Part shown: positions 1 to 64,000 of the stretch, piece by piece
How positions within the stretch are numbered: position 1 is the first letter of the stretch
Layout: the number at the start of each line of letters is the position of its first letter
From: Candidatus Planktophila sp.
GTDB taxonomy: Bacteria > Actinomycetota > Actinomycetes > Nanopelagicales > Nanopelagicaceae
Direction of reading: 5' to 3'
NCBI GenBank assembly: GCA_017858325.1
Contig: JAFMBT010000005.1
Location: forward strand, 1-64,000
Length of the DNA stretch: 64,000 nt
Notes under the pieces: generated by a model
Told to the model about the DNA's origin: nothing
The model's input: the letters and a program-made list of their open reading frames with translations, nothing else
Databases searched by the model: none
Translations under genes and position numbers: made by a program

Positions 1-13
1 TAGGTCGTTCGGA

Positions 14-514
14 TTAAAAACCAGTCTTCTTCTTAGTATTTAATTGAGAGCCTTTTTTCTTAGCCTCTTCATTGATCGTCTTAAGGCCCTGCTCCACTTT
101 CGCTGAAATGGTTGAGTTAGAGACGCCCAGAATTCTCGCTGCTAATAAGGCGGCATTCTTGGCATTACCAATTCCAACAGTTGCAACGGGCACTCCCGCA
201 GGCATCTGAACTATTGAGAGAAGTGAATCCATGCCATCGAGATGAGTGAGCGCTACCGGCACACCAATCACTGGAAGTGTTGTCAGGGATGCAACCATCC
301 CGGGAAGATGGGCAGCTCCGCCAGCTCCTGCAATGATCACCTTAAAGCCGGCTGCAACCGCGCCTTGTGCAAATGCCATCATCTCAGTTGGCATACGATG
401 GGCGCTGACGACCTCTGCAGTATATGAGATTCCTAGTGCGTCAAGAGCATTCGCCGCTTTAGCCATTACTGGCCAATCTGAATCTGAACCCATGATGATT
501 GCTACATCACTCAT
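14..514 (-). CDS. purE: N5-carboxyaminoimidazole ribonucleotide mutase PurE
   Basis: PurE (166 aa) moves the carboxylate of N5-CAIR to carbon 4, giving CAIR in de novo purine synthesis. It is the short class I form: an N-terminal GSDSD phosphate-binding motif, the SAHR segment of the active site and a [11 protein letters not shown] motif are all present. The open frame extends one codon upstream (TTG), but the ATG at 514 is preceded by GGAGAAG on the minus strand and fits the family N-terminus. It overlaps the end of purK by a few bases, so the two are translationally coupled in a birA-purK-purE operon. Nothing is missing compared with the usual 160-170 aa length. Confidence 0.97.
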
Positions 515-1619
515 CAACTTCTCCGCTCATGTAGTCACATGCATGTTCAATTAACTCCTCTAAGTGTAGAAGATCTTTACCCAGCGCCGTGACATGACCG
601 ATCTTGCGACCTGGGCGCACCTCCTTCATATATTGATGAATCTTCAGCTCTGGATTTCGAGCCATGAGATGTAGATATGGGCGATACATATCCGTCTTAT
701 CTCCCCCAAGAATATTTCCGATCACGGCAAGGTGTGCGCGCATAGTTGTTTCACCTAGCGGGAGATCTAGAATCGCTCTCAGGTGCTGTTCGAATTGGCT
801 TGTAACAGATCCTTCAATCGTCCAATGTCCAGAATTGTGTGGGCGCATAGCAAGTTCATTGATAAAGATATCTTCTCCTTTAACAAAGAACTCAACAGCC
901 ATCACGCCGACTAGTCCGACTTTCTGGGCGATGGCTATGGCTAATGCGGCGGCCTTTTCTGCAACGATCTGGCTAATTGATTGTGCGGGGGTAATAGTTC
1001 TTACACAAATCCCATTTTCTTGAACGGTATGTGTTACCGCCCACGTGCTTACTTGACCATGTGGTGATCGCGCGACCATGACTGCAATTTCGCAATTAAA
1101 ATCAATAAGTTCTTCAATGAGCAACTGTGGATTACGTATAAGTACTTCAGCGAGCATTTCTTTATCAGAAATTTTCCAGACACCTCTGCCGTCATACCCA
1201 CCAGAGATAGCCTTTGCGATAACTGGAAAGGCGCTCACTTTCTCTGCATTATCGATAATGGACCATTGTGGTGAAGGAAGATCCTTGAGAAAGTTTCGCA
1301 TGGCGCCTTTATCTTGAGAGTAGATAAATGCAGTTGAAGGTGGGTAGATACGAACTCCTGCCGCCTCAAGCCCCTTGATTATCGATAGCGGAATCAATTC
1401 GTGCTCAAAGGTGACAACATCACAGTGACGCGCAAAATCTAGAACCTCCTGAAGGTTTTTATAATCACCAATGACGTGATCACAGATTTGCGCGGCGCTA
1501 TCATCCTTGCTCTGTGCAAAAAGTTTGAGGGTAACTCCTAGCGCGATTGCGGGAGCTACGCTCATACGAGCGAGTTGACCTGCTCCAATAATTCCTACGA
1601 TAGGAAAACGACTCTTCAC
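507..1619 (-). CDS. purK: N5-carboxyaminoimidazole ribonucleotide synthase PurK
   Basis: PurK (370 aa) is an ATP-grasp enzyme that carboxylates aminoimidazole ribonucleotide with bicarbonate and ATP to N5-CAIR, the substrate of PurE encoded just downstream. The N-terminus has the GxGQLARM nucleotide-binding start (GAGQLARM). The central ATP-grasp part contains [10 protein letters not shown], and the metal-binding end reads [13 protein letters not shown], all diagnostic. Length is normal. It begins four bases after the birA stop and overlaps purE, so it is the middle gene of a three-gene minus-strand operon whose only visible promoter is in front of birA. Confidence 0.97.
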
Positions 1620-1623
1620 CTTC

Positions 1624-2385
1624 TTATCGTAGATGAATTACATCCCCTACTGAAACGACCTGGCCATCATCGAGATTGAGCCGGCCTTGTTCATCAATTG
1701 AGATTGCCGTGGCAAGGATCTCTCGTCCACCGGGCAGCTCGATACGAACATCACTAAGGATGGTGGCTGAGAGGTCGAGATAACGATCCAAGAAGGATTC
1801 CCCTAGATCCCAGTGGCTAAAGTCGCTCTCCAACGAATTGAGAATCATTGAAAGTAAAAGATTGCGATCAAGGTTTGACACACCCGCTAGGCCGAGTGAT
1901 GTTGCGCTTTCCAGCGGGAGTTCCTGGGCTGACATCGAAACATTAATGCCGATACCAATGATCACACCCTCACCATGAACAGTTGAAATGATTCCACCAA
2001 CTTTTTTCTCGTTGATAAGTAAATCATTTGGCCACTTAATCGAGATTCCAGCATTCACTTTATTTAAAGTTTCTGCAATAGATATACCCGCCAATAGCGG
2101 GAGAAAGCCCCACTCTGTGCGCGATTTTTGCGGAGTGAGATAAAGTGAAAATAAAAGTGCGGTAGATGCGGGTGCAGAAAAAGTTCGATCTAATCGCCCA
2201 CGGCCTGCACTCTGAAAATTTGCAACAATGACATCACCGCTGTGTGCATCTCCTGAGTTAATTTTTTCTGCCAAATCTTCTTGGGTTGATGTCGTGAGAT
2301 CAACCACGCTTACTCGCCAGTAGTGCGACAATGTGGCAGCGATCTGACTCGGATCTAGTGGCGCTCGTGGCATATCCATACCCAT
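1624..2385 (-). CDS. birA: Biotin--[acetyl-CoA-carboxylase] ligase BirA
   Basis: BirA (about 253 aa) activates biotin as biotinyl-AMP and attaches it to the biotin-carrier lysine of AccA, encoded in the divergent operon. The catalytic motifs are visible: SAGRGR (biotinyl-AMP loop), IKWPNDLLI and KVGGI, then a small C-terminal SH3-like domain. There is no N-terminal helix-turn-helix, so this is a class I ligase without a repressor domain. The open frame reaches 2421, overlapping accD; I chose the ATG at 2385 because a TACGGT -10 motif ends 7 bases before it, predicting a leaderless mRNA. Two further in-frame ATGs (2379, 2373) are possible. purK and purE follow directly. Confidence 0.93.
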   Translation of the reverse strand: MGMDMPRAPLDPSQIAATLSHYWRVSVVDLTTSTQEDLAEKINSGDAHSGDVIVANFQSAGRGRLDRTFSAPASTALLFSLYLTPQKSRTEWGFLPLLAGISIAETLNKVNAGISIKWPNDLLINEKKVGGIISTVHGEGVIIGIGINVSMSAQELPLESATSLGLAGVSNLDRNLLLSMILNSLESDFSHWDLGESFLDRYLDLSATILSDVRIELPGGREILATAISIDEQGRLNLDDGQVVSVGDVIHLR

Positions 2386-2391
2386 GGCTAG

Positions 2392-2398
2392 TACCGTA
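2392..2398. promoter_or_regulatory. Shared bidirectional -10 element (birA / accD)
   Basis: The heptamer TACCGTA reads as a -10 (TANNNT) on both strands. On plus, TACCGT is at 2392-2397, followed by 6 bases and the accD ATG at 2404. On minus, TACGGT is at 2398-2393, followed by 7 bases and the birA ATG at 2385. No Shine-Dalgarno lies in front of either ATG and no good -35 is seen on either strand. Both transcripts would therefore start at or within a base or two of their ATG. This is a sequence-based prediction. Confidence 0.6.
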
Positions 2399-2403
2399 TA
2401 GAC

Positions 2404-3975
2404 ATGAGCCCCGATCTGCACACCACTTCAGGAAAAATTGACGATCTTCGCGAAAAAATTGAAGAGGCGATACATGCTGGCTCGGCTAGAGCAGTTGAGA
2501 AGCAGCATGCCAAGGGCAAGCATACGGCGCGTGAGCGTATTGAGATGCTTGTAGATACCGATTCATTTACTGAAATCGATGAGTTTGCGCGCCATCGCTC
2601 GACCCAGTTTGGGATGGAAAAAACACGCCCATATGGTGATGGTGTTGTGATCGGTACGGCAACAGTTGATGGCAGACCTATCGCACTCTACTCGCAAGAC
2701 TTTACCGTCTTTGGGGGAAGCCTCGGAGAAGTCCATGCTGACAAAATTGTAAAGATCGCAGAGTTCGCATTGAAAAGTGGAATTCCTCTTATTGGCATCA
2801 ATGATTCTGGTGGAGCAAGAATTCAAGAAGGTGTTGCCTCGCTCAATGGATATGGAAAAATCTTCCGACTCAACACTCGGTCGTCGGGTGTGATTCCACA
2901 AATTTCTCTCATTCTTGGGCCATGTGCCGGCGGATCGGCGTACTCCCCCGCACTTACCGACTTCACCATCATGGTGAAAGAGACTTCAAATATGTTTATC
3001 ACTGGTCCTGAAGTTATCAAGACTGTAACTGGTGAAGATGTTGGTATGGAAGAACTTGGTGGCGCTCTTACCCACAATACTAAATCTGGTAATGCTCACT
3101 ACATGGCTGAATCTGAGGCTGACGCTATTGATTATGTAAAGGCTCTTCTCTCCTACCTTCCATCAAATAACATGGACGGCTCTCCAGTACTTCCACCGAC
3201 CCAGACATTGGCTAAGAGCGCGGGTGACATCGCACTGAACACACTTATTCCTGACTCACCTAACCAACCGTACGATATGAAATCACTGATTGAAACGTTG
3301 GTAGATGAAGGTGAATTTCTAGAGATTCACTCTCTCTATGCACCAAACATTGTTGTGGGATTTGCACGTATCGAAGGTCAATCAATTGGAATAATCGCAA
3401 ACCAGCCCTCTGCCCTAGCTGGAACGTTGGATATTAACTCCAGCGAAAAAGCAGCACGATTCCTTCGCTTCTGTGATGCATTCAATATTCCAATACTTAC
3501 TTTGGTAGATGTTCCAGGTTTTCTCCCTGGAACAGAACAAGAGTGGAACGGCATTATTCGACGTGGTGCAAAACTACTCTACGCCTACGCAGAGGCCTCG
3601 GTCCCACTTGTTACCTTAATTACTCGCAAAGCCTACGGTGGTGCCTTTATCGTGATGGGATCTAAATACTTAGGTAGTGATATCAATTTTGCTTGGCCGA
3701 CCGCTGAAATTGCTGTGATGGGTGCACAGGGTGCCGTCAACGTTCTCTACCGCGGTGAGCTTGCTAAATCTGATGATCCAGAAAATCTCAGGCAAGAATT
3801 GATTACTGAGTACACCGAAACGCTTTCAAATCCTTACGCAGCTGCTGAACGAGGCACAATCGATTCAGTGATCGAGCCAGAAGATTCACGCGCGTATATC
3901 ACCAAAGCTTTCCGTACTCTTAAAACTAAGCGCGATATTCTTCCTGCCCGCAAACATGGAAATATTCCACTGTAA
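2404..3975 (+). CDS. accD: Acyl-CoA carboxylase carboxyltransferase beta subunit (AccD5/PccB type)
   Basis: This 523-aa protein is the carboxyltransferase subunit of a biotin-dependent acyl-CoA (acetyl/propionyl-CoA) carboxylase; it transfers CO2 from carboxybiotin to the acyl-CoA. It has the N- and C-terminal crotonase-like halves of the AccD/PccB family, with [11 protein letters not shown] and [13 protein letters not shown] (acyl-CoA/oxyanion region) and [13 protein letters not shown] plus KAYGGAF in the second half. Length is typical. The ATG follows a TACCGT -10 at six bases with no ribosome-binding site, pointing to leaderless translation. Its stop overlaps the accE start as TAATG. The order accD-accE-maf-accA is the common actinobacterial arrangement. 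Confidence 0.96.
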
Positions 3976-4157
3976 TGAAATTTTCGATTACTTCTGGAAA
4001 CCCCACACCTGAAGAGCTAGAAGTTTTGCAGTTAGCTCTTGCTGATCAAAAGCCAGCGGTTCTCAAGGCAGTTGTGAAGCGAAGCGTCTTTGGCTTGCCT
4101 CAACTGCGCCAGCCACTTCCCCATCAAATTACATTCGGTGCAAGGAAATTTGATTAG
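3975..4157 (+). CDS. accE: Acyl-CoA carboxylase epsilon subunit (AccE-like)
   Basis: A 60-aa protein lying between accD and maf, where actinobacteria encode the small epsilon subunit that binds AccD and stimulates the carboxylase. The family feature visible is GNPTPEELEVLQLAL near the N-terminus (the NPTxEELA block). The remainder is basic and ends without the tryptophan motif often seen at the C-terminus, so the family match rests on one block plus position. It starts inside the accD stop (TAATG) and ends directly before the maf ATG, so it is part of one transcript. Confidence 0.8.
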   Translation: MKFSITSGNPTPEELEVLQLALADQKPAVLKAVVKRSVFGLPQLRQPLPHQITFGARKFD

Positions 4158-4760
4158 ATGCCAAGAATAGTTCTTGCTTCACAATCGACTTCACGTAAGC
4201 GCTTACTCGTTGATGCCGGCCTCTCTCCCACAATCATCGTCAGCAACGTTGATGAGGAGACCGAATTCTTCAACACGATGAGTCCAGCAGATATGGTGAT
4301 TGCTTTAGCAATCTCCAAGGCTCACACAGTAAGAGAGCTGATTGATTATCCAGCAATTATCATCGGCTGTGATTCAACCTTTGATGTTGATGGAATCTCT
4401 TTCGGAAAACCAGGTACCGCGGCAATCGCAATTGAGCGAGCCCGAGCAATTAGCGGCCGAAGTGGTCTGCTGCACACTGGTCATTGCATTATCGATACAG
4501 ATAAAGGAGTTGAGATTGCAGATCGTGTGACTACCAAGGTGACATTTTCGATAATGACTGATGAAGAGATCCAGGATTACATTGATTCGGGAGAGCCGCT
4601 TCACGTTGCTGGTGGCTTCACTCTCGATGGTTTCGGATCTCCATTCATCCCTAGCATCGAAGGCGATTACACAAATGTTGTGGGTATCTCTATGCCATTT
4701 TTAAGAAGTGCGATAAAGCAGCTGGGATATACGTGGCCTCAGGTTAAGGAAATGTCATGA
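4158..4760 (+). CDS. maf: Maf-family nucleoside triphosphate pyrophosphatase
   Basis: Maf-family protein (200 aa), a house-cleaning pyrophosphatase that hydrolyses non-canonical or selected nucleoside triphosphates to the monophosphate. The N-terminal [11 protein letters not shown] motif (ASxSxxR-LL) and the internal [10 protein letters not shown] and GKPGTAA segments match the family. Mid-protein [15 protein letters not shown] and GGFTLDGFG complete the active site. It starts immediately after accE without a gap and overlaps accA by ATGA. Embedding among carboxylase genes is the normal actinobacterial order and probably reflects co-transcription rather than shared function. Confidence 0.93.
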
Positions 4761-6475
4761 AACGGGTATTGGTAGCCAATCGTGGAGAGATTGCGGTACG
4801 AGTAATTCGGGCTTGTAAAGATCACGGCCTAGAAAGTGTTGCTATCTACTCTGAAGAAGATCGAAGCGCTCTCCACGCGAAAGCTGCAGATTTCGCTTAT
4901 TCACTCAATGGGGTAAGTGCAAAAGATACATACCTCGATATAGAAAAAATCATCTCTCTTGCTAAGAAATCTGGAGCCGATGCCGTTCATCCGGGTTATG
5001 GCTTTCTCTCTGAGAATGCCCACTTTGCCCAGGCAGTAATCGATGCAGGACTCATCTGGATCGGACCACCTCCTGCTGCAATTAGCGCCTTAGGTGACAA
5101 AGTTTCGGCTAGACGAATTGCTGCCAAGGTCGGCGCACCACTAGTTGCAGGAACAACTGATCCAGTCTCTCACCATGATGATGTTATTGCCTTTGCGAAA
5201 GAACATGGACTTCCAATTGCAATTAAAGCCGCATTCGGTGGTGGTGGACGCGGGCTGAAGGTCGCACACACTATTGAGGAAATCCCCGAACTATTCGCAT
5301 CTGCGGTACGTGAAGCTATTACTGGCTTTGGTCGCGGTGAATGCTTCGTGGAGCGATACCTTGATAAACCTCGCCATGTTGAGACTCAAGTCCTTGTTGA
5401 TCAACGCTCGAACGCTGTTGTGATTAGTACTCGTGATTGCTCACTGCAACGTCGCCATCAAAAACTCGTAGAAGAAGCGCCTGCTCCCTTTCTTTCACAA
5501 GCACAAGTAGATGAGCTCTACCGATCAAGTAAGGCGATCATGAAAGAAGCTGGCTACGTTGGGGCTGGAACGTGCGAATTTCTGATAGGGCAAGATGGCA
5601 CAATTTCATTCCTTGAAGTAAATACGCGTCTTCAGGTAGAACATCCTGTCTCTGAAGAAGTTACTGGTATTGATCTTGTGCGTGAGCAATTTAGAATTGC
5701 AGCAGGTGAGGCGCTTGGATTTGAAGATCCAATTATTCGCGGACATAGCATCGAGTTTAGAATCAATGGTGAGGATCCGGGACGCTCATTTTTACCAGCG
5801 CCGGGTCGAATCACCTCATGGTCTGCCCCATCGGGACCTGGCGTGCGCGTCGATGCAGGATTTCAAGGTGGAGATGAAATTGGCGGAAACTTCGATTCGT
5901 TATTAGCAAAACTTGTTGTGACGGGTGCGACGAGAGCGCAAGCTATTGAGCGAGCACGACGAGCACTCGCTGAGTTCACAATCGAAGGACTTCCTACCGC
6001 TCTCCCTTTCCACCGGGCCATTGTTGAAGATCCTGCATTTACCCAGAATTTCAAGATTTATACCAGCTATATTGAAAATGAGTTCAACAATCAGATTCCA
6101 GCATTTACATATCAGGTTCAAGAGCGAGAGTCACAACCTGCAGCTCAATCACTTGTTGCTGAAGTCAATGGAAAGCGATTTGGAATTAAGGTTCATACCC
6201 CCGCACCGATTATCAAGCGTCGCCGCGCAAAGCAATCATCTATTGGTGCTGCTGCTGGAACAGCGCTGACAAGTCCGATGCAGGGAACTGTTGTAAAGGT
6301 TGCGGTGGAAGAAGGTGCCACTGTTCAAGCGGGAGATTTAATTATTGTCATTGAAGCGATGAAGATGGAGCAGCCACTGAATGCTCACAAGAGTGGTGTA
6401 GTTAAGAATCTCACAGTGGTCATTGGTGAGACGGTAGCAAGTGCTGCAACTCTGTGCGACATCATCGATCTATGA
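4757..6475 (+). CDS. accA: Acyl-CoA carboxylase alpha subunit: biotin carboxylase plus BCCP (AccA3 type)
   Basis: A 572-aa fusion of biotin carboxylase and biotin carboxyl carrier. The N-terminal carboxylase part begins [17 protein letters not shown], carries the glycine-rich ATP-grasp loop [11 protein letters not shown], the [11 protein letters not shown] segment and [12 protein letters not shown], all diagnostic. The C-terminal carrier domain contains EAMKMEQP, with the biotinyl lysine near residue 536, the substrate of BirA encoded upstream on the other strand. With AccD and AccE it forms the acyl-CoA carboxylase making malonyl- and/or methylmalonyl-CoA. It overlaps maf by four bases. Length is typical of actinobacterial AccA3 (about 590 aa). 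Confidence 0.96.
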
Positions 6476-6487
6476 CATTATTCGGGC

Positions 6488-7318
6488 ATGACATCAACTG
6501 ATTTGCTCTATACCGATCCGCTTGAAGCCGCCACTCGTGCGGCAGCAGAGATTGCATCACGAACTGGGGTGGCTTCTCACGATATCGCTTTGGTGATGGG
6601 ATCAGGTTGGGTTGGCGCGGTTGATGCACTTGGCACACCAGCATATGAATGTAGCGCTGAAGAGATAGCAGGATTTCTTCCACCTGCAGTTGAGGGTCAC
6701 TCAGGAAAAATTCGCTCATATGCCATTAACGATGGCAACCGCGTGATTAATGCACTTGTCTTCTTGGGACGTACACATCTGTACGAGGGAAAGGGTATGG
6801 AGCCCGTAGTTCATGGAGTGAGAACAGCCGTCAAGGCTGGATGCAAGGTCGTTATCTTAACTAATGCATGTGGCGGGATTAATACTGCGTATCAGGTGGG
6901 GCAGCCTGTGCTCATTCGAGATCACATCTCCCTTACCGCGCAGTCACCACTAGTTGGTGCAACTTTCATTGATCTCACCGACCTTTACAGCAAACGTATT
7001 CGCTCGATCATGAGGTCAGCCGACTCATCGCTACAAGAAGGTGTCTACGTTCACTGGCGCGGCCCAACCTATGAAACTCCAGCAGAAATTCATATGATGA
7101 GGACCATTGGTGCAGATCTTGTTGGAATGTCTACCGTTCCGGAAGCGATCGCCGCGCACGCTCTCGGTGCTGAGGTATTAGGAATATCTCTAGTAACCAA
7201 TGCAGCTGCTGGGGTCACCGGTGAAAAACTCAGCCATGAAGAGGTAATCGCAGCGGGCAAAGCGGCGGCAAGCTCGATGGGTGAATTGATTAAAAAAACT
7301 ATTCCACAGATAATTTAG
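6488..7318 (+). CDS. punA: Purine nucleoside phosphorylase (trimeric, low-molecular-mass type)
   Basis: This 276-aa enzyme cleaves guanosine/inosine with phosphate to base plus ribose-1-phosphate. Family motifs are VMGSGWVGAVDALG near the N-terminus (phosphate loop), TNACGGINTAY, RDHISLT, GPTYETPAE and MSTVPEAIAA, then VTNAAAG (purine-binding Asn). The length fits the trimeric PNP-II family. It sits 12 bases after accA and 21 bases before a PGM2/PmmB-type mutase. The pair could convert nucleosides to base plus ribose-5-phosphate. No strong ribosome-binding site is visible, and I see no separate promoter. Confidence 0.94.
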   Translation: MTSTDLLYTDPLEAATRAAAEIASRTGVASHDIALVMGSGWVGAVDALGTPAYECSAEEIAGFLPPAVEGHSGKIRSYAINDGNRVINALVFLGRTHLYEGKGMEPVVHGVRTAVKAGCKVVILTNACGGINTAYQVGQPVLIRDHISLTAQSPLVGATFIDLTDLYSKRIRSIMRSADSSLQEGVYVHWRGPTYETPAEIHMMRTIGADLVGMSTVPEAIAAHALGAEVLGISLVTNAAAGVTGEKLSHEEVIAAGKAAASSMGELIKKTIPQII

Positions 7319-7339
7319 TTAAGGGTAATTGAGAAACTG

Positions 7340-8959
7340 ATGGATCTAGGGCTGAAGGCAGAAGTTACTCATTGGATCGCTGATGATCCAGACCCAGTAA
7401 CCGCATCGGCGCTACAAGCACTTCTTGATGCAGGTGATGAGAAAAAACTCCGATCTTACTTCAATGGCTTTTTAGAATTTGGAACCGCTGGTCTACGTGG
7501 ACCTAATGGACCAGGGCCATCGTGCATGAATCGCGCAGTTGTTGGAAGAACTGCCGCAGGCATTACCCAGTATATGAAAAAGCGTGGATTCAATCGTGTT
7601 GTTATTGGACGAGATGCTCGGCATGGTTCATATGAGTATGCGATAGAGAGCGCTGAAATCTTTAGTGGGGCAGGTTGTGAAGTTTTTCTCTTGCCGAGAG
7701 TGCTCCCTACCCCTGTGCTTGCCTACGCAACCAAAGCACTTAGCGCTGATATCGGAATTATGGTGACCGCTAGCCACAACCCGCCAGCAGATAATGGATA
7801 TAAAGTTTATGTTGGCCCTTCAGCTGATGGAATTTCTTATGCCAATTCTCAGATTATTACTCCAACTGATGGATTGATAGCCGATGAGATCAGAGCGATT
7901 ACAAAACTTTCAACTCAGCCTCGAGGTAGCAAGTGGAGCGTTGTCACAGAAGAGATCATCGAGGAGTACATCGCGCGCACTGCAACGCTTGGGCCTAAAC
8001 CAGGTTCCTTGAAAATCGTTTACACAGCAATGCATGGAGTAGGCACCCAGACACTGACAGAAGTTTTCGAGAAAGCAAGCTTTCCACCTCTAATTCTTGT
8101 GGCAGAACAATCAGAGCCTGACCCTGACTTTCCTACAGTTGCCTTTCCTAACCCGGAAGAACCCGGTGCGATCGATCTCGCGATTTCAACAGCCAGAGCG
8201 CACAATGCCGACTTAGTGATCGCCAATGATCCAGATGCAGATCGATGTGCAGCAGCGATAAAAGATCGCGATGGACAATGGCGAGCGCTGCGAGGAGACG
8301 AGCTTGGAGCTATTTTTGGTGAATGGATTGCCAGAACTGCTCCAACAGGAACATTTGGAAATTCAATTGTTTCATCATCTATCCTGCGAAAAATTTCTGC
8401 TCACTATGGAATTAAGTTCGAAGAGGTACTTACCGGATTTAAGTGGCTTGCCAAAATTGAAGATCTCGCCTTTGGTTACGAAGAGGCAATTGGTTACGCC
8501 GTCGACTCCGAGACGGTCAACGATAAAGATGGCATCTCAGCAGCAATCTTTCTCGCTCAGATAGCTACTACCTTGGCCGAGCAGGGCAAAGATCTCAATG
8601 ACTTACTTGATGAGGTTTGGGCTCGTCATGGATTTCATGCTACCGAACAGATTTCAATTCGAGTTGTAGATATGGGTGCAATTACCACTCTTCTCGCCCA
8701 ATTACGAACCAATCCACCACGCGAGATTGCAGCTCGCACAGTAGAAAGTATCGATGATCTTGCAGCACCCAGCGAAGGTCTTCCACCGACAGATGGTTTA
8801 CGGATCTGGCTATCTGGCGGTACCCGAATAATTATTCGCCCATCTGGGACTGAGGCAAAACTTAAATGCTATATCGAAGTAATTACCTCTGACCGAGTAA
8901 AGGCTGAAGCTGAATTATCTTCACTTCGTCAACCATTACGAGATTTTCTAGGAGCTTAG
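7340..8959 (+). CDS. pmmB: Phosphosugar mutase of the PGM2/PmmB type (phosphopentomutase or phosphohexomutase)
   Basis: A 539-aa alpha-D-phosphohexomutase-family enzyme. Visible are LEFGTAGLRG near the N-terminus, the phosphoserine loop VTASHNPPADNGYKVY, the metal loop NDPDADRCA, the sugar-binding EEAIGYAV region and the C-terminal phosphate-binding RPSGTEAKLK. Actinobacterial annotations call it phosphomannomutase PmmB, but the eukaryotic PGM2 relatives act on pentose phosphates. Being immediately downstream of purine nucleoside phosphorylase favours ribose-1-phosphate as substrate; that is inference. Its last 12 bases overlap the end of the convergent BMP-protein gene. Confidence 0.85.
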   Translation: MDLGLKAEVTHWIADDPDPVTASALQALLDAGDEKKLRSYFNGFLEFGTAGLRGPNGPGPSCMNRAVVGRTAAGITQYMKKRGFNRVVIGRDARHGSYEYAIESAEIFSGAGCEVFLLPRVLPTPVLAYATKALSADIGIMVTASHNPPADNGYKVYVGPSADGISYANSQIITPTDGLIADEIRAITKLSTQPRGSKWSVVTEEIIEEYIARTATLGPKPGSLKIVYTAMHGVGTQTLTEVFEKASFPPLILVAEQSEPDPDFPTVAFPNPEEPGAIDLAISTARAHNADLVIANDPDADRCAAAIKDRDGQWRALRGDELGAIFGEWIARTAPTGTFGNSIVSSSILRKISAHYGIKFEEVLTGFKWLAKIEDLAFGYEEAIGYAVDSETVNDKDGISAAIFLAQIATTLAEQGKDLNDLLDEVWARHGFHATEQISIRVVDMGAITTLLAQLRTNPPREIAARTVESIDDLAAPSEGLPPTDGLRIWLSGGTRIIIRPSGTEAKLKCYIEVITSDRVKAEAELSSLRQPLRDFLGA

Positions 8960-9934
8960 CTTCGATGCGGTAACACTTGCCGCATTAATCTTTGATCGCG
9001 CCGCAATTAAAGCTGGAGAGCGCAACCTTATCTCGATGCTCTTCTCTGCAATCCCGTAACGATAACCATAGACACCTAGTACTGGATCAACCTCGTCGTA
9101 AAGCCCTCCATCCGTCAAAGTCTCAGTCAATAGATCAATGAGGGCAAGATCGACTCGCTTGACTACGGTAGCAAGTAAGAATTTCTTGGAGGCGGCATCA
9201 ACTGTTAAAAACTGATCAGGTGATTGAGTGATAAGCCCTGCTGAAAATCGAGCCTTTCCTCCACGATTAGAGGTCGCAATGACTGAGAAAACATCTGTTG
9301 CTGATCCCGTTGTTGCAAGATAAATCACGTCATGACCCGACCGAAGTAGGTTTGAGGTAACAGAACTTGCAGATGCTGTAATCGCCCTATAGGTGAGAGT
9401 TATTGACTTTTTAGCCGCTCTTGCACCAGGAAGAAATCCCTTATTAAAAATTGCCTTCTGGGATGAGTACCCGATCATTGCAATTTTGCCACTTCTACTA
9501 GCTAGCGCTGCAGCATATCCAGCTAAATAAGCCCCCTGCACATCTGCAAAAACAATTGATGTAACGTTGAGTGCATCAACTGTTGCATCATTAAGAATTG
9601 CAAACTGAGTCTCAGGAAATTCTTGGGCGAGTTCCTTGAGAGTCGATGCATATCCCGTACCCACTGCAATAACTATGACGCAGCCTTTATTCACCAATAC
9701 AGTAAGGCGATCCTTGCGATCTTTTGCCTCACCTGATGTGACAGTGGTTTTAAGAGTGAATTGAAGTTTTGTAGAGGCGGCCTTTAATCCAGCCTGAGCC
9801 GCATCGTTGAAGGAATCATCTCCTGGGCCGCCCTCATCGTATGCCAGACAGATACGGTGAGACTCTGCCTGAGCCATCGAAATAGGGGCCACCAAAGAGG
9901 CTACGAGTAGCACCGAAAGAAGAATCTTCTTCAT
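8948..9934 (-). CDS. BMP-family substrate-binding protein (secreted, orphan)
   Basis: A 328-aa exported protein of the Bmp/Med/PnrA periplasmic-binding family. After a signal peptide (MKKI... to an AQA cleavage site near residue 23) comes a typical start, CLAYDEGGPGDDSFNDAAQAG, and later IGYSSQKAIFNKGFLPGA. Family members bind nucleosides or other small molecules for an ABC importer. There is no permease or ATPase gene beside it, and there is no lipobox cysteine, unlike most family members. Purine salvage enzymes are encoded convergently next door, which fits a nucleoside ligand, but this is inference. It follows trpS on the same strand with overlapping ends. Confidence 0.85.
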   Translation of the reverse strand: MKKILLSVLLVASLVAPISMAQAESHRICLAYDEGGPGDDSFNDAAQAGLKAASTKLQFTLKTTVTSGEAKDRKDRLTVLVNKGCVIVIAVGTGYASTLKELAQEFPETQFAILNDATVDALNVTSIVFADVQGAYLAGYAAALASRSGKIAMIGYSSQKAIFNKGFLPGARAAKKSITLTYRAITASASSVTSNLLRSGHDVIYLATTGSATDVFSVIATSNRGGKARFSAGLITQSPDQFLTVDAASKKFLLATVVKRVDLALIDLLTETLTDGGLYDEVDPVLGVYGYRYGIAEKSIEIRLRSPALIAARSKINAASVTASKLSS

Positions 9935-10932
9935 TACTGAACCACTCCCAATCCCTTGTAGGTAGCATCCAAGGTAGCACTTGCAACTGTGCGCGCTTTC
10001 TCGCTTCCAGAATGCAAAATGCTGAGAAGGTGCTTTTCATCGAGTAAAAGCTCTTGTGCACGCTCACGTATTGGTCTGAGATATTCGACAACCACATCAG
10101 CTACCGCTGCCTTGAAATCTCCATAACCTTTTCCTACAAAATCACTCTCTATCTGGGAGATACTGATGCCGCTTAATGAGCTATGGATAGTGAGCAGATT
10201 GCTGATTCCGGGTTTTTCAATCGGATCGAATTTTACTTCACGACCAGCATCTGTGACAGCAGATTTAATCTTCTTAAGATTTGCATCCGGTGAGTCCATG
10301 ATTTCAATAACACCTGCAACAGAGCCCGATGATTTACTCATCTTGGCAGTCGGCTCTTGGATATCATTTATCTTCGCGCCTTCCTTGAGAATATATGCCT
10401 CAGGAAGGGTGAAGGTGTCTCCATAGCGAGCATTGAAGCGTCCGGCAAGATCACGAGTGAGTTCAATGTGCTGGCGCTGATCTTCTCCCACTGGAACGAG
10501 GTTGGCCTGATAGAGCAATATGTCGGCTGCCTGCAACATTGGGTATGTAAATAATCCAACTCGCGCAGAATCAGACCCTACCTTGGCAGATTTATCCTTG
10601 AATTGTGTCATACGACTTGCTTCACCAAAACCGGCTAGGCACTCCATAATCCAACCTAGTTGGTTATGTTGTGGCACTTGCGATTGAATAAAGAGCGTTG
10701 CTTTATCCGGTGAGATACCGAGAGCTAATAGTTGAGCAGCTGATGCGAGAGTGCGCTGGCGTAAAAGTGTTGGATCGGTCTCGATCGTGAGCGCATGGAG
10801 ATCAACGATGCAGTAAAAAGTATCGTGTGAATCTTGCAGCTCCACCCACTGCTTGACCGCACCAAGATAATTACCTAGGTGGAAAGAGTCACTCGTCGGT
10901 TGTATGCCTGATAGAACTCTCTTTATGCTCAT
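9934..10932 (-). CDS. trpS: Tryptophanyl-tRNA synthetase
   Basis: Class I aminoacyl-tRNA synthetase (332 aa) charging tRNA-Trp. The HIGH-like signature appears as [11 protein letters not shown] near the N-terminus after SGIQPT, and the KMSKS loop as AKMSKSSGS near residue 195. Length is normal for bacterial TrpS. The BMP-family gene begins in its stop codon, so the two are co-transcribed. No ribosome-binding site is obvious before the ATG; an AAGAAT hexamer seven bases upstream could be a weak -10 for a leaderless message, but I would not insist on it. Confidence 0.97.
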
Positions 10933-10952
10933 GTGTGTAATTCTTGCATAAA

Positions 10953-12248
10953 TTAGGCGTTCCTTGAGATCAATAGACGCCCTGCACGCTTGCCCTCCAT
11001 GGATAGTACGGAGATCCGAATTCCATTGATATTGACTACATCACCTACTACTGGAATACGGCCTAAGAAGTGCATTACGAAGCCACTCGTAGTCTCATAT
11101 GGTCCCTCGGGAATTTCAATTCCCGAATCATCAAATAAGTCTTCGATTGATACTAATCCATCAACCTCGAAATCACCTGTTCGATCTTCGAGCGTGACTT
11201 CTTCATCATCGCCATCGTATTCATCGCGGATATCACCAATGAGGCACTCAACTAAATCTTCTAGAGTGACAATTCCATCAGTACCACCGTACTCATCTAA
11301 GACAATGGCAAAATGTTGGCGCTGATTACGCATCTCTGTGAGAGCAGGGAGTACGCCTTTAGTACCCGGTAAAAACATTACAGTGCGAACAAGCTCTTGA
11401 ATCTTTCCACCGGCACTGACAAGTGAGGTGTCGAGTAAATCACGTACGTGAATGAATCCAATTACTTCATCGGTAGAACCTTGGACGACTGGGTATCGCG
11501 AATGTGCCTTATCGACCGCCAAATTTATTGCCTTACCAACGGTGAGCGAAGCGTCTATGAAATCTACTTCAGTGCGCGGGACCATCACCTCGTGGATCTG
11601 TCTTTCAGAGGCGTTGAAAACTTCTTCTACTATGTCGCGCTCTTCATCAGTGAGGGCTGCATGCCCTACAACTAAATCGAGTAGCTCTTCTTCAGACATT
11701 GCAGTGCGCTGTTCGTGAGGATCAATTCCAAAGATACGCACCACAAAATTTGTTGAATGTGAGAGCAGCCAGATTACCGGCCGAAAAGCCTTCGCCGTAA
11801 AATCAATGAGGCCGGCAAGTGCGAGCGCAATTGGCTCAGTCCGAGAAAGTGCTAATCGCTTCGGTACTAATTCCCCGAAGACGAGAGAGAAATAGGCGAT
11901 GATCAAAGTGATTCCAACAAGTGAGATTATTCGCGCAGCGCTGCTGGATAGACCTAAACCTTCCAGCCATGGAATCACATACCGTCCCAGCCGTTCTGCC
12001 CCGAGGGCAGCTGATAAAAATCCGCTCAGGGTGACACCAATCTGAACAGCGCCCAATAGTCGGTTGGGGTTAGATGCTAGAAAGGCGACTTTTGCGCCAC
12101 GACGACCCTTGGTCGCCATCTGCTTGATCTGGCTCTCACGCAGGGATATGAGGGCGATTTCAGCGGAGACAAAGAGGGCCCCTAGGGTGACCAGCAGGGC
12201 AACGATCCCCAAATCCCCTAAAAGTGAGCTAAGCGAGTGGCTCTCCAT
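10953..12248 (-). CDS. Membrane CBS-domain protein (DUF21/CNNM; hemolysin C family)
   Basis: A 431-aa protein of the HlyC/CorC/CNNM family. Order: a DUF21 membrane domain with about four helices (residues 1-170), a CBS pair in the middle (for example [12 protein letters not shown], then [22 protein letters not shown]), and a C-terminal CorC/HlyC domain. Family members are proposed magnesium or cobalt efflux/transport proteins; the hemolysin name is historical. On the minus strand a TAGACT hexamer at 12263-12258 ends nine bases before the ATG, so the mRNA may be nearly leaderless. It is divergent from the sugar ATPase gene and lies upstream of trpS with a 20-base gap. Confidence 0.88.
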
Positions 12249-12257
12249 GGTGGGAAA

Positions 12258-12263
12258 AGTCTA
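12258..12263 (-). promoter_or_regulatory. Putative -10 of the CBS-domain protein gene
   Basis: TAGACT on the minus strand, nine bases before the ATG at 12248. No Shine-Dalgarno precedes the ATG and no clear -35 is present. Predicted transcription start is within two or three bases of the start codon. The same TAGACT hexamer serves at pcrA and guaB. Confidence 0.45.
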
Positions 12264-12307
12264 CCGAGTTCTCTTCCATTTATCCCCACCTTGTCGTAGC
12301 CTTCATC

Positions 12308-12327
12308 TGCCTGCCAACCGGTAGGCA
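12308..12327. repeat. Imperfect inverted repeat upstream of the sugar ATPase gene
   Basis: TGCCTGCC-AACC-GGTAGGCA, an 8-bp inverted repeat with one mismatch and a 4-base centre, 52 bases before the ATPase start codon in a 131-bp divergent intergenic region. Size and placement suit an operator for a dimeric repressor. The regulator is unknown. Confidence 0.4.
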
Positions 12328-12345
12328 CCTTCATCCTCGGACCGT

Positions 12346-12363
12346 CGGGCACGTACCTGCCCG
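12346..12363. repeat. Second inverted repeat, next to the ATPase ribosome-binding site
   Basis: CGGGCA-CGTACC-TGCCCG, perfect 6-bp arms with a 6-base centre, ending just before the AGAAGGAG ribosome-binding site of the ATPase gene. It could be an operator or a 5' mRNA hairpin affecting ribosome access. Confidence 0.4.
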
Positions 12364-12379
12364 GAGAAGGAGTTGCCAC

Positions 12380-13459
12380 ATGGCATCTGTCACATTTGAA
12401 GCAGCATCACGTATCTACCCAGGCACAATAGCGCCAGCTGTCGACAAACTTAACCTTGTTGTCAATGATGGAGAGTTCTTAGTACTTGTTGGACCATCAG
12501 GTTGCGGTAAGTCAACATCACTTCGTATGTTGGCAGGACTTGAAGAGATCGATGCTGGTCGTATCCTGATCGGCGATAAAGATGTAACTAACGTTGCACC
12601 TAAAGATCGCGATATCGCGATGGTCTTCCAGTCCTACGCTCTCTACCCACATATGACCGTGGCTGAGAATATGGGATTTGCGCTCAAGATTGCCGGAAAA
12701 CCAAAGGCAGAGCGCGATAAGCGCGTCCGTGAAGCTGCAAAGTTGCTCGACCTTGAGCCATACCTTGAGCGCAAGCCAAAGGCGCTCTCTGGCGGACAAC
12801 GTCAGCGCGTTGCTATGGGTCGCGCGATTGTTCGCGAACCACAGGTCTTCCTTATGGATGAACCACTCTCAAACCTTGATGCGAAGTTGCGTGTAGCAAC
12901 TCGTACACAGATCGCCGCACTTCAGCGTCGCCTTGGAATCACCACTGTTTATGTAACTCACGACCAGGTTGAAGCTATGACCATGGGTGATCGCGTTGCA
13001 GTTCTTAAGGATGGCTTGCTACAGCAGGTCGATTCACCACGTAATCTCTATGACAATCCAGCAAATGCATTCGTCGCCGGATTTATTGGTTCACCAGCCA
13101 TGAACTTGCTGACAGCTCCAGTAGTAGGCGGCAAGGCAAAGCTGGGAGATCTCAACATTGATGTACCAGCCTCTGCTGGATCCTCTGTCACCGTCGGTGT
13201 ACGTCCAGAAGGATTCGCTCCAGCATCATCTGGCTTTAATGTTCTTGTAGAAGTTGTGGAAGAGCTCGGCTCCGATGCATTTGTCTACGGAAAGCCTGCA
13301 GATGCCTCTGTGAAGTTTGCAAATGAATCTGACGAAGGCGTTCAGGTAATCGTACGTTGGGATCCAAAGAATCCACCACGTCCTGGTCAGACGATTACAG
13401 TTACGGCTCAGCAGAGCTCAGTGCACCTCTTCAATGCAACAACTGGAGAGCGTATCTAA
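12380..13459 (+). CDS. ugpC: Sugar ABC transporter ATPase, UgpC/MsmK family (stand-alone)
   Basis: A 359-aa CUT1-type ATPase. Walker A is GPSGCGKST, the signature LSGGQRQRVAMGRA, Walker B VFLMDEPLSNLDAKLR, and a C-terminal TOBE/regulatory domain follows (from about residue 240, with VGVRPEGF). It energises uptake of sugars or glycerol-3-phosphate. No permease or binding-protein genes are adjacent, so it is probably the shared ATPase for several CUT1 importers encoded elsewhere, as MsmK/MsiK are in other Gram-positives (inference). A strong AGAAGGAG ribosome-binding site and two inverted repeats lie upstream; a bidirectional terminator follows. Confidence 0.93.
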   Translation: MASVTFEAASRIYPGTIAPAVDKLNLVVNDGEFLVLVGPSGCGKSTSLRMLAGLEEIDAGRILIGDKDVTNVAPKDRDIAMVFQSYALYPHMTVAENMGFALKIAGKPKAERDKRVREAAKLLDLEPYLERKPKALSGGQRQRVAMGRAIVREPQVFLMDEPLSNLDAKLRVATRTQIAALQRRLGITTVYVTHDQVEAMTMGDRVAVLKDGLLQQVDSPRNLYDNPANAFVAGFIGSPAMNLLTAPVVGGKAKLGDLNIDVPASAGSSVTVGVRPEGFAPASSGFNVLVEVVEELGSDAFVYGKPADASVKFANESDEGVQVIVRWDPKNPPRPGQTITVTAQQSSVHLFNATTGERI

Positions 13460-13471
13460 TTCACGTTAAGT

Positions 13472-13503
13472 AAAAAACCCGCCAGATATCTGGCGGGTTT
13501 TTT
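13472..13503. terminator. Bidirectional intrinsic terminator between the sugar ATPase gene and icd
   Basis: A perfect 32-bp palindrome: six A, CCCGCCAGAT, then its complement and six T. The GC-rich stem is followed by a U tract on either strand, so it can end the plus-strand ATPase transcript and the convergent icd transcript. Confidence 0.93.
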
Positions 13504-13524
13504 ATTGCTCTTTTTCTGCAAAAG

Positions 13525-14739
13525 TTAAGCCATCGCCTTCTTAAGGTTCTCATCGATAGAGTTTAAGAACTCTTGAGTTGTCTGCCATGGAGCATCACGT
13601 GAGATTAACAGAGCTAAATCCTTTGTCATCTTTCCCTGTTCTACCGTCTCTATGCAGATACGCTCGAGCGTCTTTGCAAAATCTGCTAGTGCTGAGTTGT
13701 TATCTAACTTTGCGCGGTGTGCCAGACCTTGTGTCCACGCAAAGATTGATGCGATTGGATTAGTTGATGTCGCCTTACCTGCTTGGTGATCGCGATAATG
13801 GCGCGTGACAGTTCCGTGGGCGGCCTCTGATTCACAGATCTTTCCATCTGGTGTCATCAATACCGAAGTCATTAATCCGAGTGAACCGTAACCTTGTGCG
13901 ACGGTATCTGACTGAACGTCGCCATCGTAATTCTTACAGGCCCACACGTATCCCCCATCCATACGCAAGGACATTGCGACCATGTCATCGATGAGGCGAT
14001 GCTCATACCAAATACCGGCTGCATCGAAATCATTTTTGAACTCTGCTTCGAAGATCTCTTGAAAGATATCCTTAAATCGACCATCGTAGGCTTTAAGGAT
14101 CGTATTTTTTGTTGAGAGATATACAGGGAACTTACGCAGTAATCCGTAATTAAGTGATGCCCGTGCGAAATCGCGAATTGAGTCATCGACGTTATACATC
14201 GCCATCGCAACACCCGATGATTTGAAGTCAAAGACTTCAAGATTCATGGCTGCCCCGCCGCCTTCTGGGACATAAGAAAGTGTGAGCTTTCCGGGACCCG
14301 GCACCTTAATGTCAGTTGCCTTGTACTGATCACCAAACGCGTGACGACCGATAACAATTGGCTTAGTCCAATGTGGGACAAGACGTGGAACGTTACTGAT
14401 AATAATCGGTTCGCGGAAAATTACGCCACCAAGTATGTTGCGGATTGTTCCATTCGGAGACTTCCACATCTTCTTTAAACCAAACTCTTCAACACGAGCC
14501 TCATCCGGTGTAATTGTTGCGCACTTAATGCCGACACCATGCTTTTGGATTGCACGTGCGGCATCGATGGTGACCTGATCATCGGTTGCATCACGGTGTT
14601 CCATACCGAGGTCGTAATATTCAAGATTGACAGCAAGGTAAGGAAGGATCAGTGAATCCTTGATGAATTGCCACATAATGCGAGTCATTTCATCTCCATC
14701 AAGTTCTACAACAGTTCCTTCAACTTTAATCTTGGTCAT
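13525..14739 (-). CDS. icd: NADP-dependent isocitrate dehydrogenase (dimeric, eukaryote-like type)
   Basis: A 404-aa isocitrate dehydrogenase making 2-oxoglutarate, CO2 and NADPH. The N-terminus [19 protein letters not shown], the substrate loop KSPNGTIRN and [17 protein letters not shown] belong to the homodimeric eukaryote-like subfamily (Mtb Icd1-like), not to the 740-aa monomeric enzyme common in many actinobacteria. The ATG at 14739 has an AAAGGAAG ribosome-binding site. It lies 49 bases downstream of mdh, so the two TCA genes are probably co-transcribed, and it ends at the bidirectional terminator. Confidence 0.96.
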
Positions 14740-14788
14740 TTTCTTCCTTTACTGTGAGTCCGAGAGTTTTCTATCCTTATAGTGATTC

Positions 14789-15739
14789 TTAAAGCGTGAG
14801 GACATCGGCTTGCTTAGCGCGTACTGCTTCTGCGGCTTCTTTAAGGGATGCAAGCTCTGTATCCGTTAACTGTGTTTCAACAACTTTCTTCACACCTTCA
14901 CGGCCGATTGATGCCTCAACACCGAGATAGACCCCGGTGATTCCAAATTCGCCATCTACCCACGCGCAGACAGGCATGATCGCTCCTGAATCTTCAATAA
15001 CAGCTTTAGCCATACGAGCTGCTGCAGCCGATGGTGCGTAATACGCAGAACCTGTCTTGAGAAGGGCTACTACTTCAGCGCCACCATTGCGTGTGCGCAC
15101 AACCAATTCTTCAATCTCTTGGGCAGATAACTTCTCAGATAATGCAACACCGTTAACCGTGCAACGGCTTGGCACTGGAACCATGGTGTCTCCATGTGAT
15201 CCAAGTGTCAGCGTCTTCACAGATGAGACCGGGACTGAGAGTTTTTCAGCGACAAAGTCGGTAAAGCGCGCGGTATCTAGCATTCCTGCCTGACCCATGA
15301 CGCGATTCTTTGGGAAGTTGGTAGCAATCTGCGTCAACGCTGTCATCTCATCGAGTGGATTGGAGACCACAATGATGACTGCTTGAGGAGAATGCCTAGC
15401 AATATTTTCTGCAACACCACGAACGATTCCTGCGTTGACGCCAATTAAATCCATACGACTCATACCCGGCTTGCGGGGAAGGCCTGCAGTAATAACAACA
15501 ACATCTGAATTTGCTGTCGCTTCGTATCCGCCGCCATCAGCAGTTGTCGTCGCACCGATAATCTTAGTTTCAAAGCCCTCAATTGAGCGTGATTGGTTCA
15601 TATCGAGTGCCAGACCTTCTGGTTTGCCCTCGAGAATATCTGTCAGGACAACGGTGTCGAAGATGTTGTACTCGGCTAAGCGAAGTGCTGTGGTTGATCC
15701 GTAGAAACCGCTTCCGACGACTGTAACTTTCTTTGCCAT
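14789..15739 (-). CDS. mdh: Malate dehydrogenase (LDH-like type)
   Basis: A 316-aa NAD-dependent malate dehydrogenase. It has the glycine-rich loop VGSGFYGS, an acidic residue at the end of the second strand (LTDILEG) preferring NAD, the catalytic loop AGLPRKPGMSRMDL with substrate arginines, VSNPLDEMT and the catalytic GSHGDTMVPV. The R-K-P-G-M-S-R loop indicates malate rather than lactate. Size and sequence are of the LDH-like bacterial group rather than the approximately 330-aa group usual in Mycobacterium and Streptomyces. A possible -10 (TATAAG) and an AAGAGG ribosome-binding site lie upstream, after a 57-base gap from the DUF3017 gene. Confidence 0.95.
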   Translation of the reverse strand: MAKKVTVVGSGFYGSTTALRLAEYNIFDTVVLTDILEGKPEGLALDMNQSRSIEGFETKIIGATTTADGGGYEATANSDVVVITAGLPRKPGMSRMDLIGVNAGIVRGVAENIARHSPQAVIIVVSNPLDEMTALTQIATNFPKNRVMGQAGMLDTARFTDFVAEKLSVPVSSVKTLTLGSHGDTMVPVPSRCTVNGVALSEKLSAQEIEELVVRTRNGGAEVVALLKTGSAYYAPSAAAARMAKAVIEDSGAIMPVCAWVDGEFGITGVYLGVEASIGREGVKKVVETQLTDTELASLKEAAEAVRAKQADVLTL

Positions 15740-15796
15740 ATATCAAACCTCTTATAAAGTGAGTGGGGCTAACGATGCAGCCGATTGAGCGTAATC

Positions 15797-16024
15797 CTAC
15801 AACCCACGTGGGAGGGCGATTGCCATGGCGAAAAGTGATATTGCAATCACTAGTGGCAGGTAGGTGGGAATCATCCCCCGATGAGGTGTGGTTTTTCGCC
15901 CCACCAGGATGATGAAACCCATTGCAAGGGCGATCACTAGTGCGCCAACTCGAATCAATGAGAAGACTCCTGCAATGATGCCGATGACCAGTGCTAGGTG
16001 CGCAATCTTGAGTGAGAGAATCAT
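15797..16024 (-). CDS. Small membrane protein, DUF3017-like
   Basis: A 75-aa hydrophobic protein with two or three predicted membrane segments (from about residues 6-28, 27-42 and 56-74) and a basic loop GRKTTPHRGM between them. Size, topology and position between folD and mdh match the DUF3017 family found at this place in actinobacteria. Function is unknown. Its start overlaps the folD stop, so it is in the same transcript. Confidence 0.7.
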   Translation of the reverse strand: MILSLKIAHLALVIGIIAGVFSLIRVGALVIALAMGFIILVGRKTTPHRGMIPTYLPLVIAISLFAMAIALPRGL

Positions 16025-16866
16025 TACCTTTCACTCGCCTCGATGACATTTTGTAAAAGCATTGCCCGTGTCATGGGACCAACTCCGCCAGGCATCGGTG
16101 AGATGTAGCCTGCTCGCTTTTGCGCACCCGGATCAATATCTCCAATTAATCCAGTATCGGTGCGTGAAATTCCGACATCAATAAGAACTGCGCCTTCTTT
16201 AATCATATTCACCTTAAGAAAATGTGGCACACCAATGGCGGCAACGACAATATCTGCCCTTACGGTGTGAGAGGAAAGATCTTTTGTACCTGTATGCGTC
16301 AGAGTTACCGTAGCATTTTCCTGTCGTCGCGTTAAGAGTAAACCGAGCGGACGACCAACGGTAATGCCACGACCGATTACAACAACTTCTGCGCCATTAA
16401 GTGGAATTGCGTAATGGCTGAGAAGTGCGACGATTGCTCGTGGAGTGCAAGGCAGTGGCGCATTGTATCCTGCAACTAGTCGACCAAGATTAATTGGGTG
16501 AAGACCATCGGCATCTTTAGCTGGATCAATCGCCTCAAGAATTTCCTGAGTATTAATCCCCCGTGGCATAGGAAGTTGAACGATATATCCAGTGCACTCA
16601 GATGCCGCGTTGAGATCTTTTACTGCTGCCAACACATCACTCTGGGTAGCACTCACTGGAAGATCTATTCGAATAGATGCGATTCCCACTTCTTTACAAT
16701 CGCGATGTTTGCCGTCAACATAAGAGTGCGAGCCAGGATCATCGCCAACCAAAATAGTTCCAAGTCCAGGAACCTTTCCTACTAACTTCAGCTGAGAGGT
16801 TCGATGCGCTAAATCTTTCTTGATCGAGGCGGCTAAGGCTTTACCATCAAGAATCTGCGCGCTCAT
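16024..16866 (-). CDS. folD: Methylenetetrahydrofolate dehydrogenase/cyclohydrolase FolD
   Basis: A 280-aa bifunctional enzyme interconverting methylene-, methenyl- and 10-formyl-tetrahydrofolate; the formyl form feeds PurN and PurH encoded upstream. Visible are [17 protein letters not shown] (Y/K catalytic region), [11 protein letters not shown], the NADP loop [18 protein letters not shown] and [14 protein letters not shown] near the C-terminus. In this copy the usual PxGV segment of the dehydrogenase loop is GRGITVGRP, with T in place of the commoner S. It is encoded 17 bases downstream of purH. Confidence 0.96.
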
Positions 16867-16883
16867 CTCTCTATTCTAACCGC

Positions 16884-18416
16884 TCAGGCGTGGGAGAAAT
16901 GTCGAGTGCCGGTGAAGAACATCGCCACACCAGCGGCATGAGCGGCCGCGATAATCTCTTCATCTCGAATACTTCCACCAGGTGCAACCACAGCGATGAC
17001 GCCAGCGCGAAGCAGAATTTCTAACCCATCTGCAAAGGGGAAGAAGGCATCACTTGCTGCCACAGTGCCAGCGACTCGATCACCGGCTCGATCAACTGCA
17101 AGTTTGGCGCTATCTACTCGATTGACTTGCCCCATTCCAATTCCAATCGATGCACCATTTTTTGCGAGCAAAATTGCATTACTTTTTACTGCGCGAACGC
17201 TACGCCATGCAAATTTAAGATCTGCCAATACATCAGGGGCGAGAATTTCTCCTGAGACTTGCTTCCACCCATCAGTGCTATCTCCTGGAGCGCTAATCAA
17301 GTCGGTCTCTTGCAGTAAAGCTCCGCCAGAGACAGGGCGAAGTTCGACTGCACTCACGTGTGTTGCGGTGCATGTCAATATTCGAATTGAAGGTTTTTTT
17401 GATAAGACTTCAATCGCACCATCGTCATATCCAGGCGCAATAACAACTTCAGTAAAAATCTCCGCTAACGCGTGAGCCATCTCCAAAGAAACTTTTCTAT
17501 TTGCTGCAACTACTCCACCGAAGGCAGATACTGGGTCGCAGAGATGTGCTGCTTTATAGGCTTGTGAGATAGTCTCTCCAACTGCAATTCCACATGGATT
17601 AGCGTGTTTGATAATCGCTACACAAGGGGCGCTGTGATCAAGGGCTGCTCTCCAAGCAGCATCTGCATCTGTGTAGTTATTAAAGGACATCTCTTTGCCG
17701 TGGTGTTGCAATGCACCAACAATTCCACCTGATGAGCTTCTGTAGATCGCCGCCTGTTGGTGTGGATTCTCTCCATAGCGCAGCGAACTTTCTTTTTTAT
17801 AGATCTGGCCAAACCAATCTGGAATCCCTTGCGATGAATCAAGCCAGGTAGCAATTGCAAGGTCGTACTCTGCTGTCACTCTAAAGACTTCTAGCGCAAG
17901 CTCTCGTCGCTCTTCACCGCTAAATCCACCGCTAGCAAGAGCGCTAACGACCAATGGATACTGGTGTGGATTACTAATTACTGCAACGCTTCCGTGATTT
18001 TTGCCAGCGCCCCGTAACATCGATGGACCGCCGATATCGATCTGTTCTATACATTGCTCAAAGGTGGCACCCGATGTGATCGTTTCTGCGAATGGATATA
18101 AGTTGATGATGACAAGATCAAAGGGTGCAATATCAAGATCAGCTATCGCTTTGAGATGATCAGGATTGTTCTGATCCGCCAAAATCCCTGAATGAATACG
18201 AGGGTGAAGAGTTTTGACACGACCGCCCATGATTTCAGGGAATCCGGTATAGCTGCTGACATCGGTGACAGTGATTCCGGCATCACGCAACGTCGTAGCC
18301 GTTGATCCCGTTGAGAGAATCTCCACCTGCGCTTTTTGTAACGCATAACCTAGGTCAACGAGTCCGGTCTTGTCATAGACACTTATCAGTGCGCGCTTGA
18401 TAATTTTTTTCGTCAT
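16884..18416 (-). CDS. purH: Bifunctional AICAR transformylase / IMP cyclohydrolase PurH
   Basis: A 510-aa enzyme for the last two steps of IMP synthesis. The N-terminal cyclohydrolase domain has ISVYDKTGL and [14 protein letters not shown]. The transformylase domain has [23 protein letters not shown] and [13 protein letters not shown] with the catalytic Lys-His. [20 protein letters not shown] and [15 protein letters not shown] close the C-terminus. Length is normal. Its ATG overlaps the purN stop, and folD, which supplies its formyl donor, follows. Confidence 0.97.
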
Positions 18417-18985
18417 GACCTGCCAATTTCTTTCATCGATAACAATGTGCCGATCGTGGCAACAATGAGAGATCTCTCGAGAATCTTAATACGCTCGTGG
18501 AGAGATTCTTCGCTTTCACCCTCAGTGATATCTAGGCTCTGCTGAGCAATAATCTCACCTGTATCAACGCCTGTATCGACCCAATGAATAGTGGTTCCGG
18601 TTCGGCTTGTACCGGACTCAAGAGCATCACGAACTGCATGTGCGCCAGGAAATAGCGGAAGAAGTGAGGGGTGGCTATTAATAATTGGAAAATGTGAGGT
18701 GATAGAGCTATCGAGAATGCGCATGAAGCCGGCGCTTACAATTAAATCCGCGTTTAGAGATGTGAGCAGAGTGAATAGATCTCTATTCCACTGCCCTCTA
18801 TCGGCGAGCATAGGATGTAGATGTACTGGTACCTGATGGCTCTGGGCTCGAAGAATGACCGGCGCATCAGTGCGATCACAAATCAATCCAGCTACTGTGC
18901 AATTCAAGGTTCTACTCTCAACCGCATCAAATATTGCTTGCGCTAAAGTGCCAGAGCCAGAGGCGAGAATAACGATGCTCTTCAT
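18413..18985 (-). CDS. purN: Phosphoribosylglycinamide formyltransferase PurN
   Basis: A 190-aa enzyme that formylates GAR with 10-formyltetrahydrofolate in purine synthesis. The N-terminal [10 protein letters not shown] loop, the catalytic region [16 protein letters not shown] and the downstream [13 protein letters not shown] (catalytic Asp) are all present. It overlaps the upstream PerM-like gene and the downstream purH by four bases each. Confidence 0.96.
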
Positions 18986-20064
18986 CGATTAAATATTCTC
19001 AGACGGGGTATGAATTTAATGGCGGTGAGTCCAATGAGTAATTCGAGTCCGACTGCGAGTTGAAATTTCCAGATCGAGACTCCGACTGCCCCCATGGCCG
19101 ATGTGATCAATGAACCACTTGCAAAGTAGCCCAGTAAGCCCAACATAATGATGACTAGAAGGATACTCTGCCACGCGGTCTTCTCTGGCAGCGAGATTGT
19201 CCAGTAACCCAAGAGAATACCGATTGCAATGATGAGTAGTGAAAAGAGAAGAAAGTACATATTGGATTCCACTGGAAGTGCTGCAAGAAGCGGCAGGGCA
19301 GGAATTTGACCAATCTCTTGCGTCAATGGTGAGAGTTGAGTATCTGCGCCCACTGCAAAACCGGCACCGCTGATATAGGAAAGCGCTGCAATTGCCACAT
19401 TCGGAAGATAGACGATATTAAGAATGAGAAGCAGAATCGAGCCGAAAATTCCAGGTGCAAGGACGGTAGTAATTAGTACACCTTGATCAAAGTTCCTGAA
19501 GAAAGCAATAGCAAAGATTGCAAAACCTAATGAGAGCAAGAGTGCAACTACACGAAAGGCAAAAATAACTGGAAGAGAAAATTGCACTCCTCGCCCAATG
19601 AGGAAGGTGCTAGCAAAGGCAATCAGGAATGCAAAGATGGCTGCAAGTGGCCAAACAGGGCGCACTCCATCTGAGCCAGAGAAAAATGCAATGAAGAATG
19701 CCGTAATCGCATAAAAGAGTGAGAAAAATAGACGCGCACCTGTGAGATTTGAGTAATCTCCGTCGAGTTTTATTACTGCGCGCTTAAATCCGCTGCGAAG
19801 TGCTAGCGCTGGAAAGATCAAGGCGCCAAGAGGAAGGTATGTCAGGCTGCCTGCAACGCCAGATGGCGAAAGGGATAAGTCAAAGTGCACATGGTGGGCA
19901 GCGAGCCAGATCCACATCGCGGCGCGAATTGGATCAGATGTCGTACCTGTTGTACTGCCAGCTGTTGCCCACGCAATGAGAGTAATAAATGCAAGAGGTA
20001 AAAGGAGAATCCCGGCGCTACGAAGTGATTGTGCAAAGGTGACCGCAAGGACACGTTGCACCAT
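18982..20064 (-). CDS. PerM-like integral membrane protein (DUF6350)
   Basis: A 360-aa polytopic membrane protein with about nine or ten hydrophobic segments along its whole length. Its place between sucD and purN matches Mtb Rv0955 (PerM), whose family is linked to cell division in mycobacteria; the assignment is by position and topology, not by motif. The N-terminal part contains LTYLPLGALIFPALALRSG, a conserved-looking loop between helices. It starts 6 bases after the sucD stop and overlaps purN. Biochemical function is unknown. Confidence 0.72.
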   Translation of the reverse strand: MVQRVLAVTFAQSLRSAGILLLPLAFITLIAWATAGSTTGTTSDPIRAAMWIWLAAHHVHFDLSLSPSGVAGSLTYLPLGALIFPALALRSGFKRAVIKLDGDYSNLTGARLFFSLFYAITAFFIAFFSGSDGVRPVWPLAAIFAFLIAFASTFLIGRGVQFSLPVIFAFRVVALLLSLGFAIFAIAFFRNFDQGVLITTVLAPGIFGSILLLILNIVYLPNVAIAALSYISGAGFAVGADTQLSPLTQEIGQIPALPLLAALPVESNMYFLLFSLLIIAIGILLGYWTISLPEKTAWQSILLVIIMLGLLGYFASGSLITSAMGAVGVSIWKFQLAVGLELLIGLTAIKFIPRLRIFNR

Positions 20065-20070
20065 GGCAGA

Positions 20071-20952
20071 TCAGCGCCCAAGAATGGCGCGCATAAAGCG
20101 CGCAGTTTCACTAGGAGTTTGTCCGACCTTTACACCCGCGGCTTCAAGAGCATCTTTCTTTGCCACCGCAGTTCCAGAGGAGCCCGAAACAATCGCACCT
20201 GCATGTCCCATGGTCTTTCCTTCAGGAGCTGTAAAGCCTGCAACATAACCAACAACTGGCTTTGTCACATACTCTGCGATAAATGCTGCTGCACGCTCTT
20301 CTGCATCTCCCCCAATCTCACCAATCATTACGATTGCTGTGGTCTCAGGATCATCTTGGAATGCACGGAGGCAATCAATGTGTGTCGTACCAATAACAGG
20401 ATCTCCACCGATTCCAACAGCGGTGCTAAATCCAATATCACGGAGTTCATACATCATCTGATAGGTCAGCGTTCCCGACTTTGAGACAAGTCCGATCGGT
20501 CCAGCCTGTGTGATATTCGCAGGAATAATTCCAACATTTGATTTACCTGGGCTAATTAATCCTGGGCAGTTAGGTCCAATAATCTGAGTGGATCCTTTAT
20601 CTTTTGCGTACGTATAGAAAAATGCTGAGTCATGTATTGGGATTCCTTCAGTGATCACGACTACAAGCGGCATTGCAGCATCAACGGCATCAATGACGGC
20701 AGCCTTTGCAAACTTAGGTGGAACAAAGACCACTGATGTATTGGCACCTGTTGCTGCCATCGCTTCAGCAACTGTATTAAATACGGGCAACTGGTGGCCA
20801 TCGATATCCACGATCTGTCCACCTTTACCAGGTGTGACTCCACCAACAACTGCGGTGCCAGAGGCCAACATACGACGAGTGTGCTTTGTACCTTCAGAGC
20901 CAGTCATGCCCTGAACAATAATCTTGCTTGCGCTATTGATAAAGATTGCCAT
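20071..20952 (-). CDS. sucD: Succinate--CoA ligase alpha subunit
   Basis: A 293-aa alpha subunit that binds CoA and carries the phosphorylated histidine. It opens [15 protein letters not shown], has the CoA-binding VFVPPKFAK region, PNCPGLISP, and the active-site loop [21 protein letters not shown] containing the phospho-His. It follows sucC with no gap, so the heterodimer is made from one transcript. The reaction is succinyl-CoA to succinate with NTP formation in the TCA cycle. Confidence 0.97.
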
Positions 20953-22116
20953 TTATTTCGCCGCCAATTCTGCAGCGCGTGATGCTGCTCCATCCATTGT
21001 GTCGAGCTGCTCTACCAATGGATGGTTTGCAGCGTTAAGAATCGCACGCCCCTCTTCCACATTATTTCCATCGAGGCGAACAACAATTGGTTTCGTTGCA
21101 GTTGAGCCAAGGGTTGCTAGGGCAGCAACAATTCCGTTTGCTACAGCATCGCATGCTGTAATTCCACCGAAGACATTAACAAAGACGCTCTTCACATCTT
21201 TATCGCCCAAAATAATTGATAGGCCATCAGCCATCACCTGTGCTGATGCTCCGCCTCCGATATCAAGGAAGTTGGCAGGGCGCATTCCGCCGAATTTTTC
21301 ACCGGCGTAAGCGACAACATCAAGTGTGCTCATCACAAGACCAGCGCCGTTTCCAATGATTCCTACCTGGCCTTCAAGCTTTACATAATTCAGCCCTTTC
21401 TCTTTTGCCAGGGCTTCCAAAGGATTAGTTGCGCTGTGGTCTACTAACCCTTCATGGCTCGGTTGCCGGAACTCAGCGTTTTCATCAAGAGTAACTTTTC
21501 CATCGAGTGCGATAATTTTTCCATCGCTTGTCTTTACAAGTGGATTAACTTCAACAAGGGTTGCATCTTCAGCTGCGAATGCTTTCCAGAGAGTGACGAG
21601 AACATCGGCAACCTGTTCTGCAACATCTGCTGGAAATGCTGCTTGGGCGATAATTTCCTTTGCCTTTGCAACTGAGATTCCATCTACGGCAGAGACTGGT
21701 ACCTTTGCTAGTTTCTCTGGTGCAGTCTTTGCCACCTCTTCAATATCCATTCCACCTGCAACAGATGCCATCACTAGAAATGTGCGGTTTGAGCGATCGA
21801 GCAAGATCGCTAAGTAATACTCTGATTCGATTGGCGCAGCTTGGGCAATCATCACCTGGTGAACGATGTGACCCTTAATATCCATCCCAAGAATTGCTGC
21901 TGCTTTCTCGCGTGCATCTTCCGCGTTTTCAGCAAGCTTTACGCCGCCAGCTTTTCCGCGTCCGCCAACTTTTACTTGAGCTTTCACAACTACGCGTCCG
22001 CCCATCTTTGATGCAGCGGCAAAGGCTTCATCTGCGGTGGTCGCTACTGCGCCTGCAAGTACAGGAACTCCATGTTTTTCAAATAGGTCACGGGCTTGAT
22101 ATTCAAAGAGATCCAC
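20953..22116 (-). CDS. sucC: Succinate--CoA ligase beta subunit
   Basis: A 387-aa ATP-grasp beta subunit giving nucleotide specificity. Motifs are [67 protein letters not shown] and the C-terminal [14 protein letters not shown]. The start codon is GTG with an AAAGGAG ribosome-binding site. It is the first gene of a long minus-strand series (sucC, sucD, perM-like, purN, purH, folD, DUF3017, and perhaps mdh and icd). A direct repeat lies just upstream. Confidence 0.97.
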
Positions 22117-22135
22117 GAGATTGCTCCTTTATGTA

Positions 22136-22157
22136 ATGGGCACTGCTTGATGGGCAC
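22136..22157 (-). repeat. Direct repeat upstream of sucC
   Basis: ATGGGCAC occurs at 22136-22143 and 22150-22157, 14 bases apart, beginning 20 bases before the sucC GTG. As GTGCCCAT on the coding strand it could be a regulator site near the promoter. I do not recognise the motif. Confidence 0.35.
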
Positions 22158-22217
22158 ATTTTTAGTGGGTATTGGATGGCGCGTACCTCTTTCACTGTGC
22201 TCATCTTAGAGCCCGCG

Positions 22218-24473
22218 CTAGAGCTTCTCGACCGGCGCGTAGCGTAAAAGAAGGCGCTTTTGGCCGTAATCTCCAAAATCAATCGTTGCCTCCGACTTAT
22301 CTCCTTCGCCAGCTACTGCAACCACAGTACCAAGGCCAAATGTGTCATGTGACACACGCTCACCAACAGTTAAGACCATCGCGCTGCTCTTTTTACCAGT
22401 TGCGCGCGGTGGTGGTGCAGATGCTGTGCGCGCGTTGCGAAGTGATGTCGAAGGGGTGAATGAACTGCCCCCTTCATTTCGCCATTCGATCACATCGGGT
22501 GGGATCTCATCTAGAAAACGGGAAGGCGGATTGTAATTCGGCGCACCCCATGACGAACGATATTCAGCGCGAGAAAGATAGAGGCGTTGTTGGGCACGAG
22601 TAAGACCAACATATGCCAGGCGTCGTTCTTCTTCTATCTCATCTTTATCATCAAAGGTTCGTGAATGTGGAAATATTCCATCTTCCATTCCAGTGAGAAA
22701 AACAGTGGGAAATTCTAATCCTTTAGCGGTGTGTAATGTCATGAGAGTAACTATGCCACCACGGTCTTGACTATCAGGAATTTCATCTGCATCAGCAACT
22801 AGTGAGACTTTCTCAAGAAAGCCTGCTAGTGAAATCTCTTCATCTTCAACCAGCTCATCAAATGAGCGCTCTTCATATTCCATTGCAACAGCGACAAGTT
22901 CCTTAAGGTTCTCCACTCGAACTTCATCTTGTGGATCGGTGCTTGCTTCAAGTTCTGTCAGAAGACCAGATTGTTCAAGAATTGCTTCAATAATCACGGA
23001 AGGTTTTGTCTTTGCTTCTACAAGTACAGCCAGCGCGCTCATCATGGATACGAATTGGGCAATCGATGCAGCGGCCCGAGTGGGAACTTCTGTTGCCTCA
23101 GCACACCGATTAAGTCCTTGCCAGAAAGAGATTTCACGGGATGCAGCAAAGAGATCTACCTCTTCCAAGGCTCGATCACCGATGCCGCGCTTTGGAATAT
23201 TAATGATTCGCCGAAGTGAAATCTCATCTTCTAAGTTGGCAAGTACGCGAAGGTATGCCAGCAGATCCTTTACCTCCTTGCGCTCATAAAATCTAAGCCC
23301 GCCAACCACTTTGTATGCAAGAGCAGCCCGCATAAAGACTTCTTCAAAGACTCGAGATTGTGCGTTTGTACGGTAGAAAATCGCGGTATCCCCTGGTTCA
23401 GAGGTTCCGTTGCGTTGGAGAGATCTAATCTCATCTCTGATGAATTCTGCCTCATCGTGTTCGGACTGCGCGATATAGCCGACCAAGGGTGCACCCGCAC
23501 CGGAATCAGACCATAAGTTCTTCTCTTTCCGAGAAGTGTTCTTGGTTATCACTGCGTTAGCAGCGCTAAGAATATTCTGGCTTGATCGATAGTTTTGTTC
23601 GAGAAGAATTGTTGTCGCATTGGGATAATCAACTTCAAATTGTAAAATATTTCGGATCGTGGCCCCACGAAAACCGTAGATCGATTGATCGGCATCACCT
23701 ACAACACATAACTCTGCAGGCGGCAGGCCATCTTCGATTGAACCCGTAAGTTCGCGCACAAGAATGTATTGTGCGTGATTTGTATCCTGATACTCATCAA
23801 CAAGTATGTGTTTGAAACGTGAGCGCATACGAGCCTTTGCCTCAGGAAAACGCTGAAGAACTTTTACCGTGTTGAGAATCAGGTCATCAAAATCCATAGC
23901 ATTGGCAGATTCCAAGCGCTTCTGATAGACGGTATAGACATCGGCAACGACAGATTCAAATTGATTTGTTGTTGTATGGAGATAATCCTGCGGACCCATC
24001 AATTCATTCTTTGCATTTGAGATAATCGATTGAAATTGTCGCGGTGGATAGCGCTTGGGATCTAGATTTAACCCCTTGGCAACAATGGTTATCAAACGAA
24101 GTGAGTCAGCTGAGTCATAGATGCTAAATGATTGTGTGAAGCCAAGACGTTGCGCCTCAAGGCGTAGCAAGCGGACACAGGCCGAGTGAAAAGTTGAGAC
24201 CCACATTGACTTAGCAATAGGTCCAACAAGATCAGCGACTCTCTCTTTCATCTCGCCGGCAGCTTTGTTGGTAAATGTAATGGCAAGGATTTCATACGGC
24301 CGCACTTTTCGAACATCCATGAGATATGCAATCCGTCGTGTCAGTACTCGCGTCTTACCAGATCCTGCGCCGGCGACAACCAGAAGTGGTCCTCCCTGAT
24401 GAATGACAGCGGCCTGCTGTGCAGAGTTGAGTCCATCAACCAAGAGATCTGCAGGCGTTGCCATTTCGTTCAT
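22218..24473 (-). CDS. pcrA: DNA helicase PcrA/UvrD
   Basis: A superfamily 1A 3'-5' helicase (751 aa from the chosen start) used in DNA repair and removal of obstacles. The Q-motif LNSAQQAAV is followed by Walker A AGAGSGKTRVL, the VDEYQDTN box, VGDADQSIYGFRGA, ILLEQNYRSS, TLHTAKGLEFP, and EERRLAYVGLTRA. The C-terminus ends with the small Tudor-like part, GERVSHDTFGLGTVV. The frame is open to 24587, but the ATG at 24473 follows a TAGACT -10 at seven bases and matches family N-termini; no ribosome-binding site is seen. It stands alone on the minus strand. Confidence 0.95.
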   Translation of the reverse strand: MNEMATPADLLVDGLNSAQQAAVIHQGGPLLVVAGAGSGKTRVLTRRIAYLMDVRKVRPYEILAITFTNKAAGEMKERVADLVGPIAKSMWVSTFHSACVRLLRLEAQRLGFTQSFSIYDSADSLRLITIVAKGLNLDPKRYPPRQFQSIISNAKNELMGPQDYLHTTTNQFESVVADVYTVYQKRLESANAMDFDDLILNTVKVLQRFPEAKARMRSRFKHILVDEYQDTNHAQYILVRELTGSIEDGLPPAELCVVGDADQSIYGFRGATIRNILQFEVDYPNATTILLEQNYRSSQNILSAANAVITKNTSRKEKNLWSDSGAGAPLVGYIAQSEHDEAEFIRDEIRSLQRNGTSEPGDTAIFYRTNAQSRVFEEVFMRAALAYKVVGGLRFYERKEVKDLLAYLRVLANLEDEISLRRIINIPKRGIGDRALEEVDLFAASREISFWQGLNRCAEATEVPTRAAASIAQFVSMMSALAVLVEAKTKPSVIIEAILEQSGLLTELEASTDPQDEVRVENLKELVAVAMEYEERSFDELVEDEEISLAGFLEKVSLVADADEIPDSQDRGGIVTLMTLHTAKGLEFPTVFLTGMEDGIFPHSRTFDDKDEIEEERRLAYVGLTRAQQRLYLSRAEYRSSWGAPNYNPPSRFLDEIPPDVIEWRNEGGSSFTPSTSLRNARTASAPPPRATGKKSSAMVLTVGERVSHDTFGLGTVVAVAGEGDKSEATIDFGDYGQKRLLLRYAPVEKL

Positions 24474-24480
24474 GCGCGGG

Positions 24481-24493
24481 AGTCTATTAGGAT
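24481..24493. promoter_or_regulatory. Back-to-back -10 elements of the pcrA / PIG-L deacetylase divergent pair
   Basis: Minus strand: TAGACT (24486-24481), then 7 bases to the pcrA ATG at 24473. Plus strand: TAGGAT (24488-24493), then 8 bases to the deacetylase ATG at 24502. The two hexamers are separated by one base. Neither gene has a ribosome-binding site and no convincing -35 is seen. Both mRNAs are predicted to be leaderless. Confidence 0.55.
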
Positions 24494-24501
24494 CGGTCAA
24501 T

Positions 24502-25227
24502 ATGGAGCCTCTTAACGATTCCGAAATAGCGCGTGTATTAGTTGTTAATGCGCATCCTGATGACTCCGACTTCGGCGCCAGCGGCACAATCGCGCGCTGG
24601 GTGAGGGCAGGAATCCATGTCTCCTACGTCTTTTGTACCAATGGAGATCAGGGCGGTGAAGAATCTGGATTCTCAAAAGAGGAGATGCCTGCTGTCAGAC
24701 AGCGTGAACAGAGAGCTGCTGGGGCTGCCATTGGCGTTACAGATATTTCCTTTCTTAACTATGTCGATGGACATCTCGAACCAACGTTGGCGCTTCGCAA
24801 AGATTTAGTCAGGCAGATTCGAATCTCTCAACCTGATCGCATGGTCTGCCAATCACCTGAACGTAATTGGGAACGCATTGGTGCAAGCCATCCAGATCAT
24901 TTAGCGGCAGGAGAAGCTGCAATTCAAGCTGTCTATCCAGATGCGCGAAATCCTTTTGCATTCACCGACCTACTCGACGATGAGGGGCTAAAACCTTGGA
25001 GAGTCAAAGAGGTGTGGATGATGGGTTTTGCTACACCAGATCACTTTGTTGATATCACAGACACATTTGATTTAAAGATGGCGGCTCTACATAGCCATGC
25101 GTCACAAACTGGCCATAATCCAGAGCTAGAAAATATGGTCCGCGAGTGGGGTCAACGCAACGCTAACCTAGGTGGATTACCTGATGGACGTATCGCTGAG
25201 GCCTTTAAAATCATTCACACAAATTAA
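24502..25227 (+). CDS. PIG-L family N-acetyl-sugar deacetylase (MshB/Mca-like)
   Basis: A 241-aa zinc-dependent deacetylase of the PIG-L/LmbE family. The metal and catalytic motif AHPDDSDFGASG is near the N-terminus, and the third metal ligand is in GASHPDHLAAGEAA. Actinobacterial members deacetylate GlcNAc-inositol (MshB) or act on mycothiol conjugates (Mca). Which one this is cannot be read from sequence alone, and no other mycothiol gene is in the window. The start is the ATG at 24502, eight bases after a TAGGAT -10. It converges on the cyclophilin gene with a 16-base gap and no visible terminator. Confidence 0.82.
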   Translation: MEPLNDSEIARVLVVNAHPDDSDFGASGTIARWVRAGIHVSYVFCTNGDQGGEESGFSKEEMPAVRQREQRAAGAAIGVTDISFLNYVDGHLEPTLALRKDLVRQIRISQPDRMVCQSPERNWERIGASHPDHLAAGEAAIQAVYPDARNPFAFTDLLDDEGLKPWRVKEVWMMGFATPDHFVDITDTFDLKMAALHSHASQTGHNPELENMVREWGQRNANLGGLPDGRIAEAFKIIHTN

Positions 25228-25243
25228 AAGTTCCCGCTCATTG

Positions 25244-25936
25244 TTACCGCGCTGAAGCACTTTCAATCACGACCAGTTGAATTGGAAATCCATCAGGAGC
25301 GTAATATGCCTTGCCATCTGCTTGCATTTCATATGCACCGACTGCGGCAATTTTCTTAATAATATTTAACCCTGATGTGATCCTCCCAAAAATTGTGTAA
25401 TCAGGACCAAGTTGAGTATCTGCATAGACCAGGAAGAATTGACTACCGTTTGTCCCTTTTCCACTTATACCCTTGCCGCTATTTGCCATCGCAAGTGTTC
25501 CGGCAGGGTAATTCTTTGCACCGCCCTTAGGTAAGTTCTCGTCAGCATATCCAGCCCACCCGGTAGGACCTCCAGCGCCTTCTGCGGTGGGATCTCCACA
25601 TTGCAGAACGAAAATTCCTTCAGTTGTCAGCCGGTGACAGATAGTTCTGTTGAAATACTTTTTATTCGCAAGAGTTGTGATATTTGTTGTTGTCTGCGGT
25701 GCTTTTTTAGTGAGAAGTTTTGCCGTGATAGTTCCACAATTTGTCCGTAATGTAAGAGTTTTAGGAATCTTTTTTGCGGGAACCGTAGGCTGCTTTAGCG
25801 TTGCCGGTACCCGTGGCTTAGCAGTTGATTTCTTACATGAGGGAACTGATGTTGGACGCTCTGCAGCCTGCACACTTACTAGTGATGTTGCAGTTAAAGC
25901 CGCGGCGATTAACACTGCTGGCAATAGTTTTTTCAT
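25244..25936 (-). CDS. Secreted cyclophilin-type peptidyl-prolyl isomerase
   Basis: A 230-aa exported cyclophilin. A signal peptide (residues 1-24, ending VQA) is followed by a Lys/Pro/Thr-rich linker with two cysteines, then the cyclophilin domain from about residue 63: CHRLTTEGIFVLQCGDP with the catalytic arginine, GTLAMANSGKG, and GTNGSQFFLVYAD. It probably helps folding of secreted proteins. There is no lipobox. It lies four bases downstream of guaA and is likely on the same transcript. Confidence 0.9.
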   Translation of the reverse strand: MKKLLPAVLIAAALTATSLVSVQAAERPTSVPSCKKSTAKPRVPATLKQPTVPAKKIPKTLTLRTNCGTITAKLLTKKAPQTTTNITTLANKKYFNRTICHRLTTEGIFVLQCGDPTAEGAGGPTGWAGYADENLPKGGAKNYPAGTLAMANSGKGISGKGTNGSQFFLVYADTQLGPDYTIFGRITSGLNIIKKIAAVGAYEMQADGKAYYAPDGFPIQLVVIESASAR

Positions 25937-25939
25937 GGC

Positions 25940-27544
25940 TTACTCCCACTCAATCGTGCCTGGCGGCTTAGATGTTACATCTAGAACTACACGGTTTACT
26001 CCTTGAACTTCATTTGTGATTCGCGTGGAAATCTTTTCTAAGACCTCATATGGAATACGCGACCAATCTGCTGTCATCGCATCTTCACTTGAAACAGGGC
26101 GTAAAACTATCGGATGGCCATAGGTGCGACCATCACCCTGCACGCCGACGCTGCGAACATCGGCTAAGAGAACCACTGGACATTGCCAGATTGTGCGATC
26201 TAGGCCAGCGGCTTTGAGCTCTGCCCGGGCAATGACATCGGCCTTGCGCAGTAACTCAAGGCGCTCAAAGGTAACTTCACCAATGATGCGAATACCTAAG
26301 CCCGGACCAGGAAACGGTTGGCGCCAGATGATCTCTTCGGGTAATCCAAGTTCAAGTCCAACCTGGCGAACCTCATCTTTAAAGAGAGTGCGCAATGGTT
26401 CGATGAGTGAAAATTTCAGATCATCTGGAAGACCACCAACATTGTGGTGGGATTTAATGTTGGCAGTACCTGACCCGCCGCCTGATTCCACAACATCTGG
26501 ATATAGAGTGCCTTGGACTAGGAATTTGACATCTCCCCCAGCTGCAATATCTCGTGCCGCCTTTTCAAATGATCGGATAAATTCACGACCAATAATCTTT
26601 CGCTTCTCTTCGGGATCAGTGACACCTTTCAGAGCTGTCAGAAATTGATCGACTGCATCAACGACGACAAGTTGCACGCCGGTGGATGCGACAAAGTCGC
26701 GCTGAACCTGCTCGGATTCACCGCTGCGCAAAAGTCCGTGATCAACAAAGACACAGGTGAGTTGATTACCCACTGCTTTTTGAATAATCGCCGCCGCTAC
26801 CGCTGAATCAACTCCACCGGAAAGTCCGCAGATAACGCGCTTGGCACCAATTACTTCGCGTGCTTTTTTAATTTCAACAGCTGCGATATTTGAGGTGGTC
26901 CAGGTGGCTGGGCATTTGGCGATATTGATTAACCAATTTGTAAGAATTGCCTGTCCATGTTCTGAGTGAAGAACTTCTGGATGAAACTGCACTCCGGCGA
27001 GCAACCCTGTCTCGTTTTCAAAGGCTGCGATCTGGGTATCTGAAGTTGATGCGCTAACGCTAAATCCTGTCGGTGCTTGAGTGACAGCATCTCCATGTGA
27101 CATCCATACTTTTTGCCCCTGTGGCAGAGCTGAGAAAACTTTTGAAGTTGTCACGGCAGTGAGATCCGTTCGACCGTATTCAGATTTTCCTGTTTGGCTT
27201 ACAACCCCACCCAGCCCTTGTGCCATTGCTTGAAATCCATAGCAGATTCCAAAGACAGGAATTCCAAGTGTGAGAATGGATGAATCAAAGGCGGGAGCAT
27301 TTTCTGCATAGACACTTGATGGGCCACCAGAGAGAATAATTGCAGAAGGGTTCTTTGCAAGAACTTCTGTAGATGTAATCGAATGCGGAACTAACTCTGA
27401 ATACACATTGGCTTCACGAACTCGACGTGCAATCAGTTGGGCATATTGCGCACCGAAATCGACGACTAGGACGCCACCAGATGGGACGCCACCAGATGGG
27501 ACGCCACCGGATGGGACGCCACCGGACGTGACGTTACTTGCCAT
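25940..27544 (-). CDS. guaA: GMP synthase (glutamine-hydrolysing) with repeat-containing N-terminus
   Basis: A 534-aa GMP synthase converting XMP to GMP. The glutamine amidotransferase domain has [29 protein letters not shown] (catalytic Cys) and GVQFHPE. The ATP pyrophosphatase loop is [13 protein letters not shown], and the C-terminal dimerisation domain ends GTIEWE. Before the conserved start there are about 25 extra residues consisting of four SGGV(P/L) repeats encoded by a 15-bp tandem repeat. No alternative start lies after the repeat, so it is translated. The gene begins inside the end of guaB3 (11-base overlap). Confidence 0.96.
27469..27528 (-). repeat. 15-bp tandem repeat, four copies, inside guaA
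   Basis: Four consecutive 15-base units (27469-27483, 27484-27498, 27499-27513, 27514-27528) of the type GGACGCCACCAGATG on the plus strand. The first two copies are identical; the third has one change and the fourth two. Each unit encodes five residues (SGGVP), so copy-number change keeps the guaA frame. Confidence 0.97.
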
Positions 27545-28646
27545 GGCTAATAAGCACCTCTACACGCTGGAAAGATTTCACATCTGAATATCCACACGTT
27601 GCCATCGAGCGGCGAAGTGCGCCAAATAAATTCATCGAGCCATCTGCGCTATGTGATGGTCCCAGCAAGATCTCTTCAAGTGAACCAACGGTGCCGACAT
27701 TTACGCGCTCACCTCGTGGAAGCTGGCTGTGATGGGCCTCTGATCCCCAGTGCCATCCAAGTCCCGGTGCTTCACTCGCCTTTGCAAGTGGAGATCCCAT
27801 CATCACTGCATCTGCGCCCATGGCAATTGCTTTAGCAATATCGCCAGAGCGACCGACTGCACCATCTGCAATAACGTGAACATAGCGTCCACCAGATTCA
27901 TCAAGGTATTCCCGTCGCGCCGCTGCAACTTCTGCCACAGCAGATGCCATTGGAACTTCGATTCCCAAAACTTTTCGAGTGGTATGTGCTGCTCCACCGC
28001 CAAACCCAACCAGGACACCGGCGGCACCAGCACGCATTAAGTGAAGCGAACCAGTTGTAGTTGCAACCCCGCCGACAATCACAGGAACATCGAGCTCATA
28101 GATAAATTTCTTTAAATTCAACTCTTCGCGCTCTGATGCAACATGCTCAGCCGAGACAGTTGTTCCGCGGATTACAAAGATATCTACGCCAGCTGCGATC
28201 ACAGCCTTATGAAATTCAGCAGTCCGCGCTGGTGAGAGCGATGCTGCAACAGTGACGCCAGCATCGCGAATTGTTCTGATGCGCTCTTTAATCAGTTCTG
28301 GGCGAATCGGTGCGCTATAAATTTCCTGCATACGACGAGTTGCATGCTTATCTGGCATCGATGCAATCTCACCCAAAGGAATGCGCGGATCCTCATAACG
28401 AGTCCATAATCCTTCGAGGTTGAGTACGCCTAGACCACCTAAGCGACCAATCTCAATCGCCGTTTCTGGAGAGACAACAGAATCCATAGGCGCCGCCAAC
28501 ATCGGTAGTTCAAATTTGTAGGCATCGATCTGCCACGTTGTTGAGACATCTTCTGGGTCGCGCGTGCGGCGACTTGGCACAATGGCAATATCGTCAAATG
28601 AGTAAGCCTGGCGAGCGCGCTTTCCGGGGGCGATTTCGATATCCAT
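27534..28646 (-). CDS. guaB3: GuaB3 family IMP dehydrogenase-related protein
   Basis: A 370-aa TIM-barrel protein of the IMPDH/GMP reductase superfamily, GuaB3 subgroup (begins with [20 protein letters not shown]). It has no CBS domains. The loop that carries the catalytic cysteine in IMPDH reads [15 protein letters not shown] here (residues 214-228), so the cysteine is absent. Actinobacteria commonly carry it between guaB and guaA, as here, but as far as I recall its reaction in this phylum is not established. It starts 11 bases after the guaB stop and overlaps guaA. Confidence 0.9.
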
Positions 28647-28657
28647 GAGTGCTCTCC

Positions 28658-29782
<1,125 letters not shown>

Positions 29783-29799
29783 CTACCGCGTAAGGGCAA

Positions 29800-29805
29800 A
29801 GTCTA
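29800..29805 (-). promoter_or_regulatory. Putative -10 of the guaB operon
   Basis: TAGACT on the minus strand, 29 bases before the guaB ATG, leaving room for the ribosome-binding site. No good -35 is seen. It lies in the short gap after the MerR-type gene. Confidence 0.4.
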
Positions 29806-29814
29806 TCGGTGCGT

Positions 29815-30720
29815 TTAAGCCCCTATTGCCAGCGTGATTTCATCGACAGCCTCGCTCAATGAGGAGACGGAGCGAGCGCCAGCGCCCGACTGTTCATCCC
29901 AGCCCGGGCCGCCGAGAACAATGCGTGGGGCGGGGCGAACTCGCGGCAATTCGGTGATGAATTGTGATTTGGCATGCACCGGCAATTGGGCCCATAGGAA
30001 TATGGCAGGGGGTGCAAAGCGAGTCACCATTGCAGTCAAGGCTTCCAGCGGAGTTCGCGCACCAAGAAATTGTGTTTCGATTCCGCGTTCGGCCAGCGCC
30101 GCAGCAAGTGCATGGAGTGCGAGTGAGTGCATCTCTTCACCGACTGATGCAAGTAAGACAGGTCGTGCATTTGTTGGGGTGATAATTTCGGCAGCTGATT
30201 CGCGAAGAACGCGTTTAAGAATTTCGGTGAGCATGTGTTCAATCTCAACGCCAGTACCGGTCCTGGCCCACTCACTACCTACCTCTACGAGCACTGGTAC
30301 AAAAACATCTTGCCAAGCACTGATAATTCCATTCTCTGCAATCTCGTTGCGCAACATTGTTTCCACAAAAATTGAATCTAAAGCATTAACTGCACTCAAA
30401 ATTGCTTGAATAGTTTCATCGCATTCGCGACAGAGGGAGACCATCTCTTCGATAACAACCGTGCCCTCATGATTTCTAGCCTGCTCGGCAGCATCTGCTG
30501 GTGCCACACCTGAACTAATAAGGCGTCGCATCAAGGTTAGTTTTGCCAGATCGCCTGGACAATACTTACGGTGCGATCCCACTTCGTGAGCTTGGGGGCC
30601 AACGCCATACCTGCGTGCCCAGGTGCGAAGAGTTGCCGGGGCAACACCAATCCTGCGAGCCACCGCCGTCACGCTCAGGAGCTCTCCTGTGGCCAATGGC
30701 GGCTGCTCTGCTGGGCTCAT
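29815..30720 (-). CDS. MerR-family regulator with cobalamin-binding domain (CarH/LitR-like)
   Basis: A 301-aa regulator. Residues 14-70 form a MerR winged helix (LSVTAVARRIGVAPATLRTWARRYGV, with HRKYCPGDL). A helical B12-capping domain (about 95-175) holds W151 and E161-H162, exactly the W-x9-EH spacing of the adenosylcobalamin photoreceptor CarH. A B12-binding Rossmann domain (about 187-300) has GEEMHSLAL, placing a histidine (H198) where the lower cobalt ligand sits. The likely role is light- or B12-dependent transcription control (inference). The ATG at 30720 is chosen; an upstream extension to 30756 lacks family similarity. Divergent from a whiB gene. Confidence 0.82.
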   Translation of the reverse strand: MSPAEQPPLATGELLSVTAVARRIGVAPATLRTWARRYGVGPQAHEVGSHRKYCPGDLAKLTLMRRLISSGVAPADAAEQARNHEGTVVIEEMVSLCRECDETIQAILSAVNALDSIFVETMLRNEIAENGIISAWQDVFVPVLVEVGSEWARTGTGVEIEHMLTEILKRVLRESAAEIITPTNARPVLLASVGEEMHSLALHALAAALAERGIETQFLGARTPLEALTAMVTRFAPPAIFLWAQLPVHAKSQFITELPRVRPAPRIVLGGPGWDEQSGAGARSVSSLSEAVDEITLAIGA

Positions 30721-30737
30721 GGGGTAATCGTGGCGTG

Positions 30738-30758
30738 AAGTGGCGCACCTCACCACTT
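30738..30758. repeat. Inverted repeat just upstream of the MerR/B12 regulator start
   Basis: AAGTGG, nine bases, CCACTT, beginning 18 bases before the regulator ATG. Flanking GCGTG (30733-30737) and CACGC (30764-30768) extend the symmetry with a 5-base bulge. Candidate autoregulatory operator. Confidence 0.35.
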
Positions 30759-30817
30759 GAAACCACGCTTATTAGGAAATTTTTTCGCCGCTGAAGCGGT
30801 TGTGACGCGATAGGTAC

Positions 30818-30846
30818 TTGAACAACCTATGAAACGGTTGTATGGT
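30818..30846 (+). promoter_or_regulatory. whiB promoter with an inverted repeat in its spacer
   Basis: -35 TTGAAC (30818-30823), 17-base spacer, -10 TATGGT (30841-30846). The spacer is almost filled by an inverted repeat, ACAACC (30822-30827) - 8 bases - GGTTGT (30836-30841). A ribosome-binding site AGGAG (30868-30872) precedes the ATG at 30880. A protein bound here would directly block or reshape the promoter. Confidence 0.6.
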
Positions 30847-30879
30847 TGGGCAACACGAAGAACGAATAGGAGTAGAGAG

Positions 30880-31218
30880 ATGGCTGAGATTTCACGCTTA
30901 CCGATTCCCGTAATGGAAGAGTGGGAATGGCAGTACCAAGGCGCTTGTCGCGATCTTGATCCTGAGATGTTCTTCCATCCCGATGGAGAGCGCGGCCCAC
31001 GCCGTCGCAATCGCGAAAATGCAGCGAAGGCGGTCTGCGCGAGCTGTCCTGTCATCGCTGCCTGCCGCGCCCATGCCCTAGCCGTGCAAGAGCCTTATGG
31101 AATCTGGGGAGGTCTTTCAGAAGATGATCGCACCGCAATCCTGGAGCGCCAAGGCGTCACACCTATAACTATTCCGGCATCCATTGTTGCCGAAGCTACG
31201 GTCTCGCACGCAAGTTAA
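30880..31218 (+). CDS. WhiB-family iron-sulfur transcription factor (WhiB3/WhiD type)
   Basis: A 112-aa WhiB-like protein. The four cluster-binding cysteines are C23, C53, C56 and C62 (CASCPVIAAC), and the GIWGGLSEDDR turn follows. The FFHPDGERGPRRRNRE block and the position next to groEL match Mtb WhiB3 and Streptomyces WhiD rather than WhiB1 or WhiB2. It should bind a 4Fe-4S cluster and a sigma factor, and in relatives it responds to redox/NO and affects late growth. The C-terminal approximately 30 residues are hydrophobic-polar and not basic, unlike many relatives that end in a basic DNA-binding tail. The start at 30880 has an AGGAG site; an upstream in-frame ATG at 30829 lies in the promoter. 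Confidence 0.92.
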   Translation: MAEISRLPIPVMEEWEWQYQGACRDLDPEMFFHPDGERGPRRRNRENAAKAVCASCPVIAACRAHALAVQEPYGIWGGLSEDDRTAILERQGVTPITIPASIVAEATVSHAS

Positions 31219-31235
31219 TTCATAGATCTTTACAT

Positions 31236-31273
31236 GAGAAAACCCCCGCGAATAATTTCGCGGGGGTTTTCTC
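31236..31273. terminator. Bidirectional intrinsic terminator between whiB and groEL
   Basis: 17-bp perfect inverted repeat (arms 31236-31252 and 31257-31273) containing CCCCCGCG, with A/T tracts on both sides, between the convergent whiB and groEL ends. Confidence 0.93.
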
Positions 31274-31293
31274 GTTAATGCATTTTTTACAAG

Positions 31294-32931
<1,638 letters not shown>

Positions 32932-33225
32932 TTAGCGCTCGATAACTGCGAGAATATCGCGAGCTGATAGAACGAGGTACTCCTCGTTGTTGTACTTCAC
33001 TTCGGTTCCGCCGTACTTGCTGTAGAGAACGACATCGCCAACCTTGACATCCATTGGAACGCGAACTCCATCATCAAAGCGCCCTGGGCCAACTGCAAGG
33101 ACTACGCCTTCTTGTGGCTTCTCTTTGGCGGTATCTGGGATAACCAAACCTGATGCTGTTGTTGTCTCAGCCTCGTTGGTCTTTACAACAATTCGATCTT
33201 CGAGCGGCTTAATGGCAACGGCCAT
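32932..33225 (-). CDS. groES: Co-chaperonin GroES
   Basis: A 97-aa Gro[13 protein letters not shown] at the N-terminus, mobile loop region [19 protein letters not shown], and [17 protein letters not shown] at the C-terminus. It caps GroEL. An AAAAGGAG ribosome-binding site precedes the ATG, and the CIRCE operator lies 14 bases upstream. groEL follows after three bases. Confidence 0.98.
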
Positions 33226-33238
33226 GGTATTTCTCCTT

Positions 33239-33265
33239 TTAGCAGTGTGAGTACGAGAGTGCTAA
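33239..33265 (-). promoter_or_regulatory. CIRCE operator (HrcA site) of groESL
   Basis: On the minus strand TTAGCACTC - nine bases - CACTGCTAA. One arm matches the CIRCE consensus (TTAGCACTC-N9-GAGTGCTAA) exactly and the other in seven of nine positions. It sits between the predicted transcription start and the groES ribosome-binding site, as expected for HrcA repression. Confidence 0.93.
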
Positions 33266-33270
33266 CGCTA

Positions 33271-33299
33271 AGACTAGGCTGGGCGATTCGAGCCTGCAA
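33271..33299 (-). promoter_or_regulatory. groESL promoter
   Basis: Minus strand -35 TTGCAG (33299-33294), 17-base spacer, -10 TAGTCT (33276-33271). The start point would be about 33264, the first base of CIRCE. The promoter lies in the gap after the tsaD stop. Confidence 0.65.
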
Positions 33300-33316
33300 A
33301 TCGAGGGAACGCGGAG

Positions 33317-34348
33317 TTACAGGCTGATCGCCTCGACCGGCATGGATGAGCTGGCATCGAAGGCCAACGGGCTTGCTGGGCGCCCAGAAAGGACCATCAG
33401 CGCCCCGAGAGAGGCGACCATCGCCCCATTATCGGTACACAGGGCGGGTTCTGGGATGGCCAGGGCGATCTTGGCGCGCTCACAGCGCTGCTCGGCCAGA
33501 GCGCGCAACCGTGAGTTGGCGGCGACTCCACCTGCGATTACCAGGTGATCGATCCCAGAATCTTTACATGCAGCCAACGCCTTCTGCAGTAGAACATCTA
33601 CAACTGCTTCTTGGAAGGATGCTGCAACATCGGCCTTTGCATAGGCGGGGGTGTTCTCAAGATATCGAGCAACGGCTGTCTTTAGTCCGGAGAACGAGAA
33701 ATCGTAGGGGCGAGTTTTCCAATCGCCGCTTGTTGTTAACCCACGCGGGAAATCAATTGCAGATGAATTGCCATCTCGTGCAATGCGATCGATCGCCGGT
33801 CCCCCAGGAAAACCGAGATCCAAAATGCGAGCGATCTTGTCGAAGGCTTCCCCCGCGGCATCATCCATCGTTGCACCGAGTTTGGTAATCGAGTGCGTGA
33901 TGTCATCAATTTTTAGAAGAGATGAATGTCCACCACTTACCAATAAGGCAATGGTGGGTTCGATGGCATTTGTATGCGTTAAGTAATCAACACTGATATG
34001 TGCAGCTAAGTGATTAACTGCATAGATCGGTCGACCAAGACCAAGTGCGAGACCTGCCGCAGTTGATGTTCCAACCAGCAATGCGCCAATTAGTCCAGGG
34101 CCGGCAGTCACTGCAACTGCATCAATGTCGCGAAGTGTGACACCGGCATCGGACAGTGCCTGCTTAAGTGCGGGTTGAATCGCTTCTAGGTGCGCTCTGC
34201 TTGCAATCTCTGGGACGACTCCACCAAAACGTGCATGCTCATCAACACTTGATGCAATCACATTTGCCAAAAGTGTCCGTCCGGCAACAATTCCAATTGC
34301 AGTTTCATCACATGATGTCTCGATACCAAGAACCAGTGGGCCTCTCAT
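33317..34348 (-). CDS. tsaD: tRNA N6-threonylcarbamoyladenosine transferase TsaD
   Basis: A 343-aa Kae1/Qri7-type protein that transfers the threonylcarbamoyl group to A37 of ANN-decoding tRNAs, working with TsaB and TsaE encoded upstream. Motifs are [26 protein letters not shown], the metal-binding NHLAAHISV, and [15 protein letters not shown]. Length is normal. It overlaps rimI by four bases. The groESL promoter follows its stop. Confidence 0.97.
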
Positions 34349-34800
34349 GTGAGTATCTTTGACATCACAACTGCGTCAAGTCCCACACCGTAATAATCAG
34401 GGCGTAGTGAGATGGCTGCAAAGCCTTCTGATATATAGAGCGCTTGCGCTAGTTGATTGTTCTTTTCAACCTCTAGAAAGATCTGTGGGGACTTCTTTGT
34501 ATAGGCCCAATCAACCAGCGAAGTCAACATATGACGGGCTACTCCACGCATTCGAAAATCTGGAACTACAGCGATCGTCAAAATATCTGTATCTGCCCCA
34601 TCGGTCGCGCAGAGCGCCCCCGCCCAACCAATAATCTGATGTTGCCCTTCGCAGGCGACTAAGTAATGGCGAGTGAATCCGTTGTTTGAAACTTCCTCTT
34701 TGAATTGCGCAACTGTCCAGGGATCATCTTTAAAGATCTCCTTTTCAAGGGAGGCCACAACAGGAATATCGAGAGGGATCATTGCGCGATAGGTAATCAT
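34345..34800 (-). CDS. rimI: Ribosomal protein S18 alanine N-acetyltransferase RimI
   Basis: A 151-aa GNAT acetyltransferase. The acetyl-CoA loop [15 protein letters not shown] and the [20 protein letters not shown] segment (motif B region) are characteristic of RimI. Being encoded between tsaB and tsaD, with four-base overlaps on both sides, supports the name. The substrate is assumed to be the S18 N-terminus. Confidence 0.93.
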
Positions 34801-35333
34801 GACGGCCGATCCGCAGTTGCAACAGCATCTGGTCTGCGCAAATAAAATGGTTCACTTACATTTTGTGATTCTGAGAGCTGGGCTAAACGCAGCACATTGG
34901 GATAGAGATCGATAATGTATCCATCAACATCTGCTGGAAAATTCACGGCCGGTCCTTCAACACGTACCCCGTGTTGATATCTAGCCCAGTAGATTTCTTT
35001 ACGTCGAGCATCGATGGCAACCGTATACGCACCTTGATCCACAACAATGGCATCAAGTGAACAGATTCCAATTACCGGAACATTTCGTGCCGCAGCAAAG
35101 GCTCGCGCAAATGAGATCCCTACACGTAATCCAGTAAATGGCCCCGGACCCATGCCAACAACAACGCGATCTGGGTTAACCCCTGCTGCTAGCGCTTGCT
35201 TAGCAAGGAGTGCCACCGCATTGCCGTGATCGGTTGCACCATCGTGAAATCCCTGCCAGATAATCTGTTCATCTTTTACGAGGCCGACAATTGTGCGAGA
35301 TGTGGATGTATCAATCACAAGGCTGGCGCTCAT
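34797..35333 (-). CDS. tsaB: tRNA threonylcarbamoyladenosine biosynthesis protein TsaB
   Basis: A 178-aa truncated Kae1-fold partner of TsaD. It starts VIDTSTSRTIVGLV, has VVVGMGPGPFTGLRVGISFARAFA and DARRKEIYWARYQ. It lacks the metal-binding histidines of TsaD, as expected of TsaB. It is a little shorter than E. coli TsaB (about 230 aa) because the C-terminal region is reduced. It overlaps tsaE and rimI by four bases each. Confidence 0.93.
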   Translation of the reverse strand: MSASLVIDTSTSRTIVGLVKDEQIIWQGFHDGATDHGNAVALLAKQALAAGVNPDRVVVGMGPGPFTGLRVGISFARAFAAARNVPVIGICSLDAIVVDQGAYTVAIDARRKEIYWARYQHGVRVEGPAVNFPADVDGYIIDLYPNVLRLAQLSESQNVSEPFYLRRPDAVATADRPS

Positions 35334-35791
35334 AACTCAACCTCATCCCATCTAGTACCTACGGCAGAGATTGTGACAATCCGTTCTTCGCTACTTCTAT
35401 CTATTGTTATCTCAAGTCGATCATCACTGAGCCGAGCAGATTCAGCGCCGCCCCACTCAATCACTGTTAAGCCATCTTCTCGCACAGTATCAAGATCGAG
35501 ATCATCAAGGTAGGCGGCAGTATTTCCAGCTTCTAGTAAACGGTATACATCCACATGAATCAGAGGCATCACACCTTTATGAATTCGTGAGATAACAAAG
35601 GTGGGCGATGTGACATCACTTATTCCAAGCGCCTTACCGACGCCTTGTACAAAAATTGTTTTTCCAGCACCCAATGGGCCGTTGAGCAAGATCAGATCAC
35701 CAGGACGAGAAAGACGCCCAATCTTTTCACCGAGCGCGGCCATCTCATCTGCATCTGCGATGCGATAAGTAGCGTGCGCTTGGTTAGACAT
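35330..35791 (-). CDS. tsaE: tRNA threonylcarbamoyladenosine biosynthesis ATPase TsaE
   Basis: A 153-aa P-loop ATPase needed for bacterial t6A synthesis. Walker A is LNGPLGAGKTIFVQG, preceded by LGEKIGRL and followed by VTSPTFVISRIH and HVDVYRL. First gene of tsaE-tsaB-rimI-tsaD; the upstream hydrolase transcript ends at a terminator only 19 bases before its ATG, so its own promoter must lie in or very near that hairpin. Confidence 0.95.
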   Translation of the reverse strand: MSNQAHATYRIADADEMAALGEKIGRLSRPGDLILLNGPLGAGKTIFVQGVGKALGISDVTSPTFVISRIHKGVMPLIHVDVYRLLEAGNTAAYLDDLDLDTVREDGLTVIEWGGAESARLSDDRLEITIDRSSEERIVTISAVGTRWDEVEL

Positions 35792-35809
35792 AGTAGTTAA
35801 GGGTAGTAG

Positions 35810-35847
35810 ATGACGAAAGGCCCTGGTCTCCCAGGGCCTTTCGTCAT
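35810..35847 (-). terminator. Intrinsic terminator of the Liv/hydrolase operon
   Basis: A 17-bp perfect stem (arms 35810-35826 and 35831-35847, containing AGGCCCTGG and its complement) with a TCTC loop, 16 bases after the hydrolase stop. No long U tract follows on the minus strand, so efficiency is uncertain. Confidence 0.8.
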
Positions 35848-35862
35848 ATCAACTTGAATGAT

Positions 35863-37494
35863 TTATTCGAGCGCCCTAAATGTAGGTACTCGGAAATCAT
35901 TATCGTATGACAAGCCGGCCTTGCGAGCGGTAGTTCTAATCTTTCCGCCGAGAGGGAGTTTGCCATCTTCAATTGCTGCAACCACGAGATCGGCAGCTGC
36001 CAACCACTGTGCTGATGTGAAGAGACAGTGACCTGTTCCAGCACCTGCTGGTGCTGAGAGATCAGGTGAACCCGCTGCAGTGAACTTGGAGTACGAAGGA
36101 GCAGTCTTTGCCCACAGAGTTATCAAGTTATTTGTAGGGGCGACATATGAACGTGACTTCTTCGCTTCTGTCATCGCTGCCATCTTCTCATCTGCAAATT
36201 GTTCAGCATAGGTATCGATATACCACTGAACAACAGAGGATGGAGTGTATTCATCAGATTCAGCCTGGAAGATCACTGTTGGCTTTGTGATCTTTCCAGA
36301 AAGACCAACAAGCCCTGGAACCTTTGCAACTGCTGCTGCATCTGCAGTCTCACGTGGGGTTGCTGCAAGTGCGCCGAGAATTCCAGCGACTGCGCTATTT
36401 CCACTGAGTGCAAATCCAAAGAGGTCAGCATCTATTGCTACACGTGCTGCGTAATCGGTCTTGGTATTGTCATAGACCTTTCCACCAGCAAGCAACTCAC
36501 CATCTGCAATGAGAAGTGAGCCAGCTACACCAACAGTTCCCATATTCTGCAGGATTGCAACAGCGGGTGCGATAGCAAGAGGGTAAGTCTCTGTTGCTCC
36601 AGTAGGACCTGAAGTTCCATCAACGTTCTTGCTTCGTGTTGGGATACCTGCCATGAGTCCCACTGTCAGCAACGCAGAACGAGATGGGATACCGGCAGCA
36701 GCCAAAGCCTTACCGGCGGGGCTTGCTGTATCTGGCCAAGCACCGCTCGTAAGTCCAGCAGATAGCTTGCCGAGAACAACGAGCACCTTACCGATATTTG
36801 CCAACTGCTCTTGTTGACGAACAACTGGATCAGTTGAATAACCACCGGCCTTAATTGTTGGATCAAAGAGAGCCTTGAAACCCCACAGTGCGTCACCAAA
36901 ATATGAAATCAAAGCATCTTGTGGGTTTGCTGCAGGACACCCAAGAATGACGCCATCAACTAGTTCCGGGTTCTTCTCAGCTAGCATCTGTGAATGGAGT
37001 GCACCCAAAGATGCGCCCCATGCAACAACTGAATTAGTTGTTGGAAACTTTGTCTTAAACGTTGCAATCAGTTCCTTATTTGCAGCGAGCGCTTCGGTGG
37101 TATTGATGCCCTGGCGCGAGAAGCCAGAACCTGCAACACCGTAACCTGATGCGACTAGTTTATTAATAACACTGAGATCTCCAGATGCAGCACCTGGTGC
37201 AGGCTCTGCCGCATTGGTGATCGTGTAAGGACCCACTGGTGCAAGAGTTGCTGGGATGTTAATCGCCGGACGAATTCCATGGGACCAGATGAAGACCGTT
37301 CCATTGAAGTTCGCAGGAGCGATGAATGAATATGGAGCGCCATCTGCACCAACGCCTGCGCATTGAGTGACAAAGTTGGCGGTGACACACTGTGGAGCAG
37401 CGCTAGCTACTGTTGGTGCGCCGACCATGACTGTTCCAGAGAGTGCTGTAACAGCAAGTACTGAGACGATACGTGATTTAAATGAGAGTTTCAT
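35863..37494 (-). CDS. Secreted alpha/beta hydrolase
   Basis: A 543-aa exported protein. A signal peptide (residues 1-32, ending ASA-AP) is followed by an alpha/beta hydrolase fold: oxyanion-side SHG at 71-73, the nucleophile elbow GASLG with Ser162, a likely acid Asp414 (ESDEYTP) and His489 (GTGHCLF). A helical insert (about 200-400) separates nucleophile and acid. It may be an esterase, amidase or peptidase; the substrate cannot be told. Its ATG overlaps the stop of the ABC binding-protein gene (TAATG), so its synthesis is coupled to the importer, suggesting it makes or processes the imported compound (inference). Confidence 0.82.
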   Translation of the reverse strand: MKLSFKSRIVSVLAVTALSGTVMVGAPTVASAAPQCVTANFVTQCAGVGADGAPYSFIAPANFNGTVFIWSHGIRPAINIPATLAPVGPYTITNAAEPAPGAASGDLSVINKLVASGYGVAGSGFSRQGINTTEALAANKELIATFKTKFPTTNSVVAWGASLGALHSQMLAEKNPELVDGVILGCPAANPQDALISYFGDALWGFKALFDPTIKAGGYSTDPVVRQQEQLANIGKVLVVLGKLSAGLTSGAWPDTASPAGKALAAAGIPSRSALLTVGLMAGIPTRSKNVDGTSGPTGATETYPLAIAPAVAILQNMGTVGVAGSLLIADGELLAGGKVYDNTKTDYAARVAIDADLFGFALSGNSAVAGILGALAATPRETADAAAVAKVPGLVGLSGKITKPTVIFQAESDEYTPSSVVQWYIDTYAEQFADEKMAAMTEAKKSRSYVAPTNNLITLWAKTAPSYSKFTAAGSPDLSAPAGAGTGHCLFTSAQWLAAADLVVAAIEDGKLPLGGKIRTTARKAGLSYDNDFRVPTFRALE

Positions 37495-38810
37495 TAGTTA
37501 GGTAATCCCTTCGCAGGCATTGCGGGACGCTTATATGTTGATTCAACAACAGCTCCGTTACCTGAATCGGTTGTAAAGACGGTGTACTTACCACCATCTG
37601 CGGTGAGTGCACCAGTTGGTCCATATGTTCCGATCCAGTACCCGGTAGCACCAACGTGTGATGTTCTTGAGTATCCGAGTGGAGTAAGGAATGGGTTAGC
37701 AAAGGTTGATCCCTGTGTCTCAATGGCATTAATCAAGCGCTTGCGGGTGAGATTCTTGCCAGCAGCATGGATCGCCTGCACTGCAAGGAACGCGTTAGAC
37801 ATACCTGCAACAACGTTATTGTCAAAGGTCTCTTTTGGTTGAGCTGCTGCATAGATTGTCTGGAATAACTCGATGTATTCATCAGATGAATCTGTTGGCG
37901 CTGGCGCAAATGAGAGACCCTTTGCTCCGTTAAGAAGACCAACAAGGCCACGGTTTGTCGCGGCAATTGTTGTTGCATCGCCACCAACTGAGCCAAGGAT
38001 AAATTGAGTCTTTCCGACCCAACCGGCTGCAAATGCATTACCAAGGAGCGCTGTAGTGGCAGATGAAACACCGAAAAGCACAGTCACATCTGGGGCAGCA
38101 GTTCTTAGCTTTGAGATCCAGCCAGCACCTGTTGCAGGTAGAGCCTGTGAACCCGATGCGTATGGAATCGCTAGGTCAAATGAGAGTCCTGCAGTTTTGA
38201 ATCCTGCAAGTGCGTCGCGACCAAAGTCATCATCCTGATAGATAAGGGCAAGCTTCTTGCCTGCGTAATTATCCTTGATGTACTTAGCCATGACCTTTGC
38301 TTCCATCTGATATGAAGGCAAGATTGAGAATGTTGTTGGATATGCCTTCTTATTGGCAAATCCGCTCCATCCTGTATTGACAAAGAGTGATGGAATTCCA
38401 CGGCGTGAAAGCTGGGTTGAAGACGTAAGCGCCTTTGTGCTCGCGGTTCCAAGTGTTCCCACGAGTGCGAAGACCTTGTCGCGCAGGATGAGTTCATTGG
38501 CACGTGCTACAGCAGTTGCTGGGATGTACTTGTCATCCTTTACAACCAATGAGATCTTGCGACCATTTACGCCACCATTGTCGTTGACATAGTCAAAGTA
38601 AGCCTTCATCGCACCAGGGATCTTGTTATATCCAGGGGATGCGATCCCGGTCATTGGGAGAGTGATACCCAACTTAATTGTTGTTGCTGTTAATCCTGGT
38701 TGTTTGCTGCGAGGGTTAAATGCCTGCGCCGGCACAGTTGTAACTGTGAGCGCTGCGACTGCGATTACCGCAGAAGCAGTTATTAGCTTCTGACGATTGA
38801 TTTTTATCAT
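37494..38810 (-). CDS. livK: Branched-chain amino acid/amide-type ABC substrate-binding protein
   Basis: A 438-aa periplasmic-binding protein fold type I of the Liv family. After a signal peptide (AQA near residue 30) come KLGITLPMTGIASPGYNKI, YVNDNGGVNGRKI, VGTLGTASTKA and IYQDDDFGRDALAGFK. Ligands of relatives include branched-chain amino acids, urea, amides and aromatic compounds; this one is unassigned. There is no cysteine at the cleavage site, so it is not an obvious lipoprotein. A 68-base purine-rich gap (minus strand) separates it from livM. Confidence 0.92.
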   Translation of the reverse strand: MIKINRQKLITASAVIAVAALTVTTVPAQAFNPRSKQPGLTATTIKLGITLPMTGIASPGYNKIPGAMKAYFDYVNDNGGVNGRKISLVVKDDKYIPATAVARANELILRDKVFALVGTLGTASTKALTSSTQLSRRGIPSLFVNTGWSGFANKKAYPTTFSILPSYQMEAKVMAKYIKDNYAGKKLALIYQDDDFGRDALAGFKTAGLSFDLAIPYASGSQALPATGAGWISKLRTAAPDVTVLFGVSSATTALLGNAFAAGWVGKTQFILGSVGGDATTIAATNRGLVGLLNGAKGLSFAPAPTDSSDEYIELFQTIYAAAQPKETFDNNVVAGMSNAFLAVQAIHAAGKNLTRKRLINAIETQGSTFANPFLTPLGYSRTSHVGATGYWIGTYGPTGALTADGGKYTVFTTDSGNGAVVESTYKRPAMPAKGLPN

Positions 38811-38878
38811 CTTCTTCCTTCCATCGAGGGCCCTTACGGGATTTTCTTACCTTACTTCTTTACTACTTCTAGTTTGTA

Positions 38879-39925
38879 CTACTTCTTGGTTGACCAAGTC
38901 TTACTGCCTACACGTACCGTCAACTCAACTGGACTATGCGAAGCTTTGCCGCTCTTCGCATGCTTTGCACGTCGGGCGTGCATCTGTTCAACTGGGCCAT
39001 TTGGCACCAATAGAACCGTTAAGATTAGTAGTCCACTTACCAGTAGGCCCGGCAAGTTGGTGATGATCGTCTCTGAGCCGCCATAGCGATTGGCTATCGC
39101 TAACGCGATCTCAGGGATTGCCACCAGAATCACTGCCCCAATCATGACGCCTCCGAGGGTAGTTACGCCAGCGAGGACTGCGCCTGTCGCCAAAGAAAAG
39201 GAGAGGAGAAGGGGGAAAACGCCCGGAGAAACCAGGCTAATCGTCATTCCCAGCAAGGCCCCCGCCAGGCCGGCTAGGCCGGCGCTGATGGTAAATGCTA
39301 GAACTTTATTCCGACCTACATGGATCCCTGCAAGCTCGGCCGCAACATCGTTGCTGCGAACCGCACGCCAGCTGCGCCCATAACGTGAATGTAAAACATA
39401 GCGCAGCCAATACATCGCAATAAGTGCTGCCGACCAACTTATCCAGAAATACCATTTATATTGCGTGAAATCTTCACCGAGAGATGCGGGGGGAAATCCG
39501 ATATCAAAAGAGAGTCCTTGTTCACCGCCAAAAACTGAGAATTGATTTGCAATAGATGGAAGACCGATCGCGAGCGCAAGTGTTGTACCTGCAAGATACG
39601 GTCCACTTAATCGCGCAGCAGCCATACCCAAAAGCGCGCCACCGACTGCTGTGGCGAGAACTGCAACGACAAAGGTAAGCCAGACTGGTGCATTGTAATG
39701 AATGCGTGCCAAGACCGCTGCATAGCCACCAATTGCCAATAAGGCGCCATGGCCAAGTGAAACCTGACCAGAGTATCCGGTGAGAAGAATCAGCGATGCA
39801 ATAGCAATCACATAAATACCTACGGTTGCGCCGTGATAGACAATTAACTCATCTAAGCGATTGCTAATAAGAAAGAGAATAAAACCAAAGATTATGAAGG
39901 TGATAAGTGGATGTTTTTTAAGCAC
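38879..39925 (-). CDS. livM: Liv-type ABC permease LivM
   Basis: A 348-aa permease with about nine or ten membrane helices. The family segment LTGYSGQVSLGHGALLAIGGYA is at residues 50-70, and the coupling region reads VRSNDVAAELAGIHVGRNKVLAF. The C-terminus carries a short basic tail (HARRAKHAKSGK). It starts within the end of livH (8-base overlap). Confidence 0.93.
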   Translation of the reverse strand: MLKKHPLITFIIFGFILFLISNRLDELIVYHGATVGIYVIAIASLILLTGYSGQVSLGHGALLAIGGYAAVLARIHYNAPVWLTFVVAVLATAVGGALLGMAAARLSGPYLAGTTLALAIGLPSIANQFSVFGGEQGLSFDIGFPPASLGEDFTQYKWYFWISWSAALIAMYWLRYVLHSRYGRSWRAVRSNDVAAELAGIHVGRNKVLAFTISAGLAGLAGALLGMTISLVSPGVFPLLLSFSLATGAVLAGVTTLGGVMIGAVILVAIPEIALAIANRYGGSETIITNLPGLLVSGLLILTVLLVPNGPVEQMHARRAKHAKSGKASHSPVELTVRVGSKTWSTKK

Positions 39926-40826
39926 GGCGACCCACCTTTGAACCTAAGAAGCCTTGTGGACGAAGAATCAAGAGTGCAAGCAATAATAAGAAGGCAACGA
40001 TAAAGACCAAGGTGCCACTGATATAAATCTGTACGAATGCCAGAACGAGGCCAAGGATCAGTGCGCCAAGTACCGCACCAGGTAATGATTCAAGTCCACC
40101 GATTACTGCTGCAATAAATCCAAAGACAAGAAGCAGGCTAAATTCGAGTGAATCTGGATTAATCGCACCCGTTCCGTTTACAGTTTGCAGAATTCCCGCC
40201 GCAGCCCCTGCAGCTCCTGCAATGGCCCAACCCAAGGTACGGATCCCCGAAACGCGGACCCCGGAAAGTTGGGCAATTTCTGGTGCATATGCAGATGCGC
40301 GTAAGGCCAGACCAATGTTGGTCTTCTGGAAAAGGATAGTCACAACAAATAAGAGAGCAATAACGAAACCAATAACGAAGAGACCCATCGGAGCAATGAA
40401 TAAGGTGGTATCGCCAACCGTGTATCCAACTTTAGATAGCGGTGCTTCGAGTTGCACATCTCCATGTCCCCAGATAAATCCAAGGACGGCATGAATCACA
40501 CCAAGAAGTCCAAGCGTTGCAATGATTGGCGCAATCGCGGCGATTGGACCCTGGCTACTGTTCTTAAGTAGAGTTCGCATCAAGAAGAATTCGATAAATG
40601 CGCTAAAGGCTGCACCCAAAATCATTGCAAGTGGAAGAGCTATCCAAAAATTACCAGTACGTGATACAAGTTCATATCCAATATACGCCGATAAAAGAGC
40701 CATTCCAGCTTGCGCAAAGTTCACAACGCGAGTGGAGCGCCAGACCAAAACCATAGAAATCGCCATCAAAGAATAGATAGAAGCAGCGCTGATCCCAATC
40801 AAGAACATATCTAAAAATTGACTCAT
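39918..40826 (-). CDS. livH: Liv-type ABC permease LivH
   Basis: A 302-aa permease with about eight helices. It has the LivH start (ISAASIYSLMAISMVLVWRSTRVVNFAQAGM), the coupling helix LRASAYAPEIAQLSGVRV and the C-terminal ALLILRPQGFLGSKVGRR. It pairs with LivM, sits 8 bases downstream of livF, and overlaps livM. Confidence 0.94.
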   Translation of the reverse strand: MSQFLDMFLIGISAASIYSLMAISMVLVWRSTRVVNFAQAGMALLSAYIGYELVSRTGNFWIALPLAMILGAAFSAFIEFFLMRTLLKNSSQGPIAAIAPIIATLGLLGVIHAVLGFIWGHGDVQLEAPLSKVGYTVGDTTLFIAPMGLFVIGFVIALLFVVTILFQKTNIGLALRASAYAPEIAQLSGVRVSGIRTLGWAIAGAAGAAAGILQTVNGTGAINPDSLEFSLLLVFGFIAAVIGGLESLPGAVLGALILGLVLAFVQIYISGTLVFIVAFLLLLALLILRPQGFLGSKVGRRA

Positions 40827-40834
40827 GGCTCCCC

Positions 40835-41542
40835 CTAAAATCCCAAGTACGCAGTGCGAACTGCTGGGTCGGCAATAAGATCAGAGGCGGCGCCAGATAC
40901 TGCAATTTTTCCTAGATTCAAAACAACGCCAAAGTCTGCAATTTTTAGAGCGCCCATGGCATTCTGCTCAACGAGTACGACTGTGACCCCCATTGAATCA
41001 ACGATGTGGCGAATTGATTGAAAGATTTGCTCAATGACAAGTGGAGCGAGACCAAGGGAAGGTTCATCGAGAAGTAAGAGTTGTGGGCGCGCCATATAGG
41101 CACGACTAATTGCCAGCATCTGGCGCTCTCCACCCGAGAGAGTGTCCGCTTGTTGGGCGCGCCGTTCTTCAAGACGTGGAAAGAGTTCAAATACTTCAGC
41201 CTTACTCGCCTTTGCCTCAGAAGGATTACGACGCCAGAGCGCACCTAAATCTAAATTCTCCTCCACAGTTAGCTGCGGGATCACAGATTTACCTTCAGAA
41301 ACATGGGAGATACCTTGGCGCACATGGTGTTCAGGTTTGCCGTGTAAAAGATTATGGTCATTCCACGTAGCACTTCCACTATCAGCAGATTTAAGTCCAG
41401 AGAGAGTGCGCATCAGCGTTGTCTTGCCGGCTCCATTTGAGCCAATAACTGCAGTGAGCCCACCTTGTTCAACTGAAAATGAAACGCTATCCAGTGCGCG
41501 AATTGCACCATGTGAAACGGTGAGGCCATTAATTCTTAACAT
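40835..41542 (-). CDS. livF: Liv-type ABC ATPase LivF
   Basis: A 235-aa ATPase with Walker A GSNGAGKTTLMRTLSG, signature LSGGERQMLAISRA, Walker B LLLLDEPSLGLAP and the H-loop region LVEQN. Normal LivF length. Its ATG overlaps the livG stop. Confidence 0.95.
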   Translation of the reverse strand: MLRINGLTVSHGAIRALDSVSFSVEQGGLTAVIGSNGAGKTTLMRTLSGLKSADSGSATWNDHNLLHGKPEHHVRQGISHVSEGKSVIPQLTVEENLDLGALWRRNPSEAKASKAEVFELFPRLEERRAQQADTLSGGERQMLAISRAYMARPQLLLLDEPSLGLAPLVIEQIFQSIRHIVDSMGVTVVLVEQNAMGALKIADFGVVLNLGKIAVSGAASDLIADPAVRTAYLGF

Positions 41543-42306
41543 TAAGCCACACCCGTTCCGAGATAGGCAGCGATCACTGCAGGATCGCGTCGCACAGTCT
41601 CGGCGCTACCACTAGCAATAACTTCTCCAAAGTTAAGAACATAGAGTTCATCGCAGACACTCATCACAACATCCATGTGGTGTTCGACGATCAAAATTGA
41701 CATCTCAGAGCGTAGATTACGGATGAGACCATTCATCCACTCAATATCTTGTGCACCAAGTCCACCAGCTGGCTCATCTAACATCAATATCTTTGGTTCG
41801 CTTACGAGTGCACGAGCGATTGCGACTCGTTTTGTATCAGGGTAGGAGAGCGCATCTGCACGCTTATCGGCAAGGCTTCCGCAGTAAACTCGTTCTAAGG
41901 CCCATTGAGCACGCCCACGCAGTTCTTCCTCATCGCGTTTATTCCGCCCAAATCCAGCAGAGATCAGACCGCTCTTTGCAAACTTTTGCGCACCGATCAT
42001 GACATTTTCGGCAACTGTAAGATCTGGAAAAAGTCCCACACCTTGAAGTGTTCGAGAAATTCCTAAAGATGTAAGTTGATGAGTTGCTGGCCAATCATGT
42101 GGCTTACCATTTAAGGTAAGTTTTCCTGATGTTGGCTCCACGATTCCACAGATTGCATTAAATAAAGTTGTCTTGCCTGCGCCATTAGGGCCAATAAGAC
42201 CTACGACTTGATTGCTGTCGAGATTGAGAAAAACATCATCGAGCGCGGTAAGGCCACCAAATTTTACCGTGAGGTTAGAGATGGAGAGAAGTGAATCCTT
42301 ACTCAT
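41542..42306 (-). CDS. livG: Liv-type ABC ATPase LivG, variant signature motif
   Basis: A 254-aa ATPase. Walker A GPNGAGKTTLFNAICG (residues 39-54), Walker B ILMLDEPAGGL (173-183) and IVEHHMDVV are canonical. The ABC signature, normally LxYGxQ in LivG, reads LSYPDTKR (153-160), with proline where the conserved glycine is. This may be a subfamily variant or alter activity. First gene of the importer operon, nine bases after the alr stop, so alr transcription may run into it. Confidence 0.94.
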   Translation of the reverse strand: MSKDSLLSISNLTVKFGGLTALDDVFLNLDSNQVVGLIGPNGAGKTTLFNAICGIVEPTSGKLTLNGKPHDWPATHQLTSLGISRTLQGVGLFPDLTVAENVMIGAQKFAKSGLISAGFGRNKRDEEELRGRAQWALERVYCGSLADKRADALSYPDTKRVAIARALVSEPKILMLDEPAGGLGAQDIEWMNGLIRNLRSEMSILIVEHHMDVVMSVCDELYVLNFGEVIASGSAETVRRDPAVIAAYLGTGVA

Positions 42307-42315
42307 CTACTCCCC

Positions 42316-43440
42316 CTACTCCACAATCGATAAATCTGATCGGTAGATTCTAGGCACTCTAGTGCCAATTCGTGTAACTATCTCGTAATTTATTGAGCCT
42401 GATGCGTTGCCCCAATCTTCAGCCGTGTAACCCCCTGTGATGCCATCGCCAAATATTTCAACCCAATCACCCGAATTCGCTGCAGAATCTCGCCCTAGAT
42501 CGACAACAAATTGATCCATAGACACTCGCCCAATGATTGGCGCGCGTTTGCCATGGACAAATATTCCAGCACCTTGTGTATTGCGTGGAATTCCATCTGC
42601 ATATCCCATCGCAACAATTCCTAATTTTGTGTGACGATCTGTCATTGCAGTTGCGCCGTAGCCAACAGGTGAATTAGCTGGAACTTCCTTTACCAATTGA
42701 AGTTTTGCATGAAGTGACATCGCAGCTTGGAGACCAAGTGAGGCAGATGTACCAAGAGTTTTCACATCTGGTGTTAATCCATACATGGCAATGCCTGTGC
42801 GAACCATATCGAAACGAGAATCTGGATCCTTTAACGTGGCAGCAGAGTTTGATAGATGTTGAAGTGCATCTGTGACGCCAAGTGAGTTAAGCTTCTTTAT
42901 CATCTCTATGAAACGATCGCGTTGCTCTTGATTCTGTTTCTCGCCAGGTTCATCCGCACGAGCAAAGTGCGAAAAGATTCCAACAATCTCGATTCCGTCA
43001 AGATGGCTCGAATCAAGGAGATCCCATTCAGATAAGAAACCACCACGTGTCATTCCAGAATCAACTTCAAGATGCACGCGAGCTCTTCGATCTGATGCCA
43101 CAGCAGAAATTTCCTTGAGCGCAATCAATGATGGAGCCGCTACATCTATATTGCACTCGATAGCAGATTTGTAATCTGATCCGGGAGGAAGAAGCCAGGC
43201 AAGGATAGGTGCGGTGATCCCAGCATCGCGAAGTGCAATAGCTTCTTCCAAGAGTGCGACCCCAAGTGAGCTAGCGCCACCGGCTAGAGCCGCGCGCGCA
43301 ACAGGTAAAAGGCCATGGCCATAAGCATCAGCCTTAACGACTGCCATCACATCTGCATCTGCTATGTTTTTTAAGTATTCAACATTTGCAGTGATTCGAT
43401 CGAGATCAATCCGTGCCTCTGCTCGATTAAATGTTCTCAT
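42316..43440 (-). CDS. alr: Alanine racemase
   Basis: A 374-aa PLP enzyme making D-alanine for peptidoglycan. The PLP lysine is in VMAVVKADAYGHGL, with EVDSGMTRGGF and HFARADEP in the barrel. The catalytic tyrosine lies in the C-terminal domain (VGYGATAMTDR, then GRVSMDQFVVDLG). It overlaps acpS by four bases. Confidence 0.97.
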   Translation of the reverse strand: MRTFNRAEARIDLDRITANVEYLKNIADADVMAVVKADAYGHGLLPVARAALAGGASSLGVALLEEAIALRDAGITAPILAWLLPPGSDYKSAIECNIDVAAPSLIALKEISAVASDRRARVHLEVDSGMTRGGFLSEWDLLDSSHLDGIEIVGIFSHFARADEPGEKQNQEQRDRFIEMIKKLNSLGVTDALQHLSNSAATLKDPDSRFDMVRTGIAMYGLTPDVKTLGTSASLGLQAAMSLHAKLQLVKEVPANSPVGYGATAMTDRHTKLGIVAMGYADGIPRNTQGAGIFVHGKRAPIIGRVSMDQFVVDLGRDSAANSGDWVEIFGDGITGGYTAEDWGNASGSINYEIVTRIGTRVPRIYRSDLSIVE

Positions 43441-43778
43441 CGCTCAAGAACCACCATCGCAGATGCAATTCCACCATCGTGTGAAAGGGAGAGGTGAACC
43501 TGCGCGCCATCTACAAGATCGGCGATACCCCCACGAAAGAGAAAGGCGGGTTTTCCATTTTCAAGGTTAATCACTTCAGCATCGTGCCATGACAAACCAT
43601 GTTCTGGGCTGAGGGCTTTATAGAGCGCTTCCTTGGCGGCAAAGCGGGCAGCAAGTGAGGTAGTTGATTTCGTACGCTCTGCGGGTGTAAAGAGTTTTTC
43701 CAGAAGAGCTGGCGTTCGATTGATACTCTCTGTAAAACGTTCGATGTCGACAACATCAATGCCGATTCCATCAATCAT
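43437..43778 (-). CDS. acpS: Holo-[acyl-carrier-protein] synthase
   Basis: A 113-aa phosphopantetheinyl transferase activating acyl carrier protein. The metal-binding GIGIDVVDIERF is at the N-terminus and AARFAAKEALYKAL in the middle; both are diagnostic. The frame extends to 43817 inside the PAP2 gene, but the ATG at 43778 gives the family N-terminus. In actinobacteria it usually lies between glmS and alr, as here. Confidence 0.95.
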   Translation of the reverse strand: MIDGIGIDVVDIERFTESINRTPALLEKLFTPAERTKSTTSLAARFAAKEALYKALSPEHGLSWHDAEVINLENGKPAFLFRGGIADLVDGAQVHLSLSHDGGIASAMVVLER

Positions 43779-43788
43779 GGTCTTAAGT

Positions 43789-44454
43789 CTAGTGCAGTTG
43801 GCTTTTCGAGGGAACATACCTATCTACCGCGATCACGGCAACTAAGAGAGCGCTTCCCACAAATAGGCCGCCCAGCAAGTCTGTAAACCAATGTGTGTGA
43901 CGTATAAGTGAAACGGTGCAAACGGTGAGCGAGATAAGTACAACACTGGCGCTTGCAAGTCGACCTTGATAACGATCGACGTGGGCGTATCTATAAATCA
44001 AATAAGCCAAAATTCCCCAAGTAAGAACTGCATTCGATGCATGCCCACTGGGATATGACATGCCTCCCGCCTGTAACAAATCAATTCCAAGACGTGGTTT
44101 TGTTCGACCTAAAAGTAATTTCGTTGAACCAACAATTAAATTAAGAAGTAAGAGCGAGAGCAGAGCTAAATTAAGTGGACGCCAAGTCTTAAATTTCCAG
44201 GAGATATATACGGCTGCTATCAATAGCACCGTTGCAGTCACACCACGCAGTCCTAAATCATCTAAGCGGCGCAAGATAAAGCCTGCGAGTCCCTCAATTT
44301 CTGGTTTAGATGAGTTATTGATTTTCTTATCAAAATAGGTCAGTGGACCGTAGGTATAGACCTGTTGTGTAACGAGTAAGAAACCACCAAATAAAAGAGC
44401 AGACCAACGAAGCGCTCTGTCACGTTGATTCTTGCGGATTGTTGCAACAGGCAT
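43789..44454 (-). CDS. PAP2-superfamily membrane phosphatase
   Basis: A 221-aa membrane phosphatase-like protein with about five helices. It contains KLLLGRTKPR (a K-x6-RP motif with Lys replacing Arg), SYPSGHASN with the catalytic His, and HTHWFTDLLGG with the second His and Asp. The arginine normally six residues before that His is displaced (three before). Relatives dephosphorylate lipid pyrophosphates or phosphatidic acid. Encoded between glmS and acpS, a role in undecaprenyl-pyrophosphate recycling is plausible but unproven. Confidence 0.83.
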   Translation of the reverse strand: MPVATIRKNQRDRALRWSALLFGGFLLVTQQVYTYGPLTYFDKKINNSSKPEIEGLAGFILRRLDDLGLRGVTATVLLIAAVYISWKFKTWRPLNLALLSLLLLNLIVGSTKLLLGRTKPRLGIDLLQAGGMSYPSGHASNAVLTWGILAYLIYRYAHVDRYQGRLASASVVLISLTVCTVSLIRHTHWFTDLLGGLFVGSALLVAVIAVDRYVPSKSQLH

Positions 44455-44457
44455 TAC

Positions 44458-46302
44458 CTACTCCACCGTCACAGACTTAGCGAGGTTACGCGGTTGGTCC
44501 ACATCATTACCTCGGATTACCGCCATTTCATATGCAAAGACTTGGAGTGGAACTATGGCCAAAATTGGCTGAAGGAGCGCGGGGGCTGCCGGGATTCGAA
44601 TAACATGTTCCGCGCCAACAACCACATCTCCCTCTTGTGCAATCACAATTACTCGTGCGCCGCGCGCCTTCACTTCTTGAATATTACTCAACATTTTTTC
44701 ATCCAGTGCGTTTTCATGACCAGATGGCAAGATCGCAATCACCGGTGTCTGCTTACTCGAATCAATCAGAGCAATAGGGCCGTGCTTGAGTTCGCCCCCT
44801 GCAAAACCTTCTGCATGAATGTAAGCGAGCTCTTTTAACTTCAGCGCACCTTCAAGAGCAACGGGATATCCCACATTCCGCCCTAAGAAAAGAACGGTAT
44901 CTGATGTAGCAAACTTTCGAGTTAGTTCGCGAAGTGGCTCAACTGTCTCAAGGATCTGCTCGATCTGACCTGGAAGTTCGAGCATCTGGTGATAAATAGT
45001 TTTTATCTGCGTATCACTAAGTTCACCACGAACTTGTGCCAGCTTTAACCCAAGGAGATAGACCGCAACAATCTGGGTAAGCAAAGCCTTAGTTGATGCA
45101 ACTGCGATTTCTGGACCGGCATGTGTGTAGATCACCGCATCTGATTCTCGCGGAATTGTTGAACTATTTGTATTACAGATTGCAAGTACTCGTGCACCGG
45201 CAGCCTTGGCATGACGCACCGCCATCAAGGTATCCATGGTTTCACCTGACTGCGAGATAGCAACGACAAGGGTGGAGCTATCAACAATCGGATCGCGGTA
45301 TCGGTATTCACTAGCAATCTCTACCTCTACGCTGATCTTTGCCCACTTTTCAATCGCATATTTTGCAACCATCCCCGCGTGATAGGCGGTACCGCAGGCA
45401 ATGACAACAATTTTTTTAAGCGCTGCGATTTCAGTATCACTCATATGTAGCTCATCTATCAAGATCTGATCGTTATCGCTTAAGCGCCCAATTAAGGTGT
45501 CAGCGACAGCTTTAGGTTGCTCAAAGATCTCTTTCAGCATGAAGTGAGTGAAACCACCCTTCTGCGCAGCCGATGCATCCCAAGTAATCTCATATTCACG
45601 AGGTGTGACTGACTTCCCATCGAGATTAATAATTTCGATAGTCTCTGGGGTAATTGTGACGATCTCATCTTGGCCTAATTCAATGGCGCGCTTGGTGTAA
45701 TCGATAAAGGCGGCAACATCAGATGCTAAGAAATTTTCGCCATCGCCAATACCTGCAACAAGTGGAGAATTTCTACGAACACCCACGATACGCTCAGGGT
45801 CATCGGCATGAATGGCCAGCAAGGTAAATGATCCACGAAGAAGTTTTACTGCAGCGCGCATCGCTTGCGTGAGATCTCCCCCGTGTTCTTTACGGAGCTC
45901 TGATAAGAGATGGGCTACTGATTCAGTATCTGTATCTGATGAAAATGTATGTCCACGGGATTCAAGTGCTGCCTTGAGCTCTGAGTAGTTTTCAATAATT
46001 CCGTTATGAATCACTGCCAACTTTCCCTCGTTATCAACATGAGGGTGGGCATTGCGATCAGTTGGTCCACCGTGAGTAGCCCAACGAGTGTGGCTAATTC
46101 CTGAGTGCACGGTTGGGATATTCGGTGAAAGAGCGCTTTCTAGGTTTGCTAATTTACCAGCACGCTTTTCAATAAAGAGTGATGTGGGTGTGCCAAGTGC
46201 AATTCCAGCAGAGTCATAGCCACGGTATTCAAGTCTGCGAAGTCCTTCAATAAGCGGATCAACTGCAGATCGTGCGCCTGTGTATCCCACAATGCCGCAC
46301 AT
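44458..46302 (-). CDS. glmS: Glutamine--fructose-6-phosphate aminotransferase
   Basis: A 614-aa enzyme making glucosamine-6-phosphate. The N-terminal nucleophile Cys follows the initiator Met (CGIVGYTG), with YRGYDSAGIA and HTRWATHGGPTDRNAHP in the glutaminase domain. Two SIS domains follow, with ACGTAYHAG and ISQSGETMDTL, then the C-terminal LAKSVTVE. A GGAGAG ribosome-binding site is seen. The product goes to GlmM, encoded immediately upstream. Confidence 0.98.
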   Translation of the reverse strand: MCGIVGYTGARSAVDPLIEGLRRLEYRGYDSAGIALGTPTSLFIEKRAGKLANLESALSPNIPTVHSGISHTRWATHGGPTDRNAHPHVDNEGKLAVIHNGIIENYSELKAALESRGHTFSSDTDTESVAHLLSELRKEHGGDLTQAMRAAVKLLRGSFTLLAIHADDPERIVGVRRNSPLVAGIGDGENFLASDVAAFIDYTKRAIELGQDEIVTITPETIEIINLDGKSVTPREYEITWDASAAQKGGFTHFMLKEIFEQPKAVADTLIGRLSDNDQILIDELHMSDTEIAALKKIVVIACGTAYHAGMVAKYAIEKWAKISVEVEIASEYRYRDPIVDSSTLVVAISQSGETMDTLMAVRHAKAAGARVLAICNTNSSTIPRESDAVIYTHAGPEIAVASTKALLTQIVAVYLLGLKLAQVRGELSDTQIKTIYHQMLELPGQIEQILETVEPLRELTRKFATSDTVLFLGRNVGYPVALEGALKLKELAYIHAEGFAGGELKHGPIALIDSSKQTPVIAILPSGHENALDEKMLSNIQEVKARGARVIVIAQEGDVVVGAEHVIRIPAAPALLQPILAIVPLQVFAYEMAVIRGNDVDQPRNLAKSVTVE

Positions 46303-46330
46303 CTATGACTCTCCTTCTTGTCAATCCAAA

Positions 46331-47677
46331 TTACAGAGAAAGTTCTTTTCTTACGACATCTGCCAGAGTTGTCGCAACCTCTGAGGCAAGGTTATCACTC
46401 GAGGCTTCTACCATCACTCTTACTAGGTTTTCAGTACCTGAGGCGCGAAGTAGCACTCGCCCTGATGATCCCAAAGTTGTCTCTGCCACCTTTACCGCAT
46501 CTGCAATTGCTGAATTACTTACCAACTTATCTTTTGCAACTCCTTTCACATTAATCAGGATCTGTGGAATACGAGTCATCACGGATGCGAGCTCTGCCAA
46601 AGATTTCTTGCTACGAGCAACTTCTTGCGCTAACGCAAGTGCTGTAAGAAGTCCATCACCGGTATTTGCAAACTTTCGCATAATCACATGACCAGATTGT
46701 TCTCCACCTAAAACATAATCTTTTTCAAGCATCAGCTCTAGCACGTAGCGATCACCGACCGGAGTTTTCTCAACTGTGATGCCAGCCTTCTCCATCGCTT
46801 GCAAGAAGCCAAGATTACTCATCACCGTTCCAACAATCGTGTTCGCTTTAAGTTCACCTTGCGCCTTCATACCGATTGCAAGAATTGCCATGATCATATC
46901 GCCATCAACTTCGTTACCTTGGGCATCGACTGCAAGGCAGCGATCAGCATCACCATCATGGGCAATGCCAAAATCTGCACCTTCTTTTACAACCGCCGCT
47001 TTGAGGTTTGCCAGGTAGGTAGATCCACAATCATCATTAATATTCCAACCATCTGGGGTATGAGAAATTGCGATGACGCTAGCACCGGTGCGAGCAAGGA
47101 GATCAGGTGCAACAAAGGATGCTGCGCCATTTGCGCAATCAACGACGATCTTTAGCCCATCAAGTCGAGTCGTCAGAGATGTCAGAAGGTGCTCGATATA
47201 TTTATCTTTCGCACCAGCATCATTGATTGCTCGCCCTACATCTCGGCCAGTTGGACGTTCCCATGGCTCACCGATTCGTGCTTCTACGAGGGCTTCGATT
47301 GAATCATCGAGTTTTCCGCCACCGCGTGCAAATAACTTAATTCCGTTATCTGGCATCGCGTTATGCGAGGCCGAAATCATCACACCAAGATCAGCGCCAG
47401 TATTTGCTACAAGGTATGAAATTGCAGGTGTTGGTAGTACACCTACACGATACACATCGACGCCAGCACTTGTGAGTCCAGCAACGACAGCCGCTTCTAA
47501 GAATTCACCCGATGCGCGAGAATCTTGACCCACTATTGCGCTTGGGCGTTGCGATTTATCGTCAAAGCTTTCAGTAAGAATATGTGCAGCAGCGACAGCA
47601 ACATCGAGTGCGAGTTCGGCGGTAAGAACCTGGCCATTAGCTAAGCCGCGGATTCCATCTGTACCAAATAGGGACAT
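46331..47677 (-). CDS. glmM: Phosphoglucosamine mutase GlmM
   Basis: A 448-aa mutase converting glucosamine-6-phosphate to glucosamine-1-phosphate for UDP-GlcNAc. FGTDGIRG at the start, the phosphoserine loop MISASHNAMPDNGIK, the metal loop HDGDADRCLA, GGEQSGH and RASGTENLVRV are all present. I chose the ATG at 47677 over a GTG two codons upstream. It follows rpsI after about 20 bases. Confidence 0.97.
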   Translation of the reverse strand: MSLFGTDGIRGLANGQVLTAELALDVAVAAAHILTESFDDKSQRPSAIVGQDSRASGEFLEAAVVAGLTSAGVDVYRVGVLPTPAISYLVANTGADLGVMISASHNAMPDNGIKLFARGGGKLDDSIEALVEARIGEPWERPTGRDVGRAINDAGAKDKYIEHLLTSLTTRLDGLKIVVDCANGAASFVAPDLLARTGASVIAISHTPDGWNINDDCGSTYLANLKAAVVKEGADFGIAHDGDADRCLAVDAQGNEVDGDMIMAILAIGMKAQGELKANTIVGTVMSNLGFLQAMEKAGITVEKTPVGDRYVLELMLEKDYVLGGEQSGHVIMRKFANTGDGLLTALALAQEVARSKKSLAELASVMTRIPQILINVKGVAKDKLVSNSAIADAVKVAETTLGSSGRVLLRASGTENLVRVMVEASSDNLASEVATTLADVVRKELSL

Positions 47678-47698
47678 GAGCACCGCTCTTTAAATGAA

Positions 47699-48187
47699 TT
47701 AACGCTTTGAGTATTGTGAACGCTTACGAGCCTTCTTAAGGCCGTACTTCTTACGCTCGATTACACGTGCATCACGCTTGAGGAATCCAGCTTTTTTAAG
47801 TGCAGGGCGATGTGCTTCTACATCAATCTCATTCAGTGAGCGTGCAACACCAAGACGAAGTGCTCCAGCTTGACCGGAAACTCCACCACCGTTGATACGA
47901 GCAAAAATATCGTACTGACCTTCAGCGCCAACTGTGCGAAGTGGCTCAGAGACAAGCTGTTGGTGAACTTTATTTGGGAAATACGCTTCGAGTGTCTTGC
48001 CGTTGATTACCCAGCGACCTGTTCCTGGAACAAGGCGAACACGAGCAACAGCTTCTTTACGACGACCGGTGCCACCACCAGGTGCCTTGATTGCTGGACG
48101 GTTTGTCGCAGCAGCAGGAGTTGCAGATGAATATGAAGTAGGAATCTCGTTCTCGTCGAGATCTGCGAAGGTTGTGTTATCTGACAT
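47699..48187 (-). CDS. rpsI: 30S ribosomal protein S9
   Basis: A 162-aa S9. The conserved core begins at [17 protein letters not shown] and ends in the basic tail [11 protein letters not shown], which reaches the ribosomal P site. The first 40 residues are an acidic/alanine-rich extension seen in actinobacteria. It follows rplM as usual. Confidence 0.98.
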
Positions 48188-48201
48188 GTGTATGGGATCC
48201 C

Positions 48202-48654
48202 TTACTTAATAATCTGAGAAACTTGTTCGAAGGTATATGGCTTTGGAGCTTGTGCTGCATGTGGATGTTCTGGACCTGCGTAAACCTTAAGCTTTCCAGC
48301 GATATCGCGACCAAGACGGTTCTTAGGAAGCATTCCCTTGATCGCCTTCTCTACAGCGCGTGTTGGGTGCTTCTCAAGGAGTTCGCCGTAAACAGTTGAT
48401 GTAAGACCACCCGGGAAACCAGAGTGCTGATGTGCAAACTTTGAAAGCGCCTTATTTCCTGAAAGCGAAATCTTCTCGGCGTTGATGACGATTACGAAGT
48501 CACCCATATCCATGTGCGGTGCAAATGTTGCCTTATGCTTTCCGCGAAGAAGAACTGCAGCATGAGTTGCAAGACGACCAAGAACTACATCTTGTGCATC
48601 GATGACGTGCCATGCACGAACGACGTCGCCTGCCTTGGGACTATATGTACGCAT
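48202..48654 (-). CDS. rplM: 50S ribosomal protein L13
   Basis: A 150-aa L13: [43 protein letters not shown] and [13 protein letters not shown] match the family. It is transcribed from its own promoter in a 117-bp gap after truA, with an approximately 65-base leader containing a hairpin. rpsI follows. Confidence 0.98.
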
Positions 48655-48701
48655 GCTCTATTACCTTCTTCTTTTCGTAGTGCTTCAAGGATTGACCTTC
48701 G

Positions 48702-48715
48702 GCGCCCACTGGCGC
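48702..48715 (-). ncRNA. Hairpin in the rplM leader
   Basis: GCGCC-AGTG-GGCGC on the minus strand, close to the predicted start of the rplM transcript. L13 operons can be autoregulated through leader structures, so it may be such an element; only the small stem-loop itself is visible. Confidence 0.35.
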
Positions 48716-48724
48716 AGAGGTAGA

Positions 48725-48753
48725 ACTTTACCTTCCGCGGCGTGAGGGGTCAA
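48725..48753 (-). promoter_or_regulatory. rplM-rpsI promoter
   Basis: Minus strand -35 TTGACC (48753-48748), 17-base spacer, -10 TAAAGT (48730-48725). The start would be near 48718. It is the best sigma-70-like promoter in the right half of the window. Confidence 0.7.
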
Positions 48754-48771
48754 AATGGTGAAAAACCCCGC

Positions 48772-49638
48772 TCAGACCTCACCCTCGGCGGCAGCGGATT
48801 GGCCACGTTTTCCAATCGTCATCCGAGCCCGATCAAGTAACTCATTATCCGAGGGGTATTCAACGCGAGTAAGGCTAAGTCCCCGAGCTGGAAAAACTAA
48901 TGAATCACTGACTCGCTCTTTATTGGCGAGTAATTCTTGAATCCACGAAGGATCTTTACGTCCATCTGCCACGCAGATCACGGCGCCAACTAAATTGCGG
49001 ACCATCGAATAACAGAAAGCATCTGCAACTACTTCGGCAGTCAGTAGCCCTTGTGAGTCACGGCGCCATTGATACTTTTCAAGGGTACGAATCGTTGTTC
49101 CGCCCTCTTTGAATTTACAGAATGCAGCAAAATCGTGGTGACCCAGCACAAGGGCGCTTGCTTTATTTATGAGATCAACATCTAAGGGGCGATACCAAGG
49201 GGCCACGTCATAGCGCGAAAGAGGTGCGATCACTTCGTTGTTATCAACAATTTTGTAGGTATAGATCCGGCGTAAAGCTGAAAAACGAGCATGAAATCCC
49301 TCTGGTGCATCGCTAATTTCCATAATGCGTACATCTTCATCAAGGATTCGATTGAGCTTATATCGAAGGTCGCGATAGGTAAGTCCGTCAGCAAAGACGG
49401 TCTCTGGGAGATCCACATGAATTACTTGCCCTGTGGCATGTACTCCTGCATCTGTACGGCCTGCAACAACTGATTCGACGCTGCTACGTGAAATACACGC
49501 GACCGCTGCTTCAACTAAATCTTGGATTGTTCTCTTATCGGGCTGAGTAGCCCAACCGAAGAAGGCGGTGCCGTCATAGGCGACATCTATTCGTAAACGA
49601 CGAAACCCACTCTCGGGAAGGAGAGTGGGTTGCGCCAT
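48772..49638 (-). CDS. truA: tRNA pseudouridine(38-40) synthase TruA
   Basis: A 288-aa pseudouridine synthase acting on the anticodon arm. RIDVAYDGTAFFGWA at the N-terminus, the catalytic Asp in GRTDAGVHATGQ, and FCYSMVRNLVGAV in the second half are diagnostic. It lies 27 bases after rplQ, the common actinobacterial arrangement. No ribosome-binding site is obvious. Confidence 0.96.
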   Translation of the reverse strand: MAQPTLLPESGFRRLRIDVAYDGTAFFGWATQPDKRTIQDLVEAAVACISRSSVESVVAGRTDAGVHATGQVIHVDLPETVFADGLTYRDLRYKLNRILDEDVRIMEISDAPEGFHARFSALRRIYTYKIVDNNEVIAPLSRYDVAPWYRPLDVDLINKASALVLGHHDFAAFCKFKEGGTTIRTLEKYQWRRDSQGLLTAEVVADAFCYSMVRNLVGAVICVADGRKDPSWIQELLANKERVSDSLVFPARGLSLTRVEYPSDNELLDRARMTIGKRGQSAAAEGEV

Positions 49639-49665
49639 AAGAATTTACGCAAGTGTGCGTATGGA

Positions 49666-50025
49666 TTACTTCTCTGTTACAAGTTCGATCACAGCCATAG
49701 GAGCGTTATCGCCCTTACGTGGACCGACTTTGGTGATACGTGTGTATCCACCTTCACGTGTTGCAAATGTTGGTGCAATTGTTGTGAAGAGTGTGTGCAC
49801 AACGCTCTTGTTAGCGATACGTGCCATTACTTCACGACGAGCTTGGAGATCACCCTTCTTTGCGAAGGTAATCAACTTCTCTGCAAGTGGACGAAGACGC
49901 TTCGCCTTTGCTTCAGTAGTTGTGATCTTGCCATGTTCGAAGAGCTGCTCTGCAAGTGTACGAAGGATGAGACGCTCGTGTGATGGGCCTGAACCCAAAC
50001 GAGGACCCTTAGTTGGCTTTGGCAT
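49666..50025 (-). CDS. rplQ: 50S ribosomal protein L17
   Basis: A 119-aa L17: [19 protein letters not shown] start, LIRTLAEQL-like helix ([15 protein letters not shown]), and [16 protein letters not shown] near the C-terminus. Final ribosomal protein gene of the alpha cluster, after rpoA. Confidence 0.98.
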
Positions 50026-50039
50026 ATCTGTACTCCTTC

Positions 50040-51050
50040 TTAATTTTCATCTGCATCAGAAAAATCTTCATCTGATGCGTGGTAGTTCTGATGTTGTGTT
50101 GGATCAAATCCCACTGGACTATCCTTGAGAGACATTCCCATTGAGACAAGCTTTGCCTTAACCTCATCGATGGACTTTGAACCAAAATTGCGGATGTCGA
50201 GAAGATCAGCCTCTGAACGGTTAACCAACTCTCCAACTGTGTGAATACCTTCGCGCTTCAAGCAGTTATAAGAACGAACTGTGAGATCAAGATCTTCGAT
50301 TGGAAGAGCAAGATCTGCGGCAAGGGCTGCATCCATAATAGATGGTCCCATCTCAATACCTTCAGCATCAAGATTAAGTTCACGGGCAAGACCGAAGAGC
50401 TCAACGAGTGTGCGACCCGCGGACGCGACTGCATCACGTGGCTTCATTGAAGGCTTTGTCTCTACGTCAACAACGAGACGATCGAAGTCTGTGCGCTGCT
50501 CAACGCGCGTTGCTTCAACTTTGTATGTCACCTTAAGTACTGGTGAATAGATTGAGTCAACTGGGATGCGTCCAATTTCAGCTCCAGCTTGCTTATTCTG
50601 AACAGCGGTGACATAGCCACGGCCGCGCTCGACAGTAAGTTCGATCTCAAGGCTTGCCTTGTCATTCAAGGTCGCAATGTGAAGTGTTGGGTTATGTACC
50701 TCAACGCCTGCAGGAACTGCAATGTCAGCACCTGTTACAGCGCCAGCACCTGACTTACGAATATAGACAACGCTTGGATCATCATTATCACTTGAGAGCA
50801 CCAAGTTCTTGATATTCAAGACGATATCTGTGAGATCTTCTTTGACGCCTTCAAGAGTGGTGAACTCGTGGAGGGCACCGGCTACGCGAATGCTCGTCAC
50901 TGCTGCACCTGGAATAGATGAGAGCAATGTACGGCGCATGGAGTTACCGAGTGTGTATCCAAAACCTGGCTCAAGCGGTTCAATGATGAAACGTGAGCGG
51001 TTCTCTGAGATTACTTCTTCACTGAGGGTGGGACGTTGTGCAATTAGCAC
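50040..51050 (-). CDS. rpoA: RNA polymerase alpha subunit
   Basis: A 336-aa alpha subunit. The N-terminal assembly domain has [22 protein letters not shown]; the C-terminal domain (about 245-315) has [17 protein letters not shown] and [16 protein letters not shown] for DNA and activator contacts. The acidic tail is short. The start codon is GTG with an AGGAG site. A hairpin occupies the gap from rpsD. Confidence 0.98.
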
Positions 51051-51072
51051 TGCTGCTCCTCTTTCTTCTCGC

Positions 51073-51094
51073 GGAAATCCACTATTTGATTTCC
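51073..51094 (-). ncRNA. Stem-loop between rpsD and rpoA
   Basis: GGAAATC - 8 bases - GATTTCC on the minus strand, a perfect 7-bp stem in the 64-bp rpsD-rpoA gap. It has no U tract, so it is not a standard terminator; processing or S4-linked regulation is possible. Confidence 0.4.
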
Positions 51095-51114
51095 TAGATT
51101 GGGGTCTTTAAAAA

Positions 51115-51741
51115 TTACTTGCTGTAAAGCTCAACAATGAGCTGTTCTTGAACCTGAGTATCGATCACTGCACGAGCTGGAAGACCGTGGATGATGATTC
51201 TCATCTTCGATCCAACAACCTCCATCCATGCTGGAACTGACTTTTCGCCGAGTTCAGCACTTGCAACGATGAAAGGTGTGAGATCAAGTGACTTTGGAAG
51301 AACATCAATGATGTCCATCGCAGAGACACGGAATGAAGGAATATTTACCTTCTTACCGTTGACCAGGAAGTGACCGTGGCGAACCAACTGGCGCGCCATG
51401 TCACGGCTCTTTGCAAAACCTGCACGGAATACGACGTTATCAAGACGAGTCTCAAGAAGGATAAGGAGGTTCTCACCAGTCTTACCCTGCTTGCGGTTAG
51501 CCTCTTCGTAGTAACCACGGAACTGCTTTTCAAGAACACCGTAGATACGTGCGCACTTCTGCTTCTCGCGCATCTGCAATAGATACTCAGATTCCTTTGA
51601 ACGTCCACGACCATGCTGTCCTGGTGGATATGGACGTGATTCGATCGGACACTTTGGTCCATCGCACTTTGAGCCCTTAAGGAAGAGCTTTACTTTTTCG
51701 CGACGGCAACGCTTGCAGTCTGCTCCGGTATAACGAGCCAT
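51115..51741 (-). CDS. rpsD: 30S ribosomal protein S4
   Basis: A 208-aa S4: starts ARYTGADCKRCRREK, with a cysteine-containing N-terminal element (C9, C12, C26, C31: CKRC ... CDGPKC) typical of the zinc-binding form, and the S4 RNA-binding domain MARQLVRHGHFLVNGKKVN. Follows rpsK. Confidence 0.98.
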   Translation of the reverse strand: MARYTGADCKRCRREKVKLFLKGSKCDGPKCPIESRPYPPGQHGRGRSKESEYLLQMREKQKCARIYGVLEKQFRGYYEEANRKQGKTGENLLILLETRLDNVVFRAGFAKSRDMARQLVRHGHFLVNGKKVNIPSFRVSAMDIIDVLPKSLDLTPFIVASAELGEKSVPAWMEVVGSKMRIIIHGLPARAVIDTQVQEQLIVELYSK

Positions 51742-51757
51742 TTATTCTCTTCCTTCC

Positions 51758-52177
51758 TTAAACTCGACGTGGTTTCGGTGGGCGGCAGCCGTTGTGTGGA
51801 GCTGGAGTGACATCAGAGATGGCTCCAACTTCAAGGCCTGCTGCTTGCAATGAACGGATTGCAGTTTCGCGTCCGGAACCTGGTCCCTTTACGAAAACAT
51901 CTACCTTCTTGAGGCCATGCTCCTGCGCGCGACGAGCTGCTACTTCTGCTGCAAGCTGTGCCGCGAATGGAGTTGACTTACGTGAGCCCTTGAAACCAAC
52001 CTGGCCAGAAGATGACCAAGAGATAACAGCGCCTGATGGGTCTGTGATTGAGATGATGGTGTTGTTAAAGGTCGACTTAATAAAAGCCTTACCAACAGCA
52101 ACGTTCTTCTTCTCTTTCTTACGAATCTTTACCTTGCCCTTTGTTGCGGCAGCGGTCTTTGACTTAGGAGCGGCCAT
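51758..52177 (-). CDS. rpsK: 30S ribosomal protein S11
   Basis: A 139-aa S11 with a lysine-rich N-terminus, then [37 protein letters not shown] and the invariant tail [17 protein letters not shown]. Adjacent to rpsM with overlapping ends. Confidence 0.98.
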
Positions 52178-52554
52178 TACTTAGTCACCTTCTTCTTACC
52201 TGCAATTGCTTTACGAGGACCCTTACGCGTACGTGCGTTGGTATGTGTGCGCTGACCACGTACAGGAAGTCCCTTACGGTGACGAATACCTTGGTAGCTC
52301 TGAATTTCAACTTTACGACGAATGTCGCTAGCGATTTCGCGGCGTAGATCGCCCTCAATCTTATAGTTGGCTTCGATGTATTCACGAAGCTGTGCGAGTT
52401 CTGCTTCTTGCAGATCTTTTACGCGAGTATCTGGGCTGATGCCAGTTGCTGCGAGTACTTCATGGGAACGAGTAATACCCATTCCGAAGATATAGGTAAG
52501 TGCAATCTCAACGCGCTTTTCGCGTGGTAGATCGACACCGACAAGACGTGCCAT
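52177..52554 (-). CDS. rpsM: 30S ribosomal protein S13
   Basis: A 125-aa S13: [21 protein letters not shown]-type start, GIGxxRS-like [12 protein letters not shown], and [21 protein letters not shown] at the C-terminus. The frame continues upstream to 52590, but the ATG at 52554 gives the family N-terminus. The region before it lacks a clear ribosome-binding site and holds several inverted repeats. Confidence 0.97.
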
Positions 52555-52574
52555 TTTTTCAACCGATCTGTATC

Positions 52575-52650
52575 CGGAGGTCCTCCGCAATGTTTCTCAA
52601 CAGTTGTTGAGTCTCAGCCTGCCGGTCCGAGAGTCCTAAGTAATTACTTA
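52575..52650. repeat. Cluster of short inverted repeats between rpmJ and rpsM
   Basis: Three elements in the 129-bp gap: CGGAGG-T-CCTCCG (52575-52587), CTCAACA-GT-TGTTGAG (52596-52611), and the 14-bp palindrome TAAGTAATTACTTA (52637-52650). All lie upstream of rpsM on the minus strand and could form leader hairpins or hold a promoter. Confidence 0.45.
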
Positions 52651-52683
52651 CTTAAGTCACATCACGCGTACTAGTAGTGCTAC

Positions 52684-52797
52684 TTATCCCTGACGTTGCT
52701 TGTGACGAAGGTTTTCGCAAATGACCATGACGCGACCCTTGCGACGAATGACTTTGCACTTATCGCAAATCTTCTTCACGCTTGGATTAACTTTCAT
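52684..52797 (-). CDS. rpmJ: 50S ribosomal protein L36 (zinc-binding form)
   Basis: A 37-aa L36 read directly from the minus strand: [19 protein letters not shown], then a basic segment with [15 protein letters not shown]. The CDKC pair, the later Cys and His form the zinc ribbon, so this is the C+ type. Lies between infA and rpsM as usual. Confidence 0.97.
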
Positions 52798-52813
52798 AGT
52801 CGTGCTCCTTCTA

Positions 52814-53035
52814 TTACTTGTAACGATAGATAATTCGACCTCGCGTGAGGTCATATGGACTTAGTTCTGCGATCACACGATCACCAGGAAGAATACGAAT
52901 GTAGTTCTTTCGCATCTTTCCACTAATGTGTGCCAAGATCTTGTGTCCATTTGTTAGTTCAACGCGAAACATTGCATTAGGTAGAGCTTCAGCTACAACG
53001 CCTTCAATTTCGATGGCGCCATCTTTGCTAGCCAA
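52814..53035 (-). CDS. infA: Translation initiation factor IF-1
   Basis: A 73-aa IF-1 (OB fold): [57 protein letters not shown]. The start codon is TTG, preceded by AGAAGG at a proper distance; no in-frame ATG gives the family N-terminus. A 217-bp gap separates it from map. Confidence 0.97.
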
Positions 53036-53089
53036 AAATATACCTTCTTCTCTGTTATCTCATAAAACGAACATGGTTGGTCCAGCCCT

Positions 53090-53104
53090 AAATCCTGTGG
53101 ATTT
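53090..53104 (-). other. Hairpin upstream of infA
   Basis: AAATCC-ACA-GGATTT on the minus strand, 55 bases before the infA start, inside the 217-bp map-infA gap. The rest of this gap (53036-53252) holds CTCAG-N8-CTGAG (53222-53239 area), a possible TAGAAT -10 and no gene that I can see. Confidence 0.35.
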
Positions 53105-53252
53105 ACTTCTTGACCGAAGGGTGATTCTAAAGGTAGGAGCCTCATAAAGGGAAATCGGCCCCTTTTACTCCTGATCTCCCCCTAAATCCAGCTTTTCCCC
53201 TCTCGACACGAGCTCTGACTCAGGATTCAATCTGAGCCATCGCCAGTGGTGC

Positions 53253-54065
53253 TCACGCCAGTAAGTCTGAGACTTCGATTCCGAGGGTAGCTAGCTTTGC
53301 TCGGCCTCCATCGATAGCGGTAAGCACAAATGGTTTGCCATCTGGCAAGAGAACGAAGGAATTCTCAAAGTGTGCGCCGCGACTCTGATCATTTGAGACA
53401 ACGGTCCAATCATCGCTGAGAACATGTGTCTTTGCACTTCCCCGAGTAATCATCGGCTCAATGGCAAGTGCCATACCGGCGACGAGTTCAGGGCCATTGC
53501 CGGGCTTTCCAAAATTTAATACATGTGGCTCTTGATGCATCTCTGTACCAATTCCATGACCGCCGTATTCGGCCAAGATTCCGTACTTACCTTGTGAATC
53601 AATATAACTGCCAATCGCATGGCTGATATCGGTAAGACGTCCGCCAAGTTTTGCAGCCGCAAAACCTCGCCACATAGATTCTTCACAGACATCCATCATC
53701 TTCTGATCTTCTGGGTCAACGCTTCCAACACCATATGAGAAAGCGGCATCTCCATGCCAACCTTCAATTATCGCACCACAATCAATAGAGACAACATCTC
53801 CATCTTCGATTATGCGATCACCTGGAATTCCATGAACGATCTCATCATTTACTGAGATACAGATCGTTGCCGGATATCCGTGATAGCCAAGGAAGTTTGA
53901 TGTACCTCCTCCGCGCTTAATGTTGGCTGCAGCAATTGCATCGAGTGCATCGGTTCGCATTCCGACCTTAATCGATTGGCGCAGTAGATCTAACGTTTGA
54001 CCGACAAGGAGACCGGCGCGACGCATTATTTTTAACTCTTCGAGAGTTTTAATCTGAATCGCCAT
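53253..54065 (-). CDS. map: Methionine aminopeptidase, type I
   Basis: A 270-aa metallo-aminopeptidase removing N-terminal Met. Metal ligands lie in VSIDCGAIIEGWHGDAAFS (two Asp), GHGIGTEMHQEPHV (His), MALAIEPMI (Glu), and SRGAHFENSFVL (Glu). It follows adk by a few bases and has an AGGA site before the ATG. Confidence 0.97.
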   Translation of the reverse strand: MAIQIKTLEELKIMRRAGLLVGQTLDLLRQSIKVGMRTDALDAIAAANIKRGGGTSNFLGYHGYPATICISVNDEIVHGIPGDRIIEDGDVVSIDCGAIIEGWHGDAAFSYGVGSVDPEDQKMMDVCEESMWRGFAAAKLGGRLTDISHAIGSYIDSQGKYGILAEYGGHGIGTEMHQEPHVLNFGKPGNGPELVAGMALAIEPMITRGSAKTHVLSDDWTVVSNDQSRGAHFENSFVLLPDGKPFVLTAIDGGRAKLATLGIEVSDLLA

Positions 54066-54072
54066 AAAAATC

Positions 54073-54705
54073 CTATTGAACGCGACTCAACGCATCGATG
54101 GCACGTTGAGTAATTTCAGAAACATCACCTAGGGCGGTTACCGTAATCAGCAGACCTTCGGTGCGATAAAAATGAATAATCGGTGCGGTCTGCTCTTCAT
54201 AGACTGCTAAGCGGCGTGCAATAACCTCTGGCTTATCATCCTCGCGCTGATAAAGCTCGCCACCATCTGCTGGGCATGAAGTTGATCCCGCATCCGTTGA
54301 CTTACCGCATTGGCGACATGTTAAACGCGATGAGAGTCGAGCAATAATTTCTTCCGATGGAATCGAGAACTCAAGTACTGCGCTGAGTGAACTCATCTTT
54401 TCAGCCATCAGGGCTCGTAGAACTTCAGCCTGTGAGACATTGCGCGGCCATCCATCGAGTAAGAATCCTGCGCGAGCATCTTCTTCTTCTAGTCGGGCGC
54501 GAACCATTGCATTGGTGATTGCATCGCTGACGAGTTCGCCGCGATCAACAAAAGCTTTTGCTTCAAGACCGAGCGGTGTTCCCGCTTTCATATTGGCACG
54601 AAAGATATCTCCAGTAGAGATATGGGGAATTGAGTAATGTGCCGAGAGAAAAGCTGCCTGTGTTCCCTTGCCAGCACCTGGTGGTCCAACCAGGACTAAT
54701 CTCAT
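54073..54705 (-). CDS. adk: Adenylate kinase with zinc-type lid
   Basis: A 210-aa adenylate kinase. P-loop GPPGAGKGTQAAFL, HISTGDIFRANM, FLLDGWPRN and the long lid are present. The lid carries C130, C133, C144 and D147 (CRQC ... CPAD), a Cys3-Asp zinc site. Mtb-type actinobacterial enzymes have a short lid, so this form differs. Its ATG overlaps the secY stop. Confidence 0.97.
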   Translation of the reverse strand: MRLVLVGPPGAGKGTQAAFLSAHYSIPHISTGDIFRANMKAGTPLGLEAKAFVDRGELVSDAITNAMVRARLEEEDARAGFLLDGWPRNVSQAEVLRALMAEKMSSLSAVLEFSIPSEEIIARLSSRLTCRQCGKSTDAGSTSCPADGGELYQREDDKPEVIARRLAVYEEQTAPIIHFYRTEGLLITVTALGDVSEITQRAIDALSRVQ

Positions 54706-56000
54706 TAGCGCAAGAATCCCTCATAGGAGCGTTGCTGCAATTGGCTTTCAATCTGCTTGGCGGTATCAAGACCAACACCGACAACGATCAGAATCGCAGT
54801 TCCACCGAATGGGAAGTTCTGAGAGGCTCCAAAGAGGACAAGTGCGATGATTGGAATGATCGCAACGAGTGCTAGATAGAGCGATCCTGGCGCAATAATG
54901 CGTGAGAGTACATACTGCAAATACTCTGAGGTTGGACGTCCGGCACGAATACCCGGAATAAATCCACCGTACTTCTTCATATTATCTGCAACTTCATCTG
55001 GGTTAAATGTGATTGCTACATAGAAGTAAGTAAAGAAGATAATCATTCCAGCGTATGCGGTGATGTAAAAAATATTATCTCCGTTAACCAGATTACGCTG
55101 AATCCAGACAGCCCAAGCAGAGGTACTTCCGGTGAAGTTGACGATTAGCGATGGGATGTAGAGAAGTGAAGATGCAAAGATAACTGGGATAACGCCAGCT
55201 TGGTTGACCTTGATTGGAATATAGGTTGAGGTTCCCCCGTATGCCTGGCGACCAACCATGCGCTTGGCATACTGCACAGGAATACGGCGCTGAGCCTGCT
55301 CAACGAAGACAACTGCTGCAATAACAAGAAGCCCAATAAGTAGGACGAAGATGAAAGTTGCTAGACCACGATCGATTCTGATACTCCAGAGCTGTGTTGG
55401 AAAGCTTGCTGAGATAGATGTAAAGATCAAGATTGACATACCGTTACCAACGCCGCGATCTGTAATCAATTCACCAAGCCACATGATTACAGAAGTTCCT
55501 GCTGTCATCACGATGATCATTGTTATGATGCGCTCCCATGAATCGATAGGAATAATTGGAAGATCGCAACCTGCGATAAGGCGACCTGGTGTACGTGCAA
55601 CTGCGATCAAGCCTGTTGATTGCAAAACCGCAAGACCAATAGTCAAATATCGTGTGTACTGAGTGAGCTTGGCAGTTCCTGACTGTCCCTCTTTCTTGAG
55701 AGTTTCAAAGCGAGGAATAACAACGGTAAGAAGTTGAACAATGATCGATGCGGTGATGTAAGGCATGATTCCGAGTGCAAAGACGGAGAGCTGAATAAGC
55801 GCTCCACCGCTGAACAAGTTGATCAAGCCAAAGAGCCCGCCCTGATCTGCTCCAGCAAGACATTGCTGAACGTTGGTGTATGAAACACCAGGGGTTGGCA
55901 CCACTGAACCAAAGCGAAAGAGCGCCATGATCGAAAGAGTGAAGAAGATTTTCTTGCGCAGCTCTGGAGTCTTAAAAGCCATACCAAATGCGGAAAGCAT
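54705..56000 (-). CDS. secY: Protein translocase subunit SecY
   Basis: A 431-aa channel subunit with ten helices. Visible: FGSVVPTPGVSY in the plug region, LSVFALGIMPYITASI, QRRIPVQYAKRMVG (cytosolic loop) and SQNFPFGGTAILIVVGVGLDT at the C-terminal end. The ATG at 56000 follows AAGGAGAAAATTG; the codon before it is TTG. Central gene of the spc cluster end: rplO-secY-adk-map. Confidence 0.97.
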   Translation of the reverse strand: MLSAFGMAFKTPELRKKIFFTLSIMALFRFGSVVPTPGVSYTNVQQCLAGADQGGLFGLINLFSGGALIQLSVFALGIMPYITASIIVQLLTVVIPRFETLKKEGQSGTAKLTQYTRYLTIGLAVLQSTGLIAVARTPGRLIAGCDLPIIPIDSWERIITMIIVMTAGTSVIMWLGELITDRGVGNGMSILIFTSISASFPTQLWSIRIDRGLATFIFVLLIGLLVIAAVVFVEQAQRRIPVQYAKRMVGRQAYGGTSTYIPIKVNQAGVIPVIFASSLLYIPSLIVNFTGSTSAWAVWIQRNLVNGDNIFYITAYAGMIIFFTYFYVAITFNPDEVADNMKKYGGFIPGIRAGRPTSEYLQYVLSRIIAPGSLYLALVAIIPIIALVLFGASQNFPFGGTAILIVVGVGLDTAKQIESQLQQRSYEGFLR

Positions 56001-56056
56001 CAATTTTCTCCTTCTATCGATTCAAGCGTCTTTAATGTGAACTTTTTTACAACCGT

Positions 56057-56497
56057 TTAAAGGGTTGCCGTTGATCCGCCAGCAGCGGTGATCTTCTCGA
56101 TCGCCGATGATGAGAATGCATGTGCTGTAACGCTTACCTTGACAGAGATTTCTCCATTGCCAAGAACTTTTACAGGAAGGCTATCGCGCACCGCTCCAAG
56201 AGCAATGAGTGACGCAACTGTTACATCGCCACCCTTTGGATATAGAGCGTTGATTATTGAGACATTAACTACCTGATACTCAATGCGTGCTGGGTTCTTA
56301 AAACCACGTAGCTTAGGCAAGCGCATAACGAGAGGTAGCTGACCACCTTCGAAACCTGGACGCACTGTGTTACGAGCGTGCGTTCCCTTGCCACCGCGAC
56401 CGGCGGTCTTTCCCTTAGATGCTTCACCGCGACCCTTACGAGTCTTAGCTTTCTTGGCACCTGGTGCTGGTCTGAGGTGATGAAGTTTTAGCGTCAT
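56057..56497 (-). CDS. rplO: 50S ribosomal protein L15
   Basis: A 146-aa L15: [21 protein letters not shown], the glycine-rich [33 protein letters not shown], and a C-terminal [13 protein letters not shown]. Encoded between rpmD and secY. Confidence 0.98.
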
Positions 56498-56499
56498 CT

Positions 56500-56682
56500 C
56501 TACTCAACCTCCTCGATCTTAATCAAGTGGCGAGCGGCGTATGCCATGCCACGAATTTCTGGGCGATCTTCCTTAACGACAATATCATTGATGCGCTTTA
56601 GCCCAAGTGAGCGAACGCTTTCGCGGATCTCTGGCTTGTTACCAACTGTTGACTTGATCTGTGTGATCTTTAAACGTGGCAT
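56500..56682 (-). CDS. rpmD: 50S ribosomal protein L30
   Basis: A 60-aa L30: [34 protein letters not shown] and [12 protein letters not shown] are family features. Overlaps rpsE and is two bases before rplO. Confidence 0.97.
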
Positions 56683-57296
56683 TAGGCACCAACTGTCTGT
56701 GACGCGCGGATGATTGCAGCAGGAGCTACATCTTCGAGTGGAAGTCCACGTCGAGCTGCAATTGCTGCTGGAGACTCGAGCATCTTTAGCGCTGCAACAG
56801 TGGCATGAACCATATTGATCGCGTTATTTGAGCCGAGTGATTTTGTAAGTACATCAGTGATACCTGCACACTCAAGTACGGCACGAACAGGACCACCAGC
56901 GATTACACCGGTACCTGGAGAAGCTGGGCGAAGGAGAATTACGCCTGCCGCTGTCTCGCCCTGAACTGGGTGAGGAATTGTTCCCTGAACGCGTGGAACT
57001 GTGAAGAATGACTTCTTTGCTTCTTCGACAGCCTTTGCAATTGCTTGTGGGACTTCCTTGGACTTTCCGTATCCGATTCCAACCTGGCCGTTGCCGTCGC
57101 CGACAACTACGAGTGCTGTGAATGAGAAACGACGTCCACCCTTAACAACTTTAGATACACGGTTGATAAAGACAACGCGCTCCATAAATGGAGACTTGTC
57201 CTTCTCGCGATCATCGCGACGCTCGCGACGTTCTCCGCGTCCCTTATTTGAAGGTGCTGCAGTTGTAGCTGCATCGCTTGATGGGTTTTGGGCCAT
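56682..57296 (-). CDS. rpsE: 30S ribosomal protein S5
   Basis: A 204-aa S5 from the chosen ATG. A charged N-terminal extension ([17 protein letters not shown]) precedes the double-stranded RNA-binding part [19 protein letters not shown] and the S5 C-terminal domain with [15 protein letters not shown]. The frame is open to 57377 in rplR, but the ATG at 57296, just after the rplR stop, is the natural start. Confidence 0.97.
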
Positions 57297-57297
57297 G

Positions 57298-57675
57298 TTA
57301 GAACTCCAATCCGTTCTCTCGCGCGCTATCTGCAAGTGCTGCAATGCGACCGTGATACTTGTTTCCTGCGCGGTCAAAGACGACAGTTGTTACACCGGCA
57401 GCCTTTGCGCGTGAGGCAATAAGTGCGCCAACAGCTTTCGACTTTGCAGTCTTATCGCCGTTATCTTTACGAAGATCTGCCTCCATTGTTGAAGCAGATG
57501 CGAGTGTGATGCCCTGTAGATCGTCAACGACCTGTACAAAGAGGTGACGAGTAGAGCGGGAGACAACTAGACGTGGACGCGCAGCGGTTCCTTGAACCTT
57601 CTTGCGAACACGGAAGTGACGACGGGCGCGAGCATTAGTTGCTGACCCCTTGCGGACTTTTACGCCGATTGCCAT
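57298..57675 (-). CDS. rplR: 50S ribosomal protein L18
   Basis: A 125-aa L18 binding 5S r[39 protein letters not shown], and [20 protein letters not shown]. Two bases after rplF; rpsE follows. Confidence 0.98.
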
Positions 57676-57677
57676 TA

Positions 57678-58214
57678 CTACTTACCAGCCTTTCCAGCTT
57701 TACGACGAACTCTCTCGCCAGTCAAACGAAGTCCCTTACCCTTGTAAGGATCTGCCTTGCGAAGCTTCTTGATCTTCGCTGCAACTTCACCAACGAGCTG
57801 CTTATCGATTCCGCTAATATGCAACTTTGTTGGTGATTCAACCTTGTAAGTAATTCCTTCCGGAGCTAAGAATGGAACCGGGTGGCTGTAACCGAGCAAG
57901 AATTCAAGATCCTTACCCTTTTCAGCAACACGAAAACCAACACCGACGATGTCAATGGAGAGTGTGTATCCCTCTGTTACACCAGTGACCATATTGGCAA
58001 CCAATGTACGAGATAGACCATGAAGTGAACGTGTAGCACGCTCTTCATTTGGACGGATGATGGTGAGAACGCCAGACTCTTGTGAAACTTGAATTGGTGA
58101 TGGAACTGCAAGTGAGAGTGCACCCTTAGGACCCTTAACGCTTACTTGCTGTCCGGCAATTGTTACTTCAACGCCACTTGGGAGGGCGATTGGCATGCGA
58201 CCGATACGTGACAT
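57678..58214 (-). CDS. rplF: 50S ribosomal protein L6
   Basis: A 178-aa L6: [28 protein letters not shown], and the C-terminal [21 protein letters not shown] motif. Encoded between rpsH and rplR. Confidence 0.98.
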
Positions 58215-58220
58215 ATTCGA

Positions 58221-58625
58221 TCACCATACGTAGGCGAGAACTTCTCCGCCTACACCCTGTTTGTTGGCTTGCTTATCAGTAAGCAAGCCAGAAGAAGTCG
58301 AAATAATTGCAACGCCTAGTCCACCGAGGACCTTAGGTAGCGCAGTTGACTTTGCGTAAACGCGAAGTCCTGGCTTACTGACGCGACGAAGTCCTGCAAG
58401 TGAACGCTCACGGTTAGCACCGAACTTGAGTTCAAGAATCAGTGACTTACCTACGCCATTTGCATTGTCTTCAACACGGAAACCGCCGATGTAACCCTCT
58501 TTTTGGAGGATCTCTGCAATACGAACCTTAACCGATGAAGACGGCATTGAAACCGTGTCATGGTAGGCAGAGTTCGCATTGCGCAGACGAGACAACATGT
58601 CTGCGATTGGATCTGTCATTGTCAT
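58221..58625 (-). CDS. rpsH: 30S ribosomal protein S8
   Basis: A 134-aa S8: [39 protein letters not shown], and [20 protein letters not shown] second Met two codons in is also possible as the start. Preceded by a 67-base gap from rpsN. Confidence 0.98.
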
Positions 58626-58692
58626 ACGTGGCCTGTGGCCTTTCTCGAACCGGTTTCTTCACGCTCTGTGAAGACCTGTTTCGTTGTAGTAA

Positions 58693-58878
58693 TTACCAAG
58701 AAGCTTTTGTGATACCTGGAAGTTCGCCGCGGTGTGCCATTTCGCGGAAACAGATACGGCAGATGCCGAATTTTTGGTAGACAGCGTGTGGACGACCACA
58801 ACGCTGGCAACGTGTGTAACCGCGCACCTTGAACTTTGGCTTACGAGCAGCCTTAACCTTGAGTGATGTTTTGGCCAT
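58693..58878 (-). CDS. rpsN: 30S ribosomal protein S14 type Z (zinc-binding)
   Basis: A 61-aa S14. Two CxxC pairs (CQRC and CRIC) make the zinc ribbon, and the C-terminus is [17 protein letters not shown], so this is the short zinc form common in actinobacterial spc operons. Lies between rplE and rpsH. Confidence 0.98.
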
Positions 58879-58880
58879 TC

Positions 58881-59438
58881 TTATGCCTCCCTGAAAGGAA
58901 AGCCGAGCTGCTTGAGTAGCGCGCGACCTTCATCATCGTTCTTAGCTGTAGTTACAAAAGTAATATCCATACCGCGTGGACGGTCTACCTTGTCTTGTTC
59001 GATCTCTGGGAATACAACCTGCTCGGTAAGACCGAAGGTGTAATTACCCTTGCCATCGAATTGCTTTGGTGAAAGTCCGCGGAAGTCACGGATACGTGGA
59101 AGAGAGATTGAGAGTAGGCGATCTGCAAACTCCCACATACGATCTCCACGAAGTGTGACGTGTGCACCAATTGGCATACCTTCACGCAACTTAAATTGCG
59201 CGATTGATTTGCGTGACTTGGTTACCTGTGGCTTCTGGCCTGTGATGATTGCTAGATCGCGGATTGCGCCTTCGATCAACTTTGAATCACGAGCAGCTTC
59301 ACCGACACCCATGTTGACTACAACCTTTACAAGGGTTGGAACCTGCATTGGATTGGTAAATCCGAATTCCTTGGTAAGTGCAGCCTTGATCTCGCTCTTG
59401 TAGCGAGCCTTAAGGCGAACATCTGTAGTTGTGCTCAT
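58881..59438 (-). CDS. rplE: 50S ribosomal protein L5
   Basis: A 185-aa L5 that contacts 5S r[59 protein letters not shown], and [20 protein letters not shown]. Overlaps rplX. Confidence 0.98.
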
Positions 59439-59749
59439 TAGATGTCCTTTCCTGTGCGACGTGAGATTCGAACGTTACGACCATCGTCTCCAACGCGTGA
59501 ACCAACACGAGTTGCCTGGCCTTCGCCATCAACGACCATCACATTTGAAATATGGAGTGATGCTTCGACGGTAATAATTCCGCCGACCTTAACGCCCTTT
59601 TCACCAGTCTGCTCGCGAGTGTGGCGCTTTACGCGGTTAACACCCTCGATTGTGACTCGTGAGCCATCAACATGGATAACCTTGCCTGTTACGCCTTTTT
59701 CTCTTCCAGCGATAACGAGCACGGTGTCATCTTTTTTGATCTTCGGCAT
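59438..59749 (-). CDS. rplX: 50S ribosomal protein L24
   Basis: A 103-aa L24 with a KOW motif: [32 protein letters not shown], and [19 protein letters not shown]. Overlaps rplN and rplE by one base each. Confidence 0.98.
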
Positions 59750-60117
59750 TAGAGCACCTCCGGAGCAAGTGAAATGATCTTCATAAACTTCTTGTCGCGA
59801 AGTTCGCGAGCAACTGGTCCGAAGATACGAGTTCCGCGAGGCTCGCCATCTGCTTTAAGGATGACTGCTGCGTTCTCATCAAAACGAATATATGAACCGT
59901 CTGGACGACGACGTTCTTTTACAGTGCGAACGATGACAGCCTTAACGACTTCACCTTTCTTCACAGTTCCGCCAGGAATTGCATCCTTGACTGAACACAC
60001 GATGATATCTCCGATACCGGCGTAGCGACGCTTGGATCCACCGAGCACACGAATACAGAGAAGCTCTTTCGCTCCTGTGTTATCCGCGACGCGTAGGCGC
60101 GATTCTTGTTGAATCAT
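59749..60117 (-). CDS. rplN: 50S ribosomal protein L14
   Basis: A 122-aa L14: [55 protein letters not shown]. Complete and typical. Confidence 0.98.
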
Positions 60118-60135
60118 TTTTATTCCACCCGTTCC

Positions 60136-60405
60136 TTACTTAGCCTTCTCGATGATCTGGACTAAGCGCCAGCGCTTTGTTGCAGACAACGGACGTGTCT
60201 CCATAATCAAAACGCGATCTCCTGCACCAGCCTCATTCTTTTCATCATGTGCCTTCAATTTGCTTGACTGGCTCATAACCTTTGAATACAAACCGTGTGA
60301 AACACGATCTGAAACTTCAACAGTGATGGTCTTATCCATCTTGTCGCTTACGACGATGCCTTCACGGGTCTTACGGAAACCGCGATCTTCAGTCTTGTCA
60401 GCCAT
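60136..60405 (-). CDS. rpsQ: 30S ribosomal protein S17
   Basis: An 89-aa S17: [21 protein letters not shown], an OB-fold middle with [19 protein letters not shown], and [20 protein letters not shown]. Overlaps rpmC by one base. Confidence 0.98.
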
Positions 60406-60617
60406 TATGCAGCGCCTCCAATTCCTAGTTCACGTTCACGAATAATTGTGTAGATGCGCGCAATCTCTTTACGCACTGCACCAAGACGGCCATGGCTTTC
60501 GAGTTGTCCTGTAGCAGCCTGGAAACGCAAGTTAAAGAGTTCTTCTTTACCTTCACGCAACTTCGCTGCTAATTCATCAGCTGACAACTGGCGGAGTTCT
60601 TCTGTTGTATTCGCCAT
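60405..60617 (-). CDS. rpmC: 50S ribosomal protein L29
   Basis: A 70-aa L29: [39 protein letters not shown], and [13 protein letters not shown]. Encoded between rplP and rpsQ. Confidence 0.98.
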
Positions 60618-60619
60618 GT

Positions 60620-61033
60620 TTATGCCTCCTCACGCTTTACGACGCGGCACTTCATTGGGAGCTTGTGAATCGCAAGACGCATAGCCTCTGTTGCGATCGC
60701 TTCTGTAACACCTGAAATTTCAAACATCACACGACCTGGCTTTACATTTGCAATCCACCACTCTGGTGAACCTTTACCAGAACCCATACGAGTTTCAGCA
60801 GGCTTCTTTGTGATTGGGCGGTCTGGATAGATGTTGATCCATACCTTTCCACCACGCTTGATATAACGAGTCATGGCAATACGCGCTGACTCAATCTGAC
60901 GGTTGGTAACGTAGGCAGGCTCAAGAGCTTGGATCCCAAAGTCACCGAATGCGACAGCTGTTCCACCCTTTGAACGCCCTGAACGGGATGGGTGGTGCTG
61001 CTTACGGTGCTTGATCTTACGAGGAATTAACAT
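60620..61033 (-). CDS. rplP: 50S ribosomal protein L16
   Basis: A 137-aa L16: [57 protein letters not shown], and [17 protein letters not shown]. Directly after rpsC. Confidence 0.98.
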
Positions 61034-61837
61034 TTACGCCTCGCCTCCTTCTGTCGCTGGTGCTTCATCGGTGACCTGAGCAACCTGCGCAGCTGGCGCT
61101 GCCTGTGAAGTTGTTACTTCACCCCGAGGTGCGCGAGGTGTGCGTGGTCCGCGACGTTCTGGCTTTGGCGCGCGAGCTTCAGCAAGTGCCTTCTCTGCGC
61201 GCTCTGTGCGAGAACCAATAACTTCGCCTTTGTAGATCCAGACCTTCACACCTAAACGACCGAATGTTGTATGTGCCTCAAAGAAGCCATAATCAATATC
61301 GGCGCGAAGTGTGTGCAATGGAACTCGACCTTCACGGTAGAACTCAGAACGAGACATTTCAGCACCACCGAGACGACCACCGCACTGAACACGAATGCCT
61401 TGTGCTCCAGCCTTCATAGCTGACTGCATTGACTTCTTCATTGCGCGACGGAATGAAACACGTGCAGCAAGCTGCTCGGCGATTCCCTGTGCAACAAGCT
61501 GTGCGTCAATCTCTGGGTTCTTCACTTCAAGAATATTGAGCTGTACCTGCTTGCCTGTGAGCTTTTCAAGCTTCTGGCGAAGGATATCTGCTTCTTGTCC
61601 ACGGCGACCGATAACGATTCCTGGACGAGCTGTATATAGATCGATGCGTACACGATCGCGAGTACGCTCGATTTCGATACGTGAAACGCCTGCGCGCTCC
61701 ATACCCTTCTGCATCATGCGGCGGATCTCAACATCTTCCTTTACATAATCCTTGTACAACTTATCTGCATACCAACGTGACTTAAATTCAGTTGTGATGC
61801 CGAGGCGGAACCCGTGTGGGTTAACTTTTTGACCCAT
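61034..61837 (-). CDS. rpsC: 30S ribosomal protein S3
   Basis: A 267-aa S3: [20 protein letters not shown] domain with [15 protein letters not shown]-terminal [18 protein letters not shown]. An extended Ala/Pro/Arg-rich tail (residues about 220-267) is typical of actinobacteria. Overlaps rplV. Confidence 0.98.
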
Positions 61838-62301
61838 TACTTGGTCGCTCCCTTCGCTGAATCATCAGCACGCTTTGGATTACGTGTCTGAGTCTTTGTT
61901 GATGTACGTGAAAGTGACTTTGAAGTCTCCTTCACATCACTGACGGTTAGAGTGATATGGCTTGAACGCTTCAAGATGCGGAACCCGCGGCCTTGAGCAC
62001 GTGGACGAAAGCGCTTCATTGTGCGGCCCTCATCGACAAGCGCTTCTACAACCCAGAGCTCTGAAGCGTCGCGAATTGCAGGGTTCTTCTGCTTTGCATT
62101 TGCAATGGCAGAGTTAAGAAGTGTGTACAGATCAGCACCGGCTGACTGTGGTGCAAACTTCAAGATTGATAGGGCTTCATCAGCGCGCTGCCCACGGACG
62201 AGATCGACAACACGTCGAGCTTTCTGTGGTGTGTGGCGGATGTCGCGCAAGATCGCACGAGCAATAGTTGCATCTGCTTTTGTCTCAGGAGTATTAGCCA
62301 C
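61837..62301 (-). CDS. rplV: 50S ribosomal protein L22 (GTG start)
   Basis: A 154-aa L22 from the GTG at 62301: [35 protein letters not shown], and [19 protein letters not shown]. The GTG lies eight bases inside the rpsS end (GTGGCTAA) and is preceded by GGAGAG, so I prefer it to the ATG at 62319. A basic Ser/Thr-rich tail of about 30 residues follows the core. Confidence 0.95.
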
Positions 62302-62575
62302 GAGTTGCTCTCCGATCATCCTTGACGTGTCCACGGAATGTACGTGTTGGTGCGAATTCACCGAGTTTGTGTCCGATCATTGCATCGGTAATAAATACTG
62401 GAACATGCTTGCGTCCGTCATGAACTGCAATAGTGTGTCCGATCATTGATGGAATGATCATCGAACGACGTGACCAGGTCTTGATCACATTCTTTGTGTT
62501 GGCATCGTTTTGGGCATCGACCTTCTTGGTCAGATGTCCATCAACGAATGGACCCTTCTTGAGACTACGTGGCAT
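62294..62575 (-). CDS. rpsS: 30S ribosomal protein S19
   Basis: A 93-aa S19: [39 protein letters not shown], and [20 protein letters not shown]. Overlaps rplV by eight bases. Confidence 0.98.
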
Positions 62576-62583
62576 TCGGGCTC

Positions 62584-63417
62584 CTACCGCTTCTTATTCG
62601 ACTTACGACGACGGACGATCATTGAATCTGATGCTTTCTTCTTACGGGTACGTGCTTCAGGCTTACCCCATGGAGTCACTGGGTGACGTCCTCCGGAGGT
62701 CTTACCTTCACCACCACCGTGTGGATGATCAACTGGGTTCATAACAACACCACGAACAGATGGGCGCTTACCCTTCCAACGCATACGTCCTGCTTTTCCA
62801 TAGTTGATGTTGGACTGTTCTGCGTTTCCAACTTCACCAACAGTTGCGCGGCAACGAATATCTACGCTGCGGATTTCACCTGAAGGCATACGTAGCTGAG
62901 CTAGTGGGCCTTCCTTTGCAACAAGCTGAACCGATGCACCTGCTGAGCGGGCAATTTTCGCTCCGCCACCTGGGCGAAGTTCGATTGCGTGCACAACAGT
63001 TCCTACTGGGATGTTACGTAGAGGCAAGTTGTTTCCAGTTTTGATATCAGCCTTTGGACCGTTTTCAACTGTTGCACCTTGCTCAAGATTTACAGGAGCG
63101 ATGATGTAGCGCTTCTCGCCATCTGCATAGTGAAGAAGTGCGATACGCGCTGTGCGATTTGGGTCGTATTCGATATGAGCGACCTTTGCTGGAACGCCAT
63201 CTTTATCGTTACGAGTAAAATCGATAACACGGTATGCGCGCTTGTGCCCGCCACCTTGGTGACGAACTGTGATACGTCCTGCGTTGTTACGGCCACCCTT
63301 TGAGTGCAGTGGGCGAACCAATGACTTCTCAGGTGTTGTACGAGTGATCTCAGCAAAATCTGGAACGCTCGCGCCGCGTTGGCCCGGTGTGGTTGGCTTT
63401 AATTTACGAAGTGCCAT
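62584..63417 (-). CDS. rplB: 50S ribosomal protein L2
   Basis: A 277-aa L2 of the peptidyl-transferase region: [56 protein letters not shown], and the basic C-terminus. Starts after a 40-base gap from rplW. Confidence 0.98.
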
Positions 63418-63457
63418 GATGATCCTTTTCTAGAAGTCCCAATTAGTAAGGTTGCCC

Positions 63458-63751
63458 TTACGAAACTGGGCCTCCAAAGATGTCGATACGGTCGCCAGCG
63501 GCCACATGAACGATTGCTCGCTTTGTGTCTTTGCGCTTTCCATCACCAAAACGTGTGCGCTTATTCTTTCCTTGACGGTTCATTGTGTTAACCGAAATTA
63601 CCTTCACGCCAAACACCTTCTCCACCGCAATTTTGATCTCAGTCTTGTTGGCATCTGGTGCAACAATGAATGTGTACTTATTTTCATCGAGTAGTCCGTA
63701 GCTCTTTTCAGAGACAACTGGGGCTACCAATACGTCGCGATGGTCTTTCAT
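63458..63751 (-). CDS. rplW: 50S ribosomal protein L23
   Basis: A 97-aa L23 at the tunnel exit: [41 protein letters not shown], and [20 protein letters not shown]. Overlaps the end of rplD by four bases. Confidence 0.98.
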
Positions 63752-64000
63752 GCTGAAACCTCACTCTCGCGTGCCACTGACTTTGCACCCTTACCTGCAG
63801 CGCGAGCCTTAAGGAAATCGTTAATCGCGCTCTCAGAGAAGACAACATCATCGCTCTTTAAAAGGTCATAAGCGTTGAGCTGATCTGGAACGAGAAGGTG
63901 AAGGTTCTCTGCATTGCGAAGTGAACGCCATGCGGCATCTTCGCTACGTGATACGACAACCAAGAGATGGCGACGATCTGAGAACTGGCGAACTGCGGCA
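63748..64000 (-). CDS. rplD: 50S ribosomal protein L4, C-terminal part (runs off the window)
   Basis: The last 84 codons or so of L4. The frame is open to the window edge, reading [20 protein letters not shown] at the start and [19 protein letters not shown] near the end, which is the L4 C-terminus. The N-terminal two-thirds and start codon lie beyond position 64000. Confidence 0.94.

Follow-up and report, generated by a model that had tools for sequence, protein, structure and literature searches.

Organization of the Locus

The analyzed window, i.e., the whole stretch of 64,000 nucleotides of DNA of Candidatus Planktophila sp., a freshwater actinobacterium, contains a gene of a LitR/CarH-type regulator, located divergently from a gene of the whiB family, its presumed target. 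The family assignment of the regulator, the invariance of its ligand residues, its clade, its pairing with whiB3, the operator and the loss of this operator together with the regulator were all computed within this work. The features under discussion are the following:

28658-29770, minus strand: guaB-type IMPDH gene, conserved downstream neighbor (synteny context, outside the mechanism)
29815-30720, minus strand: LitR/CarH-type regulator gene (ORF translation, 301 aa)
30791-30813, plus strand: degenerate upstream copy of the operator
30818-30846, plus strand: whiB3 promoter with embedded predicted operator, TTGAAC-AACCTATGAAACGGTTG-TATGGT
30880-31218, plus strand: whiB3-type gene, divergent partner and presumed target
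31294-32928, minus strand: groEL, conserved neighbor beyond whiB (synteny context)

The partner gene encodes a WhiB protein, an Fe-S transcription factor (Pfam Whib, 5e-26), which among the solved WhiB proteins is closest to WhiB3: its best PDB match was WhiB3 8cyf (6.7e-33, 116.6 bits), compared to 1.9e-16 (63.5 bits) for WhiB1. The start of whiB was placed at position 30880 (AGGAG...ATG), as the longer ORF from position 30829 starts within the promoter. The gene thus has a leader with AGGAG, unlike most loci of genus g1, in which the -10 box of whiB ends about 7 bases before the ATG, which suggests that their whiB mRNA is leaderless.

The Regulator and Its Putative Cobalamin Site

The translated regulator displays the architecture of the LitR/CarH superfamily, that is an N-terminal MerR helix-turn-helix domain (residues 16-79) followed by a four-helix B12-binding_2 domain (104-173) and a Rossmann B12-binding domain (188-273), with Pfam E-values of 4e-11 (MerR_1), 1e-6 and 1e-8, respectively, all above the gathering cut-offs. 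Its top matches among solved structures were those of Thermus CarH (8e-17, residues 15-288), and its W151, E161, H162 and H198 align on W131, E141, H142 and H177 of the T. thermophilus protein (TtCarH), the first three of which cap the adenosyl group, while H177 serves as the lower ligand (PMC11796333). The helix-turn-helix, W151-x9-E161-H162 and H198 within E196-M-H198-S-L-A201 had been pointed out in the sequence-only reading, and translation confirmed these residues and their coordinates; W243 and G270-G271 are further marked positions. The regulator scored 95.6 bits with the CarH equivalog model of NCBIfam (NF052513), below its threshold of 400 bits, and is thus a relative of CarH rather than CarH by this standard. 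The AlphaFold model (three sequences) was too poor for use (pLDDT 51.6).

Among 50 acI orthologues, W151, E161 and H198 were found in all and H162 in 49, so the likeness to CarH is not a matter of chance. The W-x9-EH element, which contacts the adenosyl group and marks Class I (AdoCbl photosensor) LitR/CarH proteins, is therefore intact. Other elements have changed. In the lower-histidine motif D/ExHx2G/P, which allows Gly or Pro at its final position (PMC9304148), E196 is present and H198 is invariant, while position 201 is Ala in most acI sequences and Pro in most other members of the clade. In the SxT/V-x22-27-GG half of the B12 motif, GG is kept, but Ser is replaced by Trp243 (WAQL, i.e., W-x-Q) in 50/50 acI orthologues. 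The photoreceptor signature of PMC11796333 is represented by GxxW (G148-W151), EH and GxxxP (G220-P224), with GxxH shifted to GxxxH (G194xxxH198), and at position 152, equivalent to TtCarH His132, His is not among the common acI residues (mostly E/A/Q/K). Given W-x-Q, Ala201 and GxxxH, the tail of the corrinoid may be bound in another manner, or may not be bound.

The replacements of SxT/V by W-x-Q and of Gly by Ala or Pro across the clade, together with the displaced GxxH and the substituted His132, could also mean that a regulator dedicated to whiB3 has turned B12-independent, sensing something else or using a protein partner. Myxococcus CarA proves such a shift possible (PMC9304148), and a B12-independent whiB3 regulator would give the same comparative pattern as described below. 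CarA, however, has lost the Trp of W-x9-EH, whereas W151, E161, H162 and H198 are essentially invariant here, and the W243/P201 variant is shared with Streptomyces-type LitR of the same clade, which is B12-based (PMC12705666). We regard B12-independence as unlikely.

In the phylogenetic tree, 67 actinobacterial sequences split from TtCarH and from two acI paralogues with support of 100/98. No placement with B12-independent MerR paralogues, the outcome named beforehand as contradicting a B12-binding regulator, was observed; the clade instead holds loci of the litR-litS-photolyase type. In one of them (L127), the regulator and an ECF sigma gene are divergent, with photolyase and DUF2867 genes as neighbors; the sigma gene is also present in L138, L129 represents a photolyase/CMAS locus, and L128 has a lycopene cyclase neighbor. 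Judging by gene neighborhood, the L127-type loci (family f17) are taken to be litR-litS, and in Streptomyces coelicolor LitR senses light by means of coenzyme B12 (PMC12705666). Since litR-litS-type loci of the clade carry the same W243/P201, the Trp243 variant is probably compatible with B12 photosensing, a conclusion that rests on gene neighborhood and not on named sequences. The CarH-like identity proposed from the sequence alone thus holds at the level of the LitR/CarH superfamily (domains, W-x9-EH, H198) but not at that of classical CarH, as SxT/V, G201 and GxxH are changed and the protein belongs to a separate actinobacterial branch.

The two paralogues mentioned above (L052, positions 5733-6650, and L053, 6159-7037) are rare in acI. 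They fall together with TtCarH, retain the classical SxHExG/S-x-x-M motifs and adjoin fasciclin-like double-FAS1 genes (recognized by eye); they are candidates for true CarH in acI. Orthologues of the regulator studied here occur throughout the order, including a Candidatus Nanopelagicaceae relative, and g3 is the only genus that lacks it as a genus.

The dN/dS value of the regulator versus its nearest relative (0.14) indicates purifying selection; together with the retained ligand residues, it does not support decay of this fast-evolving gene, which was considered. Comparison with L003 (6001-6903) gave 76% amino acid identity and a dS of 1.24, while dS values of the flanking genes were far lower (0.12 for whiB, 0.14 for groEL and 0.34 for guaB), a pattern suggestive of allele exchange or of rapid change at this locus. 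Some orthologue matches within the genus (L013, L019, G053, G057) contain one in-frame TAG, reflecting start misassignment, a pseudogene or an error.

The whiB3 Promoter and Its Predicted Operator

The whiB gene is served by a sigma-70 promoter with -35 (TTGAAC, 30818-30823) and -10 (TATGGT, 30841-30846) elements and a 17-bp spacer, AACCTATGAAACGGTTG. The predicted operator consists of a dyad, ACAACC (30822-30827) and GGTTGT (30836-30841), and a single TnnACA half of the CarH type, TGAACA (30819-30824). Across 49 acI loci, TTGAACAACYTATGRMRCGRTTGTA is nearly invariant; the consensus of the 20-bp dyad is ACAACC-N8-GRTTGT, and TGAACA, overlapping the -35 element, is present in 47 loci. Mean top-base frequency in the spacer reached 0.92 within the genus and 0.85 outside it, compared to 0.61 and 0.43, respectively, in the upstream sequence. 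The operators of TtCarH and BmCarH comprise three or four tandem 11-bp repeats with a TnnACA core (PMC9304148). This classical arrangement (nnnnTnnACAn repeats over the -35 element) is not found here, where one TnnACA half accompanies the 20-bp dyad, and a reading of the operator as direct repeats only was dropped.

A 25-mer search with three mismatches allowed retrieved one site in each of the 11 genomes having it and none in g3. A looser pattern returned the whiB site and weak matches only, some of which belong to a degenerate copy lying in tandem with it, 26-27 bp upstream; no second strong site was found in the genomes searched, and weak three-mismatch matches elsewhere were, in several genomes, about as frequent as those of a reversed-pattern control. 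In the window, the upstream copy lies 27 bp from the main site and differs at 7/20 specified positions, as read by eye; weak copies likewise spaced by 26-27 bp were found in G001, G005, G006, G010 and G015. With a position weight matrix trained on acI sequences, 19 of 34 outgroup whiB promoters, all outside the training set, scored over 10 bits, which most shuffles did not approach.

Two further observations concern the intergenic region. A second conserved block near the regulator start (30738-30763; AAGTGG-N9-CCACTT and then GAAAC, CACCACTTGAAAC) is shared by many loci of the genus and is possibly the regulator's own promoter or operator. In MAG 336R (L004, about 5780-6000), an internal deletion has shortened whiB and the intergenic region lacks the operator, while the regulator is intact; this is either real decay or misassembly.

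Conservation of the Pair and Natural Losses of the Regulator

In all 51 acI orthologue loci fetched, whiB is divergent from the regulator, and every acI locus with a regulator orthologue also has whiB. Where the flanks allow it to be seen, the acI pair sits between groEL-groES and guaB-guaB3-guaA. Many further families of the class possess the pair as well, mostly in the same groEL/guaB position and, in families f22 and f28, outside it; a few clade members (L122, L127-L130, L137, L138) have lost the link to whiB. Linkage to carotenoid or photolyase genes, the classical mark of CarH, was not found in acI, where the neighbors are guaB and whiB/groEL, and is seen in some clade relatives only.

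In five loci of genera g6 and g2 (L169, L171, L172, L173, L174), whiB3 is kept, the regulator is gone and guaB abuts whiB3. The best spacer scores of these loci ranged from -11.5 to 1.0 bits versus 15.8-29.1 bits in eleven regulator-bearing acI loci scored leave-one-out, although L172 retains a promoter with a perfect -35/-10 pair (TTGAAT-17 bp-TAGAGT). Such losses amount to few independent events, in at least two genera. In five genomes of genus g4 (L195-L199), groEL abuts guaB, the regulator and whiB3 being missing as a unit, and genus g3 has neither the regulator nor this whiB nor the 370-aa guaB. Thus, among the acI loci, whiB3 occurs without the regulator and the regulator does not occur without whiB3, an asymmetry predicted for a dedicated whiB3 regulator.

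WhiB proteins are generally known to act at sigma-A promoters near the -35 element, and the motif could accordingly belong to WhiB3 itself (autoregulation) or to some other factor, with the targets of the regulator lying elsewhere, e.g., among carotenoid or opsin genes. This is highly improbable: the disappearance of the motif where the regulator alone is lost and whiB3 kept argues against autoregulation as its cause, while other targets are disfavored by the lack of a second strong site in the genomes searched and by genus g3, which bears an opsin but no regulator, no this-type whiB and no exact motif. The suggestion that the divergent whiB is the target, made earlier on proximity, is strongly supported by the pairing, by the conservation of the operator and by its absence where the regulator has been lost.

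Cofactor Supply and the Nature of the Signal

Nearly all genomes of the order, the one studied included, carry a PduO adenosyltransferase, and the CobA/BtuR enzyme is essentially absent from acI (2/151 genomes). The same genome encodes the AdoCbl-dependent ribonucleotide reductase NrdJ, its gene being split over two contigs (G000 C27:180057 and C18:9649). With both PduO and NrdJ present, AdoCbl should be available in the cell. The sole other protein of the B12-binding family in this genome is a 1170-aa open frame, presumed by size to be MetH. Two candidate partners were rejected: adenosyltransferase as a regulator-specific one, since it is also present in g3 and accounted for by NrdJ, and opsin as a target, since Bac_rhodopsin occurs in the regulator-less g3 and is absent from several regulator-bearing genomes.

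The presence of NrdJ, the MetH-sized protein and adenosyltransferase, as well as the independence of opsin distribution from the regulator, would also agree with sensing of AdoCbl supply rather than light, whiB3 then answering B12 limitation in a cell dependent on B12 through NrdJ and, judging by size, MetH; in TtCarH, the apo form does resemble the lit state (PMC9304148). However, B12 transport or synthesis genes were not seen at the locus, and clade relatives adjoin photolyase, lycopene cyclase and litS genes. Supply sensing in place of light sensing appears quite improbable.

Proposed Mechanism and Comparison with Known Systems

The interpretation that we consider reasonably probable is that the protein senses AdoCbl (light) in the manner of LitR/CarH and represses the divergent whiB3-type gene, to which it is dedicated. 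Of its parts, whiB3 as the target is strongly supported by the comparative sequence data, while light or B12 sensing is what we infer by analogy: the AdoCbl ligand, the light signal and dark repression come from knowledge of the family. The AdoCbl-loaded (dark) regulator would bind the dyad between the -35 and -10 elements of the whiB3 promoter, blocking RNA polymerase, and photolysis of the Co-C bond or a lack of AdoCbl would release it, resulting in a rise of WhiB3. At 17 bp, the spacer has the optimal length without any untwisting of the MerR type, which favors repression by occlusion. Dark repression is suggested by the site filling the spacer of a normally spaced promoter and by the precedent of TtCarH and BmCarH, whose dark AdoCbl-bound form sits on DNA over the -35 element and is released by light (PMC9304148). 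The sign of regulation is the least certain step, as Streptomyces LitR also activates litS in light (PMC12705666).

A bolder reading, which we consider unlikely, is that the class Actinomycetia inherited a light/B12-to-WhiB3 module from its ancestor and that the corrinoid is bound in a new way, with Trp243 and Ala/Pro201 placed where base-off B12 normally has its nucleotide tail; another corrinoid form or tail position may then be used, the adenosyl cap and the lower His being kept.

As compared to known systems, the regulator shares with Streptomyces LitR, the B12-based sensor of blue/green light, the clade, the MerR and B12 domains, W-x9-EH, the lower His, the W243/P201-type Rossmann motif and a position divergent from a gene of sigma-factor-level regulation. 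The partner of LitR, however, is an ECF sigma factor with photolyase/DUF2867 neighbors, whereas whiB3 has this place here. Inspection of a set of litR-litS intergenic regions by eye did not reveal the operator of the whiB3 type. With TtCarH (PDB 5C8D/3WHP) it has in common the architecture and the W131/E141/H142/H177 equivalents, but differs by its separate branch (100/98), the absent His132 equivalent, WxQ in place of SxV, Ala in place of Gly, the absence of carotenoid linkage and an operator built as a dyad rather than as three tandem 11-bp repeats. Myxococcus CarA, the B12-independent paralogue, resembles it in its MerR and B12 folds and in a dyad-type operator overlapping the -35 element (PMC9304148), but is devoid of the Trp that is invariant here. 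Finally, the WhiB3-type partner and its conserved chromosomal position recall the whiB3/whiD locus (groEL - whiB3 - guaB region) of other actinobacteria. Mycobacterial whiB3 and Streptomyces whiD occupy this same position; neither Mycobacterium nor Streptomyces is known to have a CarH-type regulator divergent from whiB3. A search of the open literature, which omits most subscription journals, yielded no on-topic paper linking CarH/LitR with WhiB. LitR/CarH regulators and WhiB3 have been known separately; what is new is a branch of LitR/CarH tied to whiB3 and equipped with an operator of its own.

WhiB3, a sigma-factor-binding Fe-S protein and master regulator, acts in redox control; it is known chiefly from pathogens and from actinobacteria that sporulate, and its upstream control is poorly understood; acI bacteria (Nanopelagicales) are among the most abundant lake bacteria and live in light. 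The locus provides a concrete candidate for a light/B12 input into WhiB3, with an exact predicted operator. It ties LitR/CarH proteins not just to carotenoid and photolyase genes but, across the class, to an Fe-S regulator, and light or B12 status may in this way feed into the WhiB3 stress-response switch.
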